Made by a program: the position numbers and the translations under genes. Below are positions 1 to 64,000 of a stretch of DNA of 64,000 nt, piece after piece. How positions within the stretch are numbered: position 1 is the stretch's first letter; each line of letters opens with the position of its first letter. This DNA is from Rhizobium jaguaris. GTDB lineage: Bacteria > Pseudomonadota > Alphaproteobacteria > Rhizobiales > Rhizobiaceae. The notes under the pieces are model-generated. The model ran no database searches. It had not been told where the DNA came from and was given only the letters and a program-made list of their open reading frames with translations. The stretch is taken from assembly GCF_003627755.1 (NCBI RefSeq), contig NZ_CP032694.1:2905501-2969500 (forward strand). Reading direction: 5' to 3'.

Positions 1-1
1 G

Positions 2-793
2 ATCATCTCCGTCACCACCGCCGTCGCCATGTTGACGGCAGCATCCCTCCCCGAAACCGGCCCGATGCCACAGCCCAAGCCAGATGGCGAGCAAAGTCAA
101 CCGCTCGACGAACTGCCGATACCGACACCGAAACCAACCGTTCCGGAGGCCCAACCAACCATTCCGGAGACCGAACCGCCCGCCGGGGAAATGCAGGGAC
201 CGCCCAGGCCGCCACTGACCGTTGCAACGGAATCGGACGAAGATCATCAAGCTTGCATTGGAAAGCTGAGCGCCATGGGCGCGGTGTTCAAGGACATTCC
301 CCGCATCGATGACGGCAACGGCTGCGGCATCGACAAGCCGATTGCTCTTTCCGAACCTCTGCCCGGCATCAAATTGAAACCGGAGGGCACGATGCGATGC
401 GAGGCCGCTCTAGCACTTGCCCACTGGATGAAGGAAAGCGTTATACCCGCCGCTGAGACGGCGCTGAAAGACAATGGTCAGATCACCGCGATCAACCAAG
501 CCTCCACCTATGTCTGCCGCCTCCGCAACAACGCCGCCACCGGTAAGATCTCGGAACATGCCCGCGGCAATGCCGTGGACATCGCCAGCTTCACCTTTGA
601 AAATGGCAAGACCGTCGCCATCGAGCCCCGCCACGAAGACCCGACGCTAACAGGCGCATTCCAGCGCACGGCCAGCGCCTCCGCCTGCCTCTATTTCACA
701 ACCGTTCTCGACCCGGATAGCGACGCCGCGCACGAGACGCATTTCCATTTGGACGTGCTGAAGAGGAACGGCGAGTTCAGATATTGCCATTGA
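2..793 (+). CDS. Extensin-family secreted protein (5' partial)
   Basis: The reading frame is open from the first bases of the window. The residues before the first ATG (position 29) are hydrophobic and look like the tail of a signal peptide, so the true start is probably upstream. A proline- and glutamate-rich linker of about 60 residues (repeated PKP, IPE and PET units) follows, then an extensin-like C-terminal domain. That domain carries the motif SEHARGNAVDI near residue 176 and HFHLD near residue 240, which resemble the metal and substrate motifs of M15/VanY-like peptidases, together with several cysteines. Members of this family are periplasmic and are suspected of acting on peptidoglycan, but I know of no settled activity. 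The family call is firm; the function is not. Confidence 0.85.
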   Translation: MISVTTAVAMLTAASLPETGPMPQPKPDGEQSQPLDELPIPTPKPTVPEAQPTIPETEPPAGEMQGPPRPPLTVATESDEDHQACIGKLSAMGAVFKDIPRIDDGNGCGIDKPIALSEPLPGIKLKPEGTMRCEAALALAHWMKESVIPAAETALKDNGQITAINQASTYVCRLRNNAATGKISEHARGNAVDIASFTFENGKTVAIEPRHEDPTLTGAFQRTASASACLYFTTVLDPDSDAAHETHFHLDVLKRNGEFRYCH

Positions 794-965
794 ACATTAG
801 GCCTCAGCTTGCTTATGAGAACTGCAGCTCACAATTGCGTGAGCGTTAATCCTCTGTACCTCCTGTAGTAACCATGATGGCCGAAAAGCGTTGCATCACC
901 GGGCTTTTCGCGAAAACTGCGCTCATTGCGAAAGTGGAGGTCCCGAATGAGGGGCCGCAATTGCT

Positions 966-2537
966 ATGACCGAAAATATTGCATTGCCGCTTTGCCGGCA
1001 CAGTCTCGAAAGACCTGATGCGTTGGCGCTCTCCGTCAATGGAAGAGAGCTCAGCTATCGTGAGCTTGCGACCCTGTCGCGCCGTATTGCCAGTTGTCTG
1101 CAGACGGTGGCAAGAACCCGGCGTGTCGGCATTCTTGCTACCCGCAGCCTTGCCGCCTGCGCCGGAATTCTCGGCACCGCATGGTCCGGCAGCACCTATG
1201 TTCCGCTCAATCCTAGGCTTCCCCAGGCGCGGCTCGTTGATCTCTTTTCGACGCTGGATCTCGATGCACTGATCGTCGATGCCCGCGGCGCAGCGCTTCT
1301 GACGCCGGAGGTACTGGCCGCGGCACCCCGCACCGTCCTTGCCGGCGATGAGGGCATTCCTTCGGCGGATGGCACCAATATCAGATCGTTCTCGATGCTG
1401 GATGATCCAGGGCCTGACAAACCCGCTGATATCGCCGAGGATCATCTCGCCTATATCGAATTCACCTCCGGAACGACCGGCACTCCCAAAGGCGTCATGG
1501 TGCCGGTGAGTGCGGTCAACCATTACCTCAAGGTCATGCAGAATTGGTTCGGCCTCACACCGGACGACCGGGCGGCGGAAACCTGTGACATCACCTTCGA
1601 CCTCTCCGTCCACAACATGTTCCTGACGTGGCATGCCGGTGCTTCCCTGCATGTGATGAACCCTCTGCAGATGGTTGCCCCCGCCCGCTTCATTCGCGAT
1701 CGAGCGATCACGAGCTGGCTTTCCGTACCATCGATCATCGCCATGATGCGGCAGAACCGGACGCTGGAGGCCGATACGTTGCCGAGCCTGCGCCTATCCT
1801 TCTTCTGTGGCGAGCCGCTGCCGGCGGGCGCGGCCCGCGCCTGGGCGAAAGCGGCGCCGAATAGCCGGATAGAAAACATTTACGGCCCGACCGAGGCGAC
1901 GATCGCCTGCCTGCGGCAACCGGTCATCGAACCCATCGCCATAACGCCGAACCGCGAGATCGTAGCAATCGGCAGGGCTTATCCACGCATGGCGGCACGA
2001 ATCGTCGATATGGGATTGCGACCCCTGCCGTCGGGCACGCCCGGCGAGATTGCCCTTTCCGGCGCGCAACTGGCCAAAGGCTATTTCGGTCAGCCGGAAC
2101 TTACGGCTGAACGTTTTCCTCTTATCGACGGCGAGCGCTGGTATCTGACCGGCGATCTCGGCGTCGAGGACGAGGACGGCACTCTTCACCACCTCGGGCG
2201 CCTGGACAATCAGGTCAAGGTTCTCGGCAATCGCGTCGAACTGGAAGAGATCGAAATGCATCTGCGCGCAACATCCAAGTCTGACCATGTTGCTGCCGTC
2301 GCCTGGCCGCTGGCGGATGGTTCCGCGAAAGGCATCGTCGGGTTTGTGTCGGGCGCGGCACTCGATGCAGCCACCATCAAGGAGGAGCTTCGCAAGCGGC
2401 TGCCCTCCTATATGGTTCCAAGCGTCGTCCATCGGGTCGGTGATCTCCCTCTAAACGGCAACGGCAAGGTGGATCGCAAAGCGCTCGTGACACGCCTCGA
2501 CGCCGGAACCGTTGCTGTCACGGAGAAGGCTCTATGA
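966..2537 (+). CDS. AMP-forming amino-acid adenylation enzyme, DltA-like
   Basis: This 523-residue protein has the full set of adenylation-domain motifs: FTSGTTGTPKG near residue 166, IYGPTEATIA near 306, YLTGDLG near 393, GRLDNQVKVLGNRVELEEIE near 418, and NGNGKVDRKAL with the catalytic lysine near 501. No carrier or condensation domain is fused, so it is a stand-alone enzyme that should load an amino acid as a thioester onto a separate carrier. The partner is probably the carrier protein encoded at 4030. Architecture and gene order match D-alanine-carrier ligase (DltA), but the substrate cannot be read with certainty. The stop overlaps the next start by 4 bases, so the genes are likely translationally coupled. 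A GAGGGG stretch lies about 11 bases before the ATG. Confidence 0.85.
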   Translation: MTENIALPLCRHSLERPDALALSVNGRELSYRELATLSRRIASCLQTVARTRRVGILATRSLAACAGILGTAWSGSTYVPLNPRLPQARLVDLFSTLDLDALIVDARGAALLTPEVLAAAPRTVLAGDEGIPSADGTNIRSFSMLDDPGPDKPADIAEDHLAYIEFTSGTTGTPKGVMVPVSAVNHYLKVMQNWFGLTPDDRAAETCDITFDLSVHNMFLTWHAGASLHVMNPLQMVAPARFIRDRAITSWLSVPSIIAMMRQNRTLEADTLPSLRLSFFCGEPLPAGAARAWAKAAPNSRIENIYGPTEATIACLRQPVIEPIAITPNREIVAIGRAYPRMAARIVDMGLRPLPSGTPGEIALSGAQLAKGYFGQPELTAERFPLIDGERWYLTGDLGVEDEDGTLHHLGRLDNQVKVLGNRVELEEIEMHLRATSKSDHVAAVAWPLADGSAKGIVGFVSGAALDAATIKEELRKRLPSYMVPSVVHRVGDLPLNGNGKVDRKALVTRLDAGTVAVTEKAL

Positions 2538-4033
2538 CCGACAGCATCCTTTCCGGCGCCGTCGCCCGCCCCTCCCAGATAACCAAATTGCTCGCCTGGC
2601 GTCGCGCGTGGCTGCAGATGGATAAGAACCCGGATATGATCCGCTTCGCCGGCACGCTTCGCGGCTCTGTGGTCATCCACGCTGCCTTCTTCGCCGTCCT
2701 CCTTCTCGCCGGTCTCGACATCGGTTTCGGCACGGCCGCGATAGCGATTGCCGGACTGATCGGTTGTGCCCTTCTTCCATCGAAGCGCACTCTGGTCATC
2801 GCAGCCTCCACCTTGTTGTTCCTGATCATCCGGCCATTTCACGCCTTTGAATTGGCTGAAATCCCGCCTGCCATCATCGAACGTCTTGGCCTAACCGGCA
2901 CCAGCCCGAAAATCCTGGCCTGGGCCGCGACCGCTTTGTTCATGATCGCCGCATGGATCGCCCTTTATTTGCAGGGCCGCTACCGCGAGACGCTCGCGGC
3001 GAAGCGCCCGCTGTTGTCCATGGTCGTCCTCTTCTGGCTGCTTGTGCTTATCGCCGTTTCCAACACGCTGCCGGCGCTGCCGCTGGCGTTCCTCTGGACC
3101 TTCCTGGCCGCGTTCGCTTCCGGATTCTGGTTTCTCGCCTATGCGCTGGCAGATCAGAAAGCGAAGGACCCGACACGCAACGGCATTCGCCTCGGCCTGT
3201 TTCACCCCTTCTGGGAGGGGCCGCCATTGCCGACGGGCAAAGGCGCGGCCTATCTGAAGAAGTTCGAGGCCAAGGATGAAACCAGCCTTGCCGTCACTCG
3301 GCTGAAAGCGCTGAAGCTCCTTGTCTGGGGCGTGCTGCTCACCGCCCTGTACCTCGCGCTGACGAAGCTGATCAATGGCTATGCCGGCTTGCCGACCCTG
3401 CATCGCGCCATGGAATTATATGCAGCCGGCACGCCGGTTCCCGCTTACGAAGCCTGGGCGGCGTTGGCCGTCCATTATCTGCTCGATATCGCTTTCATTG
3501 CCGGCTGGAGCCATGTTGTGGTGGCGATCGTGCGCATGGCGGGCTACGCCATTCCTCGCAATACCGCCCGCCCCCTTTCGTCCCGCACGCTCGCCGAATT
3601 CTGGAACCGTTATTACTTCTACTTCAAGGAACTGCTGGTCGATTTCTTCTTCTTTCCGGCTTTCCTGCGCTACTTCAAGAAGCAACCCAAGCTGCGAGTG
3701 GCCTTCGCGACGCTCTGTGCCGCGTCCTTCGGCAATGTGCTTTTCCACTTTACCTGGAACCTCAATCTGACGCTCGATTATGGCTTGCTCGGCGCCATGC
3801 AGCATTTCGAAAGCTATGCGGTTTATTCGCTGCTGCTTGCCGGCGGATTGATCATCTCGCAGTTGAGAGGCCGCAAACCAAAGCCGGAAGACGGCTTCCT
3901 GCGCTATGAGGTCTTGCCGCGCATCGGTGTCGGCCTGTTCTTCTGTCTCATCGCTGTCTTCAACGAGACGCCGGAGCTCTTCACGATGCACGATCGCATC
4001 GCCTTCTTTTTCAGCCTGTTTGGAGTGATGTGA
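2534..4033 (+). CDS. Polytopic membrane protein, MBOAT/DltB-like
   Basis: This 499-residue protein is rich in hydrophobic segments (about ten). Near residue 356 it has FWNRYYFYFKELLVDFF, which resembles the conserved FWRRWH...F-DYLY region of membrane-bound O-acyltransferases. A histidine near residue 405 lies in FGNVLFHFTWN, where the MBOAT catalytic histidine would be expected. Between an adenylation enzyme and a carrier protein, it would correspond to DltB, which moves the carrier-bound amino acid across the inner membrane. The similarity is weak and read by eye, so a family outside MBOAT remains possible. It overlaps the upstream gene by 4 bases and the downstream carrier gene by 4 bases, so the three form one tightly coupled operon. 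Confidence 0.65.
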   Translation: MTDSILSGAVARPSQITKLLAWRRAWLQMDKNPDMIRFAGTLRGSVVIHAAFFAVLLLAGLDIGFGTAAIAIAGLIGCALLPSKRTLVIAASTLLFLIIRPFHAFELAEIPPAIIERLGLTGTSPKILAWAATALFMIAAWIALYLQGRYRETLAAKRPLLSMVVLFWLLVLIAVSNTLPALPLAFLWTFLAAFASGFWFLAYALADQKAKDPTRNGIRLGLFHPFWEGPPLPTGKGAAYLKKFEAKDETSLAVTRLKALKLLVWGVLLTALYLALTKLINGYAGLPTLHRAMELYAAGTPVPAYEAWAALAVHYLLDIAFIAGWSHVVVAIVRMAGYAIPRNTARPLSSRTLAEFWNRYYFYFKELLVDFFFFPAFLRYFKKQPKLRVAFATLCAASFGNVLFHFTWNLNLTLDYGLLGAMQHFESYAVYSLLLAGGLIISQLRGRKPKPEDGFLRYEVLPRIGVGLFFCLIAVFNETPELFTMHDRIAFFFSLFGVM

Positions 4034-4284
4034 TGACCATCATGGTGATCGACAAATTGCGCGCCACCGTCGGCAACCTGCTTGCCGCCCGCGGCGACCG
4101 CAACCCATTTTCCGAAACCGAACCTCTCTTCACAACCGGTCGCCTCGATTCGCTGGCCGCAACGGAACTGATCGTCGCGCTTGAACAGGATTACGGCCTC
4201 GATCTGGCGACCGCTGATTTCGATATTTCTGCGCTCGATACGCTGCGCGATCTTTCAAAGCTGGTGGCGGCCCTACATTCGTAG
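4030..4284 (+). CDS. Acyl/aminoacyl carrier protein, DltC-like
   Basis: The 84-residue protein has the size and fold signature of a carrier protein. The motif GRLDSLAATEL contains Ser41, the expected 4'-phosphopantetheine attachment site, and the C-terminal region is rich in helix-forming residues. It is the last gene of the three-gene operon, with its start overlapping the MBOAT-like gene. It most likely carries the amino acid activated by the enzyme encoded at 966. Position 3 of the DSL motif is conserved as in true carriers, so it should be active. No DltD-type transferase follows; the next gene (fhs) is on the other strand. Confidence 0.85.
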   Translation: MMTIMVIDKLRATVGNLLAARGDRNPFSETEPLFTTGRLDSLAATELIVALEQDYGLDLATADFDISALDTLRDLSKLVAALHS

Positions 4285-4346
4285 ATCAGCGCAGTCCTTG
4301 GGAAACTTTGACCATCGCGGCAAGCCAGCTGCACCAGAATCAGAAC

Positions 4347-6050
4347 TTAAAACAATCCCTCGATGTATCCATGATCATTGAGGAAAATCCGTTCTGCCGC
4401 CGGTGATTTCGGCAGGCCCGGCATGGTCATGATCTCGCCGGTGATGGCAACGACGAAGCCGGCCCCGGCGGACAGACGCACTTCGCGAACAGGCACGATA
4501 TGCCCTTCCGGCGCGCCGCGGACATTCGGGTCCGTCGAGAAGGAATATTGCGTCTTCGCCATGCAGACCGGCAGATGGCCGTAACCCTGATCCTCCCAGG
4601 AACGCAACTGGTCGCGCACGGCCTTGTCGGCAGTCACCTCGCCGGCGTGATAGATCTTTGAAGCGACGATCTCGATCTTTTCGAGCAAGGAGAGATTGTC
4701 GGGATAGAGCGGCTGGAACTTCGCTTGGTTGGATTCGGCAAGCTCAACCACCTTATAGGCAAGCTCTTCGATCCCCGCAGACCCCTCGGCCCAATGGCGA
4801 CAAAGGATCGCCTCGGCGCCGAGCCGCGCCACATAATCCTTCAGCGCCTCGATCTCCGCATCCGTATCAGAGATGAAGTGATTGATCGCAACGACGACGG
4901 GCACGCCGAATTTGCGGACATTGGCGACATGCCGGCCAAGATTCGCGCAGCCCTTCACCAGGGCTGCGACATTCTCCTGGCCGAGATCGTCCCTCTTGAT
5001 GCCGCCATTCATTTTCAGCGCCCGCACCGTCGCGACGATGACGGCCGCAGCCGGCGAAAGCCCGGCCTTGCGGCACTTGATGTCGAAGAATTTTTCCGCG
5101 CCGAGATCGGCGCCAAAGCCCGCTTCCGTCACAACGTAGTCGCCGAGCTTCAGCGCCGTGCGCGTGGCGATCACCGAATTGCATCCATGGGCGATGTTGG
5201 CGAAGGGGCCGCCATGCACTAAGGCCGGATTGTTCTCCAGCGTCTGTACCAGATTCGGCTGCATCGCATCCTTGAGCAGCACCGCCATGGCGCCGTCAGC
5301 TTTGAGATCGCGGGCATAAACAGGCGTGCGGTCGCGACGATAGCCGATGATGATGTCGCCAAGCCGCTTTTCCAGGTCCTTCAGATCAGAAGCCAGGCAG
5401 AGGATCGCCATGACTTCAGAGGCGACTGTGATGTCGAAACCGCCCTCACGCGGAAAACCGTTGGCCACCCCGCCGAGCGAGGCGACGATATCGCGCAGCG
5501 CTCGGTCGTTCATGTCCATGGCGCGCCGCCAGGTGATACGGCGGACATCGATATTCTGCTCGTTGCCCCAATAGATGTGATTGTCGATTAATGCCGCTAA
5601 TAGATTGTGCGCCGACGTAACGGCGTGGAAATCGCCGGTGAAATGCAGATTGATGTCTTCCATCGGAATGACCTGCGCATAACCGCCGCCCGCCGCCCCA
5701 CCCTTGACGCCAAAGCAGGGTCCAAGCGAAGCCTCACGCACGCAGACAATCGCCCTCTTGCCGATGCGGTTCAGCCCGTCGCCAAGCCCGACGGTCGTGG
5801 TCGTCTTCCCTTCACCGGCCGGCGTCGGATTGATGGCAGTGACCAGGATCAGCTTGCCGTCCTTCTTATCTTTCTGCGCGGCAATGAAATGAGCGCCGAT
5901 TTTCGCCTTGTCATGCCCATAAGGCGCAAGATCTTCGGGCGGAATGCCGAGCTTGGCGCCGATCTCGACGATCGGCAATTTCTTCGCGGCACGCGCGATT
6001 TCTATATCGGATTTCACCGCTGCCATAAGACCCGTTCCCGCCCTGAACAT
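4347..6050 (-). CDS. fhs: Formate--tetrahydrofolate ligase
   Basis: The enzyme makes 10-formyl-THF from formate, THF and ATP in the cytoplasm, feeding purine synthesis and one-carbon metabolism. The P-loop-like stretch [14 protein letters not shown] and the family motif [33 protein letters not shown] (in part) are clear. The chosen ATG at 6050 is preceded by AGGAGG with 9-base spacing. Family proteins usually begin at the internal [10 protein letters not shown] (ATG at 6026, 559 residues), which has a weaker ribosome site, so the start is uncertain by 8 residues. The frame also stays open upstream of 6050. The gene is monocistronic and convergent with the dlt-like operon. Confidence 0.97.
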
Positions 6051-6202
6051 GGACACATTCCTCCTGCCGGGATAGCTCAATAAATATCCACTGTGAATAG
6101 CTTCAGATTGCGGTCCTCCATGAAACTGTTCTGTCTTGCCGCAAGGCGGACGCGCACTTATTTTCGCGGAGTAGCTGCAGGATGAACGGAAAAGGATCAG
6201 AC

Positions 6203-6715
6203 ATGAAGTCCCTGGAATTGCTGGTCGAGCGCATTATTCTCTCCAGCCGCTGGATTCTGGTCGTCTTCTATCTCGGCCTGGCCGCCGCACTCGCAGTCTA
6301 TGCCGTCTCGTTCGGCTACAAATTCCTGAAGGTCGTCGCAGGCGTCTTCCAATACGAGGAAGCGGACATGATTCTCGCCATCCTCGGCCTCATCGATGCC
6401 GCACTGGTGGCCAGCCTTATCGTCATGGTGATGATTTCAGGTTACGAAAATTTTGTCAGCCGCTTCGACCAGGCCGATGACGAAGTCTCCTTTCTCGGCA
6501 AGCTCGATTCCGGCAGCCTGAAGATCAAGGTCGCCGCCTCCATCGTCGCCATTTCGTCGATCCATCTGCTGCAGGTCTTCCTCAACGCCACTCAGTACGA
6601 GAACAGCAAGCTGATGTGGCTGACCATCATGCACCTGACCTTCGTCGTGTCCGCGCTCCTGCTCGGCTATCTGGAAAGCATCATCATGTCCAAAGCCAAA
6701 AGCAAAGACACCTGA
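6203..6715 (+). CDS. UPF0114 (YqhA-type) membrane protein
   Basis: This small inner-membrane protein has four hydrophobic segments and the family hallmarks [16 protein letters not shown] near the start and a YENFVSRFD stretch in the middle. Function in the family is unknown. Two ATGs are possible, at 6182 ([10 protein letters not shown]) and 6203 (MKSLELL). I chose 6203 because AAAGGA lies 6-7 bases upstream. The gene is divergent from fhs, and the roughly 150 bases between them must hold both promoters. Confidence 0.85.
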
Positions 6716-6730
6716 GGCCCGAAAGCACAG

Positions 6731-7708
6731 CTATTCGCCGACGGCCGCCGGCGCATCGGGCGTCGGTGCAACGGAGGCCGGCGCAGCAGAGACCGATGGC
6801 GGCTCGGCGCACTCGGCAATCGATTGTTTGTCCTTACAATCCCTTGCGGCAACGAGTTGGTCGGCAGCGGCAAGCTCAGTCGTCAATTTCAGCTTCAGCG
6901 CATCCATCTGCGCAATAAGATGGATCGAGGTCGGCTGGGTGCCGAGCATCAGATCGACAAGTGATTTGTCGATGCCCATCTCCTTCAGGAAGCTGACCAG
7001 CCTCGCCTTCTGTTGCTTATCAAGTTTGGTCGTGTCGTGCTTACCGACGAATTTGCGGCCGATCTCGCGCTTGGAGAGGATCTTTCGCCTGCCATCCACC
7101 GTCTCATATTCGGTGCGATACTGAACACGCACTTCACTGTAGGTCGTGGTGATTTGATGCACGCCGAGGAGCGCGAAGGGGCTGGAAACGCGCTCGACGC
7201 CGCCGGCAAAAAACAGCGGGCAGGCCGAAAAACAGATGGCGCCGAATGAATAGGCATCGCCCTTGATGGAGCCGTCCTTTGCGCGGGCAGCCGAACAGAT
7301 CGGCTCGGCATAGGAACATTCACGCGAGCGCGTCCTGCCGACCGCAATCGCAAGTTTCTGCTTGCGAATGGCATAGGCCATCTCCATTGCCGCGCGGACA
7401 TCACCGCCCGGCGAGCTGACGATGATCGGCAATTTCCTGTTGCCGAGGCGTTTTAGCAGCTTTTGCAACTTCTTCGGCGAATCCGCCATGATCTGCCCTT
7501 CGGCCGAGATCCAGTCCGGGCAGCTGTTGTCGCCACGGCACCAAGCCATGTCACCATGCACCAACAGGAATTCCATGGGCTGACCGACGGCAGAACCGGC
7601 AGCCTCAGCGGACGTGAAGGAAAGCAACAGAAGAAGAACTGTCGTCAGGAACCACAAGGTCCGTTGGCAACACCGCGCGACACGCTGCGGAAAGAAACGA
7701 AAGGTCAT
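6731..7708 (-). CDS. Secreted ClpP/SppA-like serine protease-fold protein
   Basis: The 325-residue protein starts with an arginine-containing N-region and a strong hydrophobic segment ending in SAEA, so it is exported or N-terminally anchored. The core has the ClpP/crotonase-fold pattern: IIVSSPGGDVRAAMEMAYAIR for the oxyanion glycines, CFSAC with the likely nucleophile Ser161, and LLGVHQ with His184. This layout is typical of periplasmic ClpP-class proteins found in alphaproteobacteria. The last 40 residues are alanine- and proline-rich and probably disordered. The gene is convergent with UPF0114 with only about 15 bases between stops. No substrate is known. Confidence 0.75.
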   Translation of the reverse strand: MTFRFFPQRVARCCQRTLWFLTTVLLLLLSFTSAEAAGSAVGQPMEFLLVHGDMAWCRGDNSCPDWISAEGQIMADSPKKLQKLLKRLGNRKLPIIVSSPGGDVRAAMEMAYAIRKQKLAIAVGRTRSRECSYAEPICSAARAKDGSIKGDAYSFGAICFSACPLFFAGGVERVSSPFALLGVHQITTTYSEVRVQYRTEYETVDGRRKILSKREIGRKFVGKHDTTKLDKQQKARLVSFLKEMGIDKSLVDLMLGTQPTSIHLIAQMDALKLKLTTELAAADQLVAARDCKDKQSIAECAEPPSVSAAPASVAPTPDAPAAVGE

Positions 7709-7796
7709 GCAATAAAGGCCTGGAAGCGATTGCTGTGGCTAGACCGATAGCAATCACTTTTGACCTTCGCAAGGCGCGCGCTTCGATGGTCGTTCG

Positions 7797-8321
7797 TCAA
7801 CCGTCACCCATGGCGATCAGGCTGGCATTGCCGCCGGCGGCCGCCGTATTCACCGAGATCATCTGCTCGGGCGCAAATCGCTGCAAATAGGCGGGCCTGC
7901 CGGCCTTGAACACTGTGCCGGAAAGCCCCGAGCCGCCGAAAGGCTGCGTTCCGACCACGGCGCCGATCATATTGCGGTTGACATAAACGTTACCGGTGTC
8001 GAGCGCCTCAGTGATGGTCTTGATCGTCGTCTCAATGCGACTATGGACGCCAAGCGTCAGGCCGTAGCCGGAAGCGGCGATATCGGCCAGTACCCGAGGC
8101 AGCTCCTTCGCCTTCCATTTGACGACATGCAGGACGGGACCGAAGACTTCCTTGGTCAGTGCCGCCGGCTTGTCGAGTTCGACGATGTGCGGCGCAAAGA
8201 AACTGCCTCCATCGGGCGCCTTGCCGGCGTATCGCACCTTCTGGGTCTTCTCCATACCGCTGATATGGGCTTCCAGCATCGCCTTCTGCTTTTCGTCGAT
8301 GATCGGACCGACATCGGTATC
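7797..8321 (-). pseudogene. putA: putA 3' remnant (P5C dehydrogenase C-terminus)
   Basis: The frame encodes about 175 residues that match only the C-terminal end of bifunctional proline dehydrogenase/delta-1-pyrroline-5-carboxylate dehydrogenase. The visible stretches are DTDVGPIIDEKQK, LTKEVFGPVLHVV, GNVYVNRNMIGAVVG and the glycine-rich QPFGGSGLSGT, followed by a natural-looking stop. A full PutA is around 1,200 residues, so the proline dehydrogenase domain and most of the aldehyde dehydrogenase domain, including the catalytic cysteine, are missing. Homology fades near 8321, where the sequence turns into AT-rich non-coding DNA before the LuxR gene. This looks like a leftover of a deletion or rearrangement. 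The frame could start at 8366 but would not give a working enzyme. Confidence 0.8.
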
Positions 8322-8529
8322 GGGCGTACGCGAGACGCACACATATGCCGTAATGGAGGAAGTCAAGGGAACAACATTTCTGCCCGTTTAGGTCACATTT
8401 CGGAAAAGTAATACAAATCAGAACTTTACCATATTAAAACATATGAAAATGGAATTATTTCTGATTAGTGTCGCAAATTTGTCTCTAGCATTCGCCCGCA
8501 AATCCGGTATTTGATAGCCATAACACGCT

Positions 8530-9279
8530 ATGGGCGCTTACATCCAAATGTCCTTTATCATTACCGCTGAGAGACAACTGTTGCTTTCCGCCGAGTTGGC
8601 CACCGCCCGGACACAAACGGCTTTTGCGCAGGCTTTGGAGCGTACGAGTTCCGCTTTTGGCTTCAGCCACGCGGCCCTCATGAGCGCTCCGGTTGCAGAA
8701 GATTCCCTACTGACGCCGCTGGTCATCGAAGGCTCGATACCCTCTCAGTTTCTGCGTGATTTCGACCGTTATCAGTTGCTCCGCCGTTGCCCCATGCTGA
8801 TGCGTGTGCGGGACTCGGTGATGCCGCGTCCGTGGCATCTGTTGGAAAAAGCTGCCGCCCACGACATCGAGCCGCCCCGCGAGCTGCGCACGCTCTTAAT
8901 CAACCATAATTGCCCCATGGGCGTTGTCATTCCCGTCAATTCCTCGGACGGACAGCGCCTCGTCTTCTGGTTCATGGGTAACCGTAACAGCCTTGGCCAG
9001 AGCGAGCTCAACGAGCTCACCATGATCATGCTGCAGGGTCTCGACACCTACAACTGCATCAGGCGCAACGACGGTTCCGTCCCGCATATGCTTTCAGCCC
9101 GCGAACTCGAAGTGGTTCGCTGGACGGCGCAAGGCAAGACCTCGGTCGAAATCGGCCAGATCCTGTCCCTCTCCGATCATACGGTGAACGCCTATATGAC
9201 CAACGCGATCAGGAAGCTTGATTGCGTTAATCGGACACAGTTGGTCGCCAAAGCCATCCGCTTGAAACTGATCAGTTAA
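8530..9279 (+). CDS. LuxR-family transcriptional regulator with autoinducer-binding-like domain
   Basis: The protein has 249 residues. An N-terminal region of about 170 residues resembles the autoinducer-binding domain. A C-terminal LuxR helix-turn-helix follows: LSARELEVVRWTAQGKTSVEIGQILSLSDHTVNAYMTNAIRKL. No luxI-type synthase is encoded nearby, so this is a LuxR solo. An alternative start, MSFIITAERQ at 8548, fits the family equally well. The region upstream is AT-rich and probably holds the promoter. Size and layout also fit rhizobial motility regulators of the VisN/VisR type, but I cannot assign it to either. Confidence 0.85.
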   Translation: MGAYIQMSFIITAERQLLLSAELATARTQTAFAQALERTSSAFGFSHAALMSAPVAEDSLLTPLVIEGSIPSQFLRDFDRYQLLRRCPMLMRVRDSVMPRPWHLLEKAAAHDIEPPRELRTLLINHNCPMGVVIPVNSSDGQRLVFWFMGNRNSLGQSELNELTMIMLQGLDTYNCIRRNDGSVPHMLSARELEVVRWTAQGKTSVEIGQILSLSDHTVNAYMTNAIRKLDCVNRTQLVAKAIRLKLIS

Positions 9280-9383
9280 TCGTTTTAGCAGGCGCAAAAT
9301 CGTCACTTCGGCGGTCTCGCGTCGACCTCCGCAACAGCTGCATTCGCCTGGCTCATGGTGTCGCCTGACGATCGGCCCGCCCT

Positions 9384-10523
9384 TTAGCGGCCACCGAGAA
9401 CAGTGCGCATTTCTACCAGATTCGAGCGCACGCGCAGAATATAGAAGCCCATCGTTGCGAGATGGCTCGGCATGATCCAACCGTCCTCACGCCCGTTCGA
9501 GATGATAAACGGCTGGATCCGCAAGGCGGCCTGCAACTGCCTCATGGTGCTGGTCCAGAGCGTGCCGAGATTGCGCTCCGCTATGACTTGCTGGAAATCG
9601 GCGCCCACGGCGCTCAGGATGCCGTAATAGCCGTAGAGTTGGCCATAGGCGAACCAGAAACGATCGTCGGCGCGCATGTCGAACCAGCCGTAATTGTGGT
9701 TTTCCGATCGCTCCGCCAGAATATCCGACGTGCTGCCGAGATCGTTGGCGACACGATCGATGAATTGCAGAAGATTGTCGGCGCGGCTGTCGAAGACGGC
9801 ATTACAGGTGCCGAGATCGGCGTTGAACTTGCGCAGGCTGCCGATTGCGGCGCGATAATAGCTCGGCGTCGGCGTCTTCGGACCAAAGGGTCGCATGCCG
9901 AAATACCAGCTCGTTTCGTCGAATTGCAGATTGCCGCGGGCGCTCTGCAGGTCGCTGTTGATGCCGGATGTGCCGCGCACGCGGCCGAGTGTATCGACCA
10001 ACTCCACTGCCGTGCGCCGCACCGCCTGGTTTACGCCGCGCTGAAAAGCCGCCTTGTTGTCGAGGAACGGCGTGTCGTCCCAGCTCATGCCGAAGAATCC
10101 GAGCTTGAAGAGCAGCATCGAGGAGATCCAGGCATTCTGGTTGACATTGAAATCGATAAGGTCGGCGGTGACATCGACGATCCCCGAGGTCTGGCAGGTT
10201 TTCGGCGCATTCGCAGCTGCCTGCTGACCATCCGCTGCCGGCAGTTGCTGCCCTGCCCCTACCTTACGATCTGCAAACTTGTAGACATCGGGATAATTGG
10301 CGTCGAAGCCACTCCAGACCTGCGTCTGCCAGATAAAATAGACGTAGAGCGTCGCGATCAGTGCCAGGAAAGCGGCAATCGGCAACTTGATCAGCCAATT
10401 GCGCTGACGGTACCAGCCATGGGCGGCAAGAAATGGCCACACGATCCAAACGACGAGAAGCCCAAAACCGCGCGCAATGGCACGGCCGATCCGCTTGAAG
10501 AACGCAGTGATCGAATCGAGCAT
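9384..10523 (-). CDS. DUF2333 family membrane-anchored protein
   Basis: This 379-residue protein has an N-terminal hydrophobic region with two transmembrane segments (FGLLVVWIVWPFLAAHGW and IKLPIAAFLALIATLYVYF) followed by a long soluble domain. That pattern and the sequence VWSGFDANYPDVYKF fit DUF2333. The ATG at 10523 (MLDSITAFFKRIG) is preceded by AAGGAGAGG; a longer frame from 10592 lacks such support. The soluble part contains many aromatic residues and is probably periplasmic. The gene lies downstream of a coiled-coil protein gene on the same strand, about 190 bases apart. Function unknown. Confidence 0.8.
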   Translation of the reverse strand: MLDSITAFFKRIGRAIARGFGLLVVWIVWPFLAAHGWYRQRNWLIKLPIAAFLALIATLYVYFIWQTQVWSGFDANYPDVYKFADRKVGAGQQLPAADGQQAAANAPKTCQTSGIVDVTADLIDFNVNQNAWISSMLLFKLGFFGMSWDDTPFLDNKAAFQRGVNQAVRRTAVELVDTLGRVRGTSGINSDLQSARGNLQFDETSWYFGMRPFGPKTPTPSYYRAAIGSLRKFNADLGTCNAVFDSRADNLLQFIDRVANDLGSTSDILAERSENHNYGWFDMRADDRFWFAYGQLYGYYGILSAVGADFQQVIAERNLGTLWTSTMRQLQAALRIQPFIISNGREDGWIMPSHLATMGFYILRVRSNLVEMRTVLGGR

Positions 10524-10717
10524 GAACCTCTCCTTTGCTGCGCCACGCGTCCTTCGGACGAGCAATGGGCGCAGTACACCTTCAATCCACATAGAGTCGG
10601 AAAACCGATCGGGATTTTCGAACTATATGCAGCCTATGGCTATTCTCGCTCCAGCAGATATGTGTTCCCGGAGGAGACAGCAACCGGCTGTTGTCATTTT
10701 TCAACCTGGGACGACGA

Positions 10718-11740
10718 TCAGCTCTCCGGCTCGATCTCTGCCGGCGGCTCGATCATGGTCGCTGGCGCAGGCGGCGGACGCGGGTCCAGCCGCCGTGTAA
10801 AGATATCGTCGGCGCGAGCCTTGCGCGCTGCGAGATCGTGCCCTGCAAGCACATTCTCCTCGAAGGTCGCGATCAGAGCTGCGACCAGCTCTGGTCTTTC
10901 GGTGGAGGGCAGAGCCGGTACGACTTCCGACGTCACGGCCTTCAGCAAAGCAATCCGCTGCTCGATATCGACAGTCAGCTTGCCCGTCATCGCGTTGACA
11001 GCCGCGATTTCCGCGTTCAGGACGTCAGCCAGTTCCTCATAGATATCAATGAGCCGCTGTAGCGCGGCTCGCCCCGGCTGCAAAGTCCGCTCCTGCTCAC
11101 GGAGAGCACCTTGTTCGGCAAGCAGCCTGTGATATTCGGTCTCCAATTCGGATCGGGAACCGGCATCATGAGCAGAAGGGATGCTACTGCGGCGGTCGGC
11201 AATTCTCGGAATTAAGGCATCGGTTTGGCGCTGCAGCTGCTCGATATCGAAATCAATGTGTCGTCGCCGCTCGATGATCCGCTCCAGATGCGACTCACAG
11301 TCGCGAAAGGATCGAACCAGCGCCGGCCGGGCGGTCTTGAACTGGGCGTCGAGGGAAGCTGAAGCCGCCAGCGCCGCCTCGAGATCGGCCGCGATCGACG
11401 CCGGCTTGGCATGGCCCATCCCGACCTTGCGCCCCGGTCCCCCGGAAGTGTCGATCCCGGCCTTTTCATCGAACAGCCGCCGGTGCTGTAAGTCTGCGCT
11501 TGCGGTAGCCAGATCGAGCTCTTTCACCAACGACAGGCTCCGGGCCTTCCAGCGGTCGAGCAACTCGATGGTCTCACGCACCAACGCCTCTTCAACCGGG
11601 AAATTGATGGTGTCGAGACGTCCGTCGCTCTTGGTGTGGCGACTGAGCCCGGCATTAGCCGCATCCATGCCTTTGATCGCGTTGTCGAGCGTCGCGCGCG
11701 CCTTGTCGATCTCGCCGCCGAAGGAGTGGACCTTGACCAT
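10718..11740 (-). CDS. Coiled-coil protein of unknown function
   Basis: I do not recognise this 340-residue protein. It is rich in Ala, Glu, Arg and Leu with long heptad-like stretches (for example around HLERIIERRRHIDFDIEQLQRQ and LEAALAASASLDAQFK) and no signal peptide or membrane segment. The C-terminus is proline-rich (PRPPPAPATMIEPPAEIEPES in part). The first ATG is at 11755 and MVKVHSFGGE begins at 11740; a GAGAG stretch sits about 10 bases before the latter, which I prefer weakly. It is followed by the DUF2333 gene on the same strand. A structural or scaffolding role is possible but is only inference. Confidence 0.65.
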   Translation of the reverse strand: MVKVHSFGGEIDKARATLDNAIKGMDAANAGLSRHTKSDGRLDTINFPVEEALVRETIELLDRWKARSLSLVKELDLATASADLQHRRLFDEKAGIDTSGGPGRKVGMGHAKPASIAADLEAALAASASLDAQFKTARPALVRSFRDCESHLERIIERRRHIDFDIEQLQRQTDALIPRIADRRSSIPSAHDAGSRSELETEYHRLLAEQGALREQERTLQPGRAALQRLIDIYEELADVLNAEIAAVNAMTGKLTVDIEQRIALLKAVTSEVVPALPSTERPELVAALIATFEENVLAGHDLAARKARADDIFTRRLDPRPPPAPATMIEPPAEIEPES

Positions 11741-11821
11741 GAAAGCATCTCTCAATTGCCGTCATTGGCGAGACTAACCGCTTAAACGCGCAAAGAAAAT
11801 GCCTGAACGCATAAACCTGCC

Positions 11822-12208
11822 TTACGGCGCAACAGCCGGGCTCTTCAGATAGGCGATCAAATTGTCGAGATCCTTGTCACTCTTCAAACCGGGGAAAGTC
11901 ATCTTCGTGCCTTTCACGAGGAATTGCGGACTGGGCAGGTATTTTCGCAGCAGCGCCTCGTCCCAGACTTTACCACCGGCGCCGAACGCTTTCATAGCGG
12001 GCGAATAATTGTAATCCGGGACGGAGGCCACTGGGCGACCGACCACACCCATCAGCGACGGGCCGACATGGTTTTCATGCGCGGTCGCCGTGTGGCAGAC
12101 GGCGCATTTCTTGAAGACTGCCGCGCCCGCTACTGCGTCTCCGTCGGCAAGGGCGGCGGAGGCAGACAAAAGAACGGCAGCCGCGGCCGCCAGACAGCGC
12201 AATTTCAT
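11822..12208 (-). CDS. Soluble class I cytochrome c
   Basis: The 128-residue protein begins with a cleavable signal peptide (MKLRCLAAAAAVLLSASAALA). It has one CxxCH haem site (KKCAVCHTA) and a distal methionine ligand in GTKMTFPGL, the layout of a small periplasmic cytochrome c of the c2/c552 type. The ATG at 12208 follows GGGAGGAGCT, a strong ribosome site; an upstream in-frame ATG at 12244 has none and would spoil the signal peptide. It should carry electrons between periplasmic or membrane partners, which are not encoded here. It lies immediately downstream of tdk on the same strand. Confidence 0.9.
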   Translation of the reverse strand: MKLRCLAAAAAVLLSASAALADGDAVAGAAVFKKCAVCHTATAHENHVGPSLMGVVGRPVASVPDYNYSPAMKAFGAGGKVWDEALLRKYLPSPQFLVKGTKMTFPGLKSDKDLDNLIAYLKSPAVAP

Positions 12209-12304
12209 AGCTCCTCCCGATCGGACATCTCGAAGCGATCCCAATTGCCGCGACCATAGAGAAATTCACTGCCGCTTGCGGGATGACGCAATGCCGCGGG
12301 CACT

Positions 12305-12886
12305 TCACTCCCCGGCTATCGCCTCCTCCCAGTGACGGCGGCAGAGCGAGACATATTTGTCGCTGCCGCCGATCTCAATCTGTGCACCCTCGTGCACCAC
12401 CCTGCCCTGTCCATCCAGGCGCACCAGCATCGTCGCCTTGCGGCCGCAATGGCAGATCGTCCGCACTTCACGCATCTCGTCGGCGATCGTCAGAAGTTCC
12501 TGCGAGCCCGGAAACAGCTTGCCTTGGAAATCGGTGCGCAGACCATAAGCCATGACGGGTACGCCAAGGCGGTCGACAATGTGGGCAAGCTGCCAGACCT
12601 GCTCGCGCGACAGAAATTGTGCCTCGTCGATGAAGACGCAGGCAAGCGGCTCCCCGACGTGCAGATTGTCCACCATCGCAAAGAGATCGTCCGACTCGTC
12701 GAAGGGAGTGGCGGCCATCTCCAGGCCAATGCGCGAGGCGATCTTTCCACGACCGGCACGATCATCGAGCGCGGCGATGAAGGCAACCGTCCGCATGCCG
12801 CGTTCCTGGTAGTTGTAAGCGGCCTGCAGCAGCATGGTCGATTTGCCGGCGTTCATCGTCGAATAGTGGAAGTAGAGCTTGGCCAT
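12305..12886 (-). CDS. tdk: Thymidine kinase
   Basis: This 193-residue enzyme phosphorylates thymidine to dTMP in the salvage pathway. It has the Walker A motif MNAGKST near residue 11, the Walker B-like VFIDEAQFL near residue 85, and the zinc-site cysteines with CHCGRKA near residue 147 and a C-terminal LCRRH. The ATG at 12886 (MAKLYFHYST) follows AAGGAG. A longer in-frame extension to 13024 is arginine-rich and not supported. Divergent from choX; the 231 bases between hold both promoters. Confidence 0.95.
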   Translation of the reverse strand: MAKLYFHYSTMNAGKSTMLLQAAYNYQERGMRTVAFIAALDDRAGRGKIASRIGLEMAATPFDESDDLFAMVDNLHVGEPLACVFIDEAQFLSREQVWQLAHIVDRLGVPVMAYGLRTDFQGKLFPGSQELLTIADEMREVRTICHCGRKATMLVRLDGQGRVVHEGAQIEIGGSDKYVSLCRRHWEEAIAGE

Positions 12887-13117
12887 GATATTCTCCTTGC
12901 GGGCTTCATGGGTGCTCCGTTGCCGGAAGGAAAGACGCCGTAGGCGAAAACCACAGGAATTGCGAGAGGCGGCGTGCGGGACAGAACGGCGGACACATTC
13001 GACCGGAAAATGCAGAAGTCGCATTCAGCCCCTGCAAACCGGCGCAAATACACTGAGGTCGCTTGAAAATGTCAGTTATTGGTGGTTGCTTGGGAACGCT
13101 AGACTGGGAGTTACACA

Positions 13118-14074
13118 ATGATAAAAATGACTTTTACAGCATTTGCTTTCGCTTCAGCTCTCTCCGCGCTGACGCTCGGTGCAACCACCGTTTCCGCCGC
13201 TGAAGCGGCAAGCTGTGGCACCGTGCATTTCGCCGATGTGGGCTGGACCGATATTACCTCGACCACGGCGACGGCCTCTATCCTTCTGAAGGCCCTCGGC
13301 TACGACACCGACATCAAGGTGCTCGCTGTTCCGGTGACCTATCAGTCGCTGAAGAACAAGGACATCGACGTCTTCCTCGGCAACTGGATGCCCTCCATGG
13401 CCGAGAACATCAAGCCGTTTGCCGCAGACAAGTCTGTCGAAACGGTTCGCGCCAACCTGGAAGGTGCCAAGTACACACTGGCGACCAACGAAAAGGGAGC
13501 CGCGCTCGGCATCAAGGACTTCAAGGATATCGCCGCCCACAAGGACGATCTCGACGGCAAGATCTACGGCATCGAGCCGGGCAATGACGGCAACCGCCTG
13601 GTTATCGACATGGTCGACAAGAACACCTTCGGCCTGAAGGGCTTCGAAGTGGTCGAATCCTCCGAGCAGGGCATGCTCGCGCAGGTTTCGCGCGCCGATA
13701 AGGAAGGCAAGCCGATCATCTTCCTCGGCTGGGCCCCGCATCCCATGAACAACACCTACAAGATGACCTACCTTACCGGCGGTGACGACGTCTTCGGACC
13801 GAATTTCGGCGGCGCGACCGTCTACACCAACGTCCGGGCAGGCTACCTGCAGCAATGCCCGAATGTCGGCGCCTTCGTCAAAAACCTCGTCTTCTCGCTG
13901 CCGATGGAAAACGACATCATGGGCAAGATCCTGAACGACAGCAAGGATCCTGAAGTGGCTGCCACGGAATGGCTCAAAGCCAATCCGACGGCGATCACCC
14001 CCTGGCTCGCCGGCGTCACCACCAAAGACGGCGGCGACGGGCTCGCGGCGGTCAAGTCCAAACTCGGCCTGTAA
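13118..14074 (+). CDS. choX: Choline ABC transporter, substrate-binding protein
   Basis: A 318-residue periplasmic binding protein with a signal peptide ending near ATTVSAAEA. The mature part begins CGTVHFADVGWTDITSTTATA, typical of the ChoX/glycine-betaine family, and has aromatic residues positioned to bind a quaternary amine (for example GNWMPSM, LGWAPHPMN). GGGAG lies about 8 bases before the ATG. It is the first gene of a choXWV operon, and a strong hairpin separates it from choW. This operon gives high-affinity choline uptake for osmoprotection and phosphatidylcholine synthesis in rhizobia. Confidence 0.93.
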   Translation: MIKMTFTAFAFASALSALTLGATTVSAAEAASCGTVHFADVGWTDITSTTATASILLKALGYDTDIKVLAVPVTYQSLKNKDIDVFLGNWMPSMAENIKPFAADKSVETVRANLEGAKYTLATNEKGAALGIKDFKDIAAHKDDLDGKIYGIEPGNDGNRLVIDMVDKNTFGLKGFEVVESSEQGMLAQVSRADKEGKPIIFLGWAPHPMNNTYKMTYLTGGDDVFGPNFGGATVYTNVRAGYLQQCPNVGAFVKNLVFSLPMENDIMGKILNDSKDPEVAATEWLKANPTAITPWLAGVTTKDGGDGLAAVKSKLGL

Positions 14075-14087
14075 CATCCGGGGATAA

Positions 14088-14109
14088 GGGGCGGCTCAAC
14101 CGCCCCTTT
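14088..14109 (+). terminator. Hairpin between choX and choW
   Basis: GGGGCGG and CCGCCCC form a perfect 7-bp stem around a 5-base loop, followed by TTT. Because it lies inside the operon, it is more likely to stop part of the transcripts or to stabilise the choX message than to end the operon. This would give more binding protein than permease. Confidence 0.65.
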
Positions 14110-14242
14110 CTCTTGCCTGAACGAGAGACTGCTTCCCTCCTATCGCGCCGCAGATCGGGTAGCGACCCGCGTGGCGCCATAGGCCGTTATTCTCCGGCGG
14201 CCCCATCCGGAACCACTTGAGACGTCCGGAATCGCCGCCCCA

Positions 14243-15103
14243 ATGGTGGGCAAAGACGTGAACTGGTTAACCGATTATCGCATCCCCATCGGTCCATGGG
14301 CCAAGGCCGTCGTGGATTGGCTGACGAGCAATGTCACATGGTTTTTCGACGGACTTTCCTTCGTCGTCGCCCATGTGATCACCGCGCTGCTATATGTGCT
14401 GCAGGCGCCGCATCCCTTGATCGTCGTCGTCGTTTTTGCGGCCATTGCCTACTGGCTGCGCCGGAGTATTCCTGTCACGGCTCTGACTTTGATCGGTCTG
14501 CTGATCACCATCAATCAGGGCTATTGGAAGGAAACGACCGAGACGCTGGCACTGGTGCTGGCCTCGACCTTCGTCAGCATGCTCGTCGGGGTTCCCCTCG
14601 GCATCGCTGCGGCCCGCCGCCCTTGGCTCTATGCCTTCATGCGGCCGGTTCTCGATCTGATGCAGACCATCCCAACCTTCGTCTATCTGGTGCCGGCGAT
14701 GATCCTGCTTGGTCTCGGCATGGTGCCGGGGCTGGTCGCTACCGTCGTCTTCGCCATCCCCGCACCGATCCGCATGACCCGTCTTGGCATCATATCGACA
14801 CCGCCATCTCTCGTCGAAGCAGCCGAGTCCTTCGGCGCAACGCAGCGGCAGGTGCTGCGCAAGGTCGAGCTCCCCTTCGCGACGCCGCAGATCATGGCCG
14901 GCCTGACCCAGACGATCATGCTCTCGCTCTCCATGGTGTCCATCGCTGCGCTCGTCGGCGCGCCTGGCCTCGGCGTGCCGGTGCTGCGCGCCTTGAACAA
15001 CGTCAACGTTGCCAAGAGCTTCGATTCCGGCGCGTGCATTGTCATCCTGGCAATCATTCTCGACCGCATGTTCCGTGCCCCCGGCGAAGGAGAAAATTCA
15101 TGA
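14243..15103 (+). CDS. choW: Choline ABC transporter, permease
   Basis: This 286-residue permease has several transmembrane segments and the ABC permease EAA loop near VEAAESFGATQRQVLRKVELP, followed by LPFATPQIMAGL. The start MVGKDVNWLTDYRIPIGPWAKAVVDW matches the usual ChoW/ProW N-terminus. Its stop overlaps the start of choV (ATGA), so the two are coupled. About 170 bases with a hairpin separate it from choX. Confidence 0.93.
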   Translation: MVGKDVNWLTDYRIPIGPWAKAVVDWLTSNVTWFFDGLSFVVAHVITALLYVLQAPHPLIVVVVFAAIAYWLRRSIPVTALTLIGLLITINQGYWKETTETLALVLASTFVSMLVGVPLGIAAARRPWLYAFMRPVLDLMQTIPTFVYLVPAMILLGLGMVPGLVATVVFAIPAPIRMTRLGIISTPPSLVEAAESFGATQRQVLRKVELPFATPQIMAGLTQTIMLSLSMVSIAALVGAPGLGVPVLRALNNVNVAKSFDSGACIVILAIILDRMFRAPGEGENS

Positions 15104-16149
15104 CCACCGCCGTCGGCTTCAAAAATGTCAGCATCATCTTCGGCGACCGCCCCGAGGCAGCACTCAAGCTCGCCGACGCGGGCAAGTCCCGCGATGAGAT
15201 CAGCAAGATGACCGGCCTGGTGCTCGGCGTCGCCAATGCCACCCTTGAGATCGAGGAAGGCGAAATCCTCGTGCTCATGGGCTTGTCCGGCTCCGGCAAG
15301 TCGACGCTGCTGCGTGCCGTCAACGGATTGGCGCCAGTGGTGCGCGGCGATGTCCTCGTCAACAGCAAAACCGGGCCGGTCAACCCCTATAGCTGCAGCC
15401 CCAAGGCGCTGCGAAACCTGCGCATGCACACCGTCTCCATGGTCTTCCAGCAGTTCGCACTGCTGCCCTGGCGCACCGTCGCCGACAATGTCGGCTTCGG
15501 ATTGGAGCTTGCCGGCGTGACGGAAGCCGAGCGCAAGAAACGCGTCGACGAACAATTGCAACTCGTCAACCTGACGCAATGGGCCAACCGGAGGGTCAAC
15601 GAACTCTCCGGCGGCATGCAGCAGCGCGTCGGTCTCGCCCGCGCCTTTGCCACGGGCGCACCGATCTTGCTCATGGACGAGCCGTTCTCGGCGCTCGATC
15701 CGCTGATCCGCACCCGCCTGCAGGATGAGCTTCTGGAATTCCAGCGCCGCCTGAAGCGGACGATCCTCTTCGTCAGCCACGATCTCGACGAGGCCTTCCG
15801 CATTGGCAACCGCATCGCCATCATGGAGAGCGGACGCATCATCCAGTGCGGCACACCGCAGGAAATCGTCAAAAATCCCGCCGATCAATATGTTGCCGAC
15901 TTCGTGCAGCACATGAACCCGATCAGCATGCTGACCGCTCGCGACGTCATGCAGCGGGGCCTCGGCCACACCGCAACAGGCGGCTCGGTCACTGCGACAG
16001 CAACTGCCACGACGCCGCTCATCGATATTCTCGACGCACTGACACGTCAGCCGGGCAACATCGGCGTCGTCGACAACGGCGCGATTATCGGGACGATTTC
16101 CGCGCAGGATGTCGTGGCCGGCCTCACCAGCCACCGGCGGAAGGAATAG
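15100..16149 (+). CDS. choV: Choline ABC transporter, ATP-binding protein
   Basis: The 349-residue ATPase has Walker A (GLSGSGKST), the Q-loop, the signature LSGGMQQRVGLARA, Walker B (ILLMDEPFSALDP) and the switch histidine (LFVSHDLDEA). An insertion of about 30 residues before the first strands (EAALKLADAGKSRDEISKMTG) is typical of the ProV/ChoV type. A C-terminal domain of about 80 residues resembles a CBS-like regulatory domain. The ATG overlaps the choW stop and has GAAGGAG upstream. The same frame is open upstream within choW, but those residues are shadow sequence. Confidence 0.95.
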   Translation: MTTAVGFKNVSIIFGDRPEAALKLADAGKSRDEISKMTGLVLGVANATLEIEEGEILVLMGLSGSGKSTLLRAVNGLAPVVRGDVLVNSKTGPVNPYSCSPKALRNLRMHTVSMVFQQFALLPWRTVADNVGFGLELAGVTEAERKKRVDEQLQLVNLTQWANRRVNELSGGMQQRVGLARAFATGAPILLMDEPFSALDPLIRTRLQDELLEFQRRLKRTILFVSHDLDEAFRIGNRIAIMESGRIIQCGTPQEIVKNPADQYVADFVQHMNPISMLTARDVMQRGLGHTATGGSVTATATATTPLIDILDALTRQPGNIGVVDNGAIIGTISAQDVVAGLTSHRRKE

Positions 16150-16155
16150 ATTTCA

Positions 16156-16182
16156 AAGCCCCTCCACCTCCAAGAGGGGCTT
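16156..16182 (+). terminator. Hairpin after choV
   Basis: AAGCCCCTC and GAGGGGCTT form a perfect 9-bp stem with a 9-base loop, 6 bases after the choV stop. The T-tract is missing, so termination may be imperfect, but position and symmetry suit the end of the operon. Confidence 0.6.
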
Positions 16183-16315
16183 GATAAATTCCTTCGCGAG
16201 CGCATGGAACGGCAACAATACACCCTATAAGAACTTGGGAACGGATGGCTCATGCAAGTCCCGGCCATCCCCTCCTTCACCGCATATTTCGGTGCAATGC
16301 CAGGTATCCCTAAGC

Positions 16316-17287
16316 TTATTGCGTGCTCGCGAGATATTTGCGAAAAAATGCAAGTACTTCAGCATCAAATTCCTTGTGAAACGCCGTTCGGTCGAAGCCC
16401 GGTCCGTCGGTGCAGACTTCGGGCGCGATCTTTGTCAATTCCGCCGGACAAGGGGCGAGAAAGGCGAAATGCTGGGAATTGGGCACCACGTGAAAATCCG
16501 GTTTTGACGGCAACTGGTTGGCTACGCCCAAGACGCTCTCCGGCGTCACGCCGCCGCCGCCCTGTTCGGAGGCCCATAGCTGCACTGGCACCGTTACCTT
16601 TTTGAAACTCTCCTCCGTGAAGAAGATGCTGAGCGGGTCGGCGATCACTGCAGCCTTGATGCGTGGGTCGTGGGCGAGTTCAGGGAGCTCTCCTTTGTGA
16701 ACCTGATCGCAGGGCGCGCTGTCCTTGCCTTCACATAGCCTCAAGCGCTTGCCGAAAAACGGGTTGGCGCCTATAGCGACGAGACCGGTGTAGCCCCCGC
16801 GTGAAAAGCCGAAAATGCCGATGCGGGCGGCATCGACGCTTGCGGAATCAGGCCATGGGCCGAGCACGAAGTCGATCGCCCGCCTGATGTCCGCTGGGCG
16901 ATCCACAAAGACCGAGAATTCGTCGGTACGGCTCTTGTCCATCGCATTGTCGCCGGGATGGTTGATGGCGACGACGATGAAGCCGGCATTCGCCAAGATC
17001 TCAGCCGTATCATGATGATCGAAGAAGGCGCCGCCCCTGCCATGCGAGATGATGACAAGCGGCAGTCTCTTGCCCGTAATCGGGCAATCCTTGGCGACGG
17101 ACATGATGAAGGGGCCAAGTTTCACTTCGTTTGCCGACTGAGCGCACGGATACCAGACCGCCCCTTCCAGTGGCTGAAGTGGCCCGCTGCCCGGCACCTC
17201 GATGAATTGGAAGCCGGCTGCATGCGCCAGTGAGGCCGCAAGACAAAGGAAAGCGGCAAGGATGAAGCTCAGGCGGGTCATTGTCAT
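16316..17287 (-). CDS. Secreted alpha/beta-hydrolase (dienelactone-hydrolase/PAF-acetylhydrolase-like)
   Basis: This 323-residue protein begins with a signal peptide (ending ASLAHA) and has the alpha/beta-hydrolase fold. Visible elements are the oxyanion loop LVIISHGRGG near residue 80, the nucleophile elbow GFSRGG with Ser162, and a C-terminal histidine in NSQHFAFL. Similar proteins are annotated as platelet-activating-factor acetylhydrolase-like or dienelactone-hydrolase-like enzymes. Substrate is unknown and it probably acts in the periplasm. Divergent from the padR operon that follows, with the promoters in about 180 bases between them. Confidence 0.8.
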   Translation of the reverse strand: MTMTRLSFILAAFLCLAASLAHAAGFQFIEVPGSGPLQPLEGAVWYPCAQSANEVKLGPFIMSVAKDCPITGKRLPLVIISHGRGGAFFDHHDTAEILANAGFIVVAINHPGDNAMDKSRTDEFSVFVDRPADIRRAIDFVLGPWPDSASVDAARIGIFGFSRGGYTGLVAIGANPFFGKRLRLCEGKDSAPCDQVHKGELPELAHDPRIKAAVIADPLSIFFTEESFKKVTVPVQLWASEQGGGGVTPESVLGVANQLPSKPDFHVVPNSQHFAFLAPCPAELTKIAPEVCTDGPGFDRTAFHKEFDAEVLAFFRKYLASTQ

Positions 17288-17464
17288 AGCTCCTTTAACG
17301 AGAAGTAATCGTCGGCAGGGTCGGTCCGCTCATGAAAATGCAGCCTAGCGGTGGATGATCGTGACAGCATCAGGAGTGCCTGAGACCCACGCCGGATGCA
17401 GACTAACTACTACCTTGCATAAACAGGTAGCTTGTTATATTCAGATTGTAAACCGGGGCTCGCC

Positions 17465-17791
17465 ATGACCGACTCGATCCAAGTCCAATTGCGAAAAGGC
17501 GCTCTTGATCTATGCGTCCTAGCCGTGCTGTCGCGAGGCGAAAGCTATGGCTACGAAATCGCCAGCACGTTGGTCGCCGCCGTCGGCATGGGGGAAGGTA
17601 CGATCTATCCTCTGATGCGGCGGATGCAGAATGACGGCCTCGTCGCCACGCGCATCGTCGAGTCAAGCAACGGGCCGCCCCGCAAATATTATCGGCTCAC
17701 GCCGTTGGGCCGGACGATTTTCGAAGCTCATCGTCGCGACTGGCGCTCCTTCACGGGCGCAGTCGATAAACTTCTTGAGGATTTGCCATGA
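17465..17791 (+). CDS. PadR-family transcriptional regulator
   Basis: A 108-residue winged-helix regulator: QLRKGALDLCVLAVLSRGESYGYEIAS is the typical PadR helix start and EGTIYPLMRRMQNDGLV the recognition region. The start at 17465 (MTDSIQVQL) fits the family; an upstream in-frame ATG at 17432 would add poorly conserved residues. It overlaps the DUF1700 gene by 4 bases. PadR, DUF1700 and DUF2807 genes form a recurring operon in bacteria, in which PadR probably represses its own operon. The upstream DNA is AT-rich with a repeated TAC/GTA pattern near the start, but I could not define an operator. Confidence 0.9.
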   Translation: MTDSIQVQLRKGALDLCVLAVLSRGESYGYEIASTLVAAVGMGEGTIYPLMRRMQNDGLVATRIVESSNGPPRKYYRLTPLGRTIFEAHRRDWRSFTGAVDKLLEDLP

Positions 17792-18360
17792 CCAGGGACG
17801 CCTTCTTGCGCACGCTGAGACTGGGGCTCGCCGGTCTGCCGCCTAAAGAGATCGAGGATATCGTTGACGACTATTCCGCTCATTTCGCCGAATCCGATGC
17901 CTCCGGCCGCAGCGAGACGGAGGTCGCGGCGGCGTTGGGCGACCCGGCCAGGATTGCCCGGGAGTTACGGGCCGAGGCCGGACTACGCCGATTTGAAGCC
18001 CACTGGAGCGTCTCGAACATGTTGGCGGCCGCGCTGGCCTTGGCTGGCCTCGCCATTGTCGACATCTTTTTCCTCTTGCCGCTGCTCATTGTCACGATCT
18101 TCGTTGTGCTCGGCCTTGCCATCGCGCTACTGGCCATCGGCGCGATAGGCCTCAAGATCATTCTCACCACGCTGCTGTTTGACCTTGGCGGCGCGGTCAC
18201 GGCGACTTTGAGCCGCGTCTTCATCGGCGCCGGGCTGATGAGTTGCCTTCTCGGCGGTGGCGCCTTGCTGCTGCTGGGGATGGGCGCGGGCATACGCATA
18301 TTCGGACACTATGCCCGCTTGCATTACCGCCTGGCTCAATCGGACCACGACCGCGTTTGA
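17788..18360 (+). CDS. DUF1700 (HAAS-domain) membrane protein
   Basis: This 190-residue protein has an N-terminal helical domain, LRTLRLGLAGLPPKEIEDIVDDYSAHFAE, of the HAAS type found with PadR regulators. At least three hydrophobic segments rich in Ala, Leu and Ile follow. It is encoded directly after padR with a 4-base overlap and before a DUF2807 protein. The set probably forms a membrane-linked sensor and effector, but the signal is unknown. Confidence 0.85.
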   Translation: MTRDAFLRTLRLGLAGLPPKEIEDIVDDYSAHFAESDASGRSETEVAAALGDPARIARELRAEAGLRRFEAHWSVSNMLAAALALAGLAIVDIFFLLPLLIVTIFVVLGLAIALLAIGAIGLKIILTTLLFDLGGAVTATLSRVFIGAGLMSCLLGGGALLLLGMGAGIRIFGHYARLHYRLAQSDHDRV

Positions 18361-18395
18361 GCGTTGCATCACACCGATCTGAAGGAAACCGGACA

Positions 18396-19103
18396 ATGAC
18401 TGGGAAATTGGCATTCGTCGCGACGACGGGACTAATCGGTGCAGTCGTCTTTCTGGCGTTGGGCATCGGACTTTCCCGACAGGATTGGGCCAACGCAAGA
18501 CATTTGTGGGGTGCCATGCCGTCCACCTGCGGATCGACCGCATCCACCAGACAGCAGGTTACCCTGCCCTTCGCCGCCGGCGACAGTCTGGCGATCGACC
18601 TGCCGGCTTCGGTCCACTACCAGCCGGGGGACAAGGCGGAGACGATCGTGAGCGGCGATCCCGCCCTTCTCGACCACGTGCGGATGGACGGCGGCAAATT
18701 GAGTTTGGATTGTGATCCGGGCTGGCTTGAATCCCGGCTCGATGTCAGCTTGTCGGGACCGGCGATAACCGAATGGAAATTACTCGGCAGTGGAGATCTT
18801 ACCTTGTCGGAGATCAATCAGCCTCGGTTGCGGCTGAGCATCCGCGGCAGCGGCAGCGTTGCCGCGACGGGAGCCACCGAAACGGTCGGCCTGAACATCT
18901 CCGGTTCGGGCGCGGCGCGGCTCAAAAACTTGACCGCGAAATCCGCGCAGATTGAAGTTCGTGGCAGTGGCGACGTGCAACTTACTGCGCAGTCGGATGC
19001 AGACGTCTCGATTTCCGGAAGCGGAAATGTCGAGCTGTTCGGTCGCCCGATCTTGCGGCGTTCCGAGATCAAAGGCAGTGGCCACATCGAGCAAGTGCCG
19101 TAG
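18396..19103 (+). CDS. DUF2807 (GIN-domain) cell-envelope protein with GSG repeats
   Basis: This 235-residue protein has one N-terminal hydrophobic segment (signal anchor) and then a DUF2807/GIN beta-helix-like domain. Repeats of about 20 residues centred on GSG are clear: LLGSGDLTL, IRGSGSVAA, ISGSGAARL, VRGSGDVQL, ISGSGNVEL, IKGSGHIEQ. The ATG at 18396 follows GAAGGAAAC. It is the third gene of the PadR/DUF1700 operon. The domain is likely exposed to the periplasm; its ligand is unknown. Confidence 0.85.
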   Translation: MTGKLAFVATTGLIGAVVFLALGIGLSRQDWANARHLWGAMPSTCGSTASTRQQVTLPFAAGDSLAIDLPASVHYQPGDKAETIVSGDPALLDHVRMDGGKLSLDCDPGWLESRLDVSLSGPAITEWKLLGSGDLTLSEINQPRLRLSIRGSGSVAATGATETVGLNISGSGAARLKNLTAKSAQIEVRGSGDVQLTAQSDADVSISGSGNVELFGRPILRRSEIKGSGHIEQVP

Positions 19104-19120
19104 CTCCGCCAACTCGCGCC

Positions 19121-19513
19121 CTACTCCTCAAAGCGGCTCGTCGCGTCACGGTCGCGGTCGTATCGCCTCTTGAGCGGAAACGGCGGCAGCCAGGACTCGC
19201 GACGGACAGTCCAGAGTTCATAGGTTGGCATCAGCTGGTCAGGGGCATCCAGAGATCCTAGGCTCACTTCGATCTCGTCTGCGGTACGTGCGAAAACGGA
19301 CGAGCCGCAGCGGGGACAGAAAAACCGCCCGGCGTAGTCGCGTGTTTCGCCATCGATCGTCACTGCATCCTGAGGGAAGATCGCAGAAGCATGAAAAAGG
19401 GCACCATGATGCTTTCGGCAATCGAGGCAGTGGCAAATGCCGACCCGGTACGGGAGTCCCGACGCCACAATGCGGACGTTGCCGCACAGGCAACTGCCTG
19501 TAAAACGATCCAT
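19121..19513 (-). CDS. GFA-family zinc-binding protein
   Basis: The 130-residue protein has the cysteine pattern of the glutathione-dependent formaldehyde-activating (GFA/CENP-V) family: GSCLCGNVRI near the start, CHCLDCRKHHG near residue 30 and FFCPRCGSSVF near residue 70. These would hold zinc. Many members do not act on formaldehyde, so the enzyme name is not assured. The gene is convergent with the DUF2807 gene, with 17 bases between. Confidence 0.9.
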   Translation of the reverse strand: MDRFTGSCLCGNVRIVASGLPYRVGICHCLDCRKHHGALFHASAIFPQDAVTIDGETRDYAGRFFCPRCGSSVFARTADEIEVSLGSLDAPDQLMPTYELWTVRRESWLPPFPLKRRYDRDRDATSRFEE

Positions 19514-19675
19514 ATTGCGTCTCCTCTAAGATCAAGCGGGCGGGAATAATCGGCTTTATTATACAGCTATCCTCGGAACACGTCGCTTTGCATATGCTAC
19601 CCTCGCCGATAGGATACCGCGCTCGAGGCGAGCACACCTGCCACGTTCCCCGAATGTCAGATGACGGAGATCACC

Positions 19676-20425
19676 ATGAACGACAAGCCATCCGTGCTGC
19701 GGGAAACCGATGACGAGGCACGCAGGCAGGCACGCATCTTGCTGCGCTCCGCCCGCTATGCGGCCCTCGCCGTCATCGATCCGGAGACCGGCTTCCCATC
19801 CGTCAGCCGCGTGTTGACCGGTACGGATATCGACGGCGTACCGGTCATTCTGGTCTCCGGCCTTTCAGCTCATACCAAGGCATTGTCGAAAGACCCGCGC
19901 GCTTCAGCCCTCTTCGGCGAGCCCGGCAAGGGCGATCCGCTCGCCCATCCACGCCTCAGTGTTCAATGCAGCGCCGAGCGTGTCGATCACGGAAACCGTC
20001 TGCACGGACGCATTCGTTCACGTTTTCTTGCCCGCCATCCCAAGGCGAAGCTCTATGCCGACTTTTCGGATTTCTGCTTTTTCCGCCTCGTACCGCTTGC
20101 CGCCAGCCTGAATGGTGGTTTCGGAAAGGCCTATATTTTGCCGGGTGACGATCTGATGATTCTTTCGGCAGCGAACGAGGTGCTTGCCGAACAGGCAGAT
20201 GCGACAGTGCGAGAATTACTAGCCCACTACCCAGATATCGTCACAACCATTGTGGGTAGACTGAGGGGCTCCGGTGGCAAAAATTGGCGTATTTGTGGCT
20301 TAGATATGGCAGGAATCGACCTAATTTGGGGAGATGAGGCCCTGAGATGGGAATTCAACCCGCCTTTAGGGGAGCTGTCGGACGCTCATACATACATATC
20401 TAAAATAGCATACTCGATACCTTAA
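19676..20425 (+). CDS. HugZ/pyridoxamine-phosphate-oxidase-fold protein
   Basis: A 249-residue split-barrel protein: ILLRSARYAALAVIDPETGFPSVSRV is the typical N-terminal strand-helix of HugZ-type haem utilisation proteins, and a C-terminal part of about 80 residues follows. HugZ members degrade or bind haem with a flavin-binding-like fold. The second ATG (MNDKPSVL, 19676) follows ACGGAG, which lies inside the first frame codons, so I prefer it over 19661. No haem uptake genes are near. Codon use is somewhat poorer in GC toward the 3' end than in its neighbours. Confidence 0.75.
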   Translation: MNDKPSVLRETDDEARRQARILLRSARYAALAVIDPETGFPSVSRVLTGTDIDGVPVILVSGLSAHTKALSKDPRASALFGEPGKGDPLAHPRLSVQCSAERVDHGNRLHGRIRSRFLARHPKAKLYADFSDFCFFRLVPLAASLNGGFGKAYILPGDDLMILSAANEVLAEQADATVRELLAHYPDIVTTIVGRLRGSGGKNWRICGLDMAGIDLIWGDEALRWEFNPPLGELSDAHTYISKIAYSIP

Positions 20426-20486
20426 ATTTAGGTATATACAATCTTTGGCCTATATTGGTATTGTTACTTATCGGATTAACTCGCCG

Positions 20487-20537
20487 ATTAGAAATATCGC
20501 AATTTCTGATGTACGCTCCGCATTAGGAAGATTAGAA
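20487..20537 (+). promoter_or_regulatory. Two candidate NolR-type sites upstream of the nolR-like gene
   Basis: The published NolR consensus is (A/T)TTAG-N9-A(T/A). Two exact matches lie here: ATTAG at 20487 with AA at 20501-20502, and ATTAG at 20522 with AA at 20536-20537. The second overlaps the ribosome binding site AGGAAG of the gene that starts at 20539. In this AT-rich stretch a match by chance is fairly likely, so this is a candidate for self-repression only. Confidence 0.4.
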
Positions 20538-20538
20538 G

Positions 20539-20856
20539 ATGAAGACAAGAAATTTGGCCGAACACTCCAACGTGGCGGCAGCATTATTATCTGCAATGGC
20601 GAACCCGAAGCGCCTCATGATTCTTTGCAGCCTGGTCAAGGGTGAAGTTCCGGTTGGCGTATTGGCCAACCAGGTGGGGCTCAGCCAATCTGCACTTTCC
20701 CAGCATCTTTCGAAGCTGCGTGCCCAGAAGCTGGTGAAGACCCGCCGTGACGCCCAAACGATTTACTACTCCAGCACTTCGGACTCGGTCATTCGGGTTC
20801 TGGAAACGCTGGAAGACATTTATTGCGAACCGGAAAAAAGTAGATCGGCTGCTTAA
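20539..20856 (+). CDS. nolR: ArsR-family repressor, NolR-like
   Basis: The protein is 105 residues of winged helix: AMANPKRLMILCSLVKGEVPVGVLANQVGLSQSALSQHLSKLRAQKLVKTRRDAQTIYYS in parts. From memory this closely follows Rhizobium NolR, especially SALSQHLSKLRAQ and TRRDAQTIYYSS. It lacks the metal-binding cysteine box typical of metal-sensing ArsR proteins. NolR represses nod genes and its own gene in Sinorhizobium. The protein is shorter at both ends than the S. meliloti one, so an ArsR paralog is possible. AGGAAG sits 8 bases before the ATG. A strong terminator follows at 20959. Confidence 0.75.
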   Translation: MKTRNLAEHSNVAAALLSAMANPKRLMILCSLVKGEVPVGVLANQVGLSQSALSQHLSKLRAQKLVKTRRDAQTIYYSSTSDSVIRVLETLEDIYCEPEKSRSAA

Positions 20857-21225
20857 TAGCCAAAATTGGCTCTAAGTATCCGAGGCAGGATCTTTTCGGA
20901 AAAGATTATTCCAACCTTAAGATCCGGCCGCTTTCATTACCACATATATAATTGATTTGGCTGGCAAATTTCCCAATTTGCCAGCCTTTTCGCGTTAGGC
21001 GCTCACCCTTGGATTAGCCCATGCGGCAAGGTGGCATCGCTGCGGGCAGCAATATATCGCACGAGACAGAACCAAAATGAAACCACGATGGACCACCCGT
21101 CATCTTCGGCGCCCACCTTTGTCTTGACGCCAAGAGGCCGGCTGATAATTTGACCGGGCAGTAAATAATCACGCGGTTCCACGCCGCGATCGGGAAATGG
21201 CCCCCGAATGGCCATGGAGAACAGC
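20857..21225 (+). other. Non-coding stretch between nolR-like and aminotransferase genes
   Basis: About 370 bases without a convincing gene. It contains the terminator at 20959-20990, and the second half probably carries the aminotransferase promoter. A minus-strand frame at 21003-21302 runs into the aminotransferase start and shows no family features. Confidence 0.6.
20959..20990 (+). terminator. Rho-independent terminator after nolR-like gene
   Basis: GGCTGGCAAATT and AATTTGCCAGCC form a perfect 12-bp stem around TCCC, followed by TTTT. It is about 100 bases after the stop codon. Confidence 0.85.
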
Positions 21226-22554
21226 ATGTCCGACCGTTTGAATGCCACCCCCAACGATCTGCGCGCATTTTGGATGCCGTTTACCGCCAATCGCCAGTTC
21301 AAGAAGGAACCGCGCCTCTTCGTCGGCGCTAAGGATATGTATTATACCACCCATGACGGGCGGCAGGTACTGGACGGAACGGCAGGCCTGTGGTGCGTGA
21401 ATGCCGGCCACTGCCGGCCGAAGATCACTGAGGCCATTCGCCAGCAGGCGGGCGAACTCGACTATGCACCGGCCTTTCAGCTCGGCCATCCCAAGGCCTT
21501 CGAGCTGGCGAACCGGCTGGTGGATATCGCGTCCGAAGGCATGGACCATGTTCTTTATACCAATTCGGGTTCTGAATCGGTCGAGACCGCACTCAAGGTG
21601 GCGCTTGCCTATCATCGCGTGAAGGGCAACGGCTCGCGCTTCCGCCTCATCGGCCGCGAGCGCGGCTATCACGGCGTCAACTTCGGTGGCATCTCCGTCG
21701 GCGGCATCGTCTCCAACCGTAAGATGTTTGGTACGCTGCTCACCGGCGTCGACCATATGCCCCACACGCATGTTCCCGGCAAGAATGCCTTCACCCGTGG
21801 CGAACCCGAGCACGGCGGCGACATCGCCAGCGAGCTGGAGCGTATCGTCACCCTGCATGACCCCTCGACCATCGCTGCCGTCATCGTCGAGCCGGTCGCT
21901 GGTTCCACCGGCGTATTGATCCCACCGAAGGGCTATCTGCAGAAGCTGCGCGAAATCTGCACCAAGCACGGCATCCTGCTGATCTTCGACGAAGTCATCA
22001 CCGGTTTCGGCCGCCTCGGCACCCCCTTCGCCGCGCAATATTACGACGTGAAGCCGGACATGATCACCACAGCCAAGGGTCTGACCAACGGCGTCATCCC
22101 GATGGGCGCGGTCTTTGTGACTTCGGAAATTCACGACGCCTTCATGCAGGGACCCGAGCACATGATCGAGTTCTTCCATGGCTACACCTATTCCGGCAAC
22201 CCGATTGCCTCTGCCGCTGCTCTCGCCACGCTCGATACCTACAAGGAGGAAGGCCTGTTGACGCGTGCTGCCGAGCTTTCGGACTACTGGGCCGATGCGC
22301 TGCACTCCCTGAAGGACTGCCCGAACGTCATCGACATCCGAAACACCGGCCTGATCGGCGCCATCGAGCTCGACCCCATCGCCGGCGAACCCACGAAGCG
22401 CGCCTTCACTGCCTTCCTCAAGGCCTACGAAAAGGGCCTGCTGATCCGCACCACCGGCGATATCATCGCGCTCTCGCCGCCGCTGATCATCGAGAAGCAC
22501 CATATCGACGAACTCTTCGGCAAGCTCAGGGATATCTTGCAGAATAATATCTAG
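21226..22554 (+). CDS. Class III omega-amino acid--pyruvate aminotransferase
   Basis: A 442-residue PLP enzyme. The class III signature is seen in ILLIFDEVITGFGRLG, followed by the Schiff-base lysine in TTAKGLTNGVIPMGAV; the cofactor site GSESVETALKVALAYH is near residue 117. It resembles beta-alanine/omega-amino acid:pyruvate transaminases, which convert beta-alanine or other omega-amino acids to semialdehydes with alanine as product. The start MSDRLNATPND at 21226 has GGAG six bases upstream. Frames from 21208 and 21214 are also possible. No semialdehyde dehydrogenase gene is adjacent. Confidence 0.9.
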   Translation: MSDRLNATPNDLRAFWMPFTANRQFKKEPRLFVGAKDMYYTTHDGRQVLDGTAGLWCVNAGHCRPKITEAIRQQAGELDYAPAFQLGHPKAFELANRLVDIASEGMDHVLYTNSGSESVETALKVALAYHRVKGNGSRFRLIGRERGYHGVNFGGISVGGIVSNRKMFGTLLTGVDHMPHTHVPGKNAFTRGEPEHGGDIASELERIVTLHDPSTIAAVIVEPVAGSTGVLIPPKGYLQKLREICTKHGILLIFDEVITGFGRLGTPFAAQYYDVKPDMITTAKGLTNGVIPMGAVFVTSEIHDAFMQGPEHMIEFFHGYTYSGNPIASAAALATLDTYKEEGLLTRAAELSDYWADALHSLKDCPNVIDIRNTGLIGAIELDPIAGEPTKRAFTAFLKAYEKGLLIRTTGDIIALSPPLIIEKHHIDELFGKLRDILQNNI

Positions 22555-22599
22555 TTCGACTTTTCATGGGCGCTATCCGATCCGCGAACTCGAAAAATT

Positions 22600-22619
22600 C
22601 CCTCTCCCCGCCTGCGGGG
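22600..22619. repeat. Left half of palindromic repeat copy 1, cut by IS4 element
   Basis: CCCTCTCCCC-GCCTGCGGGG is the first half of a palindrome. Its second half and tail (AGAGGG, CTAGGG, TGAGGGGC) lie at 24049-24068 on the other side of the IS. Removing the IS and one copy of the 10-bp duplication restores a 12-bp stem with a 2-base centre plus a 14-base tail, matching the copies at 24492-24531 and 24590-24631. Confidence 0.85.
22610..22619. repeat. Left target-site duplication of the IS4-family element
   Basis: GCCTGCGGGG is repeated exactly at 24039-24048, directly outside both IS ends. Ten bases is within the range for IS4-family elements. Confidence 0.85.
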
Positions 22620-24038
22620 CTATGGCATTCACACATTTAGAATTGCCTATGGAGTGGAGTTCTGATTCTTCTGCAAAAAGCAGGAGAATTAAGCGATGGG
22701 TGATTTGGGCCTGGGACGGTTTGGCGACCGTCGCTTGGAAAAAGGGGGGTGTTCTTGCTGGAGCGCCTTGTTGAGACGGCTGGCCAGGGGATGCGGGTGC
22801 GCAAGCTCGGCGGCAATCGGGCTGGAGAGATCCGCTTGAGCCGGTTTTTGCGCAATGATGCGGTTGATCCGCAGGCGATGATCGATGCGGCGGCGTTGCG
22901 CACGGCCAGCCGTTGCGCGGATCGGCATATCTTGGCCATTCAGGATACGACGGTGGTGCGCTCCGGCGGCGGTGGCGGTCTTTACCTGCATGCGATGATC
23001 GGGGTCGATGCGGATGATGGCGCGATCATCGGCGCGATCCATGGGCAGTTTTTAAGCCGCGACAAAGGCAAGCGCGGCACGCAGCGCGCGCGTCCGATCG
23101 AGGAGAAGGAAAGCTATCGCTGGCTGGAGGGCGCCGACCGCGCCGCGCAGGTTTGCGCGGCCGCGCGCCACATCACCGTCATCGCCGACCGCGAAAGCGA
23201 TATCTACGAGGCCTTCACCCGACGGCCCGCCAATGTCGATCTCGTCATCCGGATGGCTTGGGATCGCAGCTTCGGTAAGGACCAGCCGTCGCTGTTGGCC
23301 ATGGCGGACGCCTTGCCGGTTGCGGCAAGCCTGGCCTTCACGCTGCCGGCCAAGCCGGGCCGCAAAGAGCGCGACGCGCAGTTGGCGATCCGCTTCAGTG
23401 CGGTGACATTGCCGCGCCCGAAGAATGGCATCTACAACAACGTCCCGGATGGTGTGCGCCTCTTTCTGGTGGATGTGCGCGAGAGCGCACCGCCGCCGGG
23501 CGAGACGCCGATCCATTGGCGGCTGCTGACAACCTACGAGGTGTCGGATGCAGGCCAGGCGGCGGCGGTCATCGCCCTTTATCGCCGCCGCTGGGCAATC
23601 GAGCAATTGTTCCGCACCCTGAAGACGCAGGGCTTTGATATCGAAGCCCTGCGCATCGAGGACGAGGTGCCGCTGAGCAATCTAGTGATGGCCGCCTTCG
23701 TCGCGGCCGTGATTGTGCAGCAACTGGTGCATTCGCGCGACGGCGCTCCTCCGGGCGGCGCCTTGCGCCCCATCGAAGACGCCTTCGAGCCGAGCGACCG
23801 GCCGCTTCTGGAAGCCTTCAGCGCCAAGCTGGAGGGCACGACCGCCAGACAGAAGAACCCTCATCCCAAAGGCTCGCTGGCCTATGCCGCCTGGGTCTGC
23901 GCCCGCCTCGGCGGTTGGACCGGCTACTACGGCAAGCCGGGCCCAATCGTCATGCTCGACGGCTGGCAACAGTTCCAAGCAGCCAAGCGCGGCGTATCCC
24001 TTCTCCTCTCCGCTTGCGACTATGTGTGAATCTAATAG
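22620..24038 (+). mobile_element. IS4-family insertion sequence, 1,419 bp
   Basis: The ends are imperfect inverted repeats of 17 bp: CTATGGCATTCACACAT on the left (22620-22636) and, on the complementary strand, CTATTAGATTCACACAT on the right (24022-24038), identical at 14 of 17 positions. Both ends are flanked by the direct repeat GCCTGCGGGG. A single transposase region fills the element. The exact duplication suggests a recent insertion. It lies within a palindromic repeat next to a DUF559 gene. Confidence 0.88.
22696..24029 (+). CDS. IS4-family transposase, needs a -1 frameshift
   Basis: The DDE transposase has IQDTTVV (first D), TVIADRESDIYEAF (second D) and the C-terminal YRRRWAIEQLFRTLK signature with the catalytic Glu. 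The main frame (from GTG 22749, 426 residues) lacks the start of the protein. A frame one base ahead starts at ATG 22696 with AGGAG nine bases upstream and encodes MGDLGLGRFGDRRLEKG, which looks like the missing IS4 N-terminus. That frame ends at the TGA at 22837. The two meet at a run of five A and six G (22739-22749), so a -1 slip joins them into about 444 residues. This may be programmed slippage or a one-base mutation that inactivated the element. Confidence 0.82.
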
Positions 24039-24048
24039 GCCTGCGGGG
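24039..24048. repeat. Right target-site duplication of the IS4-family element
   Basis: Exact copy of 22610-22619 (GCCTGCGGGG), adjacent to the right inverted repeat. Confidence 0.85.
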
Positions 24049-24068
24049 AGAGGGCTAGGGTGAGGGGC
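24049..24068. repeat. Right half of palindromic repeat copy 1 with tail
   Basis: AGAGGG completes the palindrome begun at 22600, followed by the tail CTAGGGTGAGGGGC. The tail points towards the DUF559 gene. Confidence 0.8.
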
Positions 24069-24087
24069 TTTCCACGGGGACAATAAA

Positions 24088-24492
24088 ATGCGGGGGCCGG
24101 AGCTAAAGACGACACACCGCGCGCGCAGCCTCCGTCAAGCCGAGAACGATGCCGAAGCAAAACTTTGGTCGGAAGTCCGAAACCGACGACTAAACAATTT
24201 CAAATTCGTTCGGCAGTTTCCGATTGGTCCATATTTCGCGGACTTTGCGTGCCGCGAGCGGTGCCTTGTTGTCGAAATCGACGGCAGCCAGCATGTGGAT
24301 AATAAACACGATGGAGTTCGCGATGAGTTCATGATTGCCGAAGGCTGGTCAGTTGCCCGCTTTTGGAATGTTGATGTGTTAACATCTATGCCCTCGGTTC
24401 TCGAAACTATCGTGGCTATTTGTGATGGCAGATTAACCGAAGCTGTGTTGGCTCGCGATTTTAAGTTTCTTCCGGCAGCATCTCTGAAATAG
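24088..24492 (+). CDS. DUF559 (Vsr-like) endonuclease-domain protein
   Basis: The 134-residue protein is a compact DUF559 domain with the restriction-endonuclease/Vsr-like fold. It shows LWSEVRNRRLNNFKFVRQFPIG, then YFADFAC with Asp52 and LVVEIDGSQHVD with Glu63, Asp65 and His69, the expected metal site. No accessory domain is attached. Biological role in the family is not established. The gene is bracketed by inverted copies of a palindromic repeat (left copy interrupted by the IS4 element, right copy at 24492-24531), with the repeat tails facing inward. Its stop codon touches the right repeat. Base composition is poorer in GC than the neighbours, which hints at transfer. Confidence 0.88.
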   Translation: MRGPELKTTHRARSLRQAENDAEAKLWSEVRNRRLNNFKFVRQFPIGPYFADFACRERCLVVEIDGSQHVDNKHDGVRDEFMIAEGWSVARFWNVDVLTSMPSVLETIVAICDGRLTEAVLARDFKFLPAASLK

Positions 24493-24531
24493 CCCCTCAC
24501 CCCCGCCCTCTCCCCGCATGCGGGGAGAGGG
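24492..24531. repeat. Palindromic repeat copy 2, inverted orientation
   Basis: A tail (GCCCCTCACCCCCG) leads into a perfect 26-bp palindrome at 24506-24531, arms CCCTCTCCCCGCA and TGCGGGGAGAGGG. Compared with copy 1 it is inverted, so the two copies form terminal inverted repeats around the DUF559 gene. Confidence 0.85.
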
Positions 24532-24589
24532 AGTCTGTCGAGACTCGCGGAACCGAGAAACACTGCTCTATCAACAAATTCGGACAGAT

Positions 24590-24631
24590 CCCCTCTCCCC
24601 GTAAAACGGGGAGAGGGCTAGAGTGAGGGGC
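24590..24631. repeat. Palindromic repeat copy 3
   Basis: CCCTCTCCCCGT and ACGGGGAGAGGG form a 12-bp stem with an AAA loop, followed by the tail CTAGAGTGAGGGGC, in the same orientation as copy 1. It lies about 30 bases before the adenine deaminase start, so it may also end up in that message's leader. Confidence 0.85.
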
Positions 24632-24663
24632 GACACGGAATCACAGCGGATGTGGGAAAAACC

Positions 24664-26361
24664 ATGACCACCAAACTCGAACGCTATATCGACCAGGGCG
24701 TTGGCCGGGAGCCGGCGGATATTGTGCTCAAGGGCGGGCAGTTCTTCGACCTGGTGACGGGGGACCTCGTCGACTCGGATATCGCCATTTGCGGCGATCG
24801 TATCGTCGGCACCTGCGGCACTTACAAAGGCAAAACCGAAATCGACATTTCCGGCAGAATTGTTGTCCCGGGCTTCATCGACACGCATCTGCATATCGAA
24901 TCCTCGCTGGTGACGCCGCATGAGTTCGACCGCTGCGTCCTGCCCTACGGCGTGACCACGGCGATCTGCGATCCGCATGAGGTCGCCAATGTACTTGGTA
25001 CGGAAGGTATCCAGTATTTCCTGGATTCCTCGTTGGAAACCATCATAGACATCCGCGTCCAGCTCTCATCCTGCGTACCCGCAACGCATCTGGAAACATC
25101 GGGCGCCGATCTGCCGATCGAGCGGCTCCTGCCCTTCCGCGACCATCCAAAAGTCATCGGCCTGGCGGAATTTATGAATTTCCCAGGCGTCGTACACAAA
25201 GATCCCATCTGCATGGCCAAACTCGACGCCTTCCAGGGCGGCCATATCGACGGCCATGCGCCGCTGCTGCGCGGCAACGACCTAAACGGCTATCTCGCCG
25301 CCGGCATCCGCACCGAGCATGAATCGACCACTGCCGAGGAAGCTCTCGAAAAGATCCGCAAGGGCATGCATATCCTGGTGCGGGAGGGTTCGGTCTCCAA
25401 GGACCTGCACGCCCTGATGCCGATCCTGACCGAGCGTCTGTCGCCCTATCTGGCGCTTTGCACCGACGATCGCAATCCGCTCGACATCGCCGAACAGGGT
25501 CATCTCGATTACATGATCCGCACGGCCATCGCCCACGGCGTAGGCCCGCTGGCGATCTATCGCGCTGCCTCGATCTCGGCTGCCCGCGCCTTCGGCTTGC
25601 TTGACCGCGGCCTGGTGGCACCCGGCTGGCGTGCCGATCTCGTCATCATCGACAGTCTGGAGAACTGCAAGGCGGAAATCGTTTTCTCGGCGGGCCGGCG
25701 CGTCACCGCGGAGCTCTTCGCCACCCGCAAGCCGGTCGAACCTGTCGGCCTCGACAGCGTCAGGGCACGCCCGATCAACGCCGCCGATTTCGGCGTGCCG
25801 GTCACCGACGGCGAGAGCTCCGTCATCGGTGTCACCCCTGGCAAGATCATCACCGAACATCGCCGTTACAGCCTGCCGGTCAAAGGCAACCAAACCGATA
25901 TCGACCTCGGCAATGACATCATCAAGGTCGCCGTCATCGAGCGGCACGGCAAGAACGGCAATCATGCCAATGGTTTCGTCCAGGGTTTCGGCCTGAAGAA
26001 GGGTGCGATCGCCTCGACGGTCGGTCACGACAGCCACAATATCTGTGTCGTCGGCGTCAGCGAGGACGACATGGCCCGCGCCGCCAACCGCCTTAGCGAA
26101 ATCAACGGCGGTTTCGTCGTCGTCGAGAACGGCATCGTCACCGGCGAAATCGCCCTGCCCGTTGCCGGCCTGATGAGCCTCGAGCCCTATGAAAGCGTGC
26201 GCGATACGCTGCATCATCTGCGTCAGGCGGCTTACGCCCTCGGCGCGACACTGGAAGAGCCCTTCCTGCAACTCGCCTTCTTGCCACTACCGGTCATCCC
26301 GCATCTGAAGATCTCGGACCGGGGCCTTGTCGATGTCGACAAGTTTATGCTGATTGGGTGA
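24664..26361 (+). CDS. ade: Adenine deaminase
   Basis: This 565-residue amidohydrolase converts adenine to hypoxanthine. The metal motif [15 protein letters not shown] is near residue 77 and the family-specific [17 protein letters not shown] near residue 105. HVDGHAPLL-type ([11 protein letters not shown]) and LCTDDRNP motifs follow, then the C-terminal adenine deaminase domain ([12 protein letters not shown]). The ATG at 24664 is the usual family start; a GTG at 24652 in the same frame is less likely. Its product can be oxidised by the xdhABC enzyme encoded at 55-60 kb. The leader contains a palindromic repeat. Confidence 0.95.
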
Positions 26362-28008
26362 TCATCCCACCTGCCCGCAGAACACATCCAACGCCGCAAG
26401 AGTCACCACCTCGCTGGCATGGGCCGTCGCAAAGCCCGGCATCGGCACGGTCTTCGTCACCTTGATCCCCTTTGGCAGAGCAACCTTTACGGGCTTGCGA
26501 GACAGGTTGAAGACAAAGAGCAGTGTTTCACTGCCCTTCTTGCGAGTGAAGGCGAGGACGTTCTCTTTGGTATCGAGGAATGTCATGTCGCCGTCGACGA
26601 GCGCTGCGTGCTGCTTTCTGAAGGCGAGCGTCTCGCGATAATGGTGAAGCACAGACTGTGCATCCGCCTGCTGCTTGTCGACGGCGAGTGCAGCGTGCTG
26701 ATAAGGCACCGGCAGCCACGATTTCTCCGCCGTGGTGAAACCGGCATGGACGCGGCTCGCCTCCCAAGGCATTGGCGTGCGGCATCCGTCGCGGCCCTTG
26801 AACGCCGGCCAGAAGCGGATGCCGTAGGGATCCCGCAAATCCTCGTAGGCGAGTTCCGCCTCGGGCAGGCCCAATTCCTCGCCCTGATAGAGGCAGATCG
26901 AACCGCGCAAGGTGGACAGCAGGGAAATCGCCAGCTTGGCAACATGCGGTTGTTCGGCCTCCGTTTCGGCAAAGCGGCTGACATGACGATGGACGTCGTG
27001 GTTGGAGAAGGCCCAGCAAACCCAGCCGTCGGTGACGTTCTCCTGGAAATCGCTGACGCAGCGACGGAAATGTTTCGGCGTGAAATCCGGCCCGAGGAGA
27101 TCGAAGGTGTAGCACATATGCAGCTTGTCGCCGCCGCTGGTGTAGGCGGCCACCGTCTGCAGCGAGCGAGCGCCGTCGCCGACTTCGCCGACCGTCGTTC
27201 GTCCCTCATACTGATCGAGCAGCGTGCGGAAACGCTTCAGGAAGCCGATGTTTTCCGGCTGCGTCTTGTCGTGAAGATGGTTCTGCATGCCATAGGGATT
27301 GCTTTCCGGCGCATCCAGTCCGCCAGTGGCAACCACGGCCGGCGGATTGTCCCTCAGCTTCTTGTCGCAGAAATAATAGTTCACCGTATCCAGCCGGAAA
27401 CCGTCGACACCGCGATCGAGCCAGAACTTGACCGCCGCGAGCACGGCATCCTGGACGTCGCCATTGTGGAAATTCAAATCCGGCTGCGAGGTCAGAAAAT
27501 TGTGCTGGTAATATTGCCGACGCACGCCATCCCATTCCCAGCCCGGCCCGCCGAAGATCGACAGCCAGTTGTTCGGCGCCGTGCCATCCGGTTTCGGATC
27601 GGCCCAGACATACCAGTCGGCTTTGGGATTATCGCGGCTCGCCCGGCTCTCGACGAACCAGGGGTGGCGATCCGACGTATGCGAGATAACTTGATCAATG
27701 ATGACCTTGAGGCCGAGCGCATGCGCGGCCGTCATCATCTCATCGAAATCGGCGAGCGTGCCGAAGATTGGATCCACATCGCAATAGTCGGCGACATCGT
27801 AACCCATATCGGCCATGGGCGAAGTGAAGAACGGAGCCAACCAAATGGCGTCGACCCCGAGTGAGGCGATATGCGGCAGGCGCCGGGTGATGCCCTTGAT
27901 ATCACCGAGCCCGTTGGCATCGGTATCCTGAAACGACCGCGGATAGACCTGATAGATCACCGCACCGCGCCACCAATCGGCTCCCGCCGCTTTGCCCGTT
28001 GATTTCAT
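26362..28008 (-). CDS. GH13 alpha-glucosidase
   Basis: The 548-residue enzyme belongs to the oligo-1,6-glucosidase/alpha-glucosidase subgroup of GH13. Conserved regions are visible: DVISHTSDRHPWF-like (DQVISHTSDRHPWF), GFRLDTVNYYF with the nucleophile Asp, TVGEVGDG with the acid/base Glu and FSNHDVHRH with the third carboxylate. There is no signal peptide, so it cleaves imported alpha-glucosides in the cytoplasm. It is convergent with ade (adjacent stops) and divergent from the opp operon. Rhizobial AglA is a plausible counterpart, but the agl transport genes are not here. Confidence 0.92.
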   Translation of the reverse strand: MKSTGKAAGADWWRGAVIYQVYPRSFQDTDANGLGDIKGITRRLPHIASLGVDAIWLAPFFTSPMADMGYDVADYCDVDPIFGTLADFDEMMTAAHALGLKVIIDQVISHTSDRHPWFVESRASRDNPKADWYVWADPKPDGTAPNNWLSIFGGPGWEWDGVRRQYYQHNFLTSQPDLNFHNGDVQDAVLAAVKFWLDRGVDGFRLDTVNYYFCDKKLRDNPPAVVATGGLDAPESNPYGMQNHLHDKTQPENIGFLKRFRTLLDQYEGRTTVGEVGDGARSLQTVAAYTSGGDKLHMCYTFDLLGPDFTPKHFRRCVSDFQENVTDGWVCWAFSNHDVHRHVSRFAETEAEQPHVAKLAISLLSTLRGSICLYQGEELGLPEAELAYEDLRDPYGIRFWPAFKGRDGCRTPMPWEASRVHAGFTTAEKSWLPVPYQHAALAVDKQQADAQSVLHHYRETLAFRKQHAALVDGDMTFLDTKENVLAFTRKKGSETLLFVFNLSRKPVKVALPKGIKVTKTVPMPGFATAHASEVVTLAALDVFCGQVG

Positions 28009-28304
28009 GAGACAATCCGCCCTGATTTCCTATCGCTTTTCAGATCGCACACTAAGCCTTGGGCGGCAAGCTGCAAACCGAACGAAGCATGAAGCCCAGG
28101 ATTGCGTAAGCAAAAATTTGTGAAGTGGTTTCGGAAAACTGCCAAGGTGGATATTCACAACCATGAGCCATGCCTCGCTTTGGGACTTGAAAGCGACGTT
28201 GCTTCGGATAACTTGCGACATTGACCTGCACGTACAGGTCACCTGCGGGATCAAAAACAGCCTTGAAAAACAAGGCCTATAACACCAGAAAGGTGGGGAA
28301 AGAT

Positions 28305-29885
28305 ATGACTCATTTCACCAAAAAATTCATCGCATCGGCCTTCATAGGCACCCTGTTGAGCGTCTCCGCGCATGCCGCGACCCTCAATATCCACAATGGC
28401 GGCGACCCTACGTCGCTCGACCCGCAAAAAATTTCCGGCGACTGGGAAAACCGCATCGACGGCGATATTTTCGAAGGCCTGGTGACGGAAGATCCCAAGG
28501 ACAACCCGATCCCCGGCCAGGCAGCAAGCTGGACCATTTCTCCCGATCAGAAGGTCTATACCTTCAAGCTGCGTGACGGCATCAAGTGGTCCGATGGCCA
28601 GCCGGTAACGGCTCAGGACTTCGTCTTCGCCTTCCAGCGCCTGATGGACCCGAAGACCGCCGCCCAATACGCTTACCTGCAATATACGATCCTGAATGCG
28701 GAAAAGATCAACAAGGGCGAAATCAAGGATCTCAGCCAGCTCGGCGTCAAGGCGATCGACGACAAGACGCTGGAAATCACGCTCGAAAACCCGACCCCCT
28801 ATTTCCTCAACGCTTTGATGCACTACACGGCCTATCCGTTGCCAAAGCACGTTGTTGAGGCAAAGGGCGACGACTGGGTCAAGATCGGCAACATCGTCAC
28901 CAACGGTCCCTACAAGCCGACCGAATGGGTGCCGGGCTCGCATGTCAGCAACGTCAAGAACGATCAGTATTATGACGCCAAGGACGTAAAGATCGACAAC
29001 GTCAACTTCTATACGCTGGAAGATCAGGCCGCAGCGCTGAAGCGCTACCGCGCCGGCGAATTCGATATCCTGACGTCTTTCCCCGCCGACCAGATTGAAT
29101 GGATTCGCAAGAACCTTCCTGATCAGGCGCATGTGGTTCCGTTCCTTGGAACCTATTATTACGTTCTAAACGCCACAAAGCCGCCCTTCAACGACAAGCG
29201 TGTCCGCCAGGCCCTCTCCATGGCCGTCAATCGCGAAGTCATCGGGCCGAAGATCCTCGGCACCGGCGAACTGCCGATGTATTCCTGGGTACCGCCGGGC
29301 ACGGCCAACTACGGAGAGCCGGCCTATGTAAGCTGGAAGGACGAGCCCTATAGCCAGAAGGTCGAGGAGGCCAAGAAGCTGCTCAAGGAAGCCGGCTTCG
29401 GCCCCGATCATCCGCTTAAGGCGCAGCTCCGTTATAACACCAACGACAACCACAAGCGCATCGCTGTTGCGATCGCTGCCATGTGGAAGCCGCTCGGTGT
29501 CGATATCGAGCTCTACAACACCGAGACCAAGGTGCATTACGATGAAATGCAGCGCGGCCAAGTGGAAATCGGTCGTGCCGGCTGGCTCGCCGACTACAAC
29601 GATCCGATCAATTTCCTGAACCTCCTGTCGACCGGCGTCGAAATGAACTATGGCCGCTGGAGCAACCCGCAATATGACGCGCTGATCAAAGAGGGTAACG
29701 AGCAAACCGACCTGAAGAAGCGGGCCGAGGCCTACAAGAAGGCCGAACAGCTTGCGCTCGACGACAGCGCCGCGATCCCGATCTATTACTACGTTTCCCA
29801 GAATATCGTAGCTCCGAAGGTCCAGGGCTTCGTGGATAATATTCAGGACATTCACCGCACTCGCTGGCTGTCCATCAAAGAATAA
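28305..29885 (+). CDS. oppA: Oligopeptide ABC transporter, substrate-binding protein
   Basis: This 526-residue family 5 binding protein has a signal peptide (MTHFTKKFIASAFIGTLLSV in part, ending SAHA). The mature region has the typical LNIHNGGDPTSLDPQK start, followed by YTFKLRDGIKWSDGQPVTAQDF. The ATG at 28305 follows AGGTGGGGAAA. An in-frame extension to 28221 lacks a signal-like start. It is the first gene of an oppABCDF operon and is followed by a strong hairpin. Confidence 0.93.
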   Translation: MTHFTKKFIASAFIGTLLSVSAHAATLNIHNGGDPTSLDPQKISGDWENRIDGDIFEGLVTEDPKDNPIPGQAASWTISPDQKVYTFKLRDGIKWSDGQPVTAQDFVFAFQRLMDPKTAAQYAYLQYTILNAEKINKGEIKDLSQLGVKAIDDKTLEITLENPTPYFLNALMHYTAYPLPKHVVEAKGDDWVKIGNIVTNGPYKPTEWVPGSHVSNVKNDQYYDAKDVKIDNVNFYTLEDQAAALKRYRAGEFDILTSFPADQIEWIRKNLPDQAHVVPFLGTYYYVLNATKPPFNDKRVRQALSMAVNREVIGPKILGTGELPMYSWVPPGTANYGEPAYVSWKDEPYSQKVEEAKKLLKEAGFGPDHPLKAQLRYNTNDNHKRIAVAIAAMWKPLGVDIELYNTETKVHYDEMQRGQVEIGRAGWLADYNDPINFLNLLSTGVEMNYGRWSNPQYDALIKEGNEQTDLKKRAEAYKKAEQLALDDSAAIPIYYYVSQNIVAPKVQGFVDNIQDIHRTRWLSIKE

Positions 29886-29893
29886 ATAGGAAA

Positions 29894-29924
29894 AGGCCCC
29901 GCCTGCTCTTGCCGGGCGGGGCCT
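29894..29924 (+). terminator. Hairpin between oppA and oppB
   Basis: AGGCCCCGCC and GGCGGGGCCT form a perfect 10-bp stem with an 11-base loop between the oppA stop and the oppB start. There is no T-tract, so it probably protects the oppA message or causes partial stopping. This would yield more binding protein than permease. Confidence 0.65.
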
Positions 29925-29934
29925 CAACGCACCC

Positions 29935-30858
29935 ATGTTTCGCTACGCTCTCCGTCGCTTGCTGTCGACAATCCCCGTTCTGTGGATTGCCGTGACAGTG
30001 TGTTTTTTCATCCTGCGCCTCGCTCCCGGCGGCCCCTTCGATGGCGAACGGCCATTGCCGCCTGAAGTCAAAGCCAACCTCGCGGCCCACTACAATCTCG
30101 ATAAGCCGCTGGCAGAACAATATCTGATCTATGTTGGCGATGTGCTGAAGGGTGACCTCGGCCCCTCTTTCGCCAACCAGGATTTCACCGTTACCCAACA
30201 GATCATGTCGGGCTTTCCCTACACGCTTACCATTGGCGGCGCCGCCTTCGTTCTTGCCACGATCATCGGCGTATTCATCGGCTGTCTTGGGGCGCTCTAC
30301 CAGAACCGGAGCGCCGACTACTGGCTGGGCGGGGGGCTACTCATCGGCCTGGTGATGCCGAGCTTTCTGATCGCCCCTATTCTGCAGCTCGTCTTCGGAA
30401 ATACGCTTGGCTGGCTGCCGGTCGGCGGCTGGGGTAACGGCTCGATCAGGTTCCTGATCCTTCCGGTCGTCGTTCTGACATTGCCTCATGCCGCGCGCAT
30501 TTCGCGCCTGATGCGCGGCTCCATGATCGAGGTGATGAACCAAAACTTCATACGCACTGCCAAGGCCAAAGGCATCGGCCCCCGCCTGACCGTCATGCGC
30601 CACGCGCTGAAGCCGGCAATGATGCCTGTCGTCTCCTATCTCGGACCGGCGGCAAGCTACCTGCTCACCGGTTCGCTGGTGGTAGAAAGCATCTTCGGCC
30701 TTCCCGGCGTCGGACGCTATTTCGTCGGTGCTGCGCTCAACCGTGATTACGGCATGGTGCTCGGCACGGTCATCTTCTACATGGTGCTGATCGTGTTCCT
30801 GAACCTGCTCGTCGACATCACCTATGCCTGGCTCGACCCGAAAGTGAGAATGCGATGA
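29935..30858 (+). CDS. oppB: Oligopeptide ABC transporter, permease
   Basis: A 307-residue permease with the DppB/OppB N-terminus (MFRYALRRLLSTIPVLWIAV), six expected membrane segments and the EAA-type loop near RTAKAKGIGPRLTVMRHALKPAMMPVVSY. It overlaps oppC by 4 bases. Together with OppC it forms the channel through the inner membrane. Confidence 0.93.
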   Translation: MFRYALRRLLSTIPVLWIAVTVCFFILRLAPGGPFDGERPLPPEVKANLAAHYNLDKPLAEQYLIYVGDVLKGDLGPSFANQDFTVTQQIMSGFPYTLTIGGAAFVLATIIGVFIGCLGALYQNRSADYWLGGGLLIGLVMPSFLIAPILQLVFGNTLGWLPVGGWGNGSIRFLILPVVVLTLPHAARISRLMRGSMIEVMNQNFIRTAKAKGIGPRLTVMRHALKPAMMPVVSYLGPAASYLLTGSLVVESIFGLPGVGRYFVGAALNRDYGMVLGTVIFYMVLIVFLNLLVDITYAWLDPKVRMR

Positions 30859-31772
30859 TCCTCAACCCCGCAAAACGAGAATTGCTGGAAGCGGAGTTGC
30901 TCTCCGCCGAGGGACTTGCGCCGAAGGGCCGTTCCTTGACCGGCGACGCGATGCGTCGCCTCCTGCGCAACAAGGCAGCTGCGCTGTCGCTCATTGTGCT
31001 GGCGCTGCTGGTCCTCATCGCCATTTTCGGCCCGAGCTTCCTTCCCTTCAACTACGAGGATCCGGATTGGACCTCCTTCCGTGGCCCGCCGGATTTCGCC
31101 GCCGGCCATTATTTCGGTACCGACGGCAACGGCCGTGATCTCTTAGCGCGCACGCTCTACGGCACGCGCGTCTCGCTGACCGTCGCGCTCGTCGCCACCC
31201 TGGTCTCGGTTATCATCGGTGTGCTTTATGGCGCTGTCTCGGGCTATTTCGGTGGCCGTGTGGACGCCATCATGATGCGTTTCGTCGACATCATGTACGC
31301 CCTGCCCTACGTGCTCTTCGTCATCCTGCTGATGGTGATCTTCGGCCGCAACGTCTACTTGCTGTTTGCGGCGATCGGTGCGCTGGAATGGCTGACCATG
31401 GCGCGTATCGTGCGTGGCCAGACACTCTCCATTAAGCAGCGGGAATTCATCGAAGCAGCGCGGGCCTCCGGCCAGCGATCGTTCAAGATCATCCTGAAGC
31501 ACATCGTTCCGAACCTTGTCGGGCCGGTCGTCATCTATGCGACGCTCACCATTCCCGAAATCATCGCCACGGAAAGCTTCCTTTCTTACCTCGGCTTCGG
31601 CGTACAGGAACCGTTGACCTCACTTGGTACGCTGATCGCCGATGGCGCGGCCGGCATGGAGACCACACCCTGGCTCTTGTTCTTTCCCGCCGGCTTCCTT
31701 GTCGCCCTGCTGATGAGCTTGCTCTTCATCGGCGACGGCTTGCGCGACGCTTTCGATCCGAAGGATCGCTGA
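30855..31772 (+). CDS. oppC: Oligopeptide ABC transporter, permease
   Basis: The 305-residue permease has the OppC-type N-terminal tail before the first membrane segment (NKAAALSLIVLALLVLIAIF) and the EAA loop near EFIEAARASGQRSFKIILKHIVPNLVGPVV. The motif HYFGTDGNGRDLLARTLYGTRVSL is characteristic of the OppC/DppC family. The start overlaps the oppB stop. Confidence 0.93.
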   Translation: MILNPAKRELLEAELLSAEGLAPKGRSLTGDAMRRLLRNKAAALSLIVLALLVLIAIFGPSFLPFNYEDPDWTSFRGPPDFAAGHYFGTDGNGRDLLARTLYGTRVSLTVALVATLVSVIIGVLYGAVSGYFGGRVDAIMMRFVDIMYALPYVLFVILLMVIFGRNVYLLFAAIGALEWLTMARIVRGQTLSIKQREFIEAARASGQRSFKIILKHIVPNLVGPVVIYATLTIPEIIATESFLSYLGFGVQEPLTSLGTLIADGAAGMETTPWLLFFPAGFLVALLMSLLFIGDGLRDAFDPKDR

Positions 31773-31773
31773 C

Positions 31774-32769
31774 ATGACAGACACGCTTCTCGAACTCAAA
31801 GACTACTCCATCACCTTCCGCACACCGGAGGGCGAGGTCGCCGCTGTCTCGAAGATGAACCTGAAGATCGGCCGTGGCGAACGTATCGCCATCGTCGGCG
31901 AATCCGGTTCCGGCAAGAGCCAGACCTTCCTTGGCCTGATGGGCCTGCTCGCCAAGAACGGCCGCACCAGCGGCCAGGCGCTCCTCGACGGCAAAGACCT
32001 CCTGACGCTGAAGCCGCGCGAACTCGACCATGTGCGCGGCAAGGACATGGCCATGGTCTTCCAGGACCCGATGACCGCCCTCAATCCCTCGCTGCGGATC
32101 TCCCGGCAGCTGACCGAACAGCTCGAAGTCCATGGCGGGCTTTCGGCGCGCGCGGCATCCGCCGCAGCCCTCGACATGCTGAAGCGCGTCGGCATTCCCG
32201 ACCCGACGCGACGCTTCAACCTCTATCCGCACGAGCTTTCGGGCGGCATGCGTCAGCGCGTCGTCATCGCCATGGCGTTGCTCACCAAGCCGAAGCTCCT
32301 GATCGCCGACGAGCCCACGACGGCGCTCGACGTCACAATTCAGGCGCAGATCCTCGATCTCTTCAACGAGCTGACGGCGGAAATGAATACGGCACTAGTG
32401 ATGATCACCCATGACCTCGGCGTTGTCGCCGGCCTCGCCGATCGCGTCGCCGTCATGTATGCCGGCCGCATCGTCGAGGAAGCGCCGGTCGAAGAGCTGT
32501 TCGAAAATCCTGCCCATCCCTATACAGCGGCGCTCCACGCCTCCATCCCGCGGCCGGACCAGGATGTGGACGATCTCGCCGTCATTCCGGGTCGGCCGCC
32601 GAACCTGATGCATCTGCCGCGCGGCTGCGCCTTCTCGCCGCGCTGCGCCCATGTGCAGGACGACTGTCTGGACGCGCCGCCGCCGCTCGAGCAGCTTGAG
32701 CCACGACGCTGCGCCGCCTGCTTCCATCCCCTTTCGGCTAATCAGGAACGGAGCCTCGTCCATGGCTGA
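31774..32769 (+). CDS. oppD: Oligopeptide ABC transporter, ATP-binding protein
   Basis: A 331-residue ATPase with Walker A (GESGSGKSQ), signature (LSGGMRQRVVIAMAL), Walker B (LLIADEPTTALDV) and the switch histidine (MITHDLGV). The C-terminal oligopeptide-transporter cysteine motif CAFSPRCAHVQDDC is present. The first gene of the ATPase pair; its stop overlaps the oppF start. Confidence 0.94.
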   Translation: MTDTLLELKDYSITFRTPEGEVAAVSKMNLKIGRGERIAIVGESGSGKSQTFLGLMGLLAKNGRTSGQALLDGKDLLTLKPRELDHVRGKDMAMVFQDPMTALNPSLRISRQLTEQLEVHGGLSARAASAAALDMLKRVGIPDPTRRFNLYPHELSGGMRQRVVIAMALLTKPKLLIADEPTTALDVTIQAQILDLFNELTAEMNTALVMITHDLGVVAGLADRVAVMYAGRIVEEAPVEELFENPAHPYTAALHASIPRPDQDVDDLAVIPGRPPNLMHLPRGCAFSPRCAHVQDDCLDAPPPLEQLEPRRCAACFHPLSANQERSLVHG

Positions 32770-33748
32770 GCAAACGCTTCTGAAGGTCGAACATCTGACC
32801 ACGCAATTTGAACTGCCATCGAAATCCTTCTTCAAACCGCCGCTGACCCTGACGGCGGTCAACGATGTCAGTTTCGAGCTGAAGACCGGGCGCACGCTTG
32901 GCATCGTCGGCGAATCCGGCTGTGGCAAGTCCACGCTCGGCCGTTCCATCCTGCGGCTGATCAAGGCACAGAAGGGCCGCATCATGTGGCAGGGCGGCAA
33001 CCTGCTGGATCTTTCCGAAGAGGAAATGCGCGCCGCCCGCCGCGACATGCAGATCATCTTCCAGGATCCGATCGCCTCGCTCGACCCGCGCATGACAGTC
33101 GGCGACATCATCGCCGAACCGCTGACGGTGTTCGAGCCGAAGCTAACAAAGGCGCAGCGGCAGGAACGCGTGCGCGAAATCATGGCGGCGGTCGGCCTCG
33201 TGCCGGAGATGATCAATCGCTATCCGCATGAGTTCTCCGGCGGCCAGGCGCAGCGCATCGGCATCGCCCGCGCCGTTGTGACACGACCGAAGCTGATCGT
33301 CTGCGACGAGCCGGTCTCGGCCCTCGACGTCTCGATCCAGGGCCAGGTGATCACGCTGTTGCGCAAGCTGCGCAAGGAGTTCGGCCTGACGCTGATCTTC
33401 ATCAGCCACGACCTCTCCGTCGTGCGCCTGATTTCGGACGACGTGCTGGTGCTTTACCTTGGCAAGGTGGTGGAAGCGGGCGACGCCGCCACGGTCTTCG
33501 ACCATCCGGCTCACCCCTACACGCAGGCTTTGTTCTCTGCCGCGCCCATCCCCGACCCGAAACGGGCGCGTGGCCGCGAACGCATCCGCCTGCAGGGCGA
33601 TCCGCCCTCGCCGCTTAATCCGCCGGCCGGCTGTGTCTTCTCGCCGCGCTGTTGGAAGGCAACCGACATCTGCAAGACCAAGATGCCGCCGACCGAGCAC
33701 GTTCGCCCCGGCCAGACCGCGGCGTGCTATCATATGGACAGGCCGTAA
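32762..33748 (+). CDS. oppF: Oligopeptide ABC transporter, ATP-binding protein
   Basis: The 328-residue ATPase has Walker A (GESGCGKST), signature (FSGGQAQRIGIARA), Walker B (LIVCDEPVSALDV) and the OppF C-terminal motif CVFSPRCWKATDIC. The ATG at 32762 overlaps the end of oppD by 8 bases. Last gene of the operon. The next gene (a sugar kinase) is about 90 bases further and may be partly co-transcribed. Confidence 0.94.
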   Translation: MAEQTLLKVEHLTTQFELPSKSFFKPPLTLTAVNDVSFELKTGRTLGIVGESGCGKSTLGRSILRLIKAQKGRIMWQGGNLLDLSEEEMRAARRDMQIIFQDPIASLDPRMTVGDIIAEPLTVFEPKLTKAQRQERVREIMAAVGLVPEMINRYPHEFSGGQAQRIGIARAVVTRPKLIVCDEPVSALDVSIQGQVITLLRKLRKEFGLTLIFISHDLSVVRLISDDVLVLYLGKVVEAGDAATVFDHPAHPYTQALFSAAPIPDPKRARGRERIRLQGDPPSPLNPPAGCVFSPRCWKATDICKTKMPPTEHVRPGQTAACYHMDRP

Positions 33749-33841
33749 GGCTCAAGAGGTGGACGGCGCACCCCGCCGTCCACCTTGCTCAAGCAGCCGC
33801 ATGCGCGTATGCAGCAGCGAAGCGAAACGCAGGAGGAAGTC

Positions 33842-34759
33842 TTGGGCGGGCATTTTCTATCGATCGGCGAATGCATGGTAGAGTTGTCGCAAGCCGAAGA
33901 CGGACATCTGCGCAAGGGCTTTGCTGGCGATACCTTCAATACGGCCTGGTATGCCCGCGCCTGCCTGCCGGCCGACTGGTCCGTCGACTATTTTACCGCG
34001 CTCGGCGATGATGCGATGTCTGACGAGATGCTGAATTTCATGAACGCGCATGACATCGGCACCTCGAATATTCGCCGCCTCCGTGGCAAGACGCCCGGCC
34101 TCTACATGATCAACCTGAAGGATGGCGAGCGCTCCTTCAGCTACTGGCGCGACAGCTCTGCCGCACGCCAGCTCGCAGCCGACGGCGACAAGCTGCGCAC
34201 AGCGATCGAAGCCTCCAACGTCCTCTATTTCTCCGGCATCACGCTGGCGATCCTGACGCATGAAGACGCCGAGACGCTGCTTTCCGAACTCCGCCGTGCC
34301 AAGGCCATTGGTAAGCTGGTGGTCTTCGACCCCAACCTGCGTCCGCGCCTCTGGTCGAGCTTCGACGCCATGCACACCATGATCGGCGAAGGCGCCCGCG
34401 CCTCGACGCTGGTCATGCCGAGCTTCGACGACGAGGCCTCGCATTTCGGCGACGACTCGATCTCCAGCACCATCCGTCGCTACCGGCTGCACGGCGCCAA
34501 TATGGTAGTCGTCAAGAATGGTGCCGAAGGTGCGACCGTCGGCGCCGACGCCGGCGAAACGCTCGTTCCCGCCGCCAAGGTTGCCAAGGTCGTCGATACG
34601 ACCAGCGCCGGCGATAGTTTCAATGGCGCGTTCCTGGCCCATTATCTGGAACATGACGATCCCGTCGCCGCCGCCCGTTTTGCCGCCAAGATCGCCGCAA
34701 AAGTCATCCAGGAGCACGGTGCTCTGGTGCCGCGGGAAAAGCTCCAAGCCACGAAGTAA
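33842..34759 (+). CDS. kdgK: 2-dehydro-3-deoxygluconokinase (KDG kinase)
   Basis: This 305-residue PfkB-family kinase phosphorylates KDG to KDPG in the route from uronates or gluconate to the Entner-Doudoroff pathway. The motif VDTTSAGDSFNGAFLAHYL holds the catalytic aspartate and anion hole, and GECMVELSQAEDG and GFAGDTFNTAWYAR are typical of KdgK. The start is a TTG at 33842, preceded by AGGAGG; the longer frame to ATG 33785 has no such site. The same-strand opp operon ends about 90 bases upstream. Confidence 0.88.
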   Translation: MGGHFLSIGECMVELSQAEDGHLRKGFAGDTFNTAWYARACLPADWSVDYFTALGDDAMSDEMLNFMNAHDIGTSNIRRLRGKTPGLYMINLKDGERSFSYWRDSSAARQLAADGDKLRTAIEASNVLYFSGITLAILTHEDAETLLSELRRAKAIGKLVVFDPNLRPRLWSSFDAMHTMIGEGARASTLVMPSFDDEASHFGDDSISSTIRRYRLHGANMVVVKNGAEGATVGADAGETLVPAAKVAKVVDTTSAGDSFNGAFLAHYLEHDDPVAAARFAAKIAAKVIQEHGALVPREKLQATK

Positions 34760-34849
34760 GCGCTGTAATATTTCCATCATGGACACCCCGCACAATAGAA
34801 CAGGCGCGGGAATCATCTTTGCTGCACCGTATTTGGTTGTACCGACACT

Positions 34850-35989
34850 ATGAGGGTGCGGTGCGGATGGAATTTTTTGGACATGTTGCAACGCTTGTCG
34901 GACATCGATCACAGAGCATGGGCTGAGGCGGCAACGCCGGTCGCGACGCAGGAACGCCTGCTCATCGTCAGCGATGCATGGCATCCGCAGGTGAATGGCG
35001 TCGTTCGCTCCATCGAAAATACCAACCGCGAACTGGCGCGCATCGGTGTCGATGTCGTCATGATCACACCGGAAGGTTTTCGCAGCGTCCCCTGCCCGAC
35101 CTACCCGGAAATCCGCCTGTCGATCGCAAGCTACCGCAAAGTCGCCGCCAAGATCGAAGCGGCACGACCGACCTATGTGCATATCGCCACAGAAGGACCG
35201 CTCGGATTGACGGCCCGGAGCTGGTGCCTGAAAAACGACATGCCGTTTTCGACCAGCTATCACACCCGCTTTCCCGAATATGTCGCGGCCCGGCTGCCGA
35301 TCCCGCAAAGCTGGCTCTACGCCTTTGTCCGATGGTTTCACAATGCCGGTTCCGGCTGCATGGTGGCGACGCCGAGCCTTGCCAATGAGCTCAAGCAGAA
35401 GGGCATCCACAATCTGCTGCCCTGGAGCCGCGGTATCGACTCCACGCTTTTTCACCCACAGCCGCTTGAAGACAAGCCCTTCGGCCTGCCTCGCCCGATA
35501 TTCATGACCGTCGGCCGCGTGGCGCTCGAAAAGAACCTGCCGGCCTTTCTCGATCTGGATCTGCCCGGCTCCAAGGTTGTCGTCGGCGACGGACCGGCAC
35601 GCGCTGAGTTGCAGAAACTTTATCCGAACGTGCACTTCCTCGGCTCGAAGTTTGGTGAAGCACTGGCGCATGCCTATTCGCAAGCCGACGTTTTCGTCTT
35701 CCCATCAAAGACCGATACATTCGGCAATGCCATTCTGGAGGCATTGGCGAGCGGCGTTCCTGTCGCTGCCTATCCCGTCACCGGCCCCGCCGATATCCTT
35801 GGCGGCAACGATGCGGCAGGCGTCGTCGACGAAGACCTGGCCAAAGCCTGCCATGCAGCACTCTCCTCCTCCCGCGAAGCTGCTCGCGCTCTCGCGCTCA
35901 ACTATTCCTGGGAAGCCGCCACGACGCAATTCATCGGCAACGTCCGCGTCGCCAATCATCGCGGCCGGATGCTGGCACGAAACCACTGA
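34850..35989 (+). CDS. GT4-family glycosyltransferase
   Basis: A 379-residue GT-B enzyme with the GT4 N-terminal motif IVSDAWHPQVNGVVRSIENT, mid-protein TVGRVALEKNLPAFL, and the C-terminal KTDTFGNAILEALASGVPVAAYPVTGP. It resembles mannosyl- or glucosyl-diacylglycerol-type transferases (the Agrobacterium lipid glycosyltransferase family is one candidate), but donor and acceptor cannot be assigned. An ATG at 34883 (MLQRLSDIDH) is an equal alternative start. No transmembrane segment is seen. Confidence 0.78.
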   Translation: MRVRCGWNFLDMLQRLSDIDHRAWAEAATPVATQERLLIVSDAWHPQVNGVVRSIENTNRELARIGVDVVMITPEGFRSVPCPTYPEIRLSIASYRKVAAKIEAARPTYVHIATEGPLGLTARSWCLKNDMPFSTSYHTRFPEYVAARLPIPQSWLYAFVRWFHNAGSGCMVATPSLANELKQKGIHNLLPWSRGIDSTLFHPQPLEDKPFGLPRPIFMTVGRVALEKNLPAFLDLDLPGSKVVVGDGPARAELQKLYPNVHFLGSKFGEALAHAYSQADVFVFPSKTDTFGNAILEALASGVPVAAYPVTGPADILGGNDAAGVVDEDLAKACHAALSSSREAARALALNYSWEAATTQFIGNVRVANHRGRMLARNH

Positions 35990-36398
35990 ACGCAGCTTAG
36001 CTGTTGTCCGACGGCGGCCATTGCTGCGCGCGGCGTAGGGCGCGTGTGAGTTCGATATTGCCATCGACTCCATCGCAGGGAACGCACTGCCCGCGGCTGC
36101 GTTACTTGGCAAGCATGTAGCCACCACCGTCATGTTACCAGCGACACCGTCATCACCCGGCTAGGGACGGCTGGGGCCGACATTGAATTCCACAGCATAC
36201 TCCGCCACATATTTGAATGGGGCATAAGCTGCTGGCGGTTGGTGGGTTCGGCTCCAGAGCAGGGTCGGCGCTGCTTTTTGCACCACCACGCCCGACTGCT
36301 TTTCGATGGAATTGCGAAAAAGCATAGCTGTCATGCATTTTTATGTATACGATTATTTATCGCACGACTTAAGTACAGCGGCTTACGGAGTGTTAGAA
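35990..36398. other. Non-coding stretch upstream of ohrR
   Basis: About 410 bases. Nothing in the first 300 is convincing; a minus-strand frame there has a short plausible tail but no family match. The last 80 bases are AT-rich (around TATGTATACGATTATTTATCG) and probably hold the ohrR promoter and its operator. Confidence 0.5.
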
Positions 36399-36839
36399 AT
36401 GACAAACGATCCATTGAAACTGGACACTTTCATATGCTTCGCCCTCTATTCGGCGAACCATGCGATGAACCGGCTATACAAGCCCATGCTCGATGAGTTG
36501 AACCTCACCTATCCGCAATATCTCGTCATGGTGACATTGTGGGAGGAAGACGGCCAGACCGTCGGCAGCATCGGTGAAAAGCTCTTCCTGGAGTCGAGCA
36601 CGCTGACGCCGCTGTTGAAGCGCCTGGAAGCCGCCGGCTTTATTCGACGAACCCGCAGCAAGGAGGATGAGCGCCAGGTGCTGATCCGCCTGACAAGCGA
36701 AGGTGTGGCCTTGAAAAAGAAAGCCGCGGACATTCCCGCTTGCATCCTCGATGCATCGGACACCACGGCGGCCGAACTGACACGATTGAAGGCAGAGATC
36801 ATTACGCTGCGCGAAGCGCTTACCAAGAACGCCGCCTGA
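36399..36839 (+). CDS. ohrR: Organic-peroxide-sensing MarR-family regulator
   Basis: This 146-residue winged-helix regulator has LDTFICFALYSANHAMNRLYKPML, with Cys13 in the position of the reactive OhrR cysteine, and ESSTLTPLLKRLEAAGFIRRTRSKEDERQV as the recognition helix and wing. OhrR represses ohr until organic peroxide oxidises the cysteine. The ATG at 36399 follows GGAG at 8-base spacing. No ohr gene is adjacent, which is unusual for this pair. Confidence 0.85.
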   Translation: MTNDPLKLDTFICFALYSANHAMNRLYKPMLDELNLTYPQYLVMVTLWEEDGQTVGSIGEKLFLESSTLTPLLKRLEAAGFIRRTRSKEDERQVLIRLTSEGVALKKKAADIPACILDASDTTAAELTRLKAEIITLREALTKNAA

Positions 36840-36851
36840 TCCCCCAGGCGG
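36832..36851 (+). terminator. Hairpin between ohrR and der
   Basis: CCGCCTG and CAGGCGG form a 7-bp stem with a 6-base loop that overlaps the ohrR stop, followed further on by a T-rich stretch. It lies between convergent genes. Confidence 0.45.
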
Positions 36852-38279
36852 TCACCGCTTCTTTTTGGTCTCGTAAGGATTTTCCGACGAGCGGAAATGA
36901 ATGCGGATCGGCACGCCTGGCATGGCGAAATCTTCACGCAGGCCGTTGATGAGATAGCGCACATAAGATTCCGGCAGCGCGTCCGAGCGCGTACAGGAAA
37001 TCATGAAAGCCGGCGGGCGTGCTTTCACCTGTGTCATGTATTTCAGCTTGATGCGCCGGCCGGAAACCGCCGGTGGCGGATGCTGAACCTGCTGCGTCTC
37101 CAGCCAGCGATTGAGCTTTGCAGTGGACACGCGCTTGTTCCAGACCCTATCGGTGTCGACGATCGCCTGCATCAGCCGGTCCAACCCCTCGCCCGTCTGG
37201 CCGGAAATCGGCACGGCGCGGATGCCGCGCGCCTGCGGCAGCAGCCGGTCGGTCTTTTCGCGCAGATCGGCAAGCACGGCCTGGCGATCCTCGATCATGT
37301 CCCACTTGTTGAAGGCAAGCACGGCGGCGCGGCCCTCGCGGATGACGAGATCGACGATCTGCAGATCCTGCTTCTCAAAGGGAATGGTGGCGTCGAAGAC
37401 GATGACCACGGTCTCGGCAAAACGAATGGCTCGTAGCGCATCGGCGACGGAAAGCTTTTCGAGCTTTTCGATGACCTTGGCCTTGCGGCGCATGCCGGCG
37501 GTATCGAACATTTTGATGGTGCGACCGCGCCAGGTCCAGTCGACCGAGATCGAGTCGCGGGTAATTCCTGCTTCCGGGCCGGTCAGCAGCCGGTCCTCGC
37601 CAAGGAAGCGATTGATCAGCGTCGACTTGCCGGCGTTCGGACGACCGACGATGGCGACGCGCAGCGGCCTCGTCTCGTCATAGACCGGCTCCTCGTCGAT
37701 TTCTTCACCGTCCTCGCCGACCGCAGGGCGTCGAATGCTGACATTCGTCTCCGCCTCGTCATCCTTGGGCGGAAAGGCGCGCTCATGCCCGAGCGCCTCG
37801 ACGATCGCATCGCGCAGATCCATCATGCCCTGGCCATGTTCGGCAGAGATCGGGCAAGGCTCGCCAAGGCCGAGCGTGAAGGCGTCATAGAAGCCGCTGT
37901 CGGAACCGCGCGCTTCCGACTTATTGGCGACGAGCACCACCGGACGGCCGCGCTTGCGCAGCATTTCGGCCAACGCCTTGTCGACATGCGTAAGGCCCAT
38001 CTTGGCGTCGACGACGAAGAGCGTCAGATCGGCCTCGTCGATCGCCGCTTCCGTCTGGGCACGCATACGGCCTTCCAACGTCTCCTCATCGGCCTCTTCG
38101 AGACCGGCGGTATCGACAATACGAAACCGAAGATCGACCAGTCGTGCGTCGCCAGGCCGGCGGTCGCGCGTCACACCCGGCGTATCGTCGACAAGCGCAA
38201 GCTTCTTGCCAACCAAACGGTTGAAAAGAGTGGACTTACCGACATTCGGGCGACCGACGATCGCAACCGTGAAACTCAT
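36852..38279 (-). CDS. der: Ribosome assembly GTPase Der
   Basis: The 475-residue protein contains two tandem GTPase domains, each with a P-loop (GRPNVGKST near residue 8 and GRPNAGKST near residue 213), and a C-terminal KH-like domain ([21 protein letters not shown]). NKXD motifs (ANKSE and NKWD) are seen. Der (EngA) is essential for 50S assembly. The preceding gene on this strand, a YfgM-like protein gene, ends 16 bases before its start, a common pairing. Confidence 0.97.
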
Positions 38280-38294
38280 GTAGCGATCTACCCT

Positions 38295-38978
38295 TCAGCC
38301 TTTTGCAACCGGAGCCTTGCCGGACGCAGTGATGAGGTCGAGCAGCATCTGAGCACGGTTGCCGACATTGCGTGGGCTCTGAGGATCGTCGACGATCGCC
38401 TGGAACCATTGCCGTGCCTTGGCGAAATCACCGGCTTTGTAGGCGGCAAGACCGAGCACGTCACGTGCGGAATGCCGGAAAGCATTGGCCGGCACAGCCA
38501 GTTCCTGGGCTTCCGCGGCAACCTGATCGTACGTGCCCGTATCGACAAGCAGATAAGCAGCGCGCAGGCGAGCCGCATCCTGGATAACGGCCGGAACGCC
38601 GGACTCCTTGCCGATGGCCGAGAACGCAGCAATCGCGCCGGCCGTATCGCCCTTCTGCGCCTGCAACGTCGCGGCGCGCATGCGTGCCAGCAGCGGGTAG
38701 GAACCGCTGCCACTCTTCTCAACTGTGGCTAACGCGGCCAGCGCCTCGTCCGTCTTGTTCTGGTCAGCCAGCGTCAGCGCCGCGATGAACTGATCGCCGC
38801 TGCTGCCGGCCTGACGACCCGACCAGTAGCGGTAGCCGCTATAGGCGGCAGTGCCGAGAACGATGAGCACGGCGGCGCCGATGATAAGCCGGCCAAAACG
38901 GCGCCATACGAACCGCAACTGGTCCGAACGCAGTTCCTCGTTCACCTCGCGGATGAAGCTATCGTCGTTGAATGCCAT
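38295..38978 (-). CDS. YfgM-like membrane-anchored TPR protein
   Basis: A 227-residue protein with an N-terminal cytoplasmic helix (SFIREVNEELRSDQLRFVWRRFG), one membrane segment (LIIGAAVLIVLGTAAYSGYRYW) and a periplasmic TPR-like domain with repeated alanine-rich helices. This is the YfgM/TPR_21 layout, linked to SecYEG and outer-membrane assembly. It is directly upstream of der. Confidence 0.85.
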   Translation of the reverse strand: MAFNDDSFIREVNEELRSDQLRFVWRRFGRLIIGAAVLIVLGTAAYSGYRYWSGRQAGSSGDQFIAALTLADQNKTDEALAALATVEKSGSGSYPLLARMRAATLQAQKGDTAGAIAAFSAIGKESGVPAVIQDAARLRAAYLLVDTGTYDQVAAEAQELAVPANAFRHSARDVLGLAAYKAGDFAKARQWFQAIVDDPQSPRNVGNRAQMLLDLITASGKAPVAKG

Positions 38979-39078
38979 TCTCGTCTCCGGCCTAGGCCAA
39001 AATATTGCAAAGAGCTTATGGGTAGTGGGGCCTTCTACTCCATTTTGCGGCCGTTGTAAGGGGGAATGGCAGAAATCG

Positions 39079-39660
39079 TCACATAACGAGTGGCGAAACC
39101 CCGATAATCCACCCGTGCAGCTTCCAAATGATCAACCCCCAGACCACGATACCGATGACGATGGCATAAAGATCGTATTTCGCCGAAACGAAGGGCCGCA
39201 GAGAAATCTCGCCCGCGCGTTCGCGTCGCTTCAGCGATATCCGCGTGATGACGCCCCAGGCCAGGAAGGCCGCAAAGAGCAACATGGCGGCGCCATCGCC
39301 ATTGGAAAGCAGATGCGCAAAGGCCCAGATCTTTACCGAGAGTACCATCGGATGCTTCGTTCTCACCGCGATATGCCCCGCCGGCAGCAGTGAGGCGACC
39401 AGACAGATCAGCGCAAAAAGCATCAGCAGGATGGTGATATGGCTCATCCAGATCGGCGGAGACCATATGGGCGTTGCATCCCTCGCCTGCCCGAAACCAT
39501 AAATCAGCAGAATCAGGGTAGCGATACTGGCGATCGAATAGCCGATCTTCCAGCCGGGTTCGCCGAGGCTCGAAATCATCGAGCGGCGGAAACCAGGTAC
39601 GACGACGCGGATTAAGTGGACGCCGAGGAAAAGAACAATGCCGAGAATAAGCAATGACAT
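39079..39660 (-). CDS. NnrU-family membrane protein
   Basis: A 193-residue protein with five or so membrane segments and NnrU features (VHLIRVVVPGFR near the start, KHPMVLSVKIWAFAHLLSNGD in the middle). NnrU is needed for nitrite and nitric oxide reductase activity in some denitrifiers, but it is found in many genomes without denitrification, so its job here is unknown. The ATG at 39660 (MSLLILG) is preferred over the frame extension to 39693. Confidence 0.88.
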   Translation of the reverse strand: MSLLILGIVLFLGVHLIRVVVPGFRRSMISSLGEPGWKIGYSIASIATLILLIYGFGQARDATPIWSPPIWMSHITILLMLFALICLVASLLPAGHIAVRTKHPMVLSVKIWAFAHLLSNGDGAAMLLFAAFLAWGVITRISLKRRERAGEISLRPFVSAKYDLYAIVIGIVVWGLIIWKLHGWIIGVSPLVM

Positions 39661-39860
39661 GAGTGAAATCCCGTTCGTGTCTTGTGAACACATCAGTACC
39701 GGCTATGGCGAAAAATTGCCAGCGAGACCGCAGCTTTGCCGCATTTCAGCAGCAGGGAAGAGCCAAACGCTAGAGCATGATCTCGAATCGAATATCCGCA
39801 GCGAAAACTGTAACCCGGTTTTCGGATGAGAGCATGCTCAATCAAATAATCTCGGTGCCC

Positions 39861-40841
39861 ATGTTTCGTTTCATCTCTTTTGCCTCCCTCGCCCTTTCCC
39901 TGGCGCTCCCCGTCGCGGCTAAGGCCGATGAAAAACCGAAGCAGCTTGTGATGATCTCCTTCGACGGGGCGCATGACAATGCACTCTGGACGAAGAGCCG
40001 CGAGATCGCTTCACGCAACGGTGCGCACTTCACCTACTTCCTCTCATGCACCTTCCTGATGAACCGCGATCAGGCCAAGGCTTATCAGGCGCCGGGGCAG
40101 AAGGCCGGCAAATCGAATGTTGGTTTCGCCAAGAGCGAGGACGACGTCCGCACCCGCATCGCCAATATCTGGGGCGCCCATCTCGAAGGTCATGATATTT
40201 CCAGCCATGCCTGCGGCCACTTCGACGGCAAGGCATGGACAGCAGCGGATTGGCAGCAGGAATTCATGAATGCGCGCGTGGCGCTGCGCGACGCCTGGAA
40301 GAATGTCGGGGAAGCCGACAAAGAACCGCTGGGCTGGCAAGAGTTTGCGACGAAAGACGTCAAAGGCTTTCGCGCACCGTATCTTTCCACTAGCGACGGC
40401 CTGGTGCCGGCCGAAAGAGCCATGGGCTTCCAGTATGACGCCAGCCTGGTGACCCGAGGACCGATGTTGCCGCAGGTGGTCGACGGCATCTATCGCTTCG
40501 GCCTGCCGCTGATCCCAGAGGGTCCCGACCATCATCTGGTAATCGGCATGGACTATAATCTCTATGTCCACCATTCGAAGGGCGTCGAAGACAAAGCCGA
40601 TTCCAAGTCCTTCGAAGACCGCACCTTCGACGCGTTCGAAGCCGCCTTCGACAAACAATATAACGGCGAACGCATCCCGCTGCAGCTCGGCTTCCATTTC
40701 GTCGAAATGAACGACGGCGCTTATTGGCGTGCCCTCGACCGCTTCGTCACCGACGTCTGCCACAAGGAAGGCGTCGCCTGCGTCAGCTATTCGGAGGCTA
40801 TCCCGCTCATTGCAATGCGAGGCAAGCCGCAGCAGGGGTGA
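39861..40841 (+). CDS. Secreted polysaccharide-deacetylase-like protein
   Basis: This 326-residue protein has a signal peptide (MFRFISFASLALSLALPVAAKA in part) and a NodB-like fold: ISFDGAHDN near residue 35 (metal Asp), GHDISSHACGHFDG near residue 115 (metal His pair) and GFRAPYLS. It may deacetylate envelope or extracellular glycans. The ATG at 39861 gives the clean signal peptide; an upstream in-frame extension does not. It is divergent from nnrU. Confidence 0.82.
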   Translation: MFRFISFASLALSLALPVAAKADEKPKQLVMISFDGAHDNALWTKSREIASRNGAHFTYFLSCTFLMNRDQAKAYQAPGQKAGKSNVGFAKSEDDVRTRIANIWGAHLEGHDISSHACGHFDGKAWTAADWQQEFMNARVALRDAWKNVGEADKEPLGWQEFATKDVKGFRAPYLSTSDGLVPAERAMGFQYDASLVTRGPMLPQVVDGIYRFGLPLIPEGPDHHLVIGMDYNLYVHHSKGVEDKADSKSFEDRTFDAFEAAFDKQYNGERIPLQLGFHFVEMNDGAYWRALDRFVTDVCHKEGVACVSYSEAIPLIAMRGKPQQG

Positions 40842-40903
40842 GGAGCGGTCGGGCGAAGCCCAAGCAATCGACCTAGACTAAATGTTCGCCTGGGACCGGG
40901 TGA

Positions 40904-40977
40904 CCCGTCTCACAATATGCAGGTATCGAGGGTTGCGAGAGCGATGCCCTCGTAGAGCCTCATGCATAGGAGACGGG
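40904..40977 (+). promoter_or_regulatory. Nested hairpin leader of the IS110 transposase
   Basis: CCCGTCTC (40904-40911) pairs perfectly with GAGACGGG (40970-40977), and inside it CGAGGG (40927-40932) pairs with CCCTCG (40947-40952). The outer right arm contains the ribosome binding site GGAGA directly before the transposase ATG at 40980. Folding would block translation unless transcription starts inside, as happens in several IS families. It might also be part of the structured non-coding RNA that IS110 elements make. Confidence 0.6.
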
Positions 40978-42290
40978 CCATGGACGAGACTATCACATAT
41001 GTCGGATTGGATGTTCACAAAGAGACGATCGCGGTGGCGCTCGCTGACGGCGGTGGGCGCGGTGACGCGCGCGCGTTTGGCCAGATCGTCAATACGCCAA
41101 CGGCCTTGACCCGCATGCTGGCCAAGCTTTCGCAGCCGGGTCGGACATTGAAGTTTTGCTACGAAGCGGGACCTTGCGGCTACGGCATTCAGCGGCAACT
41201 GTCTGCCGCAGGTCATGATTGCGTGGTCGTCGCCCCTTCTTTGATCCCGCACAAACCAGGCGATCGCATCAAGACAGACCGTCGGGATGCCAACAATCTG
41301 GCAAGACTTCATCGCGCTGGAGAACTGAGCGCTGTTTGGATACCAGATACAGCCCATGAGGCGATGCGTGATCTGGTTCGGGCACGGCTTGCCGCTGTGC
41401 GCAGCTTGCGGCAAGCGCGCCAGCAGCTCAGCGGATTTCTGCTTCGTCATGGCTTTCACTACAGCCGGCCGGCCTGGACGCAGATGCACCGCCGTTGGTT
41501 GGCCGGTCTTTGCTTTGAACAGCCAATCCACCAAATCGTTCTCCAGGATCACATCGCCACAATCGAGGCGGCAACTGAGCGGCGGGATCGGCTGACGAAG
41601 CAGATCGAGACCATGTTGAGTGACTGGTCATTGGCTCCGGTGGTCGTCGCGCTGCAATCACTGCGCGGCATGGCTCTGGTGACGGCCGCTACGATGATTG
41701 CCGAATTGGGCGATCTCAGCCGCTTCACAAACCCGCGCCAATTAATGGCCTATCTCGGGCTGGTACCATCGGAGCATTCAAGCGGTGGAACTCGGCGGCA
41801 GGGCGGCATTACAAAAGCAGGCAATACAACGGCGCGTCGAATGCTGATTGAAGCCGCTTGGAGTTATCGGTTTCCCGCAAAGATCAGCCGTGATCAGTTG
41901 ATCCGCCAGGAGCAGCTCCCAAAAGCGATCCGCGACACGGCATGGAAGGCGCAGGAGCGGCTGTGCGGCCGCTATCGCAAGCTCACGAAGGCCGGAAAGC
42001 CGGCAACGACCGTAACCACGGCGATCGCTCGCGAATTATCCGGATTCGTCTGGGCGATTGCATGCCAGGTCTCACCGCGTTGAGTATAGCTCAATCCTGA
42101 ACTCAACAAGGAGGACAGAAGAGTCAAAAAGCCATATGCGCCTGGGCAAGGCTGGGGGCACGGTCACGGCAGGAGAACCCTCGATTCCACTATCAGCCGG
42201 TTACATTCCGACGCTGCGAACTAGACAGAGGAAGCTCCGCGACGCATCAGGTCCGGCGGTAACCAACCCGCGCATCAGAGCATGATCAAC
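40905..42290 (+). mobile_element. IS110-family element (ends not resolved)
   Basis: The transposase gene is flanked by non-coding DNA on both sides: about 75-140 bases before it with a nested hairpin, and about 200 bases after it without a gene. IS110 elements lack long terminal inverted repeats and duplications, so I could not fix the ends; the coordinates given are approximate. The 3' flank starts with a small hairpin (GTTGAGT at 42079-42085 with ACTCAAC at 42101-42107). Confidence 0.6.
40980..42083 (+). CDS. IS110-family transposase (recombinase)
   Basis: The 367-residue protein has the N-terminal RuvC-like DEDD residues: VGLDVHKE (Asp), FCYEAGPCGYG (Glu) and IKTDRRDANNL (two Asp). The C-terminal Tnp_20 domain contains SEHSSGGTRRQGGITKAGN with the likely catalytic Ser. 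IS110 recombinases are directed by an element-encoded RNA. The ATG at 40980 (MDETITYVGLD) follows GGAGA. A longer frame from 40962 is unlikely. The frame is intact, so the element may be active. Confidence 0.92.
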   Translation: MDETITYVGLDVHKETIAVALADGGGRGDARAFGQIVNTPTALTRMLAKLSQPGRTLKFCYEAGPCGYGIQRQLSAAGHDCVVVAPSLIPHKPGDRIKTDRRDANNLARLHRAGELSAVWIPDTAHEAMRDLVRARLAAVRSLRQARQQLSGFLLRHGFHYSRPAWTQMHRRWLAGLCFEQPIHQIVLQDHIATIEAATERRDRLTKQIETMLSDWSLAPVVVALQSLRGMALVTAATMIAELGDLSRFTNPRQLMAYLGLVPSEHSSGGTRRQGGITKAGNTTARRMLIEAAWSYRFPAKISRDQLIRQEQLPKAIRDTAWKAQERLCGRYRKLTKAGKPATTVTTAIARELSGFVWAIACQVSPR

Positions 42291-42528
42291 CGTCGTTATA
42301 TGACCGTGCTTCCTGCTTTCCCCAGGATGCATCCACACCAAACGAAACGCCCTGACGACAGGGCGACGATTTTTCTATTCCTGCATCTTGTAAGGGCGAA
42401 CATGAGAGTGGGTCGATTGCAGCGACGAATGCCCTGAGCCAAAGCGAAGGGCCGGCGATGCAGCAAACGGAGGCCGCTCGGTTACCCTTCAACCCTAACG
42501 CCCCACTTCTCCGCTATCGTCGTCATTG
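42084..42528. other. Non-coding stretch after the IS110 transposase
   Basis: About 440 bases. The first 200 are probably the right flank of the IS110 element. A weak hairpin GCCCTG-ACGA-CAGGGC followed by ATTTTT lies at 42349-42375. The rest has no gene that I can support; frames in it (for example 42058-42285) have no family features. Confidence 0.55.
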
Positions 42529-42553
42529 AAAAAGGCCCCGTTTCCGGGGCCTT
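42529..42553 (-). terminator. Rho-independent terminator of bacA
   Basis: On the minus strand AAGGCCCCG and CGGGGCCTT form a 9-bp stem with a 4-base loop, followed by five T. It is 12 bases beyond the bacA stop. Confidence 0.85.
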
Positions 42554-42564
42554 GCCTTGTTTCA

Positions 42565-43830
42565 TCAACCGTCGGCCTGTATGACGCCGGCTTCACGCTC
42601 CAGATAGGTCTGGTCGATTTTCGGCAGCGGCTCATCATCGATCGCCGCTTCGAAGGCTTTGAGGCGCTTGTGGATCGACAAGAGCTCGATGATCGTCGTC
42701 CAGGAATTGACGAGATACTGGAACGAATTGCTGACCTGACCGAAGGCGGTCGCGATCTGCTGATATATGCCGTAGGTGATCGCGCCTGCGACAAAAGTCG
42801 GCACCAGCATGAACAATACGAACATCGAGTCGGCCTGCAGATAGAAATAGCGGGCGATATTGAAATAGACGTAGTGGAAATAGATGCGGAAGTAGTTGCG
42901 CCTTACATTTGCGAAGAGCTCTCCGACAGTCGCAGGCTGTGCACGCTCGGCATTGTCTTCGCCGTAGACGAGCTCCTTGCGGTAGGCCGCTTCCACCCGC
43001 TGGTTCTTGAAATTCAGGCCAGGCAGCTTGATGCCGGCAACCGCCAGCAGCACCGTGCCGAAGGCCGACCAGAAAAGCGCCAACCAGAAGAGCGAATGAG
43101 AAATCTTGCCGATGATCGGCAGTTCGGTGACATAGCCCGAAAGCGCAAGCAGAATCGGCAGAAACACAATCAGCGTCATCACCGAGTTTATTAGGCTGAT
43201 ACCCAAGCCTTCCAACGTGCTCGAAAAGCGCATCGTGTCTTCCTGCACACGCTGCGAAGCGCCCTCGATGTGGCGCAGCTTTTCCCATTTCGACATGTAG
43301 AAGGTGTTCATCGCGGTACGCCAGCGGAAGATATAATGGCTGGTGTAGAAGTCCGTCAGGATGGAGACAAACATGCTGAGGAAGGCGATCTGCGCAAAGA
43401 TTATCATCAGCGTGTAGAAACTCTCCACCGTCACCCCAGGCTGTTTCGTGAGCGCAGCCTGCAGGAGGTCACCGAAAGGACGGCGGAAGTTGTTGACGAC
43501 GACAGACACTTGGACACCAAAATAGGTGACCAGAATAATCAGTGCCGAGCCCCAGATTGACCAGATCTTCCAAGGATGATCCCAGGCCTTGATGTGCCAT
43601 GCCCCACAGAAGATCGCGGTGCATAAAAAGAAAAACCCGTAGAACCAGAGATTCCCCCACAATACGAAATAGCTGAGATCGTAGGGCTCCTGTCCTTCCG
43701 GCGGCATGATGAACCCCAGATGCGTCCCCAGATCGGAGAGAGACGAATACCAGATTGCTATGCAGAAAACCGTCCAGACCACCATCGAGATGAAGAACAG
43801 CTTCGGTTGAGGGAAGAAAGAGTGAAACAC
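42565..43830 (-). CDS. bacA: SbmA/BacA-family peptide transporter
   Basis: The 421-residue inner-membrane protein has about seven membrane segments and the BacA hallmarks: MFHSFFPQPKLFFIS start, DFYTSHYIFRWRTAMNTFYM near residue 160 and a long C-terminal half without the ATPase domain of the related BclA type. BacA imports antimicrobial peptides and is needed for bacteroid survival in legumes that make NCR peptides. The GTG at 43830 gives the usual family start; a TTG at 43839 in the same frame is possible. A terminator follows. Neighbouring genes do not form an operon with it. Confidence 0.88.
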   Translation of the reverse strand: MFHSFFPQPKLFFISMVVWTVFCIAIWYSSLSDLGTHLGFIMPPEGQEPYDLSYFVLWGNLWFYGFFFLCTAIFCGAWHIKAWDHPWKIWSIWGSALIILVTYFGVQVSVVVNNFRRPFGDLLQAALTKQPGVTVESFYTLMIIFAQIAFLSMFVSILTDFYTSHYIFRWRTAMNTFYMSKWEKLRHIEGASQRVQEDTMRFSSTLEGLGISLINSVMTLIVFLPILLALSGYVTELPIIGKISHSLFWLALFWSAFGTVLLAVAGIKLPGLNFKNQRVEAAYRKELVYGEDNAERAQPATVGELFANVRRNYFRIYFHYVYFNIARYFYLQADSMFVLFMLVPTFVAGAITYGIYQQIATAFGQVSNSFQYLVNSWTTIIELLSIHKRLKAFEAAIDDEPLPKIDQTYLEREAGVIQADG

Positions 43831-44139
43831 GAGAGGCAAGCTTTCTTGATTGGGTCCAGCGACCGCAATGACGTTTATTCGCGGCGAACCTAAGGCACTT
43901 CGAAAGTTGCGGCAACCAGCCAGGCTGTATTCTTACAGAGATGTAATCGCTTATCCCATGATCGTGATGCGATTGTTCAGCCGCGATTTCCCGTTTTAGG
44001 AAGGCGAACCTGTCGCCGCTCCGGGATCCGGCAACCCCTTTCAGCAAAAATTCGACGTCCCCTTGCAACAAGCTATCTTACGATATATATCTTACGACAT
44101 GACGAACGATATAAACCTCATCATCAAAGGAGATACACT
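43831..44139. other. Intergenic region between bacA and padR
   Basis: About 310 bases with divergent promoters. The part near padR holds two copies of TATCTTACGA(T/C)AT at 44074 and 44088. I saw no gene here. Confidence 0.6.
44074..44112 (+). promoter_or_regulatory. Repeated candidate operator upstream of padR
   Basis: TATCTTACGATAT at 44074-44086 is followed by TATCTTACGACAT at 44088-44100, 14 bases apart. ACGAACGATAT at 44102-44112 makes the second copy part of an imperfect dyad centred on CATG. A third copy, TATCCTACGACAT, lies at 44196-44208 inside the first codons of the following gene. PadR proteins often repress their own genes, so this is a likely operator; it is not tested. Confidence 0.5.
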
Positions 44140-44823
44140 ATGAGAGGCTTTAGAGATCGCATGTGCGGCGATAGCTTTGACACCGTCGAGGCATATATCC
44201 TACGACATCGCGAAAGCCGTGATTCACACGGGCGGCACGGGAGAGATTTCATGAGAGGCTTCAAGGGCGGCATGTTCGGCGGCGGTTTTCGTACCGGCCG
44301 GAAATTCGACGCCGCCGATCTGCAGCTCATCATTCTGGCCCTGCTTTCCGAGCAGCCGCGCCATGGCTATGAACTGATCAAGACTCTGGAAGAGCGCTCC
44401 GGCGGCTTCTATGTGCCGAGCCCCGGCGTCATCTACCCCGCCCTCACCTACCTGGAGGAAACGGGCCTGGCCGAAGTCGAGGCGAGCGGCACGAAGAAAC
44501 TCTACCGTATCACCGAGAGCGGTCAGAAGCGGGTCGAGGAAAACCAGGCACTGGTCGAGGCGACGCTCGCCAAGCTCAGCGCGATCGGCGAGAAGATGGC
44601 GCATGTCAGGCGGGTCTTCGGCGGCGAGGATGCCGGCGACGATGAAGGCCGCGACAGCCCCTTCGGCCGCGATGCCGGCGATGTTCACCTCGCACGCCAA
44701 CTTCTGCGCTCGGCGCTGCGCTCGAAATATCCATGGAACAAGGCCGAAGGCGCCCGCATAGCGGCAATTCTCGAACGCGCCGCCGCCGATATTATCCGCG
44801 GTGAGACGAAGGCGGAAGATTGA
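44140..44823 (+). CDS. PadR-family regulator with glycine-rich N-terminus
   Basis: The winged-helix domain is clear: DAADLQLIILALLSEQPRHGYELIKTLEE, then VIYPALTYLEETGLAEVEASGTKKLYRIT, followed by a C-terminal helical domain of about 80 residues. An N-terminal extension of roughly 45 residues includes two similar segments, MRGFRDRM and MRGFKGGM. There are two plausible starts, each with a ribosome site: 44140 (AAAGGAG upstream, 227 residues) and 44251 (GGGAGAG upstream). Each is preceded by a TATCnTACGACAT repeat 40-43 bases away, so the leader looks duplicated and the shorter start is equally possible. It is convergent with map. Confidence 0.85.
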   Translation: MRGFRDRMCGDSFDTVEAYILRHRESRDSHGRHGRDFMRGFKGGMFGGGFRTGRKFDAADLQLIILALLSEQPRHGYELIKTLEERSGGFYVPSPGVIYPALTYLEETGLAEVEASGTKKLYRITESGQKRVEENQALVEATLAKLSAIGEKMAHVRRVFGGEDAGDDEGRDSPFGRDAGDVHLARQLLRSALRSKYPWNKAEGARIAAILERAAADIIRGETKAED

Positions 44824-44834
44824 GGTCTAACCGA

Positions 44835-45587
44835 TCAGTTGTCCGCTAGGGTCAGGATTATCGGCCCATTGCGGGTGGTGACGACGGTATGTTCGAACTG
44901 AACCGTGGCCGCACGTGGGTCGGCATAAAGCGTCCAGGCGTCGTCGCCGCCCTCCGCCCAAGTGGCGCCGAGCGACAAAAACGGCTCGACGGTGAAAACC
45001 AGGCCGTCCTGCATGATGCGGGTCTCATCGGGATCGGCCCAGGTAGACACCTCCGCCGGCTCCTCATGCAGTGAACGGCCGATGCCGTGGCTGGCGAGAT
45101 TGGCGATCAGCGTATAGCGGTTCTTCTGAGCGAAGGCACCGACGGCATGACCGATCTTCGAAAAGGGCGCACCGCTGCGCACCTGGTTCAATCCAACCCA
45201 GAGCGCCCTCTTGCCGTCGCGGCAGAGACGCTCGACCTTCGGCTTGACCGGTGGCACCGCGAAGGAAGACCCTGTATCGGAGAAGAAACCGTCCTTCTCC
45301 GCGGAAACGTCGAGATTGACCAGATCGCCGGCCTGGATCACCCGCGGACCGGGAATGCCGTGCGCCACTTCCTCATTGACGCTGATGCAGGTGGCGCCGG
45401 GAAATTTATAAACAAGTTCCGGCGCCGAGCGGGCGCCGGCATCGTCCAGCACCTTGCGGCCGATATTGTCGAGTTCCAGTGTGGTGATGCCCGGCTCCAG
45501 CGCCGCCGCCATCGCCTGTATGGCGTTGGCGCAGATGCGGCCGATCTCTTTCAGCTTGGTCAGTTCGTCGTCGTTCGAGATGATCAT
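44835..45587 (-). CDS. map: Methionine aminopeptidase type I
   Basis: The 250-residue enzyme removes the N-terminal Met from new proteins. Metal ligands are seen in LDVSAEKDGFFSDTG (two Asp), SHGIGRSLHE (His), FTVEPFL (Glu) and FEHTVV (Glu). It lacks the N-terminal zinc-finger extension of some type I enzymes. Rhizobia often encode more than one Map; this one is monocistronic, and the adjacent LLM gene on the same strand ends about 50 bases upstream. Confidence 0.95.
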   Translation of the reverse strand: MIISNDDELTKLKEIGRICANAIQAMAAALEPGITTLELDNIGRKVLDDAGARSAPELVYKFPGATCISVNEEVAHGIPGPRVIQAGDLVNLDVSAEKDGFFSDTGSSFAVPPVKPKVERLCRDGKRALWVGLNQVRSGAPFSKIGHAVGAFAQKNRYTLIANLASHGIGRSLHEEPAEVSTWADPDETRIMQDGLVFTVEPFLSLGATWAEGGDDAWTLYADPRAATVQFEHTVVTTRNGPIILTLADN

Positions 45588-45637
45588 TCACGGCTTCCGG
45601 CTGGCGTACACGCCCCGCAGACTCCTGACGCGAAGGC

Positions 45638-46699
45638 TCAAGCAGTCGCTTTCGCCTCTCCGCTTTGTTCAGTCAATGCCTTTCTGACAAGCGGCGCGAC
45701 TTTCGTGCCGTAAAGCTCGATGCCGCGCATGATCTGCTCGTGCGGCATCGTGCCGATCGCCATCTGTAGCAGGAAGCGATCGTTCTTGAACAGCTTGTGA
45801 TGAGCGACGATCTTCTCCGCCACGACGTCGGGATCGCCGACGAAAAGTGCCCCGTGAGGTCCGCGCGATTGGTCGAAATGTACCCGGTTCGTCGGTCCCC
45901 AGCCGCGCTCGCGGCCGATGCGGTTCATCACCTCGGCCTGAGGGCCATAGAACTGATCGGCGGCAGCCTCGGTCGTATCGGCGACGAAGCCGTGGACATT
46001 GATGCTGGTTTTCAGCTTGGCCTGATCTTGATCAGCGCGGCGGGCGGCCTCGCGGTAGAGATCGATGAGCGGCGCAAACCGGCGCGGCTCGCCGCCGATG
46101 ATGGCGAGCGCCATCGGCAAACCAAGAGCGCCGGCGCGCGCGACCGACTGCGGCGTGCCGCCGACTGCGACCCAAATCGGCAATGGATCCTGGAGCGGGC
46201 GTGGATAAACCCCTCGCCCGTGGATCGGCGCGCGGAGTTCGCCCTTCCAATTCACCTGCTCGCTCTCGCGGATCGCCAACAGAAGGTCGAGCTTTTCCTC
46301 GAATAGCTGGTCGTAATCTTCGAGATTGTAGCCGAAGAGCGGGAAGGACTCGATGAACGAGCCTCGTCCCGCCATGATCTCGGCACGGCCGTTGGAAATA
46401 AGGTCGAGCGTCGAGAACTGCTGAAACACGCGCACTGGATCGTCCGAGCTCAGTACCGTCACGGCACTGGTCAAGCGGATATTCTTTGTCTTTGCCGCAG
46501 CTGCCGCGAGGGCGACGGCTGGTGCCGATGCGGCATAATCCGGCCGATGATGCTCGCCGAGCCCGAAGACATCGAGACCGACTTGATCGGCCAACTCGAT
46601 TTCCTCGATCAAATTTTTCAGGCGACGCGCTGCCTCCGCACCCTTGCTGAGAGCGGGATTGGGATCGACGTCAGCGAAGGTATAGAGACCAAGTTCCAT
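45638..46699 (-). CDS. LLM-class flavin-dependent oxidoreductase
   Basis: A 353-residue luciferase-like monooxygenase: [15 protein letters not shown] at the start, [24 protein letters not shown] with the family His pair, and [38 protein letters not shown] in the middle. Substrate is unknown. Single-gene unit; no reductase partner gene is adjacent. Confidence 0.9.
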
Positions 46700-46803
46700 G
46701 ATAAAAATCCCATCTGTCGTTGATGGACGAAATAGGAAGACGAGGCTGATACCGCAAATATGAATTGTCGAACGGTTTGTTCGAGAATGTAGATAAGTAA
46801 GAA

Positions 46804-47226
46804 CTAAGAACCCTCAGTCCACGGATTGATGAGATTGATATCCAGTCCCTGAAAATCGCGGACATTACGGGTGACGAGCGTAAAACGGTGAACAGCGGCC
46901 GTCGATCCGATAAATGCGTCGCGCCAAGGCCTGGGATTGGGGACGAAAGTAGCCGCACAATGCATGGCCACGGCCTCGTCGATTGACAATATGCGCCCGC
47001 GCAGAGCGGCTTTTATCTTATCGGACCAATCTCGCAGAATTCGAGCCTGCAAGGGATCTCGCCGCTCAAGCAGCAATATCCCGTTTTCAATTTCAAAAAG
47101 CGTGATGACAGACGCATAAAGAATATCCACCGCGATGGTATCGAACCACCGGGCAAAAACCGGGTCGGCTTTTCCATTGCTGAGCTTTCTGAGCTCGGAA
47201 ATAACATTCGTGTCCAACAGATACAT
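46804..47226 (-). CDS. PIN-domain toxin, VapC-like
   Basis: A 140-residue PIN ribonuclease with acidic residues in the usual places: [14 protein letters not shown] (Asp5), TLFEIENGI (Glu), and [15 protein letters not shown] with a further Asp. Such toxins cut tRNA or rRNA when free of antitoxin. The start overlaps the antitoxin stop by one base (TAATG), so translation is coupled. Confidence 0.9.
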
Positions 47227-47480
47227 TATGAGAAATCAGCCGGCTTGAAACCGAAATCGCCGTCCAGCTTTGGTATTTCCAAATCGATCTCGTCTGCCCC
47301 GGGAGAATAAAAAGCCTCAGCGACTGTCGGTCCCTTCTTCGCCAATTTCAAATACTCATCCATGCTGAGCAGGACGTGCGAGGGCTTGCCGCGATCCGTG
47401 ATAAAAACCGGGCCTTCCGAAGCAGCACGCTTGGCGCCGCTTGTATCCTGATTGAACTCTCGGCTGCTCATGATCGTCAT
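47226..47480 (-). CDS. Phd/YefM-type antitoxin
   Basis: The 84-residue protein has the Phd/YefM DNA-binding start (MSSREFNQDTSGAKRAASEGPVFITDRGKPSHVLLSMDEYLKL in part) and a C-terminal toxin-binding tail. It precedes the VapC-like toxin. GGAG sits 8 bases before its ATG, and an inverted repeat just upstream is a likely self-regulatory site. Confidence 0.9.
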   Translation of the reverse strand: MTIMSSREFNQDTSGAKRAASEGPVFITDRGKPSHVLLSMDEYLKLAKKGPTVAEAFYSPGADEIDLEIPKLDGDFGFKPADFS

Positions 47481-47495
47481 CGCGAGAACTCCATT

Positions 47496-47513
47496 TGTAG
47501 AGAAGTTACTACA
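47496..47513 (-). promoter_or_regulatory. Candidate operator of the toxin-antitoxin operon
   Basis: TGTAG and CTACA form an inverted repeat with 8 bases between, lying 16 bases upstream of the antitoxin start. Phd-type antitoxins bind such palindromes to repress their operon. Confidence 0.5.
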
Positions 47514-47598
47514 TATACAAAAATAAGCAATTCGAATCCGAAATCAACAGCTTGCCCGCCACTTCGGAATCGACCTCAGAAGCATTTGATGTTGGACA

Positions 47599-48111
47599 TC
47601 AAAGGCGTTGATCATCCGTCAGCAGCGCCCAGCGTTCATGATCGCACCAGACGCCGCCAATTCTCAGATATTTGGGCGAGAAGCCTTCCTTGCGGAAACC
47701 GAGCCTTTGCACCAAAGCGATCGAAGCATGGTTCGCGGGCTGGATATTGGCCTCAAGCCGATGCAGGCCGATGTCGTCGAAACCATGGGCGATGGCCAGA
47801 CGCAACGCCTCGGTCATGAATCCCTGACCGGCAAAGGCCACCATGCCGTGATAGCCGAGAAATGCGCTGCGGAAACCGCCCCACACCATCTGGCTGATGT
47901 TGACCACCCCGACAATGCCGCCCGAACCAGTGTCGCGCGCGACCAGACCGACATTGGATCCCGTCACGGTCTGGCCGAACCAAACATCGAAGCCATCCCG
48001 ATCCACGAATGGATAAGCCCATGGCGCATGGTAAGCGCGGCTCGCAACATTCGCCGCGATCAATTCGCCGGCGTCCGATTGCCTGACCGGTGCAATAGTG
48101 ACTTGCGGCAT
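47599..48111 (-). CDS. GNAT-family N-acetyltransferase (RimJ-like)
   Basis: A 170-residue acetyltransferase of the RimJ/RimL type: GIVGVVNISQMVWGGFRSAFLGYHGMVAFAGQGFMTEALRLAIAHGFDDIGLHRLEANIQPAN in parts shows the acetyl-CoA-binding region and the characteristic HRLEA...N stretch, followed by LVQRLGFRKEG. Substrate unknown: a ribosomal protein N-terminus or an amino compound. Confidence 0.9.
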   Translation of the reverse strand: MPQVTIAPVRQSDAGELIAANVASRAYHAPWAYPFVDRDGFDVWFGQTVTGSNVGLVARDTGSGGIVGVVNISQMVWGGFRSAFLGYHGMVAFAGQGFMTEALRLAIAHGFDDIGLHRLEANIQPANHASIALVQRLGFRKEGFSPKYLRIGGVWCDHERWALLTDDQRL

Positions 48112-48164
48112 GGCTCACTCCACGAACAGATGAGAGAGTGAGCCATATCAAATCGAAACCAAAA

Positions 48165-48587
48165 TCAACAGCTTCCGCGCATGAATGGAATCATTCTGCG
48201 AACCCCTTCATAGCGTAGATAAAGTCCACCCCAGGCGATGACGCCGAGATAGAGACCGAACAGCAAATGCGAGAACATCGGGCTGCCTACCCGCAGATGT
48301 GTCGCCATCGCTCCGCCGAGCAGACCGGTGAGGAGGATCGCACCGAGAACCGATGTCTGCGGAATGGCGTAGAGAACGGCACAGCCAAGCGTGATGACGC
48401 CCAACAGCCGCGCCAAAGCCGGATCGCCGGAATAGCCGAGCACCGCCATTGTCTCCGTAACCACAGGCAGAGGAACGAGCTTGATCACGCCGTCGAAAAC
48501 AAGAAAGGCGACAATCAAGCCGCTGAGGATTGTGCCGGCCACGCGCTGCACCCGCGAGCTGGATGGTGATTCTGTTAGATAAGACAT
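48165..48587 (-). CDS. DoxX-family membrane protein
   Basis: A 140-residue protein with four membrane segments and the DoxX-like stretch SGLIVAFLVFDGVIKLVP near the start and LARLLGVITLGCAVLYAIPQTSVLGAILLTGLLGGAMATHLR in the middle, in part. Function unknown. Next gene upstream on this strand is the ECF sigma factor, about 110 bases away. Confidence 0.8.
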   Translation of the reverse strand: MSYLTESPSSSRVQRVAGTILSGLIVAFLVFDGVIKLVPLPVVTETMAVLGYSGDPALARLLGVITLGCAVLYAIPQTSVLGAILLTGLLGGAMATHLRVGSPMFSHLLFGLYLGVIAWGGLYLRYEGVRRMIPFMRGSC

Positions 48588-48699
48588 TGCGGCATCCCCC
48601 GGAATTGAATCGGAAAATCAGATCTTCAGCGCCAGCGCGCCTGCGTCTCAAGGACGCCGACTGCAGCCCCTTTCCGACATGGAAGGACGGATTTTTCGA

Positions 48700-49956
48700 T
48701 TATTTTGCGATTGCCGGAGCTGTGACGCTGAGCCGGTCGAGCTGATGACGGATATGAGCAGCTTCGGCGGGCGAATGGGCAAGCGCGATTGCGCGGTCGA
48801 AGGCTATGTGCGCCTCGTGCGACCGGCCCAACTGCGCAAGCAGACCGCCTCGAAGCCCATGAAAGTAAAAATAGCCATCGAGTTTATCCGCCAGCGACTC
48901 GACCAAGGCCAGCGCCTCCTCCGGTCCCTTGAGCTTGGCAACAGCGACCGCGCGGTTCAGCGTGACAACGGGGGATGGATGCAGCCGCTCCAGCGTCTGA
49001 TAGAGCAGATCGATCTCCGACCAATCGGTATCCTGGGCCCGCTTGGCCCTGGAATGCAGCGCCGCGATCGCAGCCTGAAGCTGATAAGGCCCGGGGCGGC
49101 GATGGCGGATTGCCTTGTCGAGCAGAGCGAGCGCCTCGTCGATCAATGTGCGGCACCAGAGCGACCGGTCCTGATCCTCCAGCAAGATGATCTGGCCGTC
49201 CGCATCGAAGCGGGCCATATTTCGCGATTGCTGCAGCAGCATCAGCGCCAGCAGACCCATGATTTCCGGCTCCGCCGGAAAGAGGCGCAGCAGCAGCCGA
49301 CCGAGTCTGATCGCCTCATCGGCAAAGGCAGACGCCTCGCGGCCCGGCCCGCCGGCGGAATAGCCCTCGTTGTAGATGAGATAGATCATGGCGCTGACGA
49401 GCGCCATACGTTCGGTCCGTTCGACGGCGCCCGGCGTCTCGAAAGGCACGCCGGCCGCGGCAACACGCGCCTTGGCGCGGGTGATGCGCTGCTCCATCGC
49501 GCTTTCGCTGACGAGGAACGCACGAGCGATCTGCGTCACCGACAGGCCCGAGACGACACGCAGAGCCAGCGCAATCTGCTGTGTCGCCGGCAGGTCGGGA
49601 TGACAGCAAATGAACAGCAACCGCAGAATATCGTCACGATAATTGGAACCGTCGAGCCGCTCGGCAAGATCGCTTTCGGCGTCGCCGGTGTCCGAGATCA
49701 CCTCCTCGTCCGGCAAGCCTTGCGTTTTCGACTGTTTGCGCACCGCGTCGATACCGCTGTTGCGGCCGACAAAGATCAGCCAGGCGACGGGATCGCGCGG
49801 CGGCCCCTTGTCTGGCCATGTCTTCAACGCCCTGAGGCAAGCCTCCTGGAATGCCTCTTCGGCGATATCAAGGTTGCGGAAATACCGCAGCAGCGCACCG
49901 AGCACCTGCGGCCGGGCATTGGTGAACGCGATATCGATCCAGGCAAGATCGGTCAT
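48700..49956 (-). CDS. ECF sigma factor with C-terminal helical (TPR-like) extension
   Basis: The 418-residue protein has sigma-2 (NLDIAEEAFQEACLRALKTWPDKG) and sigma-4 (QQIALALRVVSGLSVTQIARAFLVSESAMEQRITRAKARV) regions in the first 190 residues. A long helical C-terminus follows that contains MIYLIYNEGYSA and VVTLNRAVAVAKLKGPEEALALVES. This is the DUF6596-type ECF group (often called ECF42), which has no anti-sigma gene and is encoded with a YCII-family protein. The gene overlaps that partner by 4 bases. The C-terminal domain is thought to control activity. Confidence 0.92.
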   Translation of the reverse strand: MTDLAWIDIAFTNARPQVLGALLRYFRNLDIAEEAFQEACLRALKTWPDKGPPRDPVAWLIFVGRNSGIDAVRKQSKTQGLPDEEVISDTGDAESDLAERLDGSNYRDDILRLLFICCHPDLPATQQIALALRVVSGLSVTQIARAFLVSESAMEQRITRAKARVAAAGVPFETPGAVERTERMALVSAMIYLIYNEGYSAGGPGREASAFADEAIRLGRLLLRLFPAEPEIMGLLALMLLQQSRNMARFDADGQIILLEDQDRSLWCRTLIDEALALLDKAIRHRRPGPYQLQAAIAALHSRAKRAQDTDWSEIDLLYQTLERLHPSPVVTLNRAVAVAKLKGPEEALALVESLADKLDGYFYFHGLRGGLLAQLGRSHEAHIAFDRAIALAHSPAEAAHIRHQLDRLSVTAPAIAK

Positions 49957-50327
49957 GTTGCCATCGTCCCCGGTCTAAACGCATGAAGCGGGCGAATTTC
50001 ATAGGAGCCGGCACCGGGATTGGCGATGGCCAGTTTCTTTGAGAATTCAATTGCTTCGTCGAGTGTCTCGAAGTCGATGACATAGAATCCGAGCAATTGC
50101 TCCTTCGTCTCCGCGAAGGGTCCATCGATGACGAGCGGCTCGTTCTTGCCCTTGCGCAACGTCGTTGCCGCCGTCGTCGGCATCAGCCGAGCGACCGGGC
50201 CGAGCTTGCCGGCCTCACGGAGCGGCGCCTGCACCGCGATCAACCGGTCCATCGTCGCCTGCTCCTCTTCCTTGGACCAGGAAAACACGGTGTCTTCGTC
50301 GTTGTAGCATAGGATTGCATAGAGCAT
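49953..50327 (-). CDS. YCII/DGPF-family protein
   Basis: A 124-residue YCII-related protein with MLYAILCYNDEDTVFSWSKEEE at the start and VIDGPFAETKEQLLGFYVIDFETLDEAIEFSKK, the usual DGPF motif. Such proteins pair with ECF42 sigma factors. Its ATG at 50327 has AAGGA upstream, and the stop overlaps the sigma factor's start, so the two are coupled. Biochemical role is not known to me. Confidence 0.92.
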   Translation of the reverse strand: MLYAILCYNDEDTVFSWSKEEEQATMDRLIAVQAPLREAGKLGPVARLMPTTAATTLRKGKNEPLVIDGPFAETKEQLLGFYVIDFETLDEAIEFSKKLAIANPGAGSYEIRPLHAFRPGTMAT

Positions 50328-50407
50328 GAGAATGTCCTTCTCTTGTATTGACGAGGAAATATCGCCTGCGCCGACAGGCCGCGTCAAAAAATTATCGATG
50401 CTGGAGG

Positions 50408-51352
50408 CTATGCACCGCCGCGCTGGACCATCAGCGTCCCCGCTTTCGCATCCAGGACAGCGACTGCGCCGATCGGCACGCTCAACGGGCTATGCCCATG
50501 GCCCAACGGTAAGCCGCCGAGGACCGGAACATCGAGCGCATCGAGGTGTTCGCGCAGGATATCGATGACCGAGAAACGGCGATCGAATTCAAAGCGCGTG
50601 AACTGGCCGACCGCAACGCCAGCTAGACCATCCAAATGCCCCGCCTTGCGTAACATCGTCAATTGCCGGTCCACCTGCCCGCGATACATGTTGACGGCCT
50701 CAAGCAACAGGATGGCACCGCGCAAATCCGGCAGGGCCCAGCCGGCCGCCGTAGCAACCATATCGAGATTGCCGCCGATCAATCGCCCGGTGACCGCTCC
50801 CGCAGTCGTCAGGGTGGATGTCGGTTCCTCCGGGCGCGAGCGGATGACGATATCCTCCGAACTCATCAGCGCCCCGCGAAGGGAGCCGCTGGTCTCCGTG
50901 CTGACAGTCTGTTCGCCCTCGCTGACGAAAAGCGCGCCGTGGATACTGACCTGTCGGCAATGCTTCCACAGGCTGAAATGCAGCACGGAAATATCGCTGA
51001 AACCGACGACAAACTTCGGATCGCGCTGCGCAGCCAGGAAATCCAGCCGGTCGGCGATACGGTAGGACCCCTTGCCGCCCCGCGTAGCAAAGATCGCCCG
51101 AATCTCGGGATCACGAAGCGCGGCGTTGAAATCTGCCAATCGCTCCTCATCCGTCCCTGCAAGATAGTCGTGCCTGCAAAAAGCATGCTCACCGAAATCG
51201 ACGTTGAGCCCCCAGCTCTTCAAAATCTCGACTTGCCTCAAAACGAGGTCCTGGTCGGGCGGACTTGCGGGCGAAACAAAACGGATTTTGTCGCCGGGCC
51301 GGAGCGGCGGCGGCAGAACGCAATCGGCTTCGGTTCGATCAAATGATTCCAT
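50408..51352 (-). CDS. LD-carboxypeptidase (peptidase S66)
   Basis: This 314-residue S66 peptidase has the nucleophile-region motif FVVGFSDISVLHF (Ser near residue 119) and the oxyanion and His region LGGLPLGHGHSPLSVPIG near residue 280. LD-carboxypeptidases trim the terminal D-alanine of muropeptide tetrapeptides in the cytoplasm; the microcin-immunity MccF branch is the other possibility. It has no signal peptide. Single gene. Confidence 0.9.
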   Translation of the reverse strand: MESFDRTEADCVLPPPLRPGDKIRFVSPASPPDQDLVLRQVEILKSWGLNVDFGEHAFCRHDYLAGTDEERLADFNAALRDPEIRAIFATRGGKGSYRIADRLDFLAAQRDPKFVVGFSDISVLHFSLWKHCRQVSIHGALFVSEGEQTVSTETSGSLRGALMSSEDIVIRSRPEEPTSTLTTAGAVTGRLIGGNLDMVATAAGWALPDLRGAILLLEAVNMYRGQVDRQLTMLRKAGHLDGLAGVAVGQFTRFEFDRRFSVIDILREHLDALDVPVLGGLPLGHGHSPLSVPIGAVAVLDAKAGTLMVQRGGA

Positions 51353-51403
51353 GCCCGAATTTTGGCATGGAACGACGACGGGCGTTAGTCCCCGGTCGCA
51401 CGC

Positions 51404-51811
51404 CTATGCAACCGCCTCGACTGTGACTGGAACTCCCCTCCTCAACGAATTGTGGACCATACATCGCGCCTTGGCCTCAGCAATCACGGGCTGCGGGTCG
51501 GAACCGTCTGATGTCTCGCATGACACCGTCACCGTCGCAGCTTTGGTAAAAGACAGATCGCTTTCCAATTCAACACGCACGGAGATCGAGATTTTTGTCA
51601 ACTCGACACCCATCTCGGCTGCAACAAAATGCAGGTCGTTACAGAAACATCCGCCGATCGCCAATCCCAGCAGTTGCGCGCCATTGAAACCGAGCCCCTG
51701 CCCGCCGGCCCGGCCCTGCGGACGATCGACGACGATAGTGTGACCGCCGGCCCAGCCCAACGCCGCCCGCGTGCCTTCGACGTTGCGCAATTCAACCGTT
51801 ACGGACACCAT
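51404..51811 (-). CDS. OsmC-family peroxiredoxin-like protein
   Basis: The 135-residue protein has the two family cysteines (LAIGGCFCNDLH and ARCMVHNSL) and the typical helix. OsmC/Ohr proteins reduce organic peroxides. This member matches the shorter OsmC-like group better than Ohr itself, and the ohrR gene at 36 kb is far away. Single gene. Confidence 0.85.
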   Translation of the reverse strand: MVSVTVELRNVEGTRAALGWAGGHTIVVDRPQGRAGGQGLGFNGAQLLGLAIGGCFCNDLHFVAAEMGVELTKISISVRVELESDLSFTKAATVTVSCETSDGSDPQPVIAEAKARCMVHNSLRRGVPVTVEAVA

Positions 51812-51853
51812 GGCCGATCTCCTCGTTCGGCGGGAAGGCGAATGATTACGTGA

Positions 51854-52663
51854 TCAACGCAGCGACGGAGCCAAGAGGCCAGCCCCTTTTGTGGTCGCCC
51901 CCGCAGCCTTTTCAGGGGTTGGCGACTCCTGCCGAGCCGGCGCCTTGCCGTCCCACAGTGGCAGTCCGAGGGATTCCGATACGGTGGGATCGGCCGTAAA
52001 GACCGGATGACCGCGCTCCATCAGCCGCAGTAGAATTTCCCTGTCTCTTTGAATATGCAGCCGAGCCAGATTTACCTGATTGTAGATGTGTCCACCGGAA
52101 TCCGGGTTGATGCCGGTAATAATCACCGCGGTGGCGCCGTTATAGAGCGCGAAGAGCACGGCATTGATGCCGTTCGAGCATTTGTCGCCCGCACCCAGTT
52201 CGCTGCATTTTACACCGCCAACCCGGTCGAGAAGTGCCATGCGCTTATAGCGATCGACAATTTCAAGATCGTCGTATCGATAGTTGAAGGCTCTCAGCCC
52301 ATTCTCCAGCCGCTCGCGGCCCTTTCGCCAGAGCAGAACGTAGAGCTTCTTCGTTCGCTCGCCATTGAGAACGCGGCGCACTTCGACGGCGTTCGTATTC
52401 GTTCCCTCGATCTGGTTGAATTGAACGAACGTGACATCCGGCTGTTCGATGCCCCATGCCTTCGTCACGACCTGAGAGCCGTTGATCGTGATGACCTTGA
52501 ATGTCCCGTCAAAACCAGCGGGTTTGTGCGACGCCGGCGCCGAGCCGACCACGAGAACGGGGCCGGAAAACCTCTCGGCGAGCGTGGGGGGCGTCGGCCG
52601 GGAAAGCCAATACTTTACGCTTCGATAGATGTGTCTTTTAACATCCGTAAATGTAGCAGCCAT
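51854..52663 (-). CDS. Protein of unknown function, Rossmann/glycosyltransferase-like
   Basis: I do not recognise this 269-residue protein with confidence. A glycine-rich turn near residue 37 (SGPVLVVGSAPASHKP) and VITINGSQVVTKAWGIEQPDVTFVQFN resemble the nucleotide-sugar region seen in some sialyltransferase-like or DUF115-like proteins. The C-terminus is alanine- and proline-rich. There is no signal peptide. The ATG at 52663 has AAGGCGAG upstream; the frame also opens from 52702. A glycan-related job is only a guess. Confidence 0.55.
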   Translation of the reverse strand: MAATFTDVKRHIYRSVKYWLSRPTPPTLAERFSGPVLVVGSAPASHKPAGFDGTFKVITINGSQVVTKAWGIEQPDVTFVQFNQIEGTNTNAVEVRRVLNGERTKKLYVLLWRKGRERLENGLRAFNYRYDDLEIVDRYKRMALLDRVGGVKCSELGAGDKCSNGINAVLFALYNGATAVIITGINPDSGGHIYNQVNLARLHIQRDREILLRLMERGHPVFTADPTVSESLGLPLWDGKAPARQESPTPEKAAGATTKGAGLLAPSLR

Positions 52664-52831
52664 GTCTCGCCTTGGATTTCTTGAAGGCGTCCACCCGAAC
52701 ATAGTTGAGCCGACAACAACTGATTCAACGATATCGGTCGTTGAATCGCGCCTCAGCTTACTATCGCTGCTTGGTGCTATTTTAGGAAAATAAAGAAATT
52801 TTACACACTCTAATCTTAGGTGAGCTGCATA

Positions 52832-54337
52832 TTATCCCGCATGCTCTGTGCTTAGCGTCCGCCTTACCGCGTCGCGCCATCCCTTCAGCTTCACCGTTCG
52901 CGTCTTCTCGTCCATGTCCGGCTCGAAGCGTCGGTCACGTGCCCAGGCCTTGGCAAAACTCTTGCGGTCCGGCCAGACCCCGGCGCGGCTGCCGGCAAGC
53001 CAGGCGGCGCCGAGCGCGGTGGTTTCCAGGATGAAGGGACGGTCGACCGGCGCGTCGAGCAGATCGGCGAGCCGCTGCATCGTCCAGTCGGAAGCGACCA
53101 TGCCGCCATCGACGCGCAGCACTGTCTCCCGGCCGCTGCCATTCTTCCAATCCTTGTGCATGGCATCCAGCAGGTCGCGCGACTGATAGCAGACCGCCTC
53201 CAGCGCGGCGCGGACGATTTCCGCGGGGCCGGTATTGCGCGTCAGCCCGAAAATCGCGCCGCGCGCATCCGGATCCCAATGCGGTGCGCCGAGGCCGGTG
53301 AAGGCCGGCACGAGATAGATCTCCTGCATCGGATCGGCCTTTTCCGCCATCCCGTCGGAATCGGCGGCGCGCTTGATCGCCTTCAGCCCGTCGCGCAGCC
53401 ACTGCACGGCCGCTCCGGCGATGAAGATCGAGCCTTCCAGCGCGTAGGTCGTCTCGCCATTCAGCCGGTAGGCGATGGTGGTCAGCAGGCGGTTTTTGGA
53501 GCGCACCATGTCCGTGCCGGTGTTCAGCAGTGCGAAGCAGCCAGTGCCGTAGGTGGATTTCATCATACCGCGCTCGAAGCAAGCCTGGCCGATGGTGGCC
53601 GCCTGCTGATCGCCGGCAACGCCAAGGATGGGGATTGCCGCCCCGAAGATAGACTCATCGGCAATGCCGAAATCAGCGGCGCAGTCCTTCACCTCCGGCA
53701 GCATCGCGGCGGGAACGCGCAGGATATCGAGCAGATCCTCGTCCCACGCATTGTTACCGATATTGTACATCAGCGTCCTAGAAGCGTTGGTCGCATCGGT
53801 GACGAAACTCTTGCCGCCGGTCAAACGCCAGATCAGGAAGGTGTCGACGGTGCCGAAGCAAAGCTCGCCCTTGGCGGCGCGCGCACGAGCACCCTTCACG
53901 TTGGCCAGCAGCCAGGACAACTTCGTGCCGGAGAAATAGGGATCGAGCAAAAGACCGGTATGGCGAGTGAAGAGCTTTTCCAGGTCTTGCCGCTTCAGTT
54001 TCTCGCAATAGCTCGCTGTGCGGCGGTCTTGCCAGACAATGGCATTATGGATCGGCTTGCCGGTTTTTCGATCCCACACCACGACCGTTTCGCGCTGATT
54101 GGTGATACCGAGAGCGGCGATGTCCTTCGCAGTGATGCCGGCGGCCTTGATAGCCTTATTGACGGTCGAAACGACGGAAGTCCAGATTTCCTCCGGATCA
54201 TGCTCGACCCAGCCGGGCTTCGGGTAGTGCTGCGCGAACTCCTGCTGCCCGGCGCCGGCGATTTTCATGTCACCGTCGAAAACGATCGCCCGCGTCGACG
54301 TCGTACCCTGGTCGATCGCCAAGACATAACCGCTCAT
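52832..54337 (-). CDS. glpK: Glycerol kinase
   Basis: The 501-residue FGGY-family kinase converts glycerol to glycerol-3-phosphate. The N-terminal phosphate-binding motif [16 protein letters not shown], the [13 protein letters not shown] block and the C-terminal [12 protein letters not shown] and [15 protein letters not shown] motifs are clear. The ATG at 54337 follows GGGAGGAAT. A frame extension to 54499 is shadow sequence. Single gene; glycerol uptake genes are not beside it. Confidence 0.96.
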
Positions 54338-54570
54338 GCATTCCTCCCGATTGTTCCTGTCCCAAATCAACAGATACGGCACCAAAACGAATGTGAAAAG
54401 AAAGCAAAACGAAATTTTATGCCGAAAACGCTTCATTCCTCCTCGCGAATATATGAAGCGAACTGTCGCAAAAGAGTCTTGCAGCGGTGCGATTGCCATA
54501 TCCGACGGTTTGGGACTAACCTCAAGCCGCTATTGCGCTGCAACAAGACGCGCCGTTCAAGGAGAAGATC

Positions 54571-55347
54571 ATGGCAAGAACAGTCGTTGTCACCGGTTCT
54601 ACAAGCGGTATCGGCCTCGCCATCGCGACCGCCTTCGCCGCCAAGGGTGAAAACATCGTCCTCAACGGCTTCGGCAAGCCCGAAGAGATCGACGCCATCA
54701 GGAACACGCTCGAAGCGTCTGGTGGCGGCAAGGTGATCTACCATCCAGCGGACATGACCAAGCCCGCAGAGATCGCTGACCTGATCGCGACCGCCAATTC
54801 AACCTTCGGCAGCGTCGACGTCCTCGTCAATAACGCCGGCATCCAGCATGTCGAGAAGATCGAAGACTTCCCGATCGAGAAGTGGGACCAGATCATCGCC
54901 ATCAATCTGTCCAGCTCGTTTCACACGATCCGCGCCGCTATTCCGCTGATGAAGGCGAAGAAATACGGCCGCATCATCAACATCGCCTCGGCCCACGCCC
55001 TCGTTGCCTCGCCCTTCAAATCCGCCTATGTGGCCGCAAAACATGGTATTATGGGTTTGACTAAAACGGCAGCGCTCGAGCTTGCCGAATTCGGCGTTAC
55101 CGTCAACGCTATTTGTCCCGGCTATGTCCTGACCCCTCTCGTCGAAGCGCAGATCCCGGATACGGCCAAGGCGCGCGGCATGACTGAAGAGCAAGTTAAG
55201 AACGAGGTCATCCTCAAGGCGCAGCCCACGCATGAATTCGTCAAGGCCGAGGAAATCGCAGCATTGTCGATCTATCTTGCCAGCGACGATGCACGCCAGG
55301 TCACCGGCACACACGTCTCGATTGACGGTGGCTGGACTGCGGAATAA
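54571..55347 (+). CDS. bdhA: 3-hydroxybutyrate dehydrogenase
   Basis: The 258-residue SDR enzyme oxidises 3-hydroxybutyrate from PHB to acetoacetate using NAD. It has TGSTSGIGLAIA near residue 9, NNAGIQHVEKIEDF near 90, and the catalytic YVAAKHG near 153. AAGGAG sits 6-7 bases before the ATG. Divergent from glpK, about 230 bases of intergenic DNA between. Confidence 0.95.
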   Translation: MARTVVVTGSTSGIGLAIATAFAAKGENIVLNGFGKPEEIDAIRNTLEASGGGKVIYHPADMTKPAEIADLIATANSTFGSVDVLVNNAGIQHVEKIEDFPIEKWDQIIAINLSSSFHTIRAAIPLMKAKKYGRIINIASAHALVASPFKSAYVAAKHGIMGLTKTAALELAEFGVTVNAICPGYVLTPLVEAQIPDTAKARGMTEEQVKNEVILKAQPTHEFVKAEEIAALSIYLASDDARQVTGTHVSIDGGWTAE

Positions 55348-55418
55348 CCATAGACGGTTAGGGCCGGATTCGTGTGAGCATGACCGGCCCCGACCAACAG
55401 ATGATAAACGGGAACGAC

Positions 55419-56888
55419 ATGAACGACAGCATCCGCTTTATCCTCAACGGCGAGGATATCACGTTATCGAGTCTGCGCCCGACCGAGACGCTCCTCGATT
55501 TCCTGCGGCTCAACCGGCGTTTGACGGGTACGAAGGAGGGATGCGCGGAAGGCGATTGCGGCGCCTGCACCGTTCTGATCGGCCGCCTGATCGATGGCGG
55601 ATTGCATTACGAATCGGTCAATGCCTGCATCCGTTTTGTCGGCTCGCTGCATGCCACCCATGTCGTTACCGTCGAACATCTGGCCGCCAAGGACGGGACG
55701 CTGCACCCGGTGCAGCAGGCCATGGTCGACTGTCATGGCTCGCAGTGCGGTTTCTGTACGCCGGGCTTCGTCATGTCGCTCTACGGCCTGTGGCTTACGA
55801 CCGAAAAGCCGAGCCGGGCGCAGATCGAAAAATCGCTGCAGGGCAATCTCTGTCGCTGCACTGGCTATGAGCCGATCGTCAAGGCAGCCGAACAGATAAG
55901 CCGGACGCGTCCGAGCGCTCTGTTCGATCCTCTTGAAAAGACCAGAGCCGACATCATCGCCCGCCTCTGGGCCATGCAGGGCAGCGATACCATCAGCGTG
56001 ACTTCCGGCGAGGATCGCCTGATCGTGCCGGGCTCTGTTGCAGCGCTTGCGCAAGTGATGGCCGACGAACCCAAAGCGACGGTCGTTGCCGGCTCCACCG
56101 ATGTCGGCCTGTGGGTGACCAAGCAGATGCGCAAGCTCGACCCGGTCGTCTTCATCAACCATCTGACCGACTTGCAAAAGATTGTCGTGGACGACAACGG
56201 CCTGACCATCGGCGCCGGCGTCACCTACAGCCAAGCCTTCGCCGCTATGGCCGAAAAGATCCCCACGATCGCAAGCCTCATCAACCGCATCGGCGGCGAA
56301 CAGGTGCGCAATATGGGCACGATTGGCGGCAACATAGCCAATGGATCGCCCATTGGTGACACGCCGCCGCCGCTGATCGCGCTCGGCGCCGCCGTCAAGC
56401 TGCGTTCCGTGACCGGCGCCCGCACCTTGCCGCTGGAGGACTTCTTCATCGACTACGGCAAGCAGGATCGCAATCCCGGCGAATTCGTTGAAAGCGTTTT
56501 CGTGCCTTACCCGGCCGAAGGTGCCCATTTCGCCGTCTACAAAATTTCCAAACGTCGCGACGAGGATATTTCGGCGCTCTGCGGCGCTTTCCATCTGGTG
56601 TTGGATGCGGCCGGCAACGTCGCCGACATTCGCATTGCCTTCGGCGGCATGGCCGGCACGCCGAAGCGCGCTCGCACGGTCGAAGCCGAACTGATCGGCA
56701 AGCCCTGGACCGAGACGACGGTCGAAGCCGCCCGCGCCGCCTTCGATGCCGATTACACGCCGCTCACCGACTGGCGCGCCACCGCCGAATACCGGCAGTT
56801 GACCGCTAAGAACCTGCTTATCCGCTTCTATCTGGAGACGGCCGGCGCGCCGCAGGAATTGAAGCGCTTTGCGACGGTGGAGGCTTGA
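55419..56888 (+). CDS. xdhA: Xanthine dehydrogenase, small (FAD/FeS) subunit
   Basis: The 489-residue subunit contains two [2Fe-2S] cluster motifs (EGCAEGDCGACTVLI near residue 45 and CHGSQCGFCTPGF plus NLCRCTGYEPI) and a FAD-binding middle (AGSTDVGLWVTKQMRKLDPVVFIN and GTIGGNIANGSPIGDTPPPL). It passes electrons from the molybdenum subunit to NAD. I chose 55419 (MNDSIRFILN) as start; an upstream ATG at 55374 is possible. First gene of xdhABC. Confidence 0.95.
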   Translation: MNDSIRFILNGEDITLSSLRPTETLLDFLRLNRRLTGTKEGCAEGDCGACTVLIGRLIDGGLHYESVNACIRFVGSLHATHVVTVEHLAAKDGTLHPVQQAMVDCHGSQCGFCTPGFVMSLYGLWLTTEKPSRAQIEKSLQGNLCRCTGYEPIVKAAEQISRTRPSALFDPLEKTRADIIARLWAMQGSDTISVTSGEDRLIVPGSVAALAQVMADEPKATVVAGSTDVGLWVTKQMRKLDPVVFINHLTDLQKIVVDDNGLTIGAGVTYSQAFAAMAEKIPTIASLINRIGGEQVRNMGTIGGNIANGSPIGDTPPPLIALGAAVKLRSVTGARTLPLEDFFIDYGKQDRNPGEFVESVFVPYPAEGAHFAVYKISKRRDEDISALCGAFHLVLDAAGNVADIRIAFGGMAGTPKRARTVEAELIGKPWTETTVEAARAAFDADYTPLTDWRATAEYRQLTAKNLLIRFYLETAGAPQELKRFATVEA

Positions 56889-56891
56889 ACC

Positions 56892-59228
56892 ATGGATAAA
56901 TCCACCTTCGAAGAACGCAAGGTTATCAACGGCTCGATGCATGGTGCGCTGAAGCACGACTCGGCGCACAAACACGTAACTGGCGCAGCCGACTACATCG
57001 ACGATCTGCCGGAACCCGCTGGCCTGTTGCATGGCGCACTCGGCCTTTCCGACCGCGCCCATGCCGAAATCGCTGATATCGATCTCACCGCCGTGAAAGC
57101 CCATCCGGGCGTCGTCTGGGTATTCACCGCCAAAGATATCCCGGGCGCCAACGACACCAGTTCCAACGGCATGCACGACGAGCCGCTGCTCGCCGACACC
57201 AAGGTCGAGTTCCACGGTCAGCCGATCTTCGCCGTTATCGCCGAAACCCGCGAAGCGGCTCGCCAGGCCGCAAGGCTCGCCAAGATCGACTATCGCGATC
57301 TTCCGCATTGGAGCGACATCGATGGCGCGCTCGCCAACGGCGCGCCGCTGGTCTACGAGCCGATGACGCTGAAGCGCGGCGAGCCGGAAACTGAGATGGC
57401 CAATGCCAAGCACCGCATCAAGGCGCAGATGCGCATCGGCGGCCAAGAGCATTTCTATCTCGAAAGCCACATCGCCATGGCGATCCCCGGCGAAGACGAC
57501 GAAGTTGCCGTCTGGTCGTCCACCCAGCATCCGAGCGAAATCCAGCATATCGTCGGCCACGTCCTGAACATCCCGTCCAACGCCGTCACCGTCAATGTGC
57601 GCCGCATGGGCGGCGGCTTCGGCGGCAAGGAGACACAGGGCAACCAATTTGCGGCGCTCGCCGCCGTCGCTGCCAAGAAGCTTCGCCACGCCATCAAATT
57701 CCGTCCCGACCGCGACGAGGACATGGCCGCCACCGGCAAGCGCCACGACTTCCTGGTCGATTACGAGATCGGCTTCGACGATGATGGCCGCATCCACGCC
57801 GTCGATGCCACCTATGCCGCCCGCTGTGGCTTCTCCTCCGACCTCTCCGGCCCGGTCACGGACCGCGCATTGTTCCATGCGGATTCGAGCTATTACTACC
57901 CGCATGTGCATCTCGTCTCGAAACCGTTGAAGACGCACACGGTTTCCAACACCGCATTCCGCGGTTTCGGTGGCCCCCAAGGCATGGTCGGCGGCGAGCG
58001 CTTCATCGAGGAGATCGCCTATGCGCTCGGCAAGGACCCATTGGAGATTCGCCGCGCCAATTTCTACGGCCAGCCGGGCTCCGATCGGACGCTGACGCCC
58101 TATCATCAGGAGGTGGAGGACAACATCATCCACCGTATCGTCGATGAATTGGAAGAGTCCTCCGACTACCAGGCGCGGCGTAACGCCATTATCGAGTTCA
58201 ACCGCTCCAGCCGCTTCATCCGCAAGGGCATTGCGCTCACACCGGTGAAATTCGGCATCTCTTTCACCATGACCGCCTTCAACCAGGCGGGCGCGCTGGT
58301 GCATATCTATCAGGACGGCTCGATCCACCTCAACCATGGTGGCACCGAGATGGGTCAGGGCCTCTACACCAAGGTGGCGCAGGTCCTGGCCGACAGTTTC
58401 CAGGTGGATATCGACCGCGTGAAGATCACGGCCACGACCACGGGCAAGGTGCCTAACACCTCGGCGACCGCGGCCTCCTCCGGCTCCGACCTTAACGGTA
58501 TGGCTACCTTCGATGCCGCTCGCCAGATCAAGGAACGGCTCGTCGCCTTCGCTGTCGAGAAATGGGGCGTCGCTGCCGAAGAGGTGCAATTTTTGCCGAA
58601 CCGGGTGCGCGTCGGCGACATGGAAATTCCCTTCCCGGATTTCATCAAGCAAGCTTATTTTGCCCGCGTGCAGCTTTCCGCTGCCGGCTTCTACAAGACG
58701 CCGAAAATCCATTGGGACCGCAAGGCCGGCCGCGGCACGCCATTCTACTATTTCTCCTATGGCGCCGCCTGCTCCGAAGTCTCGATCGATACGTTGACCG
58801 GCGAATATCTGATCGACCGCACTGATATCCTTCACGATGTCGGCCGTTCGCTGAACCCGGCCATCGATATCGGTCAGGTCGAAGGCGCCTTCGTGCAGGG
58901 AATGGGCTGGCTGACGACCGAAGAACTCTGGTGGGACAATAAAGGGCGGCTGCGCACGCATGCGCCGTCGACCTACAAGATCCCGCTCGCCTCCGACCGG
59001 CCGAAGATCTTCAACGTCCGCCTCGCCGAATGGTCCGAAAATGCCGAGGCCACCATCGGCCGCTCCAAGGCCGTGGGCGAGCCGCCCTTCATGCTCAGCA
59101 TCTCGGTGCTCGAAGCCTTGTCCATGGCGGTCGCGAGCGTCGCGGACTATCGCATCTGCCCACGTCTGGACGCGCCAGCAACGCCGGAACGGGTGCTAAT
59201 GGCGGTCGAGCGGCTGAAGGGGATGTGA
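56892..59228 (+). CDS. xdhB: Xanthine dehydrogenase, molybdenum-binding subunit
   Basis: The 778-residue subunit carries the molybdopterin site: RRMGGGFGGKETQ near residue 240, TAFRGFGGPQGM near 355, and the C-terminal GRSKAVGEPPFML with the active-site glutamate region. It oxidises hypoxanthine to xanthine and then to urate. The start is three bases after the xdhA stop. Confidence 0.96.
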   Translation: MDKSTFEERKVINGSMHGALKHDSAHKHVTGAADYIDDLPEPAGLLHGALGLSDRAHAEIADIDLTAVKAHPGVVWVFTAKDIPGANDTSSNGMHDEPLLADTKVEFHGQPIFAVIAETREAARQAARLAKIDYRDLPHWSDIDGALANGAPLVYEPMTLKRGEPETEMANAKHRIKAQMRIGGQEHFYLESHIAMAIPGEDDEVAVWSSTQHPSEIQHIVGHVLNIPSNAVTVNVRRMGGGFGGKETQGNQFAALAAVAAKKLRHAIKFRPDRDEDMAATGKRHDFLVDYEIGFDDDGRIHAVDATYAARCGFSSDLSGPVTDRALFHADSSYYYPHVHLVSKPLKTHTVSNTAFRGFGGPQGMVGGERFIEEIAYALGKDPLEIRRANFYGQPGSDRTLTPYHQEVEDNIIHRIVDELEESSDYQARRNAIIEFNRSSRFIRKGIALTPVKFGISFTMTAFNQAGALVHIYQDGSIHLNHGGTEMGQGLYTKVAQVLADSFQVDIDRVKITATTTGKVPNTSATAASSGSDLNGMATFDAARQIKERLVAFAVEKWGVAAEEVQFLPNRVRVGDMEIPFPDFIKQAYFARVQLSAAGFYKTPKIHWDRKAGRGTPFYYFSYGAACSEVSIDTLTGEYLIDRTDILHDVGRSLNPAIDIGQVEGAFVQGMGWLTTEELWWDNKGRLRTHAPSTYKIPLASDRPKIFNVRLAEWSENAEATIGRSKAVGEPPFMLSISVLEALSMAVASVADYRICPRLDAPATPERVLMAVERLKGM

Positions 59229-59230
59229 CC

Positions 59231-60076
59231 ATGGCGATCCGCGAAGTGCTTTCCGGTGTCATACCCAGGAGCGACTTCCGCGCATTTCTCGCGACACACC
59301 CCTCCTCCATCCTCATCGAGATCATCGGAACACAGGGCTCGACGCCACGCGAGGCCGGGACCTTCATGCTCGTTTCCGAACATACCACCTGGGGCACGAT
59401 CGGCGGCGGACAGTTCGAATTCCTGGCGATCCAGAACGCCCGTGATTTACTGACCGGCGGTGGCGTCGAAGCGATGGACATCCCGCTCGGGCCGGAGATC
59501 GGCCAATGCTGCGGCGGCCGCACGCAACTGCGCTTTCGGAAGATGACGACACAATTGCGGAAAGAGCTCGAAGCCAAACGGGCGAGCGAAGCGGAACATC
59601 GACCGGAAGCCTATCTCTTCGGCGCGGGACATGTCGGACATGCATTGGCCGCTGCACTCGCACCTCTGCCGCTTTCCGTGACGGTAGTCGAGACCCGCAA
59701 GGAGGAATTGGCAAACCTGCCGGCGGAGATGAAGACGGTGCTTTCGCCAATGCCGGAAGCGCTGGTAAGGGATATGCCGGCAGGCTCGGCAATCATCATC
59801 CTGACCCATGATCACGCCTTGGATTTCCTGATCGCCAAGGAAGCCCTCGCCCGCACCGACCTTGCCTATGTCGGCATGATCGGCTCGGCGACCAAGCGCG
59901 CCACTTTCTCCCGCTGGCTCGTGCGGGAGGGCGGCGACAAGGCCTCGCTTGAACGGCTGACGCTGCCGATCGGCGGCGCGGCGGTGAGGGACAAGCGCCC
60001 CGAGGTCATCGCCGCCATGACGGCCGCCGAATTGCTAACGGCTTTCGCCGCCTACCGCATCCGATCATCCTCGTAA
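59231..60076 (+). CDS. xdhC: Xanthine dehydrogenase accessory protein
   Basis: A 281-residue XdhC-family protein: LIEIIGTQGSTPREAGTFMLV near residue 30, CCGGRTQL, then FGAGHVGHALAAAL near residue 130. XdhC inserts the sulfurated molybdenum cofactor into XdhB. ATG 2 bases after the xdhB stop. The 3' end overlaps a small gene on the other strand by about 25 bases. Confidence 0.95.
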   Translation: MAIREVLSGVIPRSDFRAFLATHPSSILIEIIGTQGSTPREAGTFMLVSEHTTWGTIGGGQFEFLAIQNARDLLTGGGVEAMDIPLGPEIGQCCGGRTQLRFRKMTTQLRKELEAKRASEAEHRPEAYLFGAGHVGHALAAALAPLPLSVTVVETRKEELANLPAEMKTVLSPMPEALVRDMPAGSAIIILTHDHALDFLIAKEALARTDLAYVGMIGSATKRATFSRWLVREGGDKASLERLTLPIGGAAVRDKRPEVIAAMTAAELLTAFAAYRIRSSS

Positions 60077-60258
60077 CGCGGCTCACGCCCGTCGAGAAAT
60101 CCGAGATCGCGCTTGAACCGATCGGGCATCTCATCGAGATGCAGGCGGGGCGAAGGTTCCGTGCGTCCTGTGAAGACGTGCGCCAATGTCTCCAACAGGC
60201 GGGCCAAGACAGGCGGTCTGGCCGCGTTCATCTGCTCGATGGTAGCACAGCTATTCAT
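60052..60258 (-). CDS. Small DUF1127-like protein
   Basis: A 68-residue protein rich in Arg and Leu with MPDRFKRDLGFLDGREPRYEDDRMR at its end, in which the RFKRDLGF part resembles the conserved DUF1127 motif. DUF1127 proteins are small RNA-associated or regulatory peptides in rhizobia. The gene is divergent from the LysR gene and overlaps xdhC antisense at its 3' end. Start at 60258 is the first ATG; the family link is moderate. Confidence 0.6.
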   Translation of the reverse strand: MNSCATIEQMNAARPPVLARLLETLAHVFTGRTEPSPRLHLDEMPDRFKRDLGFLDGREPRYEDDRMR

Positions 60259-60360
60259 GACAATACCTCAATCCAATCGGTGATATGGATTGCAGTTTGC
60301 CGCTGAAAATGCTGAAATTCCAATCGAACTATCATCTGCATACATAAAGAGAACTTATCT

Positions 60361-61257
60361 ATGAAGCTCTCGAAACAGTTTCCGCTGAATGCGCTGCGCG
60401 TCTTCGAGGCCGCCGCCCGGCACGGCAGTTTCACCCGCGCCGGCGAGGAACTCGGCATGACGCAGACGGCCGTCAGCTATCAGATCAAGCTTCTTGAGGA
60501 GAATGTCGGCGAGCCGTTATTCCTGCGGCGTCCGCGTCAGATCGCGCTGACCGAGGTCGGCGAACGGCTGGCGCCGAAGGTCAGCGAAGCCTTCAGCATG
60601 CTGCATGAGGCGATGGCTTCGGTCAGCGACGACGCCGAAACCACGCTCCTCATTCACTCAACGCCGACCTTCGCATCGCAATGGCTTGCACGCCACCTCG
60701 GATCATTTCAGCTACAGCATCCGAATGTCGCGGTGCGGCTCGCTACCTCAGACGCGCTCATCGACTTCTCTCGCGAGCCGTCCGACATCGCCATTCGCAA
60801 TGGGCGCGGCACTTGGCCCGGGCTGCGCGCGCATCTGTTGATGAAAATGAACTTCACGCCCATGCTCAGCCCTGCGCTCGCAGCCAGTATCGGCGGCGTC
60901 CATACGCCGGCTGATCTCCTCAAACTTCGGATCATCGATGCCGGCGACCCCTGGTGGGCACAATGGTTCGAAGCGGCTGGAGTTCCGGATCCCGGCCTGC
61001 AGGGCCGACCGAGAAGCAGGCTTGGGGCACAATCCTTCGAGGCAAGCGCAGCCATCGCCGGACAGGGCGTCGCTGTCCTAACCCCCGAATTCTATGCCGA
61101 CGACCTAGCCGCCGGCCGGCTTATCCAGCCCTTCGATATCCTCTGTAACGATGGCACGAACTATTGGCTTGCCTACCCCGAAAACAGACGTCACACACCG
61201 AGAATTCGTGCCTTTAGAAACTGGATTCTCGGCGAGTTCGGCATGCCCTTGGAGTGA
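60361..61257 (+). CDS. LysR-family regulator, GcvA-like
   Basis: The 298-residue protein has the N-terminal winged helix MKLSKQFPLNALRVFEAAARHGSFTRAGEELGMTQTAVSYQIKLLEE, in part, and a ligand-binding domain of GcvA type. Lying between xdhABC and puuD-guaD, it is the likely regulator of the purine genes, but no operator could be defined. Its 3' end is convergent with a small secreted-protein gene. Confidence 0.88.
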   Translation: MKLSKQFPLNALRVFEAAARHGSFTRAGEELGMTQTAVSYQIKLLEENVGEPLFLRRPRQIALTEVGERLAPKVSEAFSMLHEAMASVSDDAETTLLIHSTPTFASQWLARHLGSFQLQHPNVAVRLATSDALIDFSREPSDIAIRNGRGTWPGLRAHLLMKMNFTPMLSPALAASIGGVHTPADLLKLRIIDAGDPWWAQWFEAAGVPDPGLQGRPRSRLGAQSFEASAAIAGQGVAVLTPEFYADDLAAGRLIQPFDILCNDGTNYWLAYPENRRHTPRIRAFRNWILGEFGMPLE

Positions 61258-61264
61258 GCGCCGC

Positions 61265-61597
61265 TCAATAAGCCATATCCGGTGCATAGAAGCAGCGCGG
61301 CGTGTTCTCGTCCGGGAACAGACAGAGGTGATAGGCTCCGTCGGGCGAACGCATCGTCTTGCGCTGTGGCAGGTTGAAGATATGGGCATGTGTCACATAG
61401 CGATGATCGCCGGGATAGAGCTCAATCCGATAGCCGCCCGGCACAACGGTAACCGTGCGCGAGGGGATCATCTCGCAATCGCCCGTCTTGCTGTCGCCGT
61501 TGCAACAATAAGGATCGTAGGACCAGCCGGAGGGCGCATCATGCGCCATGGCAGAGGTTGCAAGAAGGAATAGTGCAAACGCCAGTATACCACGCAT
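61265..61597 (-). CDS. Small secreted protein of unknown function
   Basis: A 110-residue protein with a signal peptide (MRGILAFALFLLATSAMA) and five or so cysteines in the mature part (PYCCNGDSKTGDCEMI, YHLCLFPDENTPRCF), which suggests disulfides in the periplasm. ATG at 61597 with GGAGA upstream; the frame extension to 61624 has no signal-like start. Function unknown. Confidence 0.75.
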   Translation of the reverse strand: MRGILAFALFLLATSAMAHDAPSGWSYDPYCCNGDSKTGDCEMIPSRTVTVVPGGYRIELYPGDHRYVTHAHIFNLPQRKTMRSPDGAYHLCLFPDENTPRCFYAPDMAY

Positions 61598-61839
61598 GGG
61601 CAAATCTCCGACGATACGGCACACCGCGGGCTTTGTGGCCCACCTATCACCGACGACACCGAAAAAAAGCGTCGAAATTTTGATCTATGTCGAAGTTGGC
61701 GCTCGGCAAGAGCGGCAGTATATCGGTCACGGAAGTGTGTGATCCCGGCACGAAAAGCACTTCCCCAATCAAACTCCCCTTCCCTCTGCGTCCAACATTT
61801 TGCAAGGTGTCGAGTCGGAGGAAGAAAAAGGGGAACTGA

Positions 61840-63078
61840 ATGTATGAATATGCCATTGCGTGGGAATGGCTGGCTTTTGCTGCCCGCTGGTTCCACGTCG
61901 TAACTGCGATTGCCTGGATCGGTTCGTCTTTCTATTTCATCGCGCTCGATCTCGGGCTGGTGAAGCGTCCGCATCTCCCGCCCGGCGCCTATGGCGAGGA
62001 ATGGCAGGTGCATGGCGGCGGTTTCTACCACATCCAGAAATATCTCGTGGCTCCCGCCCAGATGCCCGAGCATCTGACCTGGTTCAAATATGAGAGCTAT
62101 TTCACCTGGCTCTCCGGCTTCCTGATGCTCTGCATCGTCTATTACGGCGGCGCCAATCTCTTCCTCATCGACCGGCACGTGCTCGACGTCAGCGTTCCCG
62201 TCGCCATCCTGATTTCGCTCGCGTCCCTGGCCGGCGGCTGGATCGTCTACGACCTGCTCTGCAAGTCGCCCCTCGGCAACAATACCTGGGGACTGATGGC
62301 GGTGCTTTATGTTGTCCTCGTCTTCATGGCCTGGGGTTATACGCATCTGTTCACTGGCCGCGCCGCCTTCCTGCATCTCGGCGCCTTCACGGCGACGATC
62401 ATGTCGGCCAATGTCTTCATGATCATCATTCCCAACCAGAAGATCGTTGTCGCCGACCTGATTGCCGGACGCACGCCGGACCCGGAATATGGCCGCATCG
62501 CCAAGCAGCGTTCGTTGCACAACAACTATCTGACGCTGCCCGTCATCTTCTTCATGCTGTCGAACCACTATCCGCTGGCCTTCGGTACCACCTACAACTG
62601 GATCATCGCGGCGCTGGTGTTTTTGATGGGTGTCACCATCCGCCACTGGTTCAACACGATCCATGCCCGTAAGGGCCGGCCGACCTGGACCTGGATCGTC
62701 ACCGTTATCCTCTTCATTCTGATCATATGGCTTTCGACAGTGCCGAAGGTGCTTACCGGCGAGAAGGAAGCCAACGCTATCGCACCCGCATTCCAGCAGT
62801 TCGCGGCTGATGCGCACTTTCCGGCGGTGAAGCAGATGATCTCGACGCGCTGTTCGATGTGCCATGCCGCCGAGCCGGCTTTTGAAGGCATTGCCCGCGC
62901 GCCGAAGGAAGTGATGCTGGAAAACGACGCAGAAATCGCTATGCATGCCCGCGAGATCTATATTCAGGCCGGCCGCAGCCATGCCATGCCTCCCGGCAAC
63001 GTCACCGACGTGACGCCGGAGGAACGCAAGCTGCTGGTCGCCTGGTTCGAAAGCTCCGTCGGAGAAAAAGACCAATGA
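61840..63078 (+). CDS. puuD: Urate oxidase, PuuD-type membrane enzyme
   Basis: A 412-residue protein with about eight membrane segments (WLAFAARWFHVVTAIAWIGSSFYFIALDLG near the start) and a C-terminal cytochrome c domain with one CSMCHA haem site near residue 340. This is the layout of the PuuD urate hydroxylase, which oxidises urate and passes electrons to the respiratory chain. The stop overlaps the guaD start (ATGA). The partner steps after urate (HIU hydrolase, OHCU decarboxylase) are not in the window. Confidence 0.93.
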   Translation: MYEYAIAWEWLAFAARWFHVVTAIAWIGSSFYFIALDLGLVKRPHLPPGAYGEEWQVHGGGFYHIQKYLVAPAQMPEHLTWFKYESYFTWLSGFLMLCIVYYGGANLFLIDRHVLDVSVPVAILISLASLAGGWIVYDLLCKSPLGNNTWGLMAVLYVVLVFMAWGYTHLFTGRAAFLHLGAFTATIMSANVFMIIIPNQKIVVADLIAGRTPDPEYGRIAKQRSLHNNYLTLPVIFFMLSNHYPLAFGTTYNWIIAALVFLMGVTIRHWFNTIHARKGRPTWTWIVTVILFILIIWLSTVPKVLTGEKEANAIAPAFQQFAADAHFPAVKQMISTRCSMCHAAEPAFEGIARAPKEVMLENDAEIAMHAREIYIQAGRSHAMPPGNVTDVTPEERKLLVAWFESSVGEKDQ

Positions 63079-64000
63079 CAACCCTTTTGCGCGGCCGCCT
63101 GCTCTCCTTCAAGCGCGCGCCGCAGAGCCTGAGCGATACGGACAGCTATTCGTATGAGAACGATGGCGGCCTGCTGATCGAAAATGGCATCATTGCCGCC
63201 ATCGGCCCCTATGCGGAGGTGAAGGCGAAAGCGCCCGCGCATGTTGCCGAAGCTGACCACCGGCCGAACCTGATCTTGCCGGGCTTCATCGACATGCATT
63301 TGCATTTCCCGCAGATGCAGGTGATCGCCTCCTATGCCGCCAACCTGCTGGAATGGCTGAACACCTATACCTTCCCCGAGGAATGCCGCTTCGTCGAAAG
63401 CACCCATGCTCAGCGCATCGCCACCCACTTCTACGACGAGTTGGTCCGCCACGGCACGACGACCGCAGTCGCCTATTGCTCGGTGCACAAGACCTCCGCC
63501 GACGCCTTCTTTTCCGAAGCCATGCACCGCAACATGCGTATGGTCGGCGGCAAGGTGATGATGGACCGCAACGCACCGCAGGGCCTGCTCGACACACCGC
63601 AAATGGGCTATGACGAGACGCGCCAGGTGATCGCCGATTGGCACGGCAAGGGGCGCAATCATGTCGCCATCACTCCACGCTTCGCCATTACCTCGACTCC
63701 GGAGCAGATGGAGGCTGCAGCAGCCCTTGCTCGCGAATTCCCGGATCTGCACATCCAGACGCATCTCTCCGAAAACCACGACGAGATCAAGTTCACCTGC
63801 GAGCTCTATCCGGATGCGATCGACTACACCGATATCTACGCGCATTACGGCCTGCTCGGACGCAAGAGCCTGTTCGGCCACGCGATCCATCTTTCCGAAC
63901 GCGAAGCAGACGCCATGAGCGAGGCCGGCGCGATCGCCGTCCACTGCCCAACCTCCAACCTTTTCCTCGGTTCGGGCCTCTTTCCGCTGAAGGCTCTTGC
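63075..64000 (+). CDS. guaD: Guanine deaminase (3' partial)
   Basis: The frame starts at ATG 63075, overlapping the puuD stop, and is open to the window end (308 codons). It shows MTTLLRGRLLSFKRAP at the start, the metal motif LPGFIDMHLHFPQMQ near residue 70, HLSENHDEIK near 235 and GHAIHLSE. The enzyme converts guanine to xanthine. The end of the protein (about 120 residues) lies outside the window. Confidence 0.95.
   Translation, partial: MTTLLRGRLLSFKRAPQSLSDTDSYSYENDGGLLIENGIIAAIGPYAEVKAKAPAHVAEADHRPNLILPGFIDMHLHFPQMQVIASYAANLLEWLNTYTFPEECRFVESTHAQRIATHFYDELVRHGTTTAVAYCSVHKTSADAFFSEAMHRNMRMVGGKVMMDRNAPQGLLDTPQMGYDETRQVIADWHGKGRNHVAITPRFAITSTPEQMEAAAALAREFPDLHIQTHLSENHDEIKFTCELYPDAIDYTDIYAHYGLLGRKSLFGHAIHLSEREADAMSEAGAIAVHCPTSNLFLGSGLFPLKAL

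Follow-up and report, generated by a model that had tools for sequence, protein, structure and literature searches.

A nuclease gene among palindromic repeats

What does a small nuclease gene have to do with the palindromic repeats on either side of it? The question arises at a locus of Rhizobium jaguaris within a 64,000-nucleotide stretch of DNA, here called the window. A DUF559 (PF04480) protein of 134 residues is encoded on the forward strand at 24088–24492, between genes for an omega-aminotransferase (21208–22554) and an adenine deaminase (from 24664 or 24652). To its left lies a forward palindrome-plus-tail unit that ends 19 bases before the DUF559 start and is split by an insertion sequence. 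The first part of this unit (22600–22619) holds CCCTCTCCCCG at 22600–22610, followed by loop sequence, and the second part (24039–24068) continues with the other arm and the tail CTAGGGTGAGGGGC, which points to the gene. The right unit, on the reverse strand (24492–24531), reads as the tail GCCCCTCACCC and then the palindrome, and overlaps the final base of the DUF559 stop codon. A third, forward unit of palindrome plus tail follows at 24591–24631. A sequence-only reading of this DNA had described the gene as lying between inverted copies of one unit, the left one interrupted by an IS4 insertion, with inward-pointing tails, a right copy starting at the stop codon (24492) and a third copy further on, and every one of these features is present.

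The interrupting element (22620–24038, forward strand, 1419 bp) sits in the loop of the left palindrome. Its transposase (ORF 22749–24029) belongs to the IS4 family (NCBIfam NF033590, 254 bits), its ends are the similar inverted sequences CTATGGCATTCACACAT and CTATTAGATTCACACAT, and it is flanked by a 10-bp target duplication, GCCTGCGGGG, at 22610–22619 and 24039–24048, the second copy of which opens the second part of the unit. The orthologous locus of Rhizobium hainanense (L144) has the identical layout without the insertion and an intact counterpart of the left unit. Palindromes elsewhere are also interrupted by insertion sequences, and their loops look like insertion targets for such elements. 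The repeat beside the DUF559 gene of S. meliloti Ak57 contains ISRm16 (annotated as IS4-like), and the S. meliloti 1021 repeat carries apparently the same IS end. The interrupted palindromes are those of the window (22620–24038), L327 (about 3560–4890), L436, L350 and L360, and among the interruptions are two breaks of unassigned nature in repeats of the phoR-type locus.

The second and third units are the left and right halves of a single inverted pair (24492–24631, 140 bp), whose tails face outward and whose inner spacer is 24532–24590. The window gene therefore stands between a single left unit and a full right pair. Part of the downstream spacer (about CTATCAACAAATTCGGACAGATC) recurs in L266, L278, L280 and L282. 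Six half-sites CCCTCTCCCCG were found in the 64-kb window when up to one mismatch was allowed, all of them exact and all at this locus, compared to a mean of 1.9 in shuffled windows, where six were reached in 1 of 100. The whole genome holds 94 exact half-sites against 8 for a reversed control pattern. On G000, 91 A-type half-sites fall on contig C1 (4.6 Mb) and 3 on C2. An Rfam scan of 22400–24800 gave no matches.

Family and predicted fold of the protein

The window protein passes the Pfam model of DUF559 with 114.4 bits against a cut-off of 20.6; its other Pfam match, MTES_1575, is sub-threshold. Structural matching over most of the domain predicts a Vsr or I-Bth0305I-like nuclease fold, in a comparison where families absent from the fold table do not count as excluded. 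Residues invariant in an alignment of 20 sequences include E23, D52, E63, D65 and H69. The predicted fold and these acidic and histidine residues resemble Vsr and the EDxHD homing endonucleases (I-Bth0305I), whereas the setting does not: the neighbors are the omega-aminotransferase, the adenine deaminase and palindromic repeats, with no adjacent methylase or intein host gene. The window protein is not among the matches listed for the Vsr mismatch endonuclease model TIGR00632, for which a relative (L039) scores 19.5 bits against a cut-off of 97.85.

YcjD has already been placed in the PD-(D/E)XK superfamily together with Vsr (PMC1189080), and standalone DUF559 frames have been recorded in alphaproteobacteria (PMC1829167). 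In Legionella, segments of DUF559 that are repeated together with a transposase are described as hot spots of recombination (PMC12308824).

Association of standalone DUF559 genes with palindromes

We collected 111 gene hits from an order-wide search and additional loci, many of them from the genus of the window. After two duplicates and hits with short flanks were left out, 102 were scored, 95 standalone and 7 multidomain. The 95-gene set comes mostly from one order, and three partial or contig-edge matches of the order-wide search plus one same-genus partial lie outside it. A separate scan of named genomes supplied 75 further genes, or 76 with the N-masked L210. The two sets share at least one gene (L138 and L146 are the same) and are not fully independent.

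For each gene, the 300 bp upstream was aligned in inverted orientation with the 300 bp downstream, and a best score of 36 was taken as the threshold. It was reached by 37 of the 95 standalone genes versus none of 179 ORFs from the same stretches, and by none of the 7 DUF559 domains within longer proteins. When the upstream flank of one gene was set against the downstream flank of another, 66 of 1000 swaps reached it. In the named set the count is 33/76, or 32/75 without L210, whose score of 194 is an artefact of masked N runs. None of 25 ParE toxin loci (those with full flanks among 30) reached the threshold. In direct orientation 24 of the 95 genes scored at least 36, yet so did 4 of the 179 control ORFs. 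Long direct repeat copies enclose the gene in L043, L078, L072, L133, L117, L067, L212 and L158 (direct score 155–292). At L386 the inverted repeat around the gene is very long (score 200) and differs from the usual units.

Many DUF559 genes have the repeat on a single side. We also give counts for each side, taking as a hairpin any pyrimidine-rich palindrome with a stem of at least 8, a loop of at most 10 and a distance of at most 200 bp from the gene. Such a hairpin lies upstream of 82 and downstream of 43 of the 95 genes, and on at least one side of 91. The corresponding figures are 56, 33 and 61 for the 75 genes of the named set, and 10, 7 and 17 for 219 control ORFs, none of which has it on both sides. 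The ParE genes gave 0/25. Outside the order that supplied most of the set, 16 standalone genes show 12 upstream and 5 downstream palindromes, with 15 of the 16 having one on at least one side. The single plasmid genes sampled from Deinococcus and Synechocystis both have a palindrome; no palindrome was scored at YcjD of E. coli.

The units are also oriented. Over both gene sets, upstream tails point toward the gene in 98 cases and away in 11, and downstream tails toward it in 52 and away in 12; these counts use a tail motif written after tails had been seen, and set aside 26 upstream units without a classifiable tail and 3 that fit both senses. The likeness to a REP-plus-nuclease arrangement noted in the sequence-only reading is thus strongly supported, since the control ORFs, the ParE genes and the tail polarity show that the repeats are neither equally common nor unoriented around unrelated genes, and the same inverted arrangement recurs with DUF559 in related genomes. 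We regard the association as real with near certainty. It reaches far beyond the window locus, across many alphaproteobacteria and the few other bacteria sampled.

The dispersed unit is an inverted pair

The palindromes also occur away from DUF559 genes, often in pairs. Of the 30 exact palindromes in genome G055, two stand alone and the others make up 14 pairs with a spacing of about 100 bp. The two lone copies are at DUF559 genes; the three other DUF559 hits of this genome have no listed palindrome nearby. In all 14 fetched pairs the tails point outward, over 151–155 bp, with ends from CCCCTCACCC (in one case CCACTCACCC) to GGGTGAGGGG. Four fetched C-type pairs of Rhizobium genome G007 are likewise tails-out (4/4), 166–184 bp long with long inverted ends, and one of them is at a DUF559 gene. 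Among the matches listed, Rhizobium genomes G007 and G034 each have at least five places where A and B units are paired at a distance of about 75 bp. The window's own genome has 9 adjacent pairs in 20 loci, in mixed orientation. Inverted pairs range from 112 to 184 bp among the measured examples, and the clearest have outward tails and ends such as CCCCTCA...TGAGGGG. The unit dispersed in many copies is therefore an inverted pair, mostly tails-out where it can be cleanly classified, and the gene stands beside or between pairs. The proposal of a tiny mobile cassette bounded by terminal inverted repeats, made for the window, is not supported in that form.

Inverted pairs in many copies are the form taken by the REPINs of REPIN-RAYT systems, in which each of three REPIN groups is found beside one RAYT (PMC3116915). 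That paper describes further likenesses: distinctive single-copy enzyme genes by REPIN clusters, an enzyme-specific repeat group and extragenic inverted pairs. Unlike REPINs, the palindromes of types A, B and C lack, by eye, a GTAG tetranucleotide foot, and they have a long tail ending in TGAGGGG or similar; the enzyme here is a DUF559 protein with a predicted Vsr-like fold, whereas there it is a Y1 HUH transposase, an identity that the Pfam matches of the window gene do not indicate. CGTC-tagged REPs are also palindromic REP families, mainly of alphaproteobacteria, and are said to lack a dedicated transposase (PMC3733652). By the definition given there, their stems of 8–9 bp begin with two A-T positions and their tails are short and CCA-like; judged by eye, our repeats have instead a C/T-rich stem and a tail of at least 14 bases, and do not fit this class.

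The Rhizobiales also harbor RIME (Rhizobium intergenic mosaic elements) and the Brucella Bru-RS, palindromic intergenic elements of about 100 bp for which we know of no nuclease partner. Our repeats are like them in being palindromic intergenic elements of this order, a likeness by description rather than by sequence.

Nuclease lineages and palindrome families

We sorted the DUF559 proteins from 37 same-genus genomes into six lineages according to the closest reference, as clustering at 60% identity had merged lineages A and B. Lineage A, the window type, adjoins CCCTCTCC units; lineage B (the L002 type) mostly CCTTCTCC units; lineage C ATCTCCCC units; and lineages D and E two other palindromes. 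Upstream of the L001-lineage genes (6 genomes) there is no such palindrome. L001, L141, L332, L334, L348 and L345 have a common downstream block, GGCGGGC...GCAATTTC...GGAATTGC, possibly another repeat type. The matching has its exceptions: A and B units sometimes occur together at a single gene (L059, L083), and some B genes have no unit on one or both sides (L040, L049, L051).

Copy numbers follow the same matching. We counted exact palindromes of types A, B and C in the same-genus genomes, the D and E types being outside the count; all p-values are one-sided and uncorrected for multiple tests. Before correction for the tree, carriers are richer in their own repeat for A (p=0.0008), B (p=0.013) and C (p=0.00014), compared with 0.05 to 0.81 for the six cross-pairs among A, B and C. 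With tree correction over 36 genomes, the own-repeat link has p of 0.0027 for A, 0.023 for B and 0.0029 for C, and the cross-pairs have p of 0.08 or higher. When assumed flanking copies (3, 4 and 2) are subtracted, the link weakens for A (p=0.028) and C (p=0.010), and for B it is no longer significant (p=0.15). General repeat richness may account for part of the signal, because lineages also correlate with repeats other than their own. Uncorrected for the tree, lineage D is linked to B (0.016) and C (0.015), lineage E to B (0.033), and the L001 lineage to A (0.034); after tree correction, D, whose own repeat is uncounted, is still linked to B (0.029) and C (0.016).

Across 130 genes, protein similarity correlates with upstream-unit similarity (r=0.49; reached in 0 of 999 permutations), in part through common ancestry at the same locus. 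Orthologous genes at one locus stand beside different repeat families in Sinorhizobium and Mesorhizobium, so that the repeats may track the host and not the enzyme.

Gain and loss at individual loci

The window-type gene occurs in at least eight flank groups among 26 loci. We fetched 70 adenine deaminase loci and left out 36 without the aminotransferase in reach, one of which is the window's own copy, where the IS displaces the aminotransferase; with the window added, 35 rows remain. Their aminotransferase-adenine deaminase spacer contains the gene in 11 (one broken, L288), repeats only in 3, and is short in 21. Places lacking both gene and repeats, which the sequence-only reading had suggested looking for, thus do exist in related genomes. 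The 11 carriers imply 10 changes on the gene tree, at least 7 of them by well supported branches, and cluster no more than shuffled labels do. Short gene-free alleles (the L255–L283 intergenic regions) hold a small hairpin, GCCCCTC...GAGGGGC, like repeat tails without central palindromes. Because the short alleles (90–96 bp in those listed) are unlike gene alleles along the entire spacer and hold this hairpin of their own, exact insertion borders are unreadable.

A second locus, behind what we read as a sensor kinase ORF, has the gene in 4 of 30 cases and neither gene nor repeat in at least 4. Several of its alleles (L358, L359, L374) retain repeats and, by eye, the apparent first bases of a lost gene. 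Such leftover single units and gene scraps suggest loss by recombination between flanking copies. On pSymB of Sinorhizobium, S. medicae lacks a 112-bp pair that S. meliloti ml28 carries, with borders within a few bases of CCCCTCA and TGAGGGGC. Since no target duplication is visible there and S. fredii has a pair at the same place, loss is as likely as gain. The plasmid records show no clean within-species insertion of DUF559: seven Azospirillum flank matches all carry the region.

What the nuclease may do

Starting from the association, the tail polarity, the matching of lineages to repeat families and the variable presence of gene and repeat, we favor, with some reserve, the view that standalone DUF559 genes encode repeat-associated nucleases, whose lineages are paired with their own REP-like families, largely inverted pairs. 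That the nuclease acts on these repeats is probable; that it is the enzyme mobilising them we put at an even chance. By analogy, the best reading is that DUF559 partners these repeats as RAYTs do REPINs. The protein would recognise the hairpin or cruciform formed by the palindrome, the conserved tail, or both, and would nick or cut beside it. Cutting may then drive the copying or relocation of repeat pairs, and a gene adjoining a pair could be carried along with it.

The main rival treats DUF559 as a homing-type endonuclease for which the repeats are landing sites and homology arms for repair from a gene-bearing copy, the repeats themselves spreading by other means. I-Bth0305I, a homing endonuclease, is the second-best solved fold for the predicted structure, and for the cyanobacterium Thermosynechococcus a DUF559 gene belonging to the EDxHD homing family is reported in connection with inteins (PMC9403480). 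Homing would also suit the genes enclosed by direct copies of long repeat stretches, the patchy presence of the gene at one locus and the change of flanking family between genera at another. However, repeats are more numerous where the matching lineage is present, an effect not required of an enzyme that simply uses existing repeats; many genes have repeats on one side only; and repeats are missing altogether from some gene-free alleles, which are not necessarily sites in their pre-insertion state. We consider homing on its own unlikely, if clearly the strongest of the alternatives, and homing and repeat mobilisation may be one activity seen in two ways.

Alternatively, the palindromes could be regulatory hairpins, leaders or terminators, kept by descent and only incidentally like dispersed repeats. 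Upstream palindromes do end mostly 20–65 bases before the start codon and are commoner than downstream ones. Against this, types A, B and C lie in many copies elsewhere in the genomes, often paired, downstream polarity mirrors upstream, and the window-type gene has repeats at several distinct loci, all of which leave this explanation very improbable. We give marginally less credence still to DUF559 as a mere Vsr-like mismatch nuclease, with gene and repeats as unrelated passengers of hot spots. The predicted fold is similar to that of Vsr, and Caulobacter VsrA, a DUF559 protein for which such a role is proposed, is reported as responsible for SOS induction in cells without a cytosine methylase (PMC12907096). 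The 98:11 polarity and the family matching are not expected of hot-spot passengers, and ParE genes, likewise small accessory genes, have no such repeats in the 25 loci scored. Least probable of all is movement in trans by a RAYT or other Y1 (HUH) transposase, the proposed mover of GTAG REPs and REPINs (PMC3116915, PMC3733652): the window's own genome has 9 Y1 matches, but 7 of these share one score and one frame length, which is what a multi-copy insertion sequence would give, RAYTs are unlikely here given that a Y1 match is absent from 28 of 37 same-genus genomes and from G055, and the Y1-free G007, G015, G017, G021, G030 and G032 hold 33–99 copies of their largest counted family.

Taken together, the pairing of DUF559 nucleases with their repeats leads us to propose, tentatively and at slightly less than even confidence, an unnamed and widespread class of mobile DNA: REPIN-type elements of Proteobacteria, with single cyanobacterial and Deinococcus examples, that would be mobilised by Vsr-like DUF559 nucleases instead of HUH transposases, enzymes and repeats diversifying together. 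Among the titles and listed abstracts of the literature searched, which left out preprints and most subscription journals, and in passages of papers naming DUF559, we found none tying DUF559 to palindromic repeats beside the gene. Our analysis suggests a so far unrecognised partnership of nuclease and repeat that resembles a known family of miniature mobile elements. Palindromic repeats populate the intergenic DNA of many bacteria, many of them without a known mover, and the lineage-specific pairing described here provides a directly testable candidate for their spread, as well as a function to test for DUF559. If the proposal is true, a large set of orphan palindromic repeats would gain the mobilising enzyme that is missing for them, and a second, unrelated enzyme class would fill the role of the RAYT transposases.
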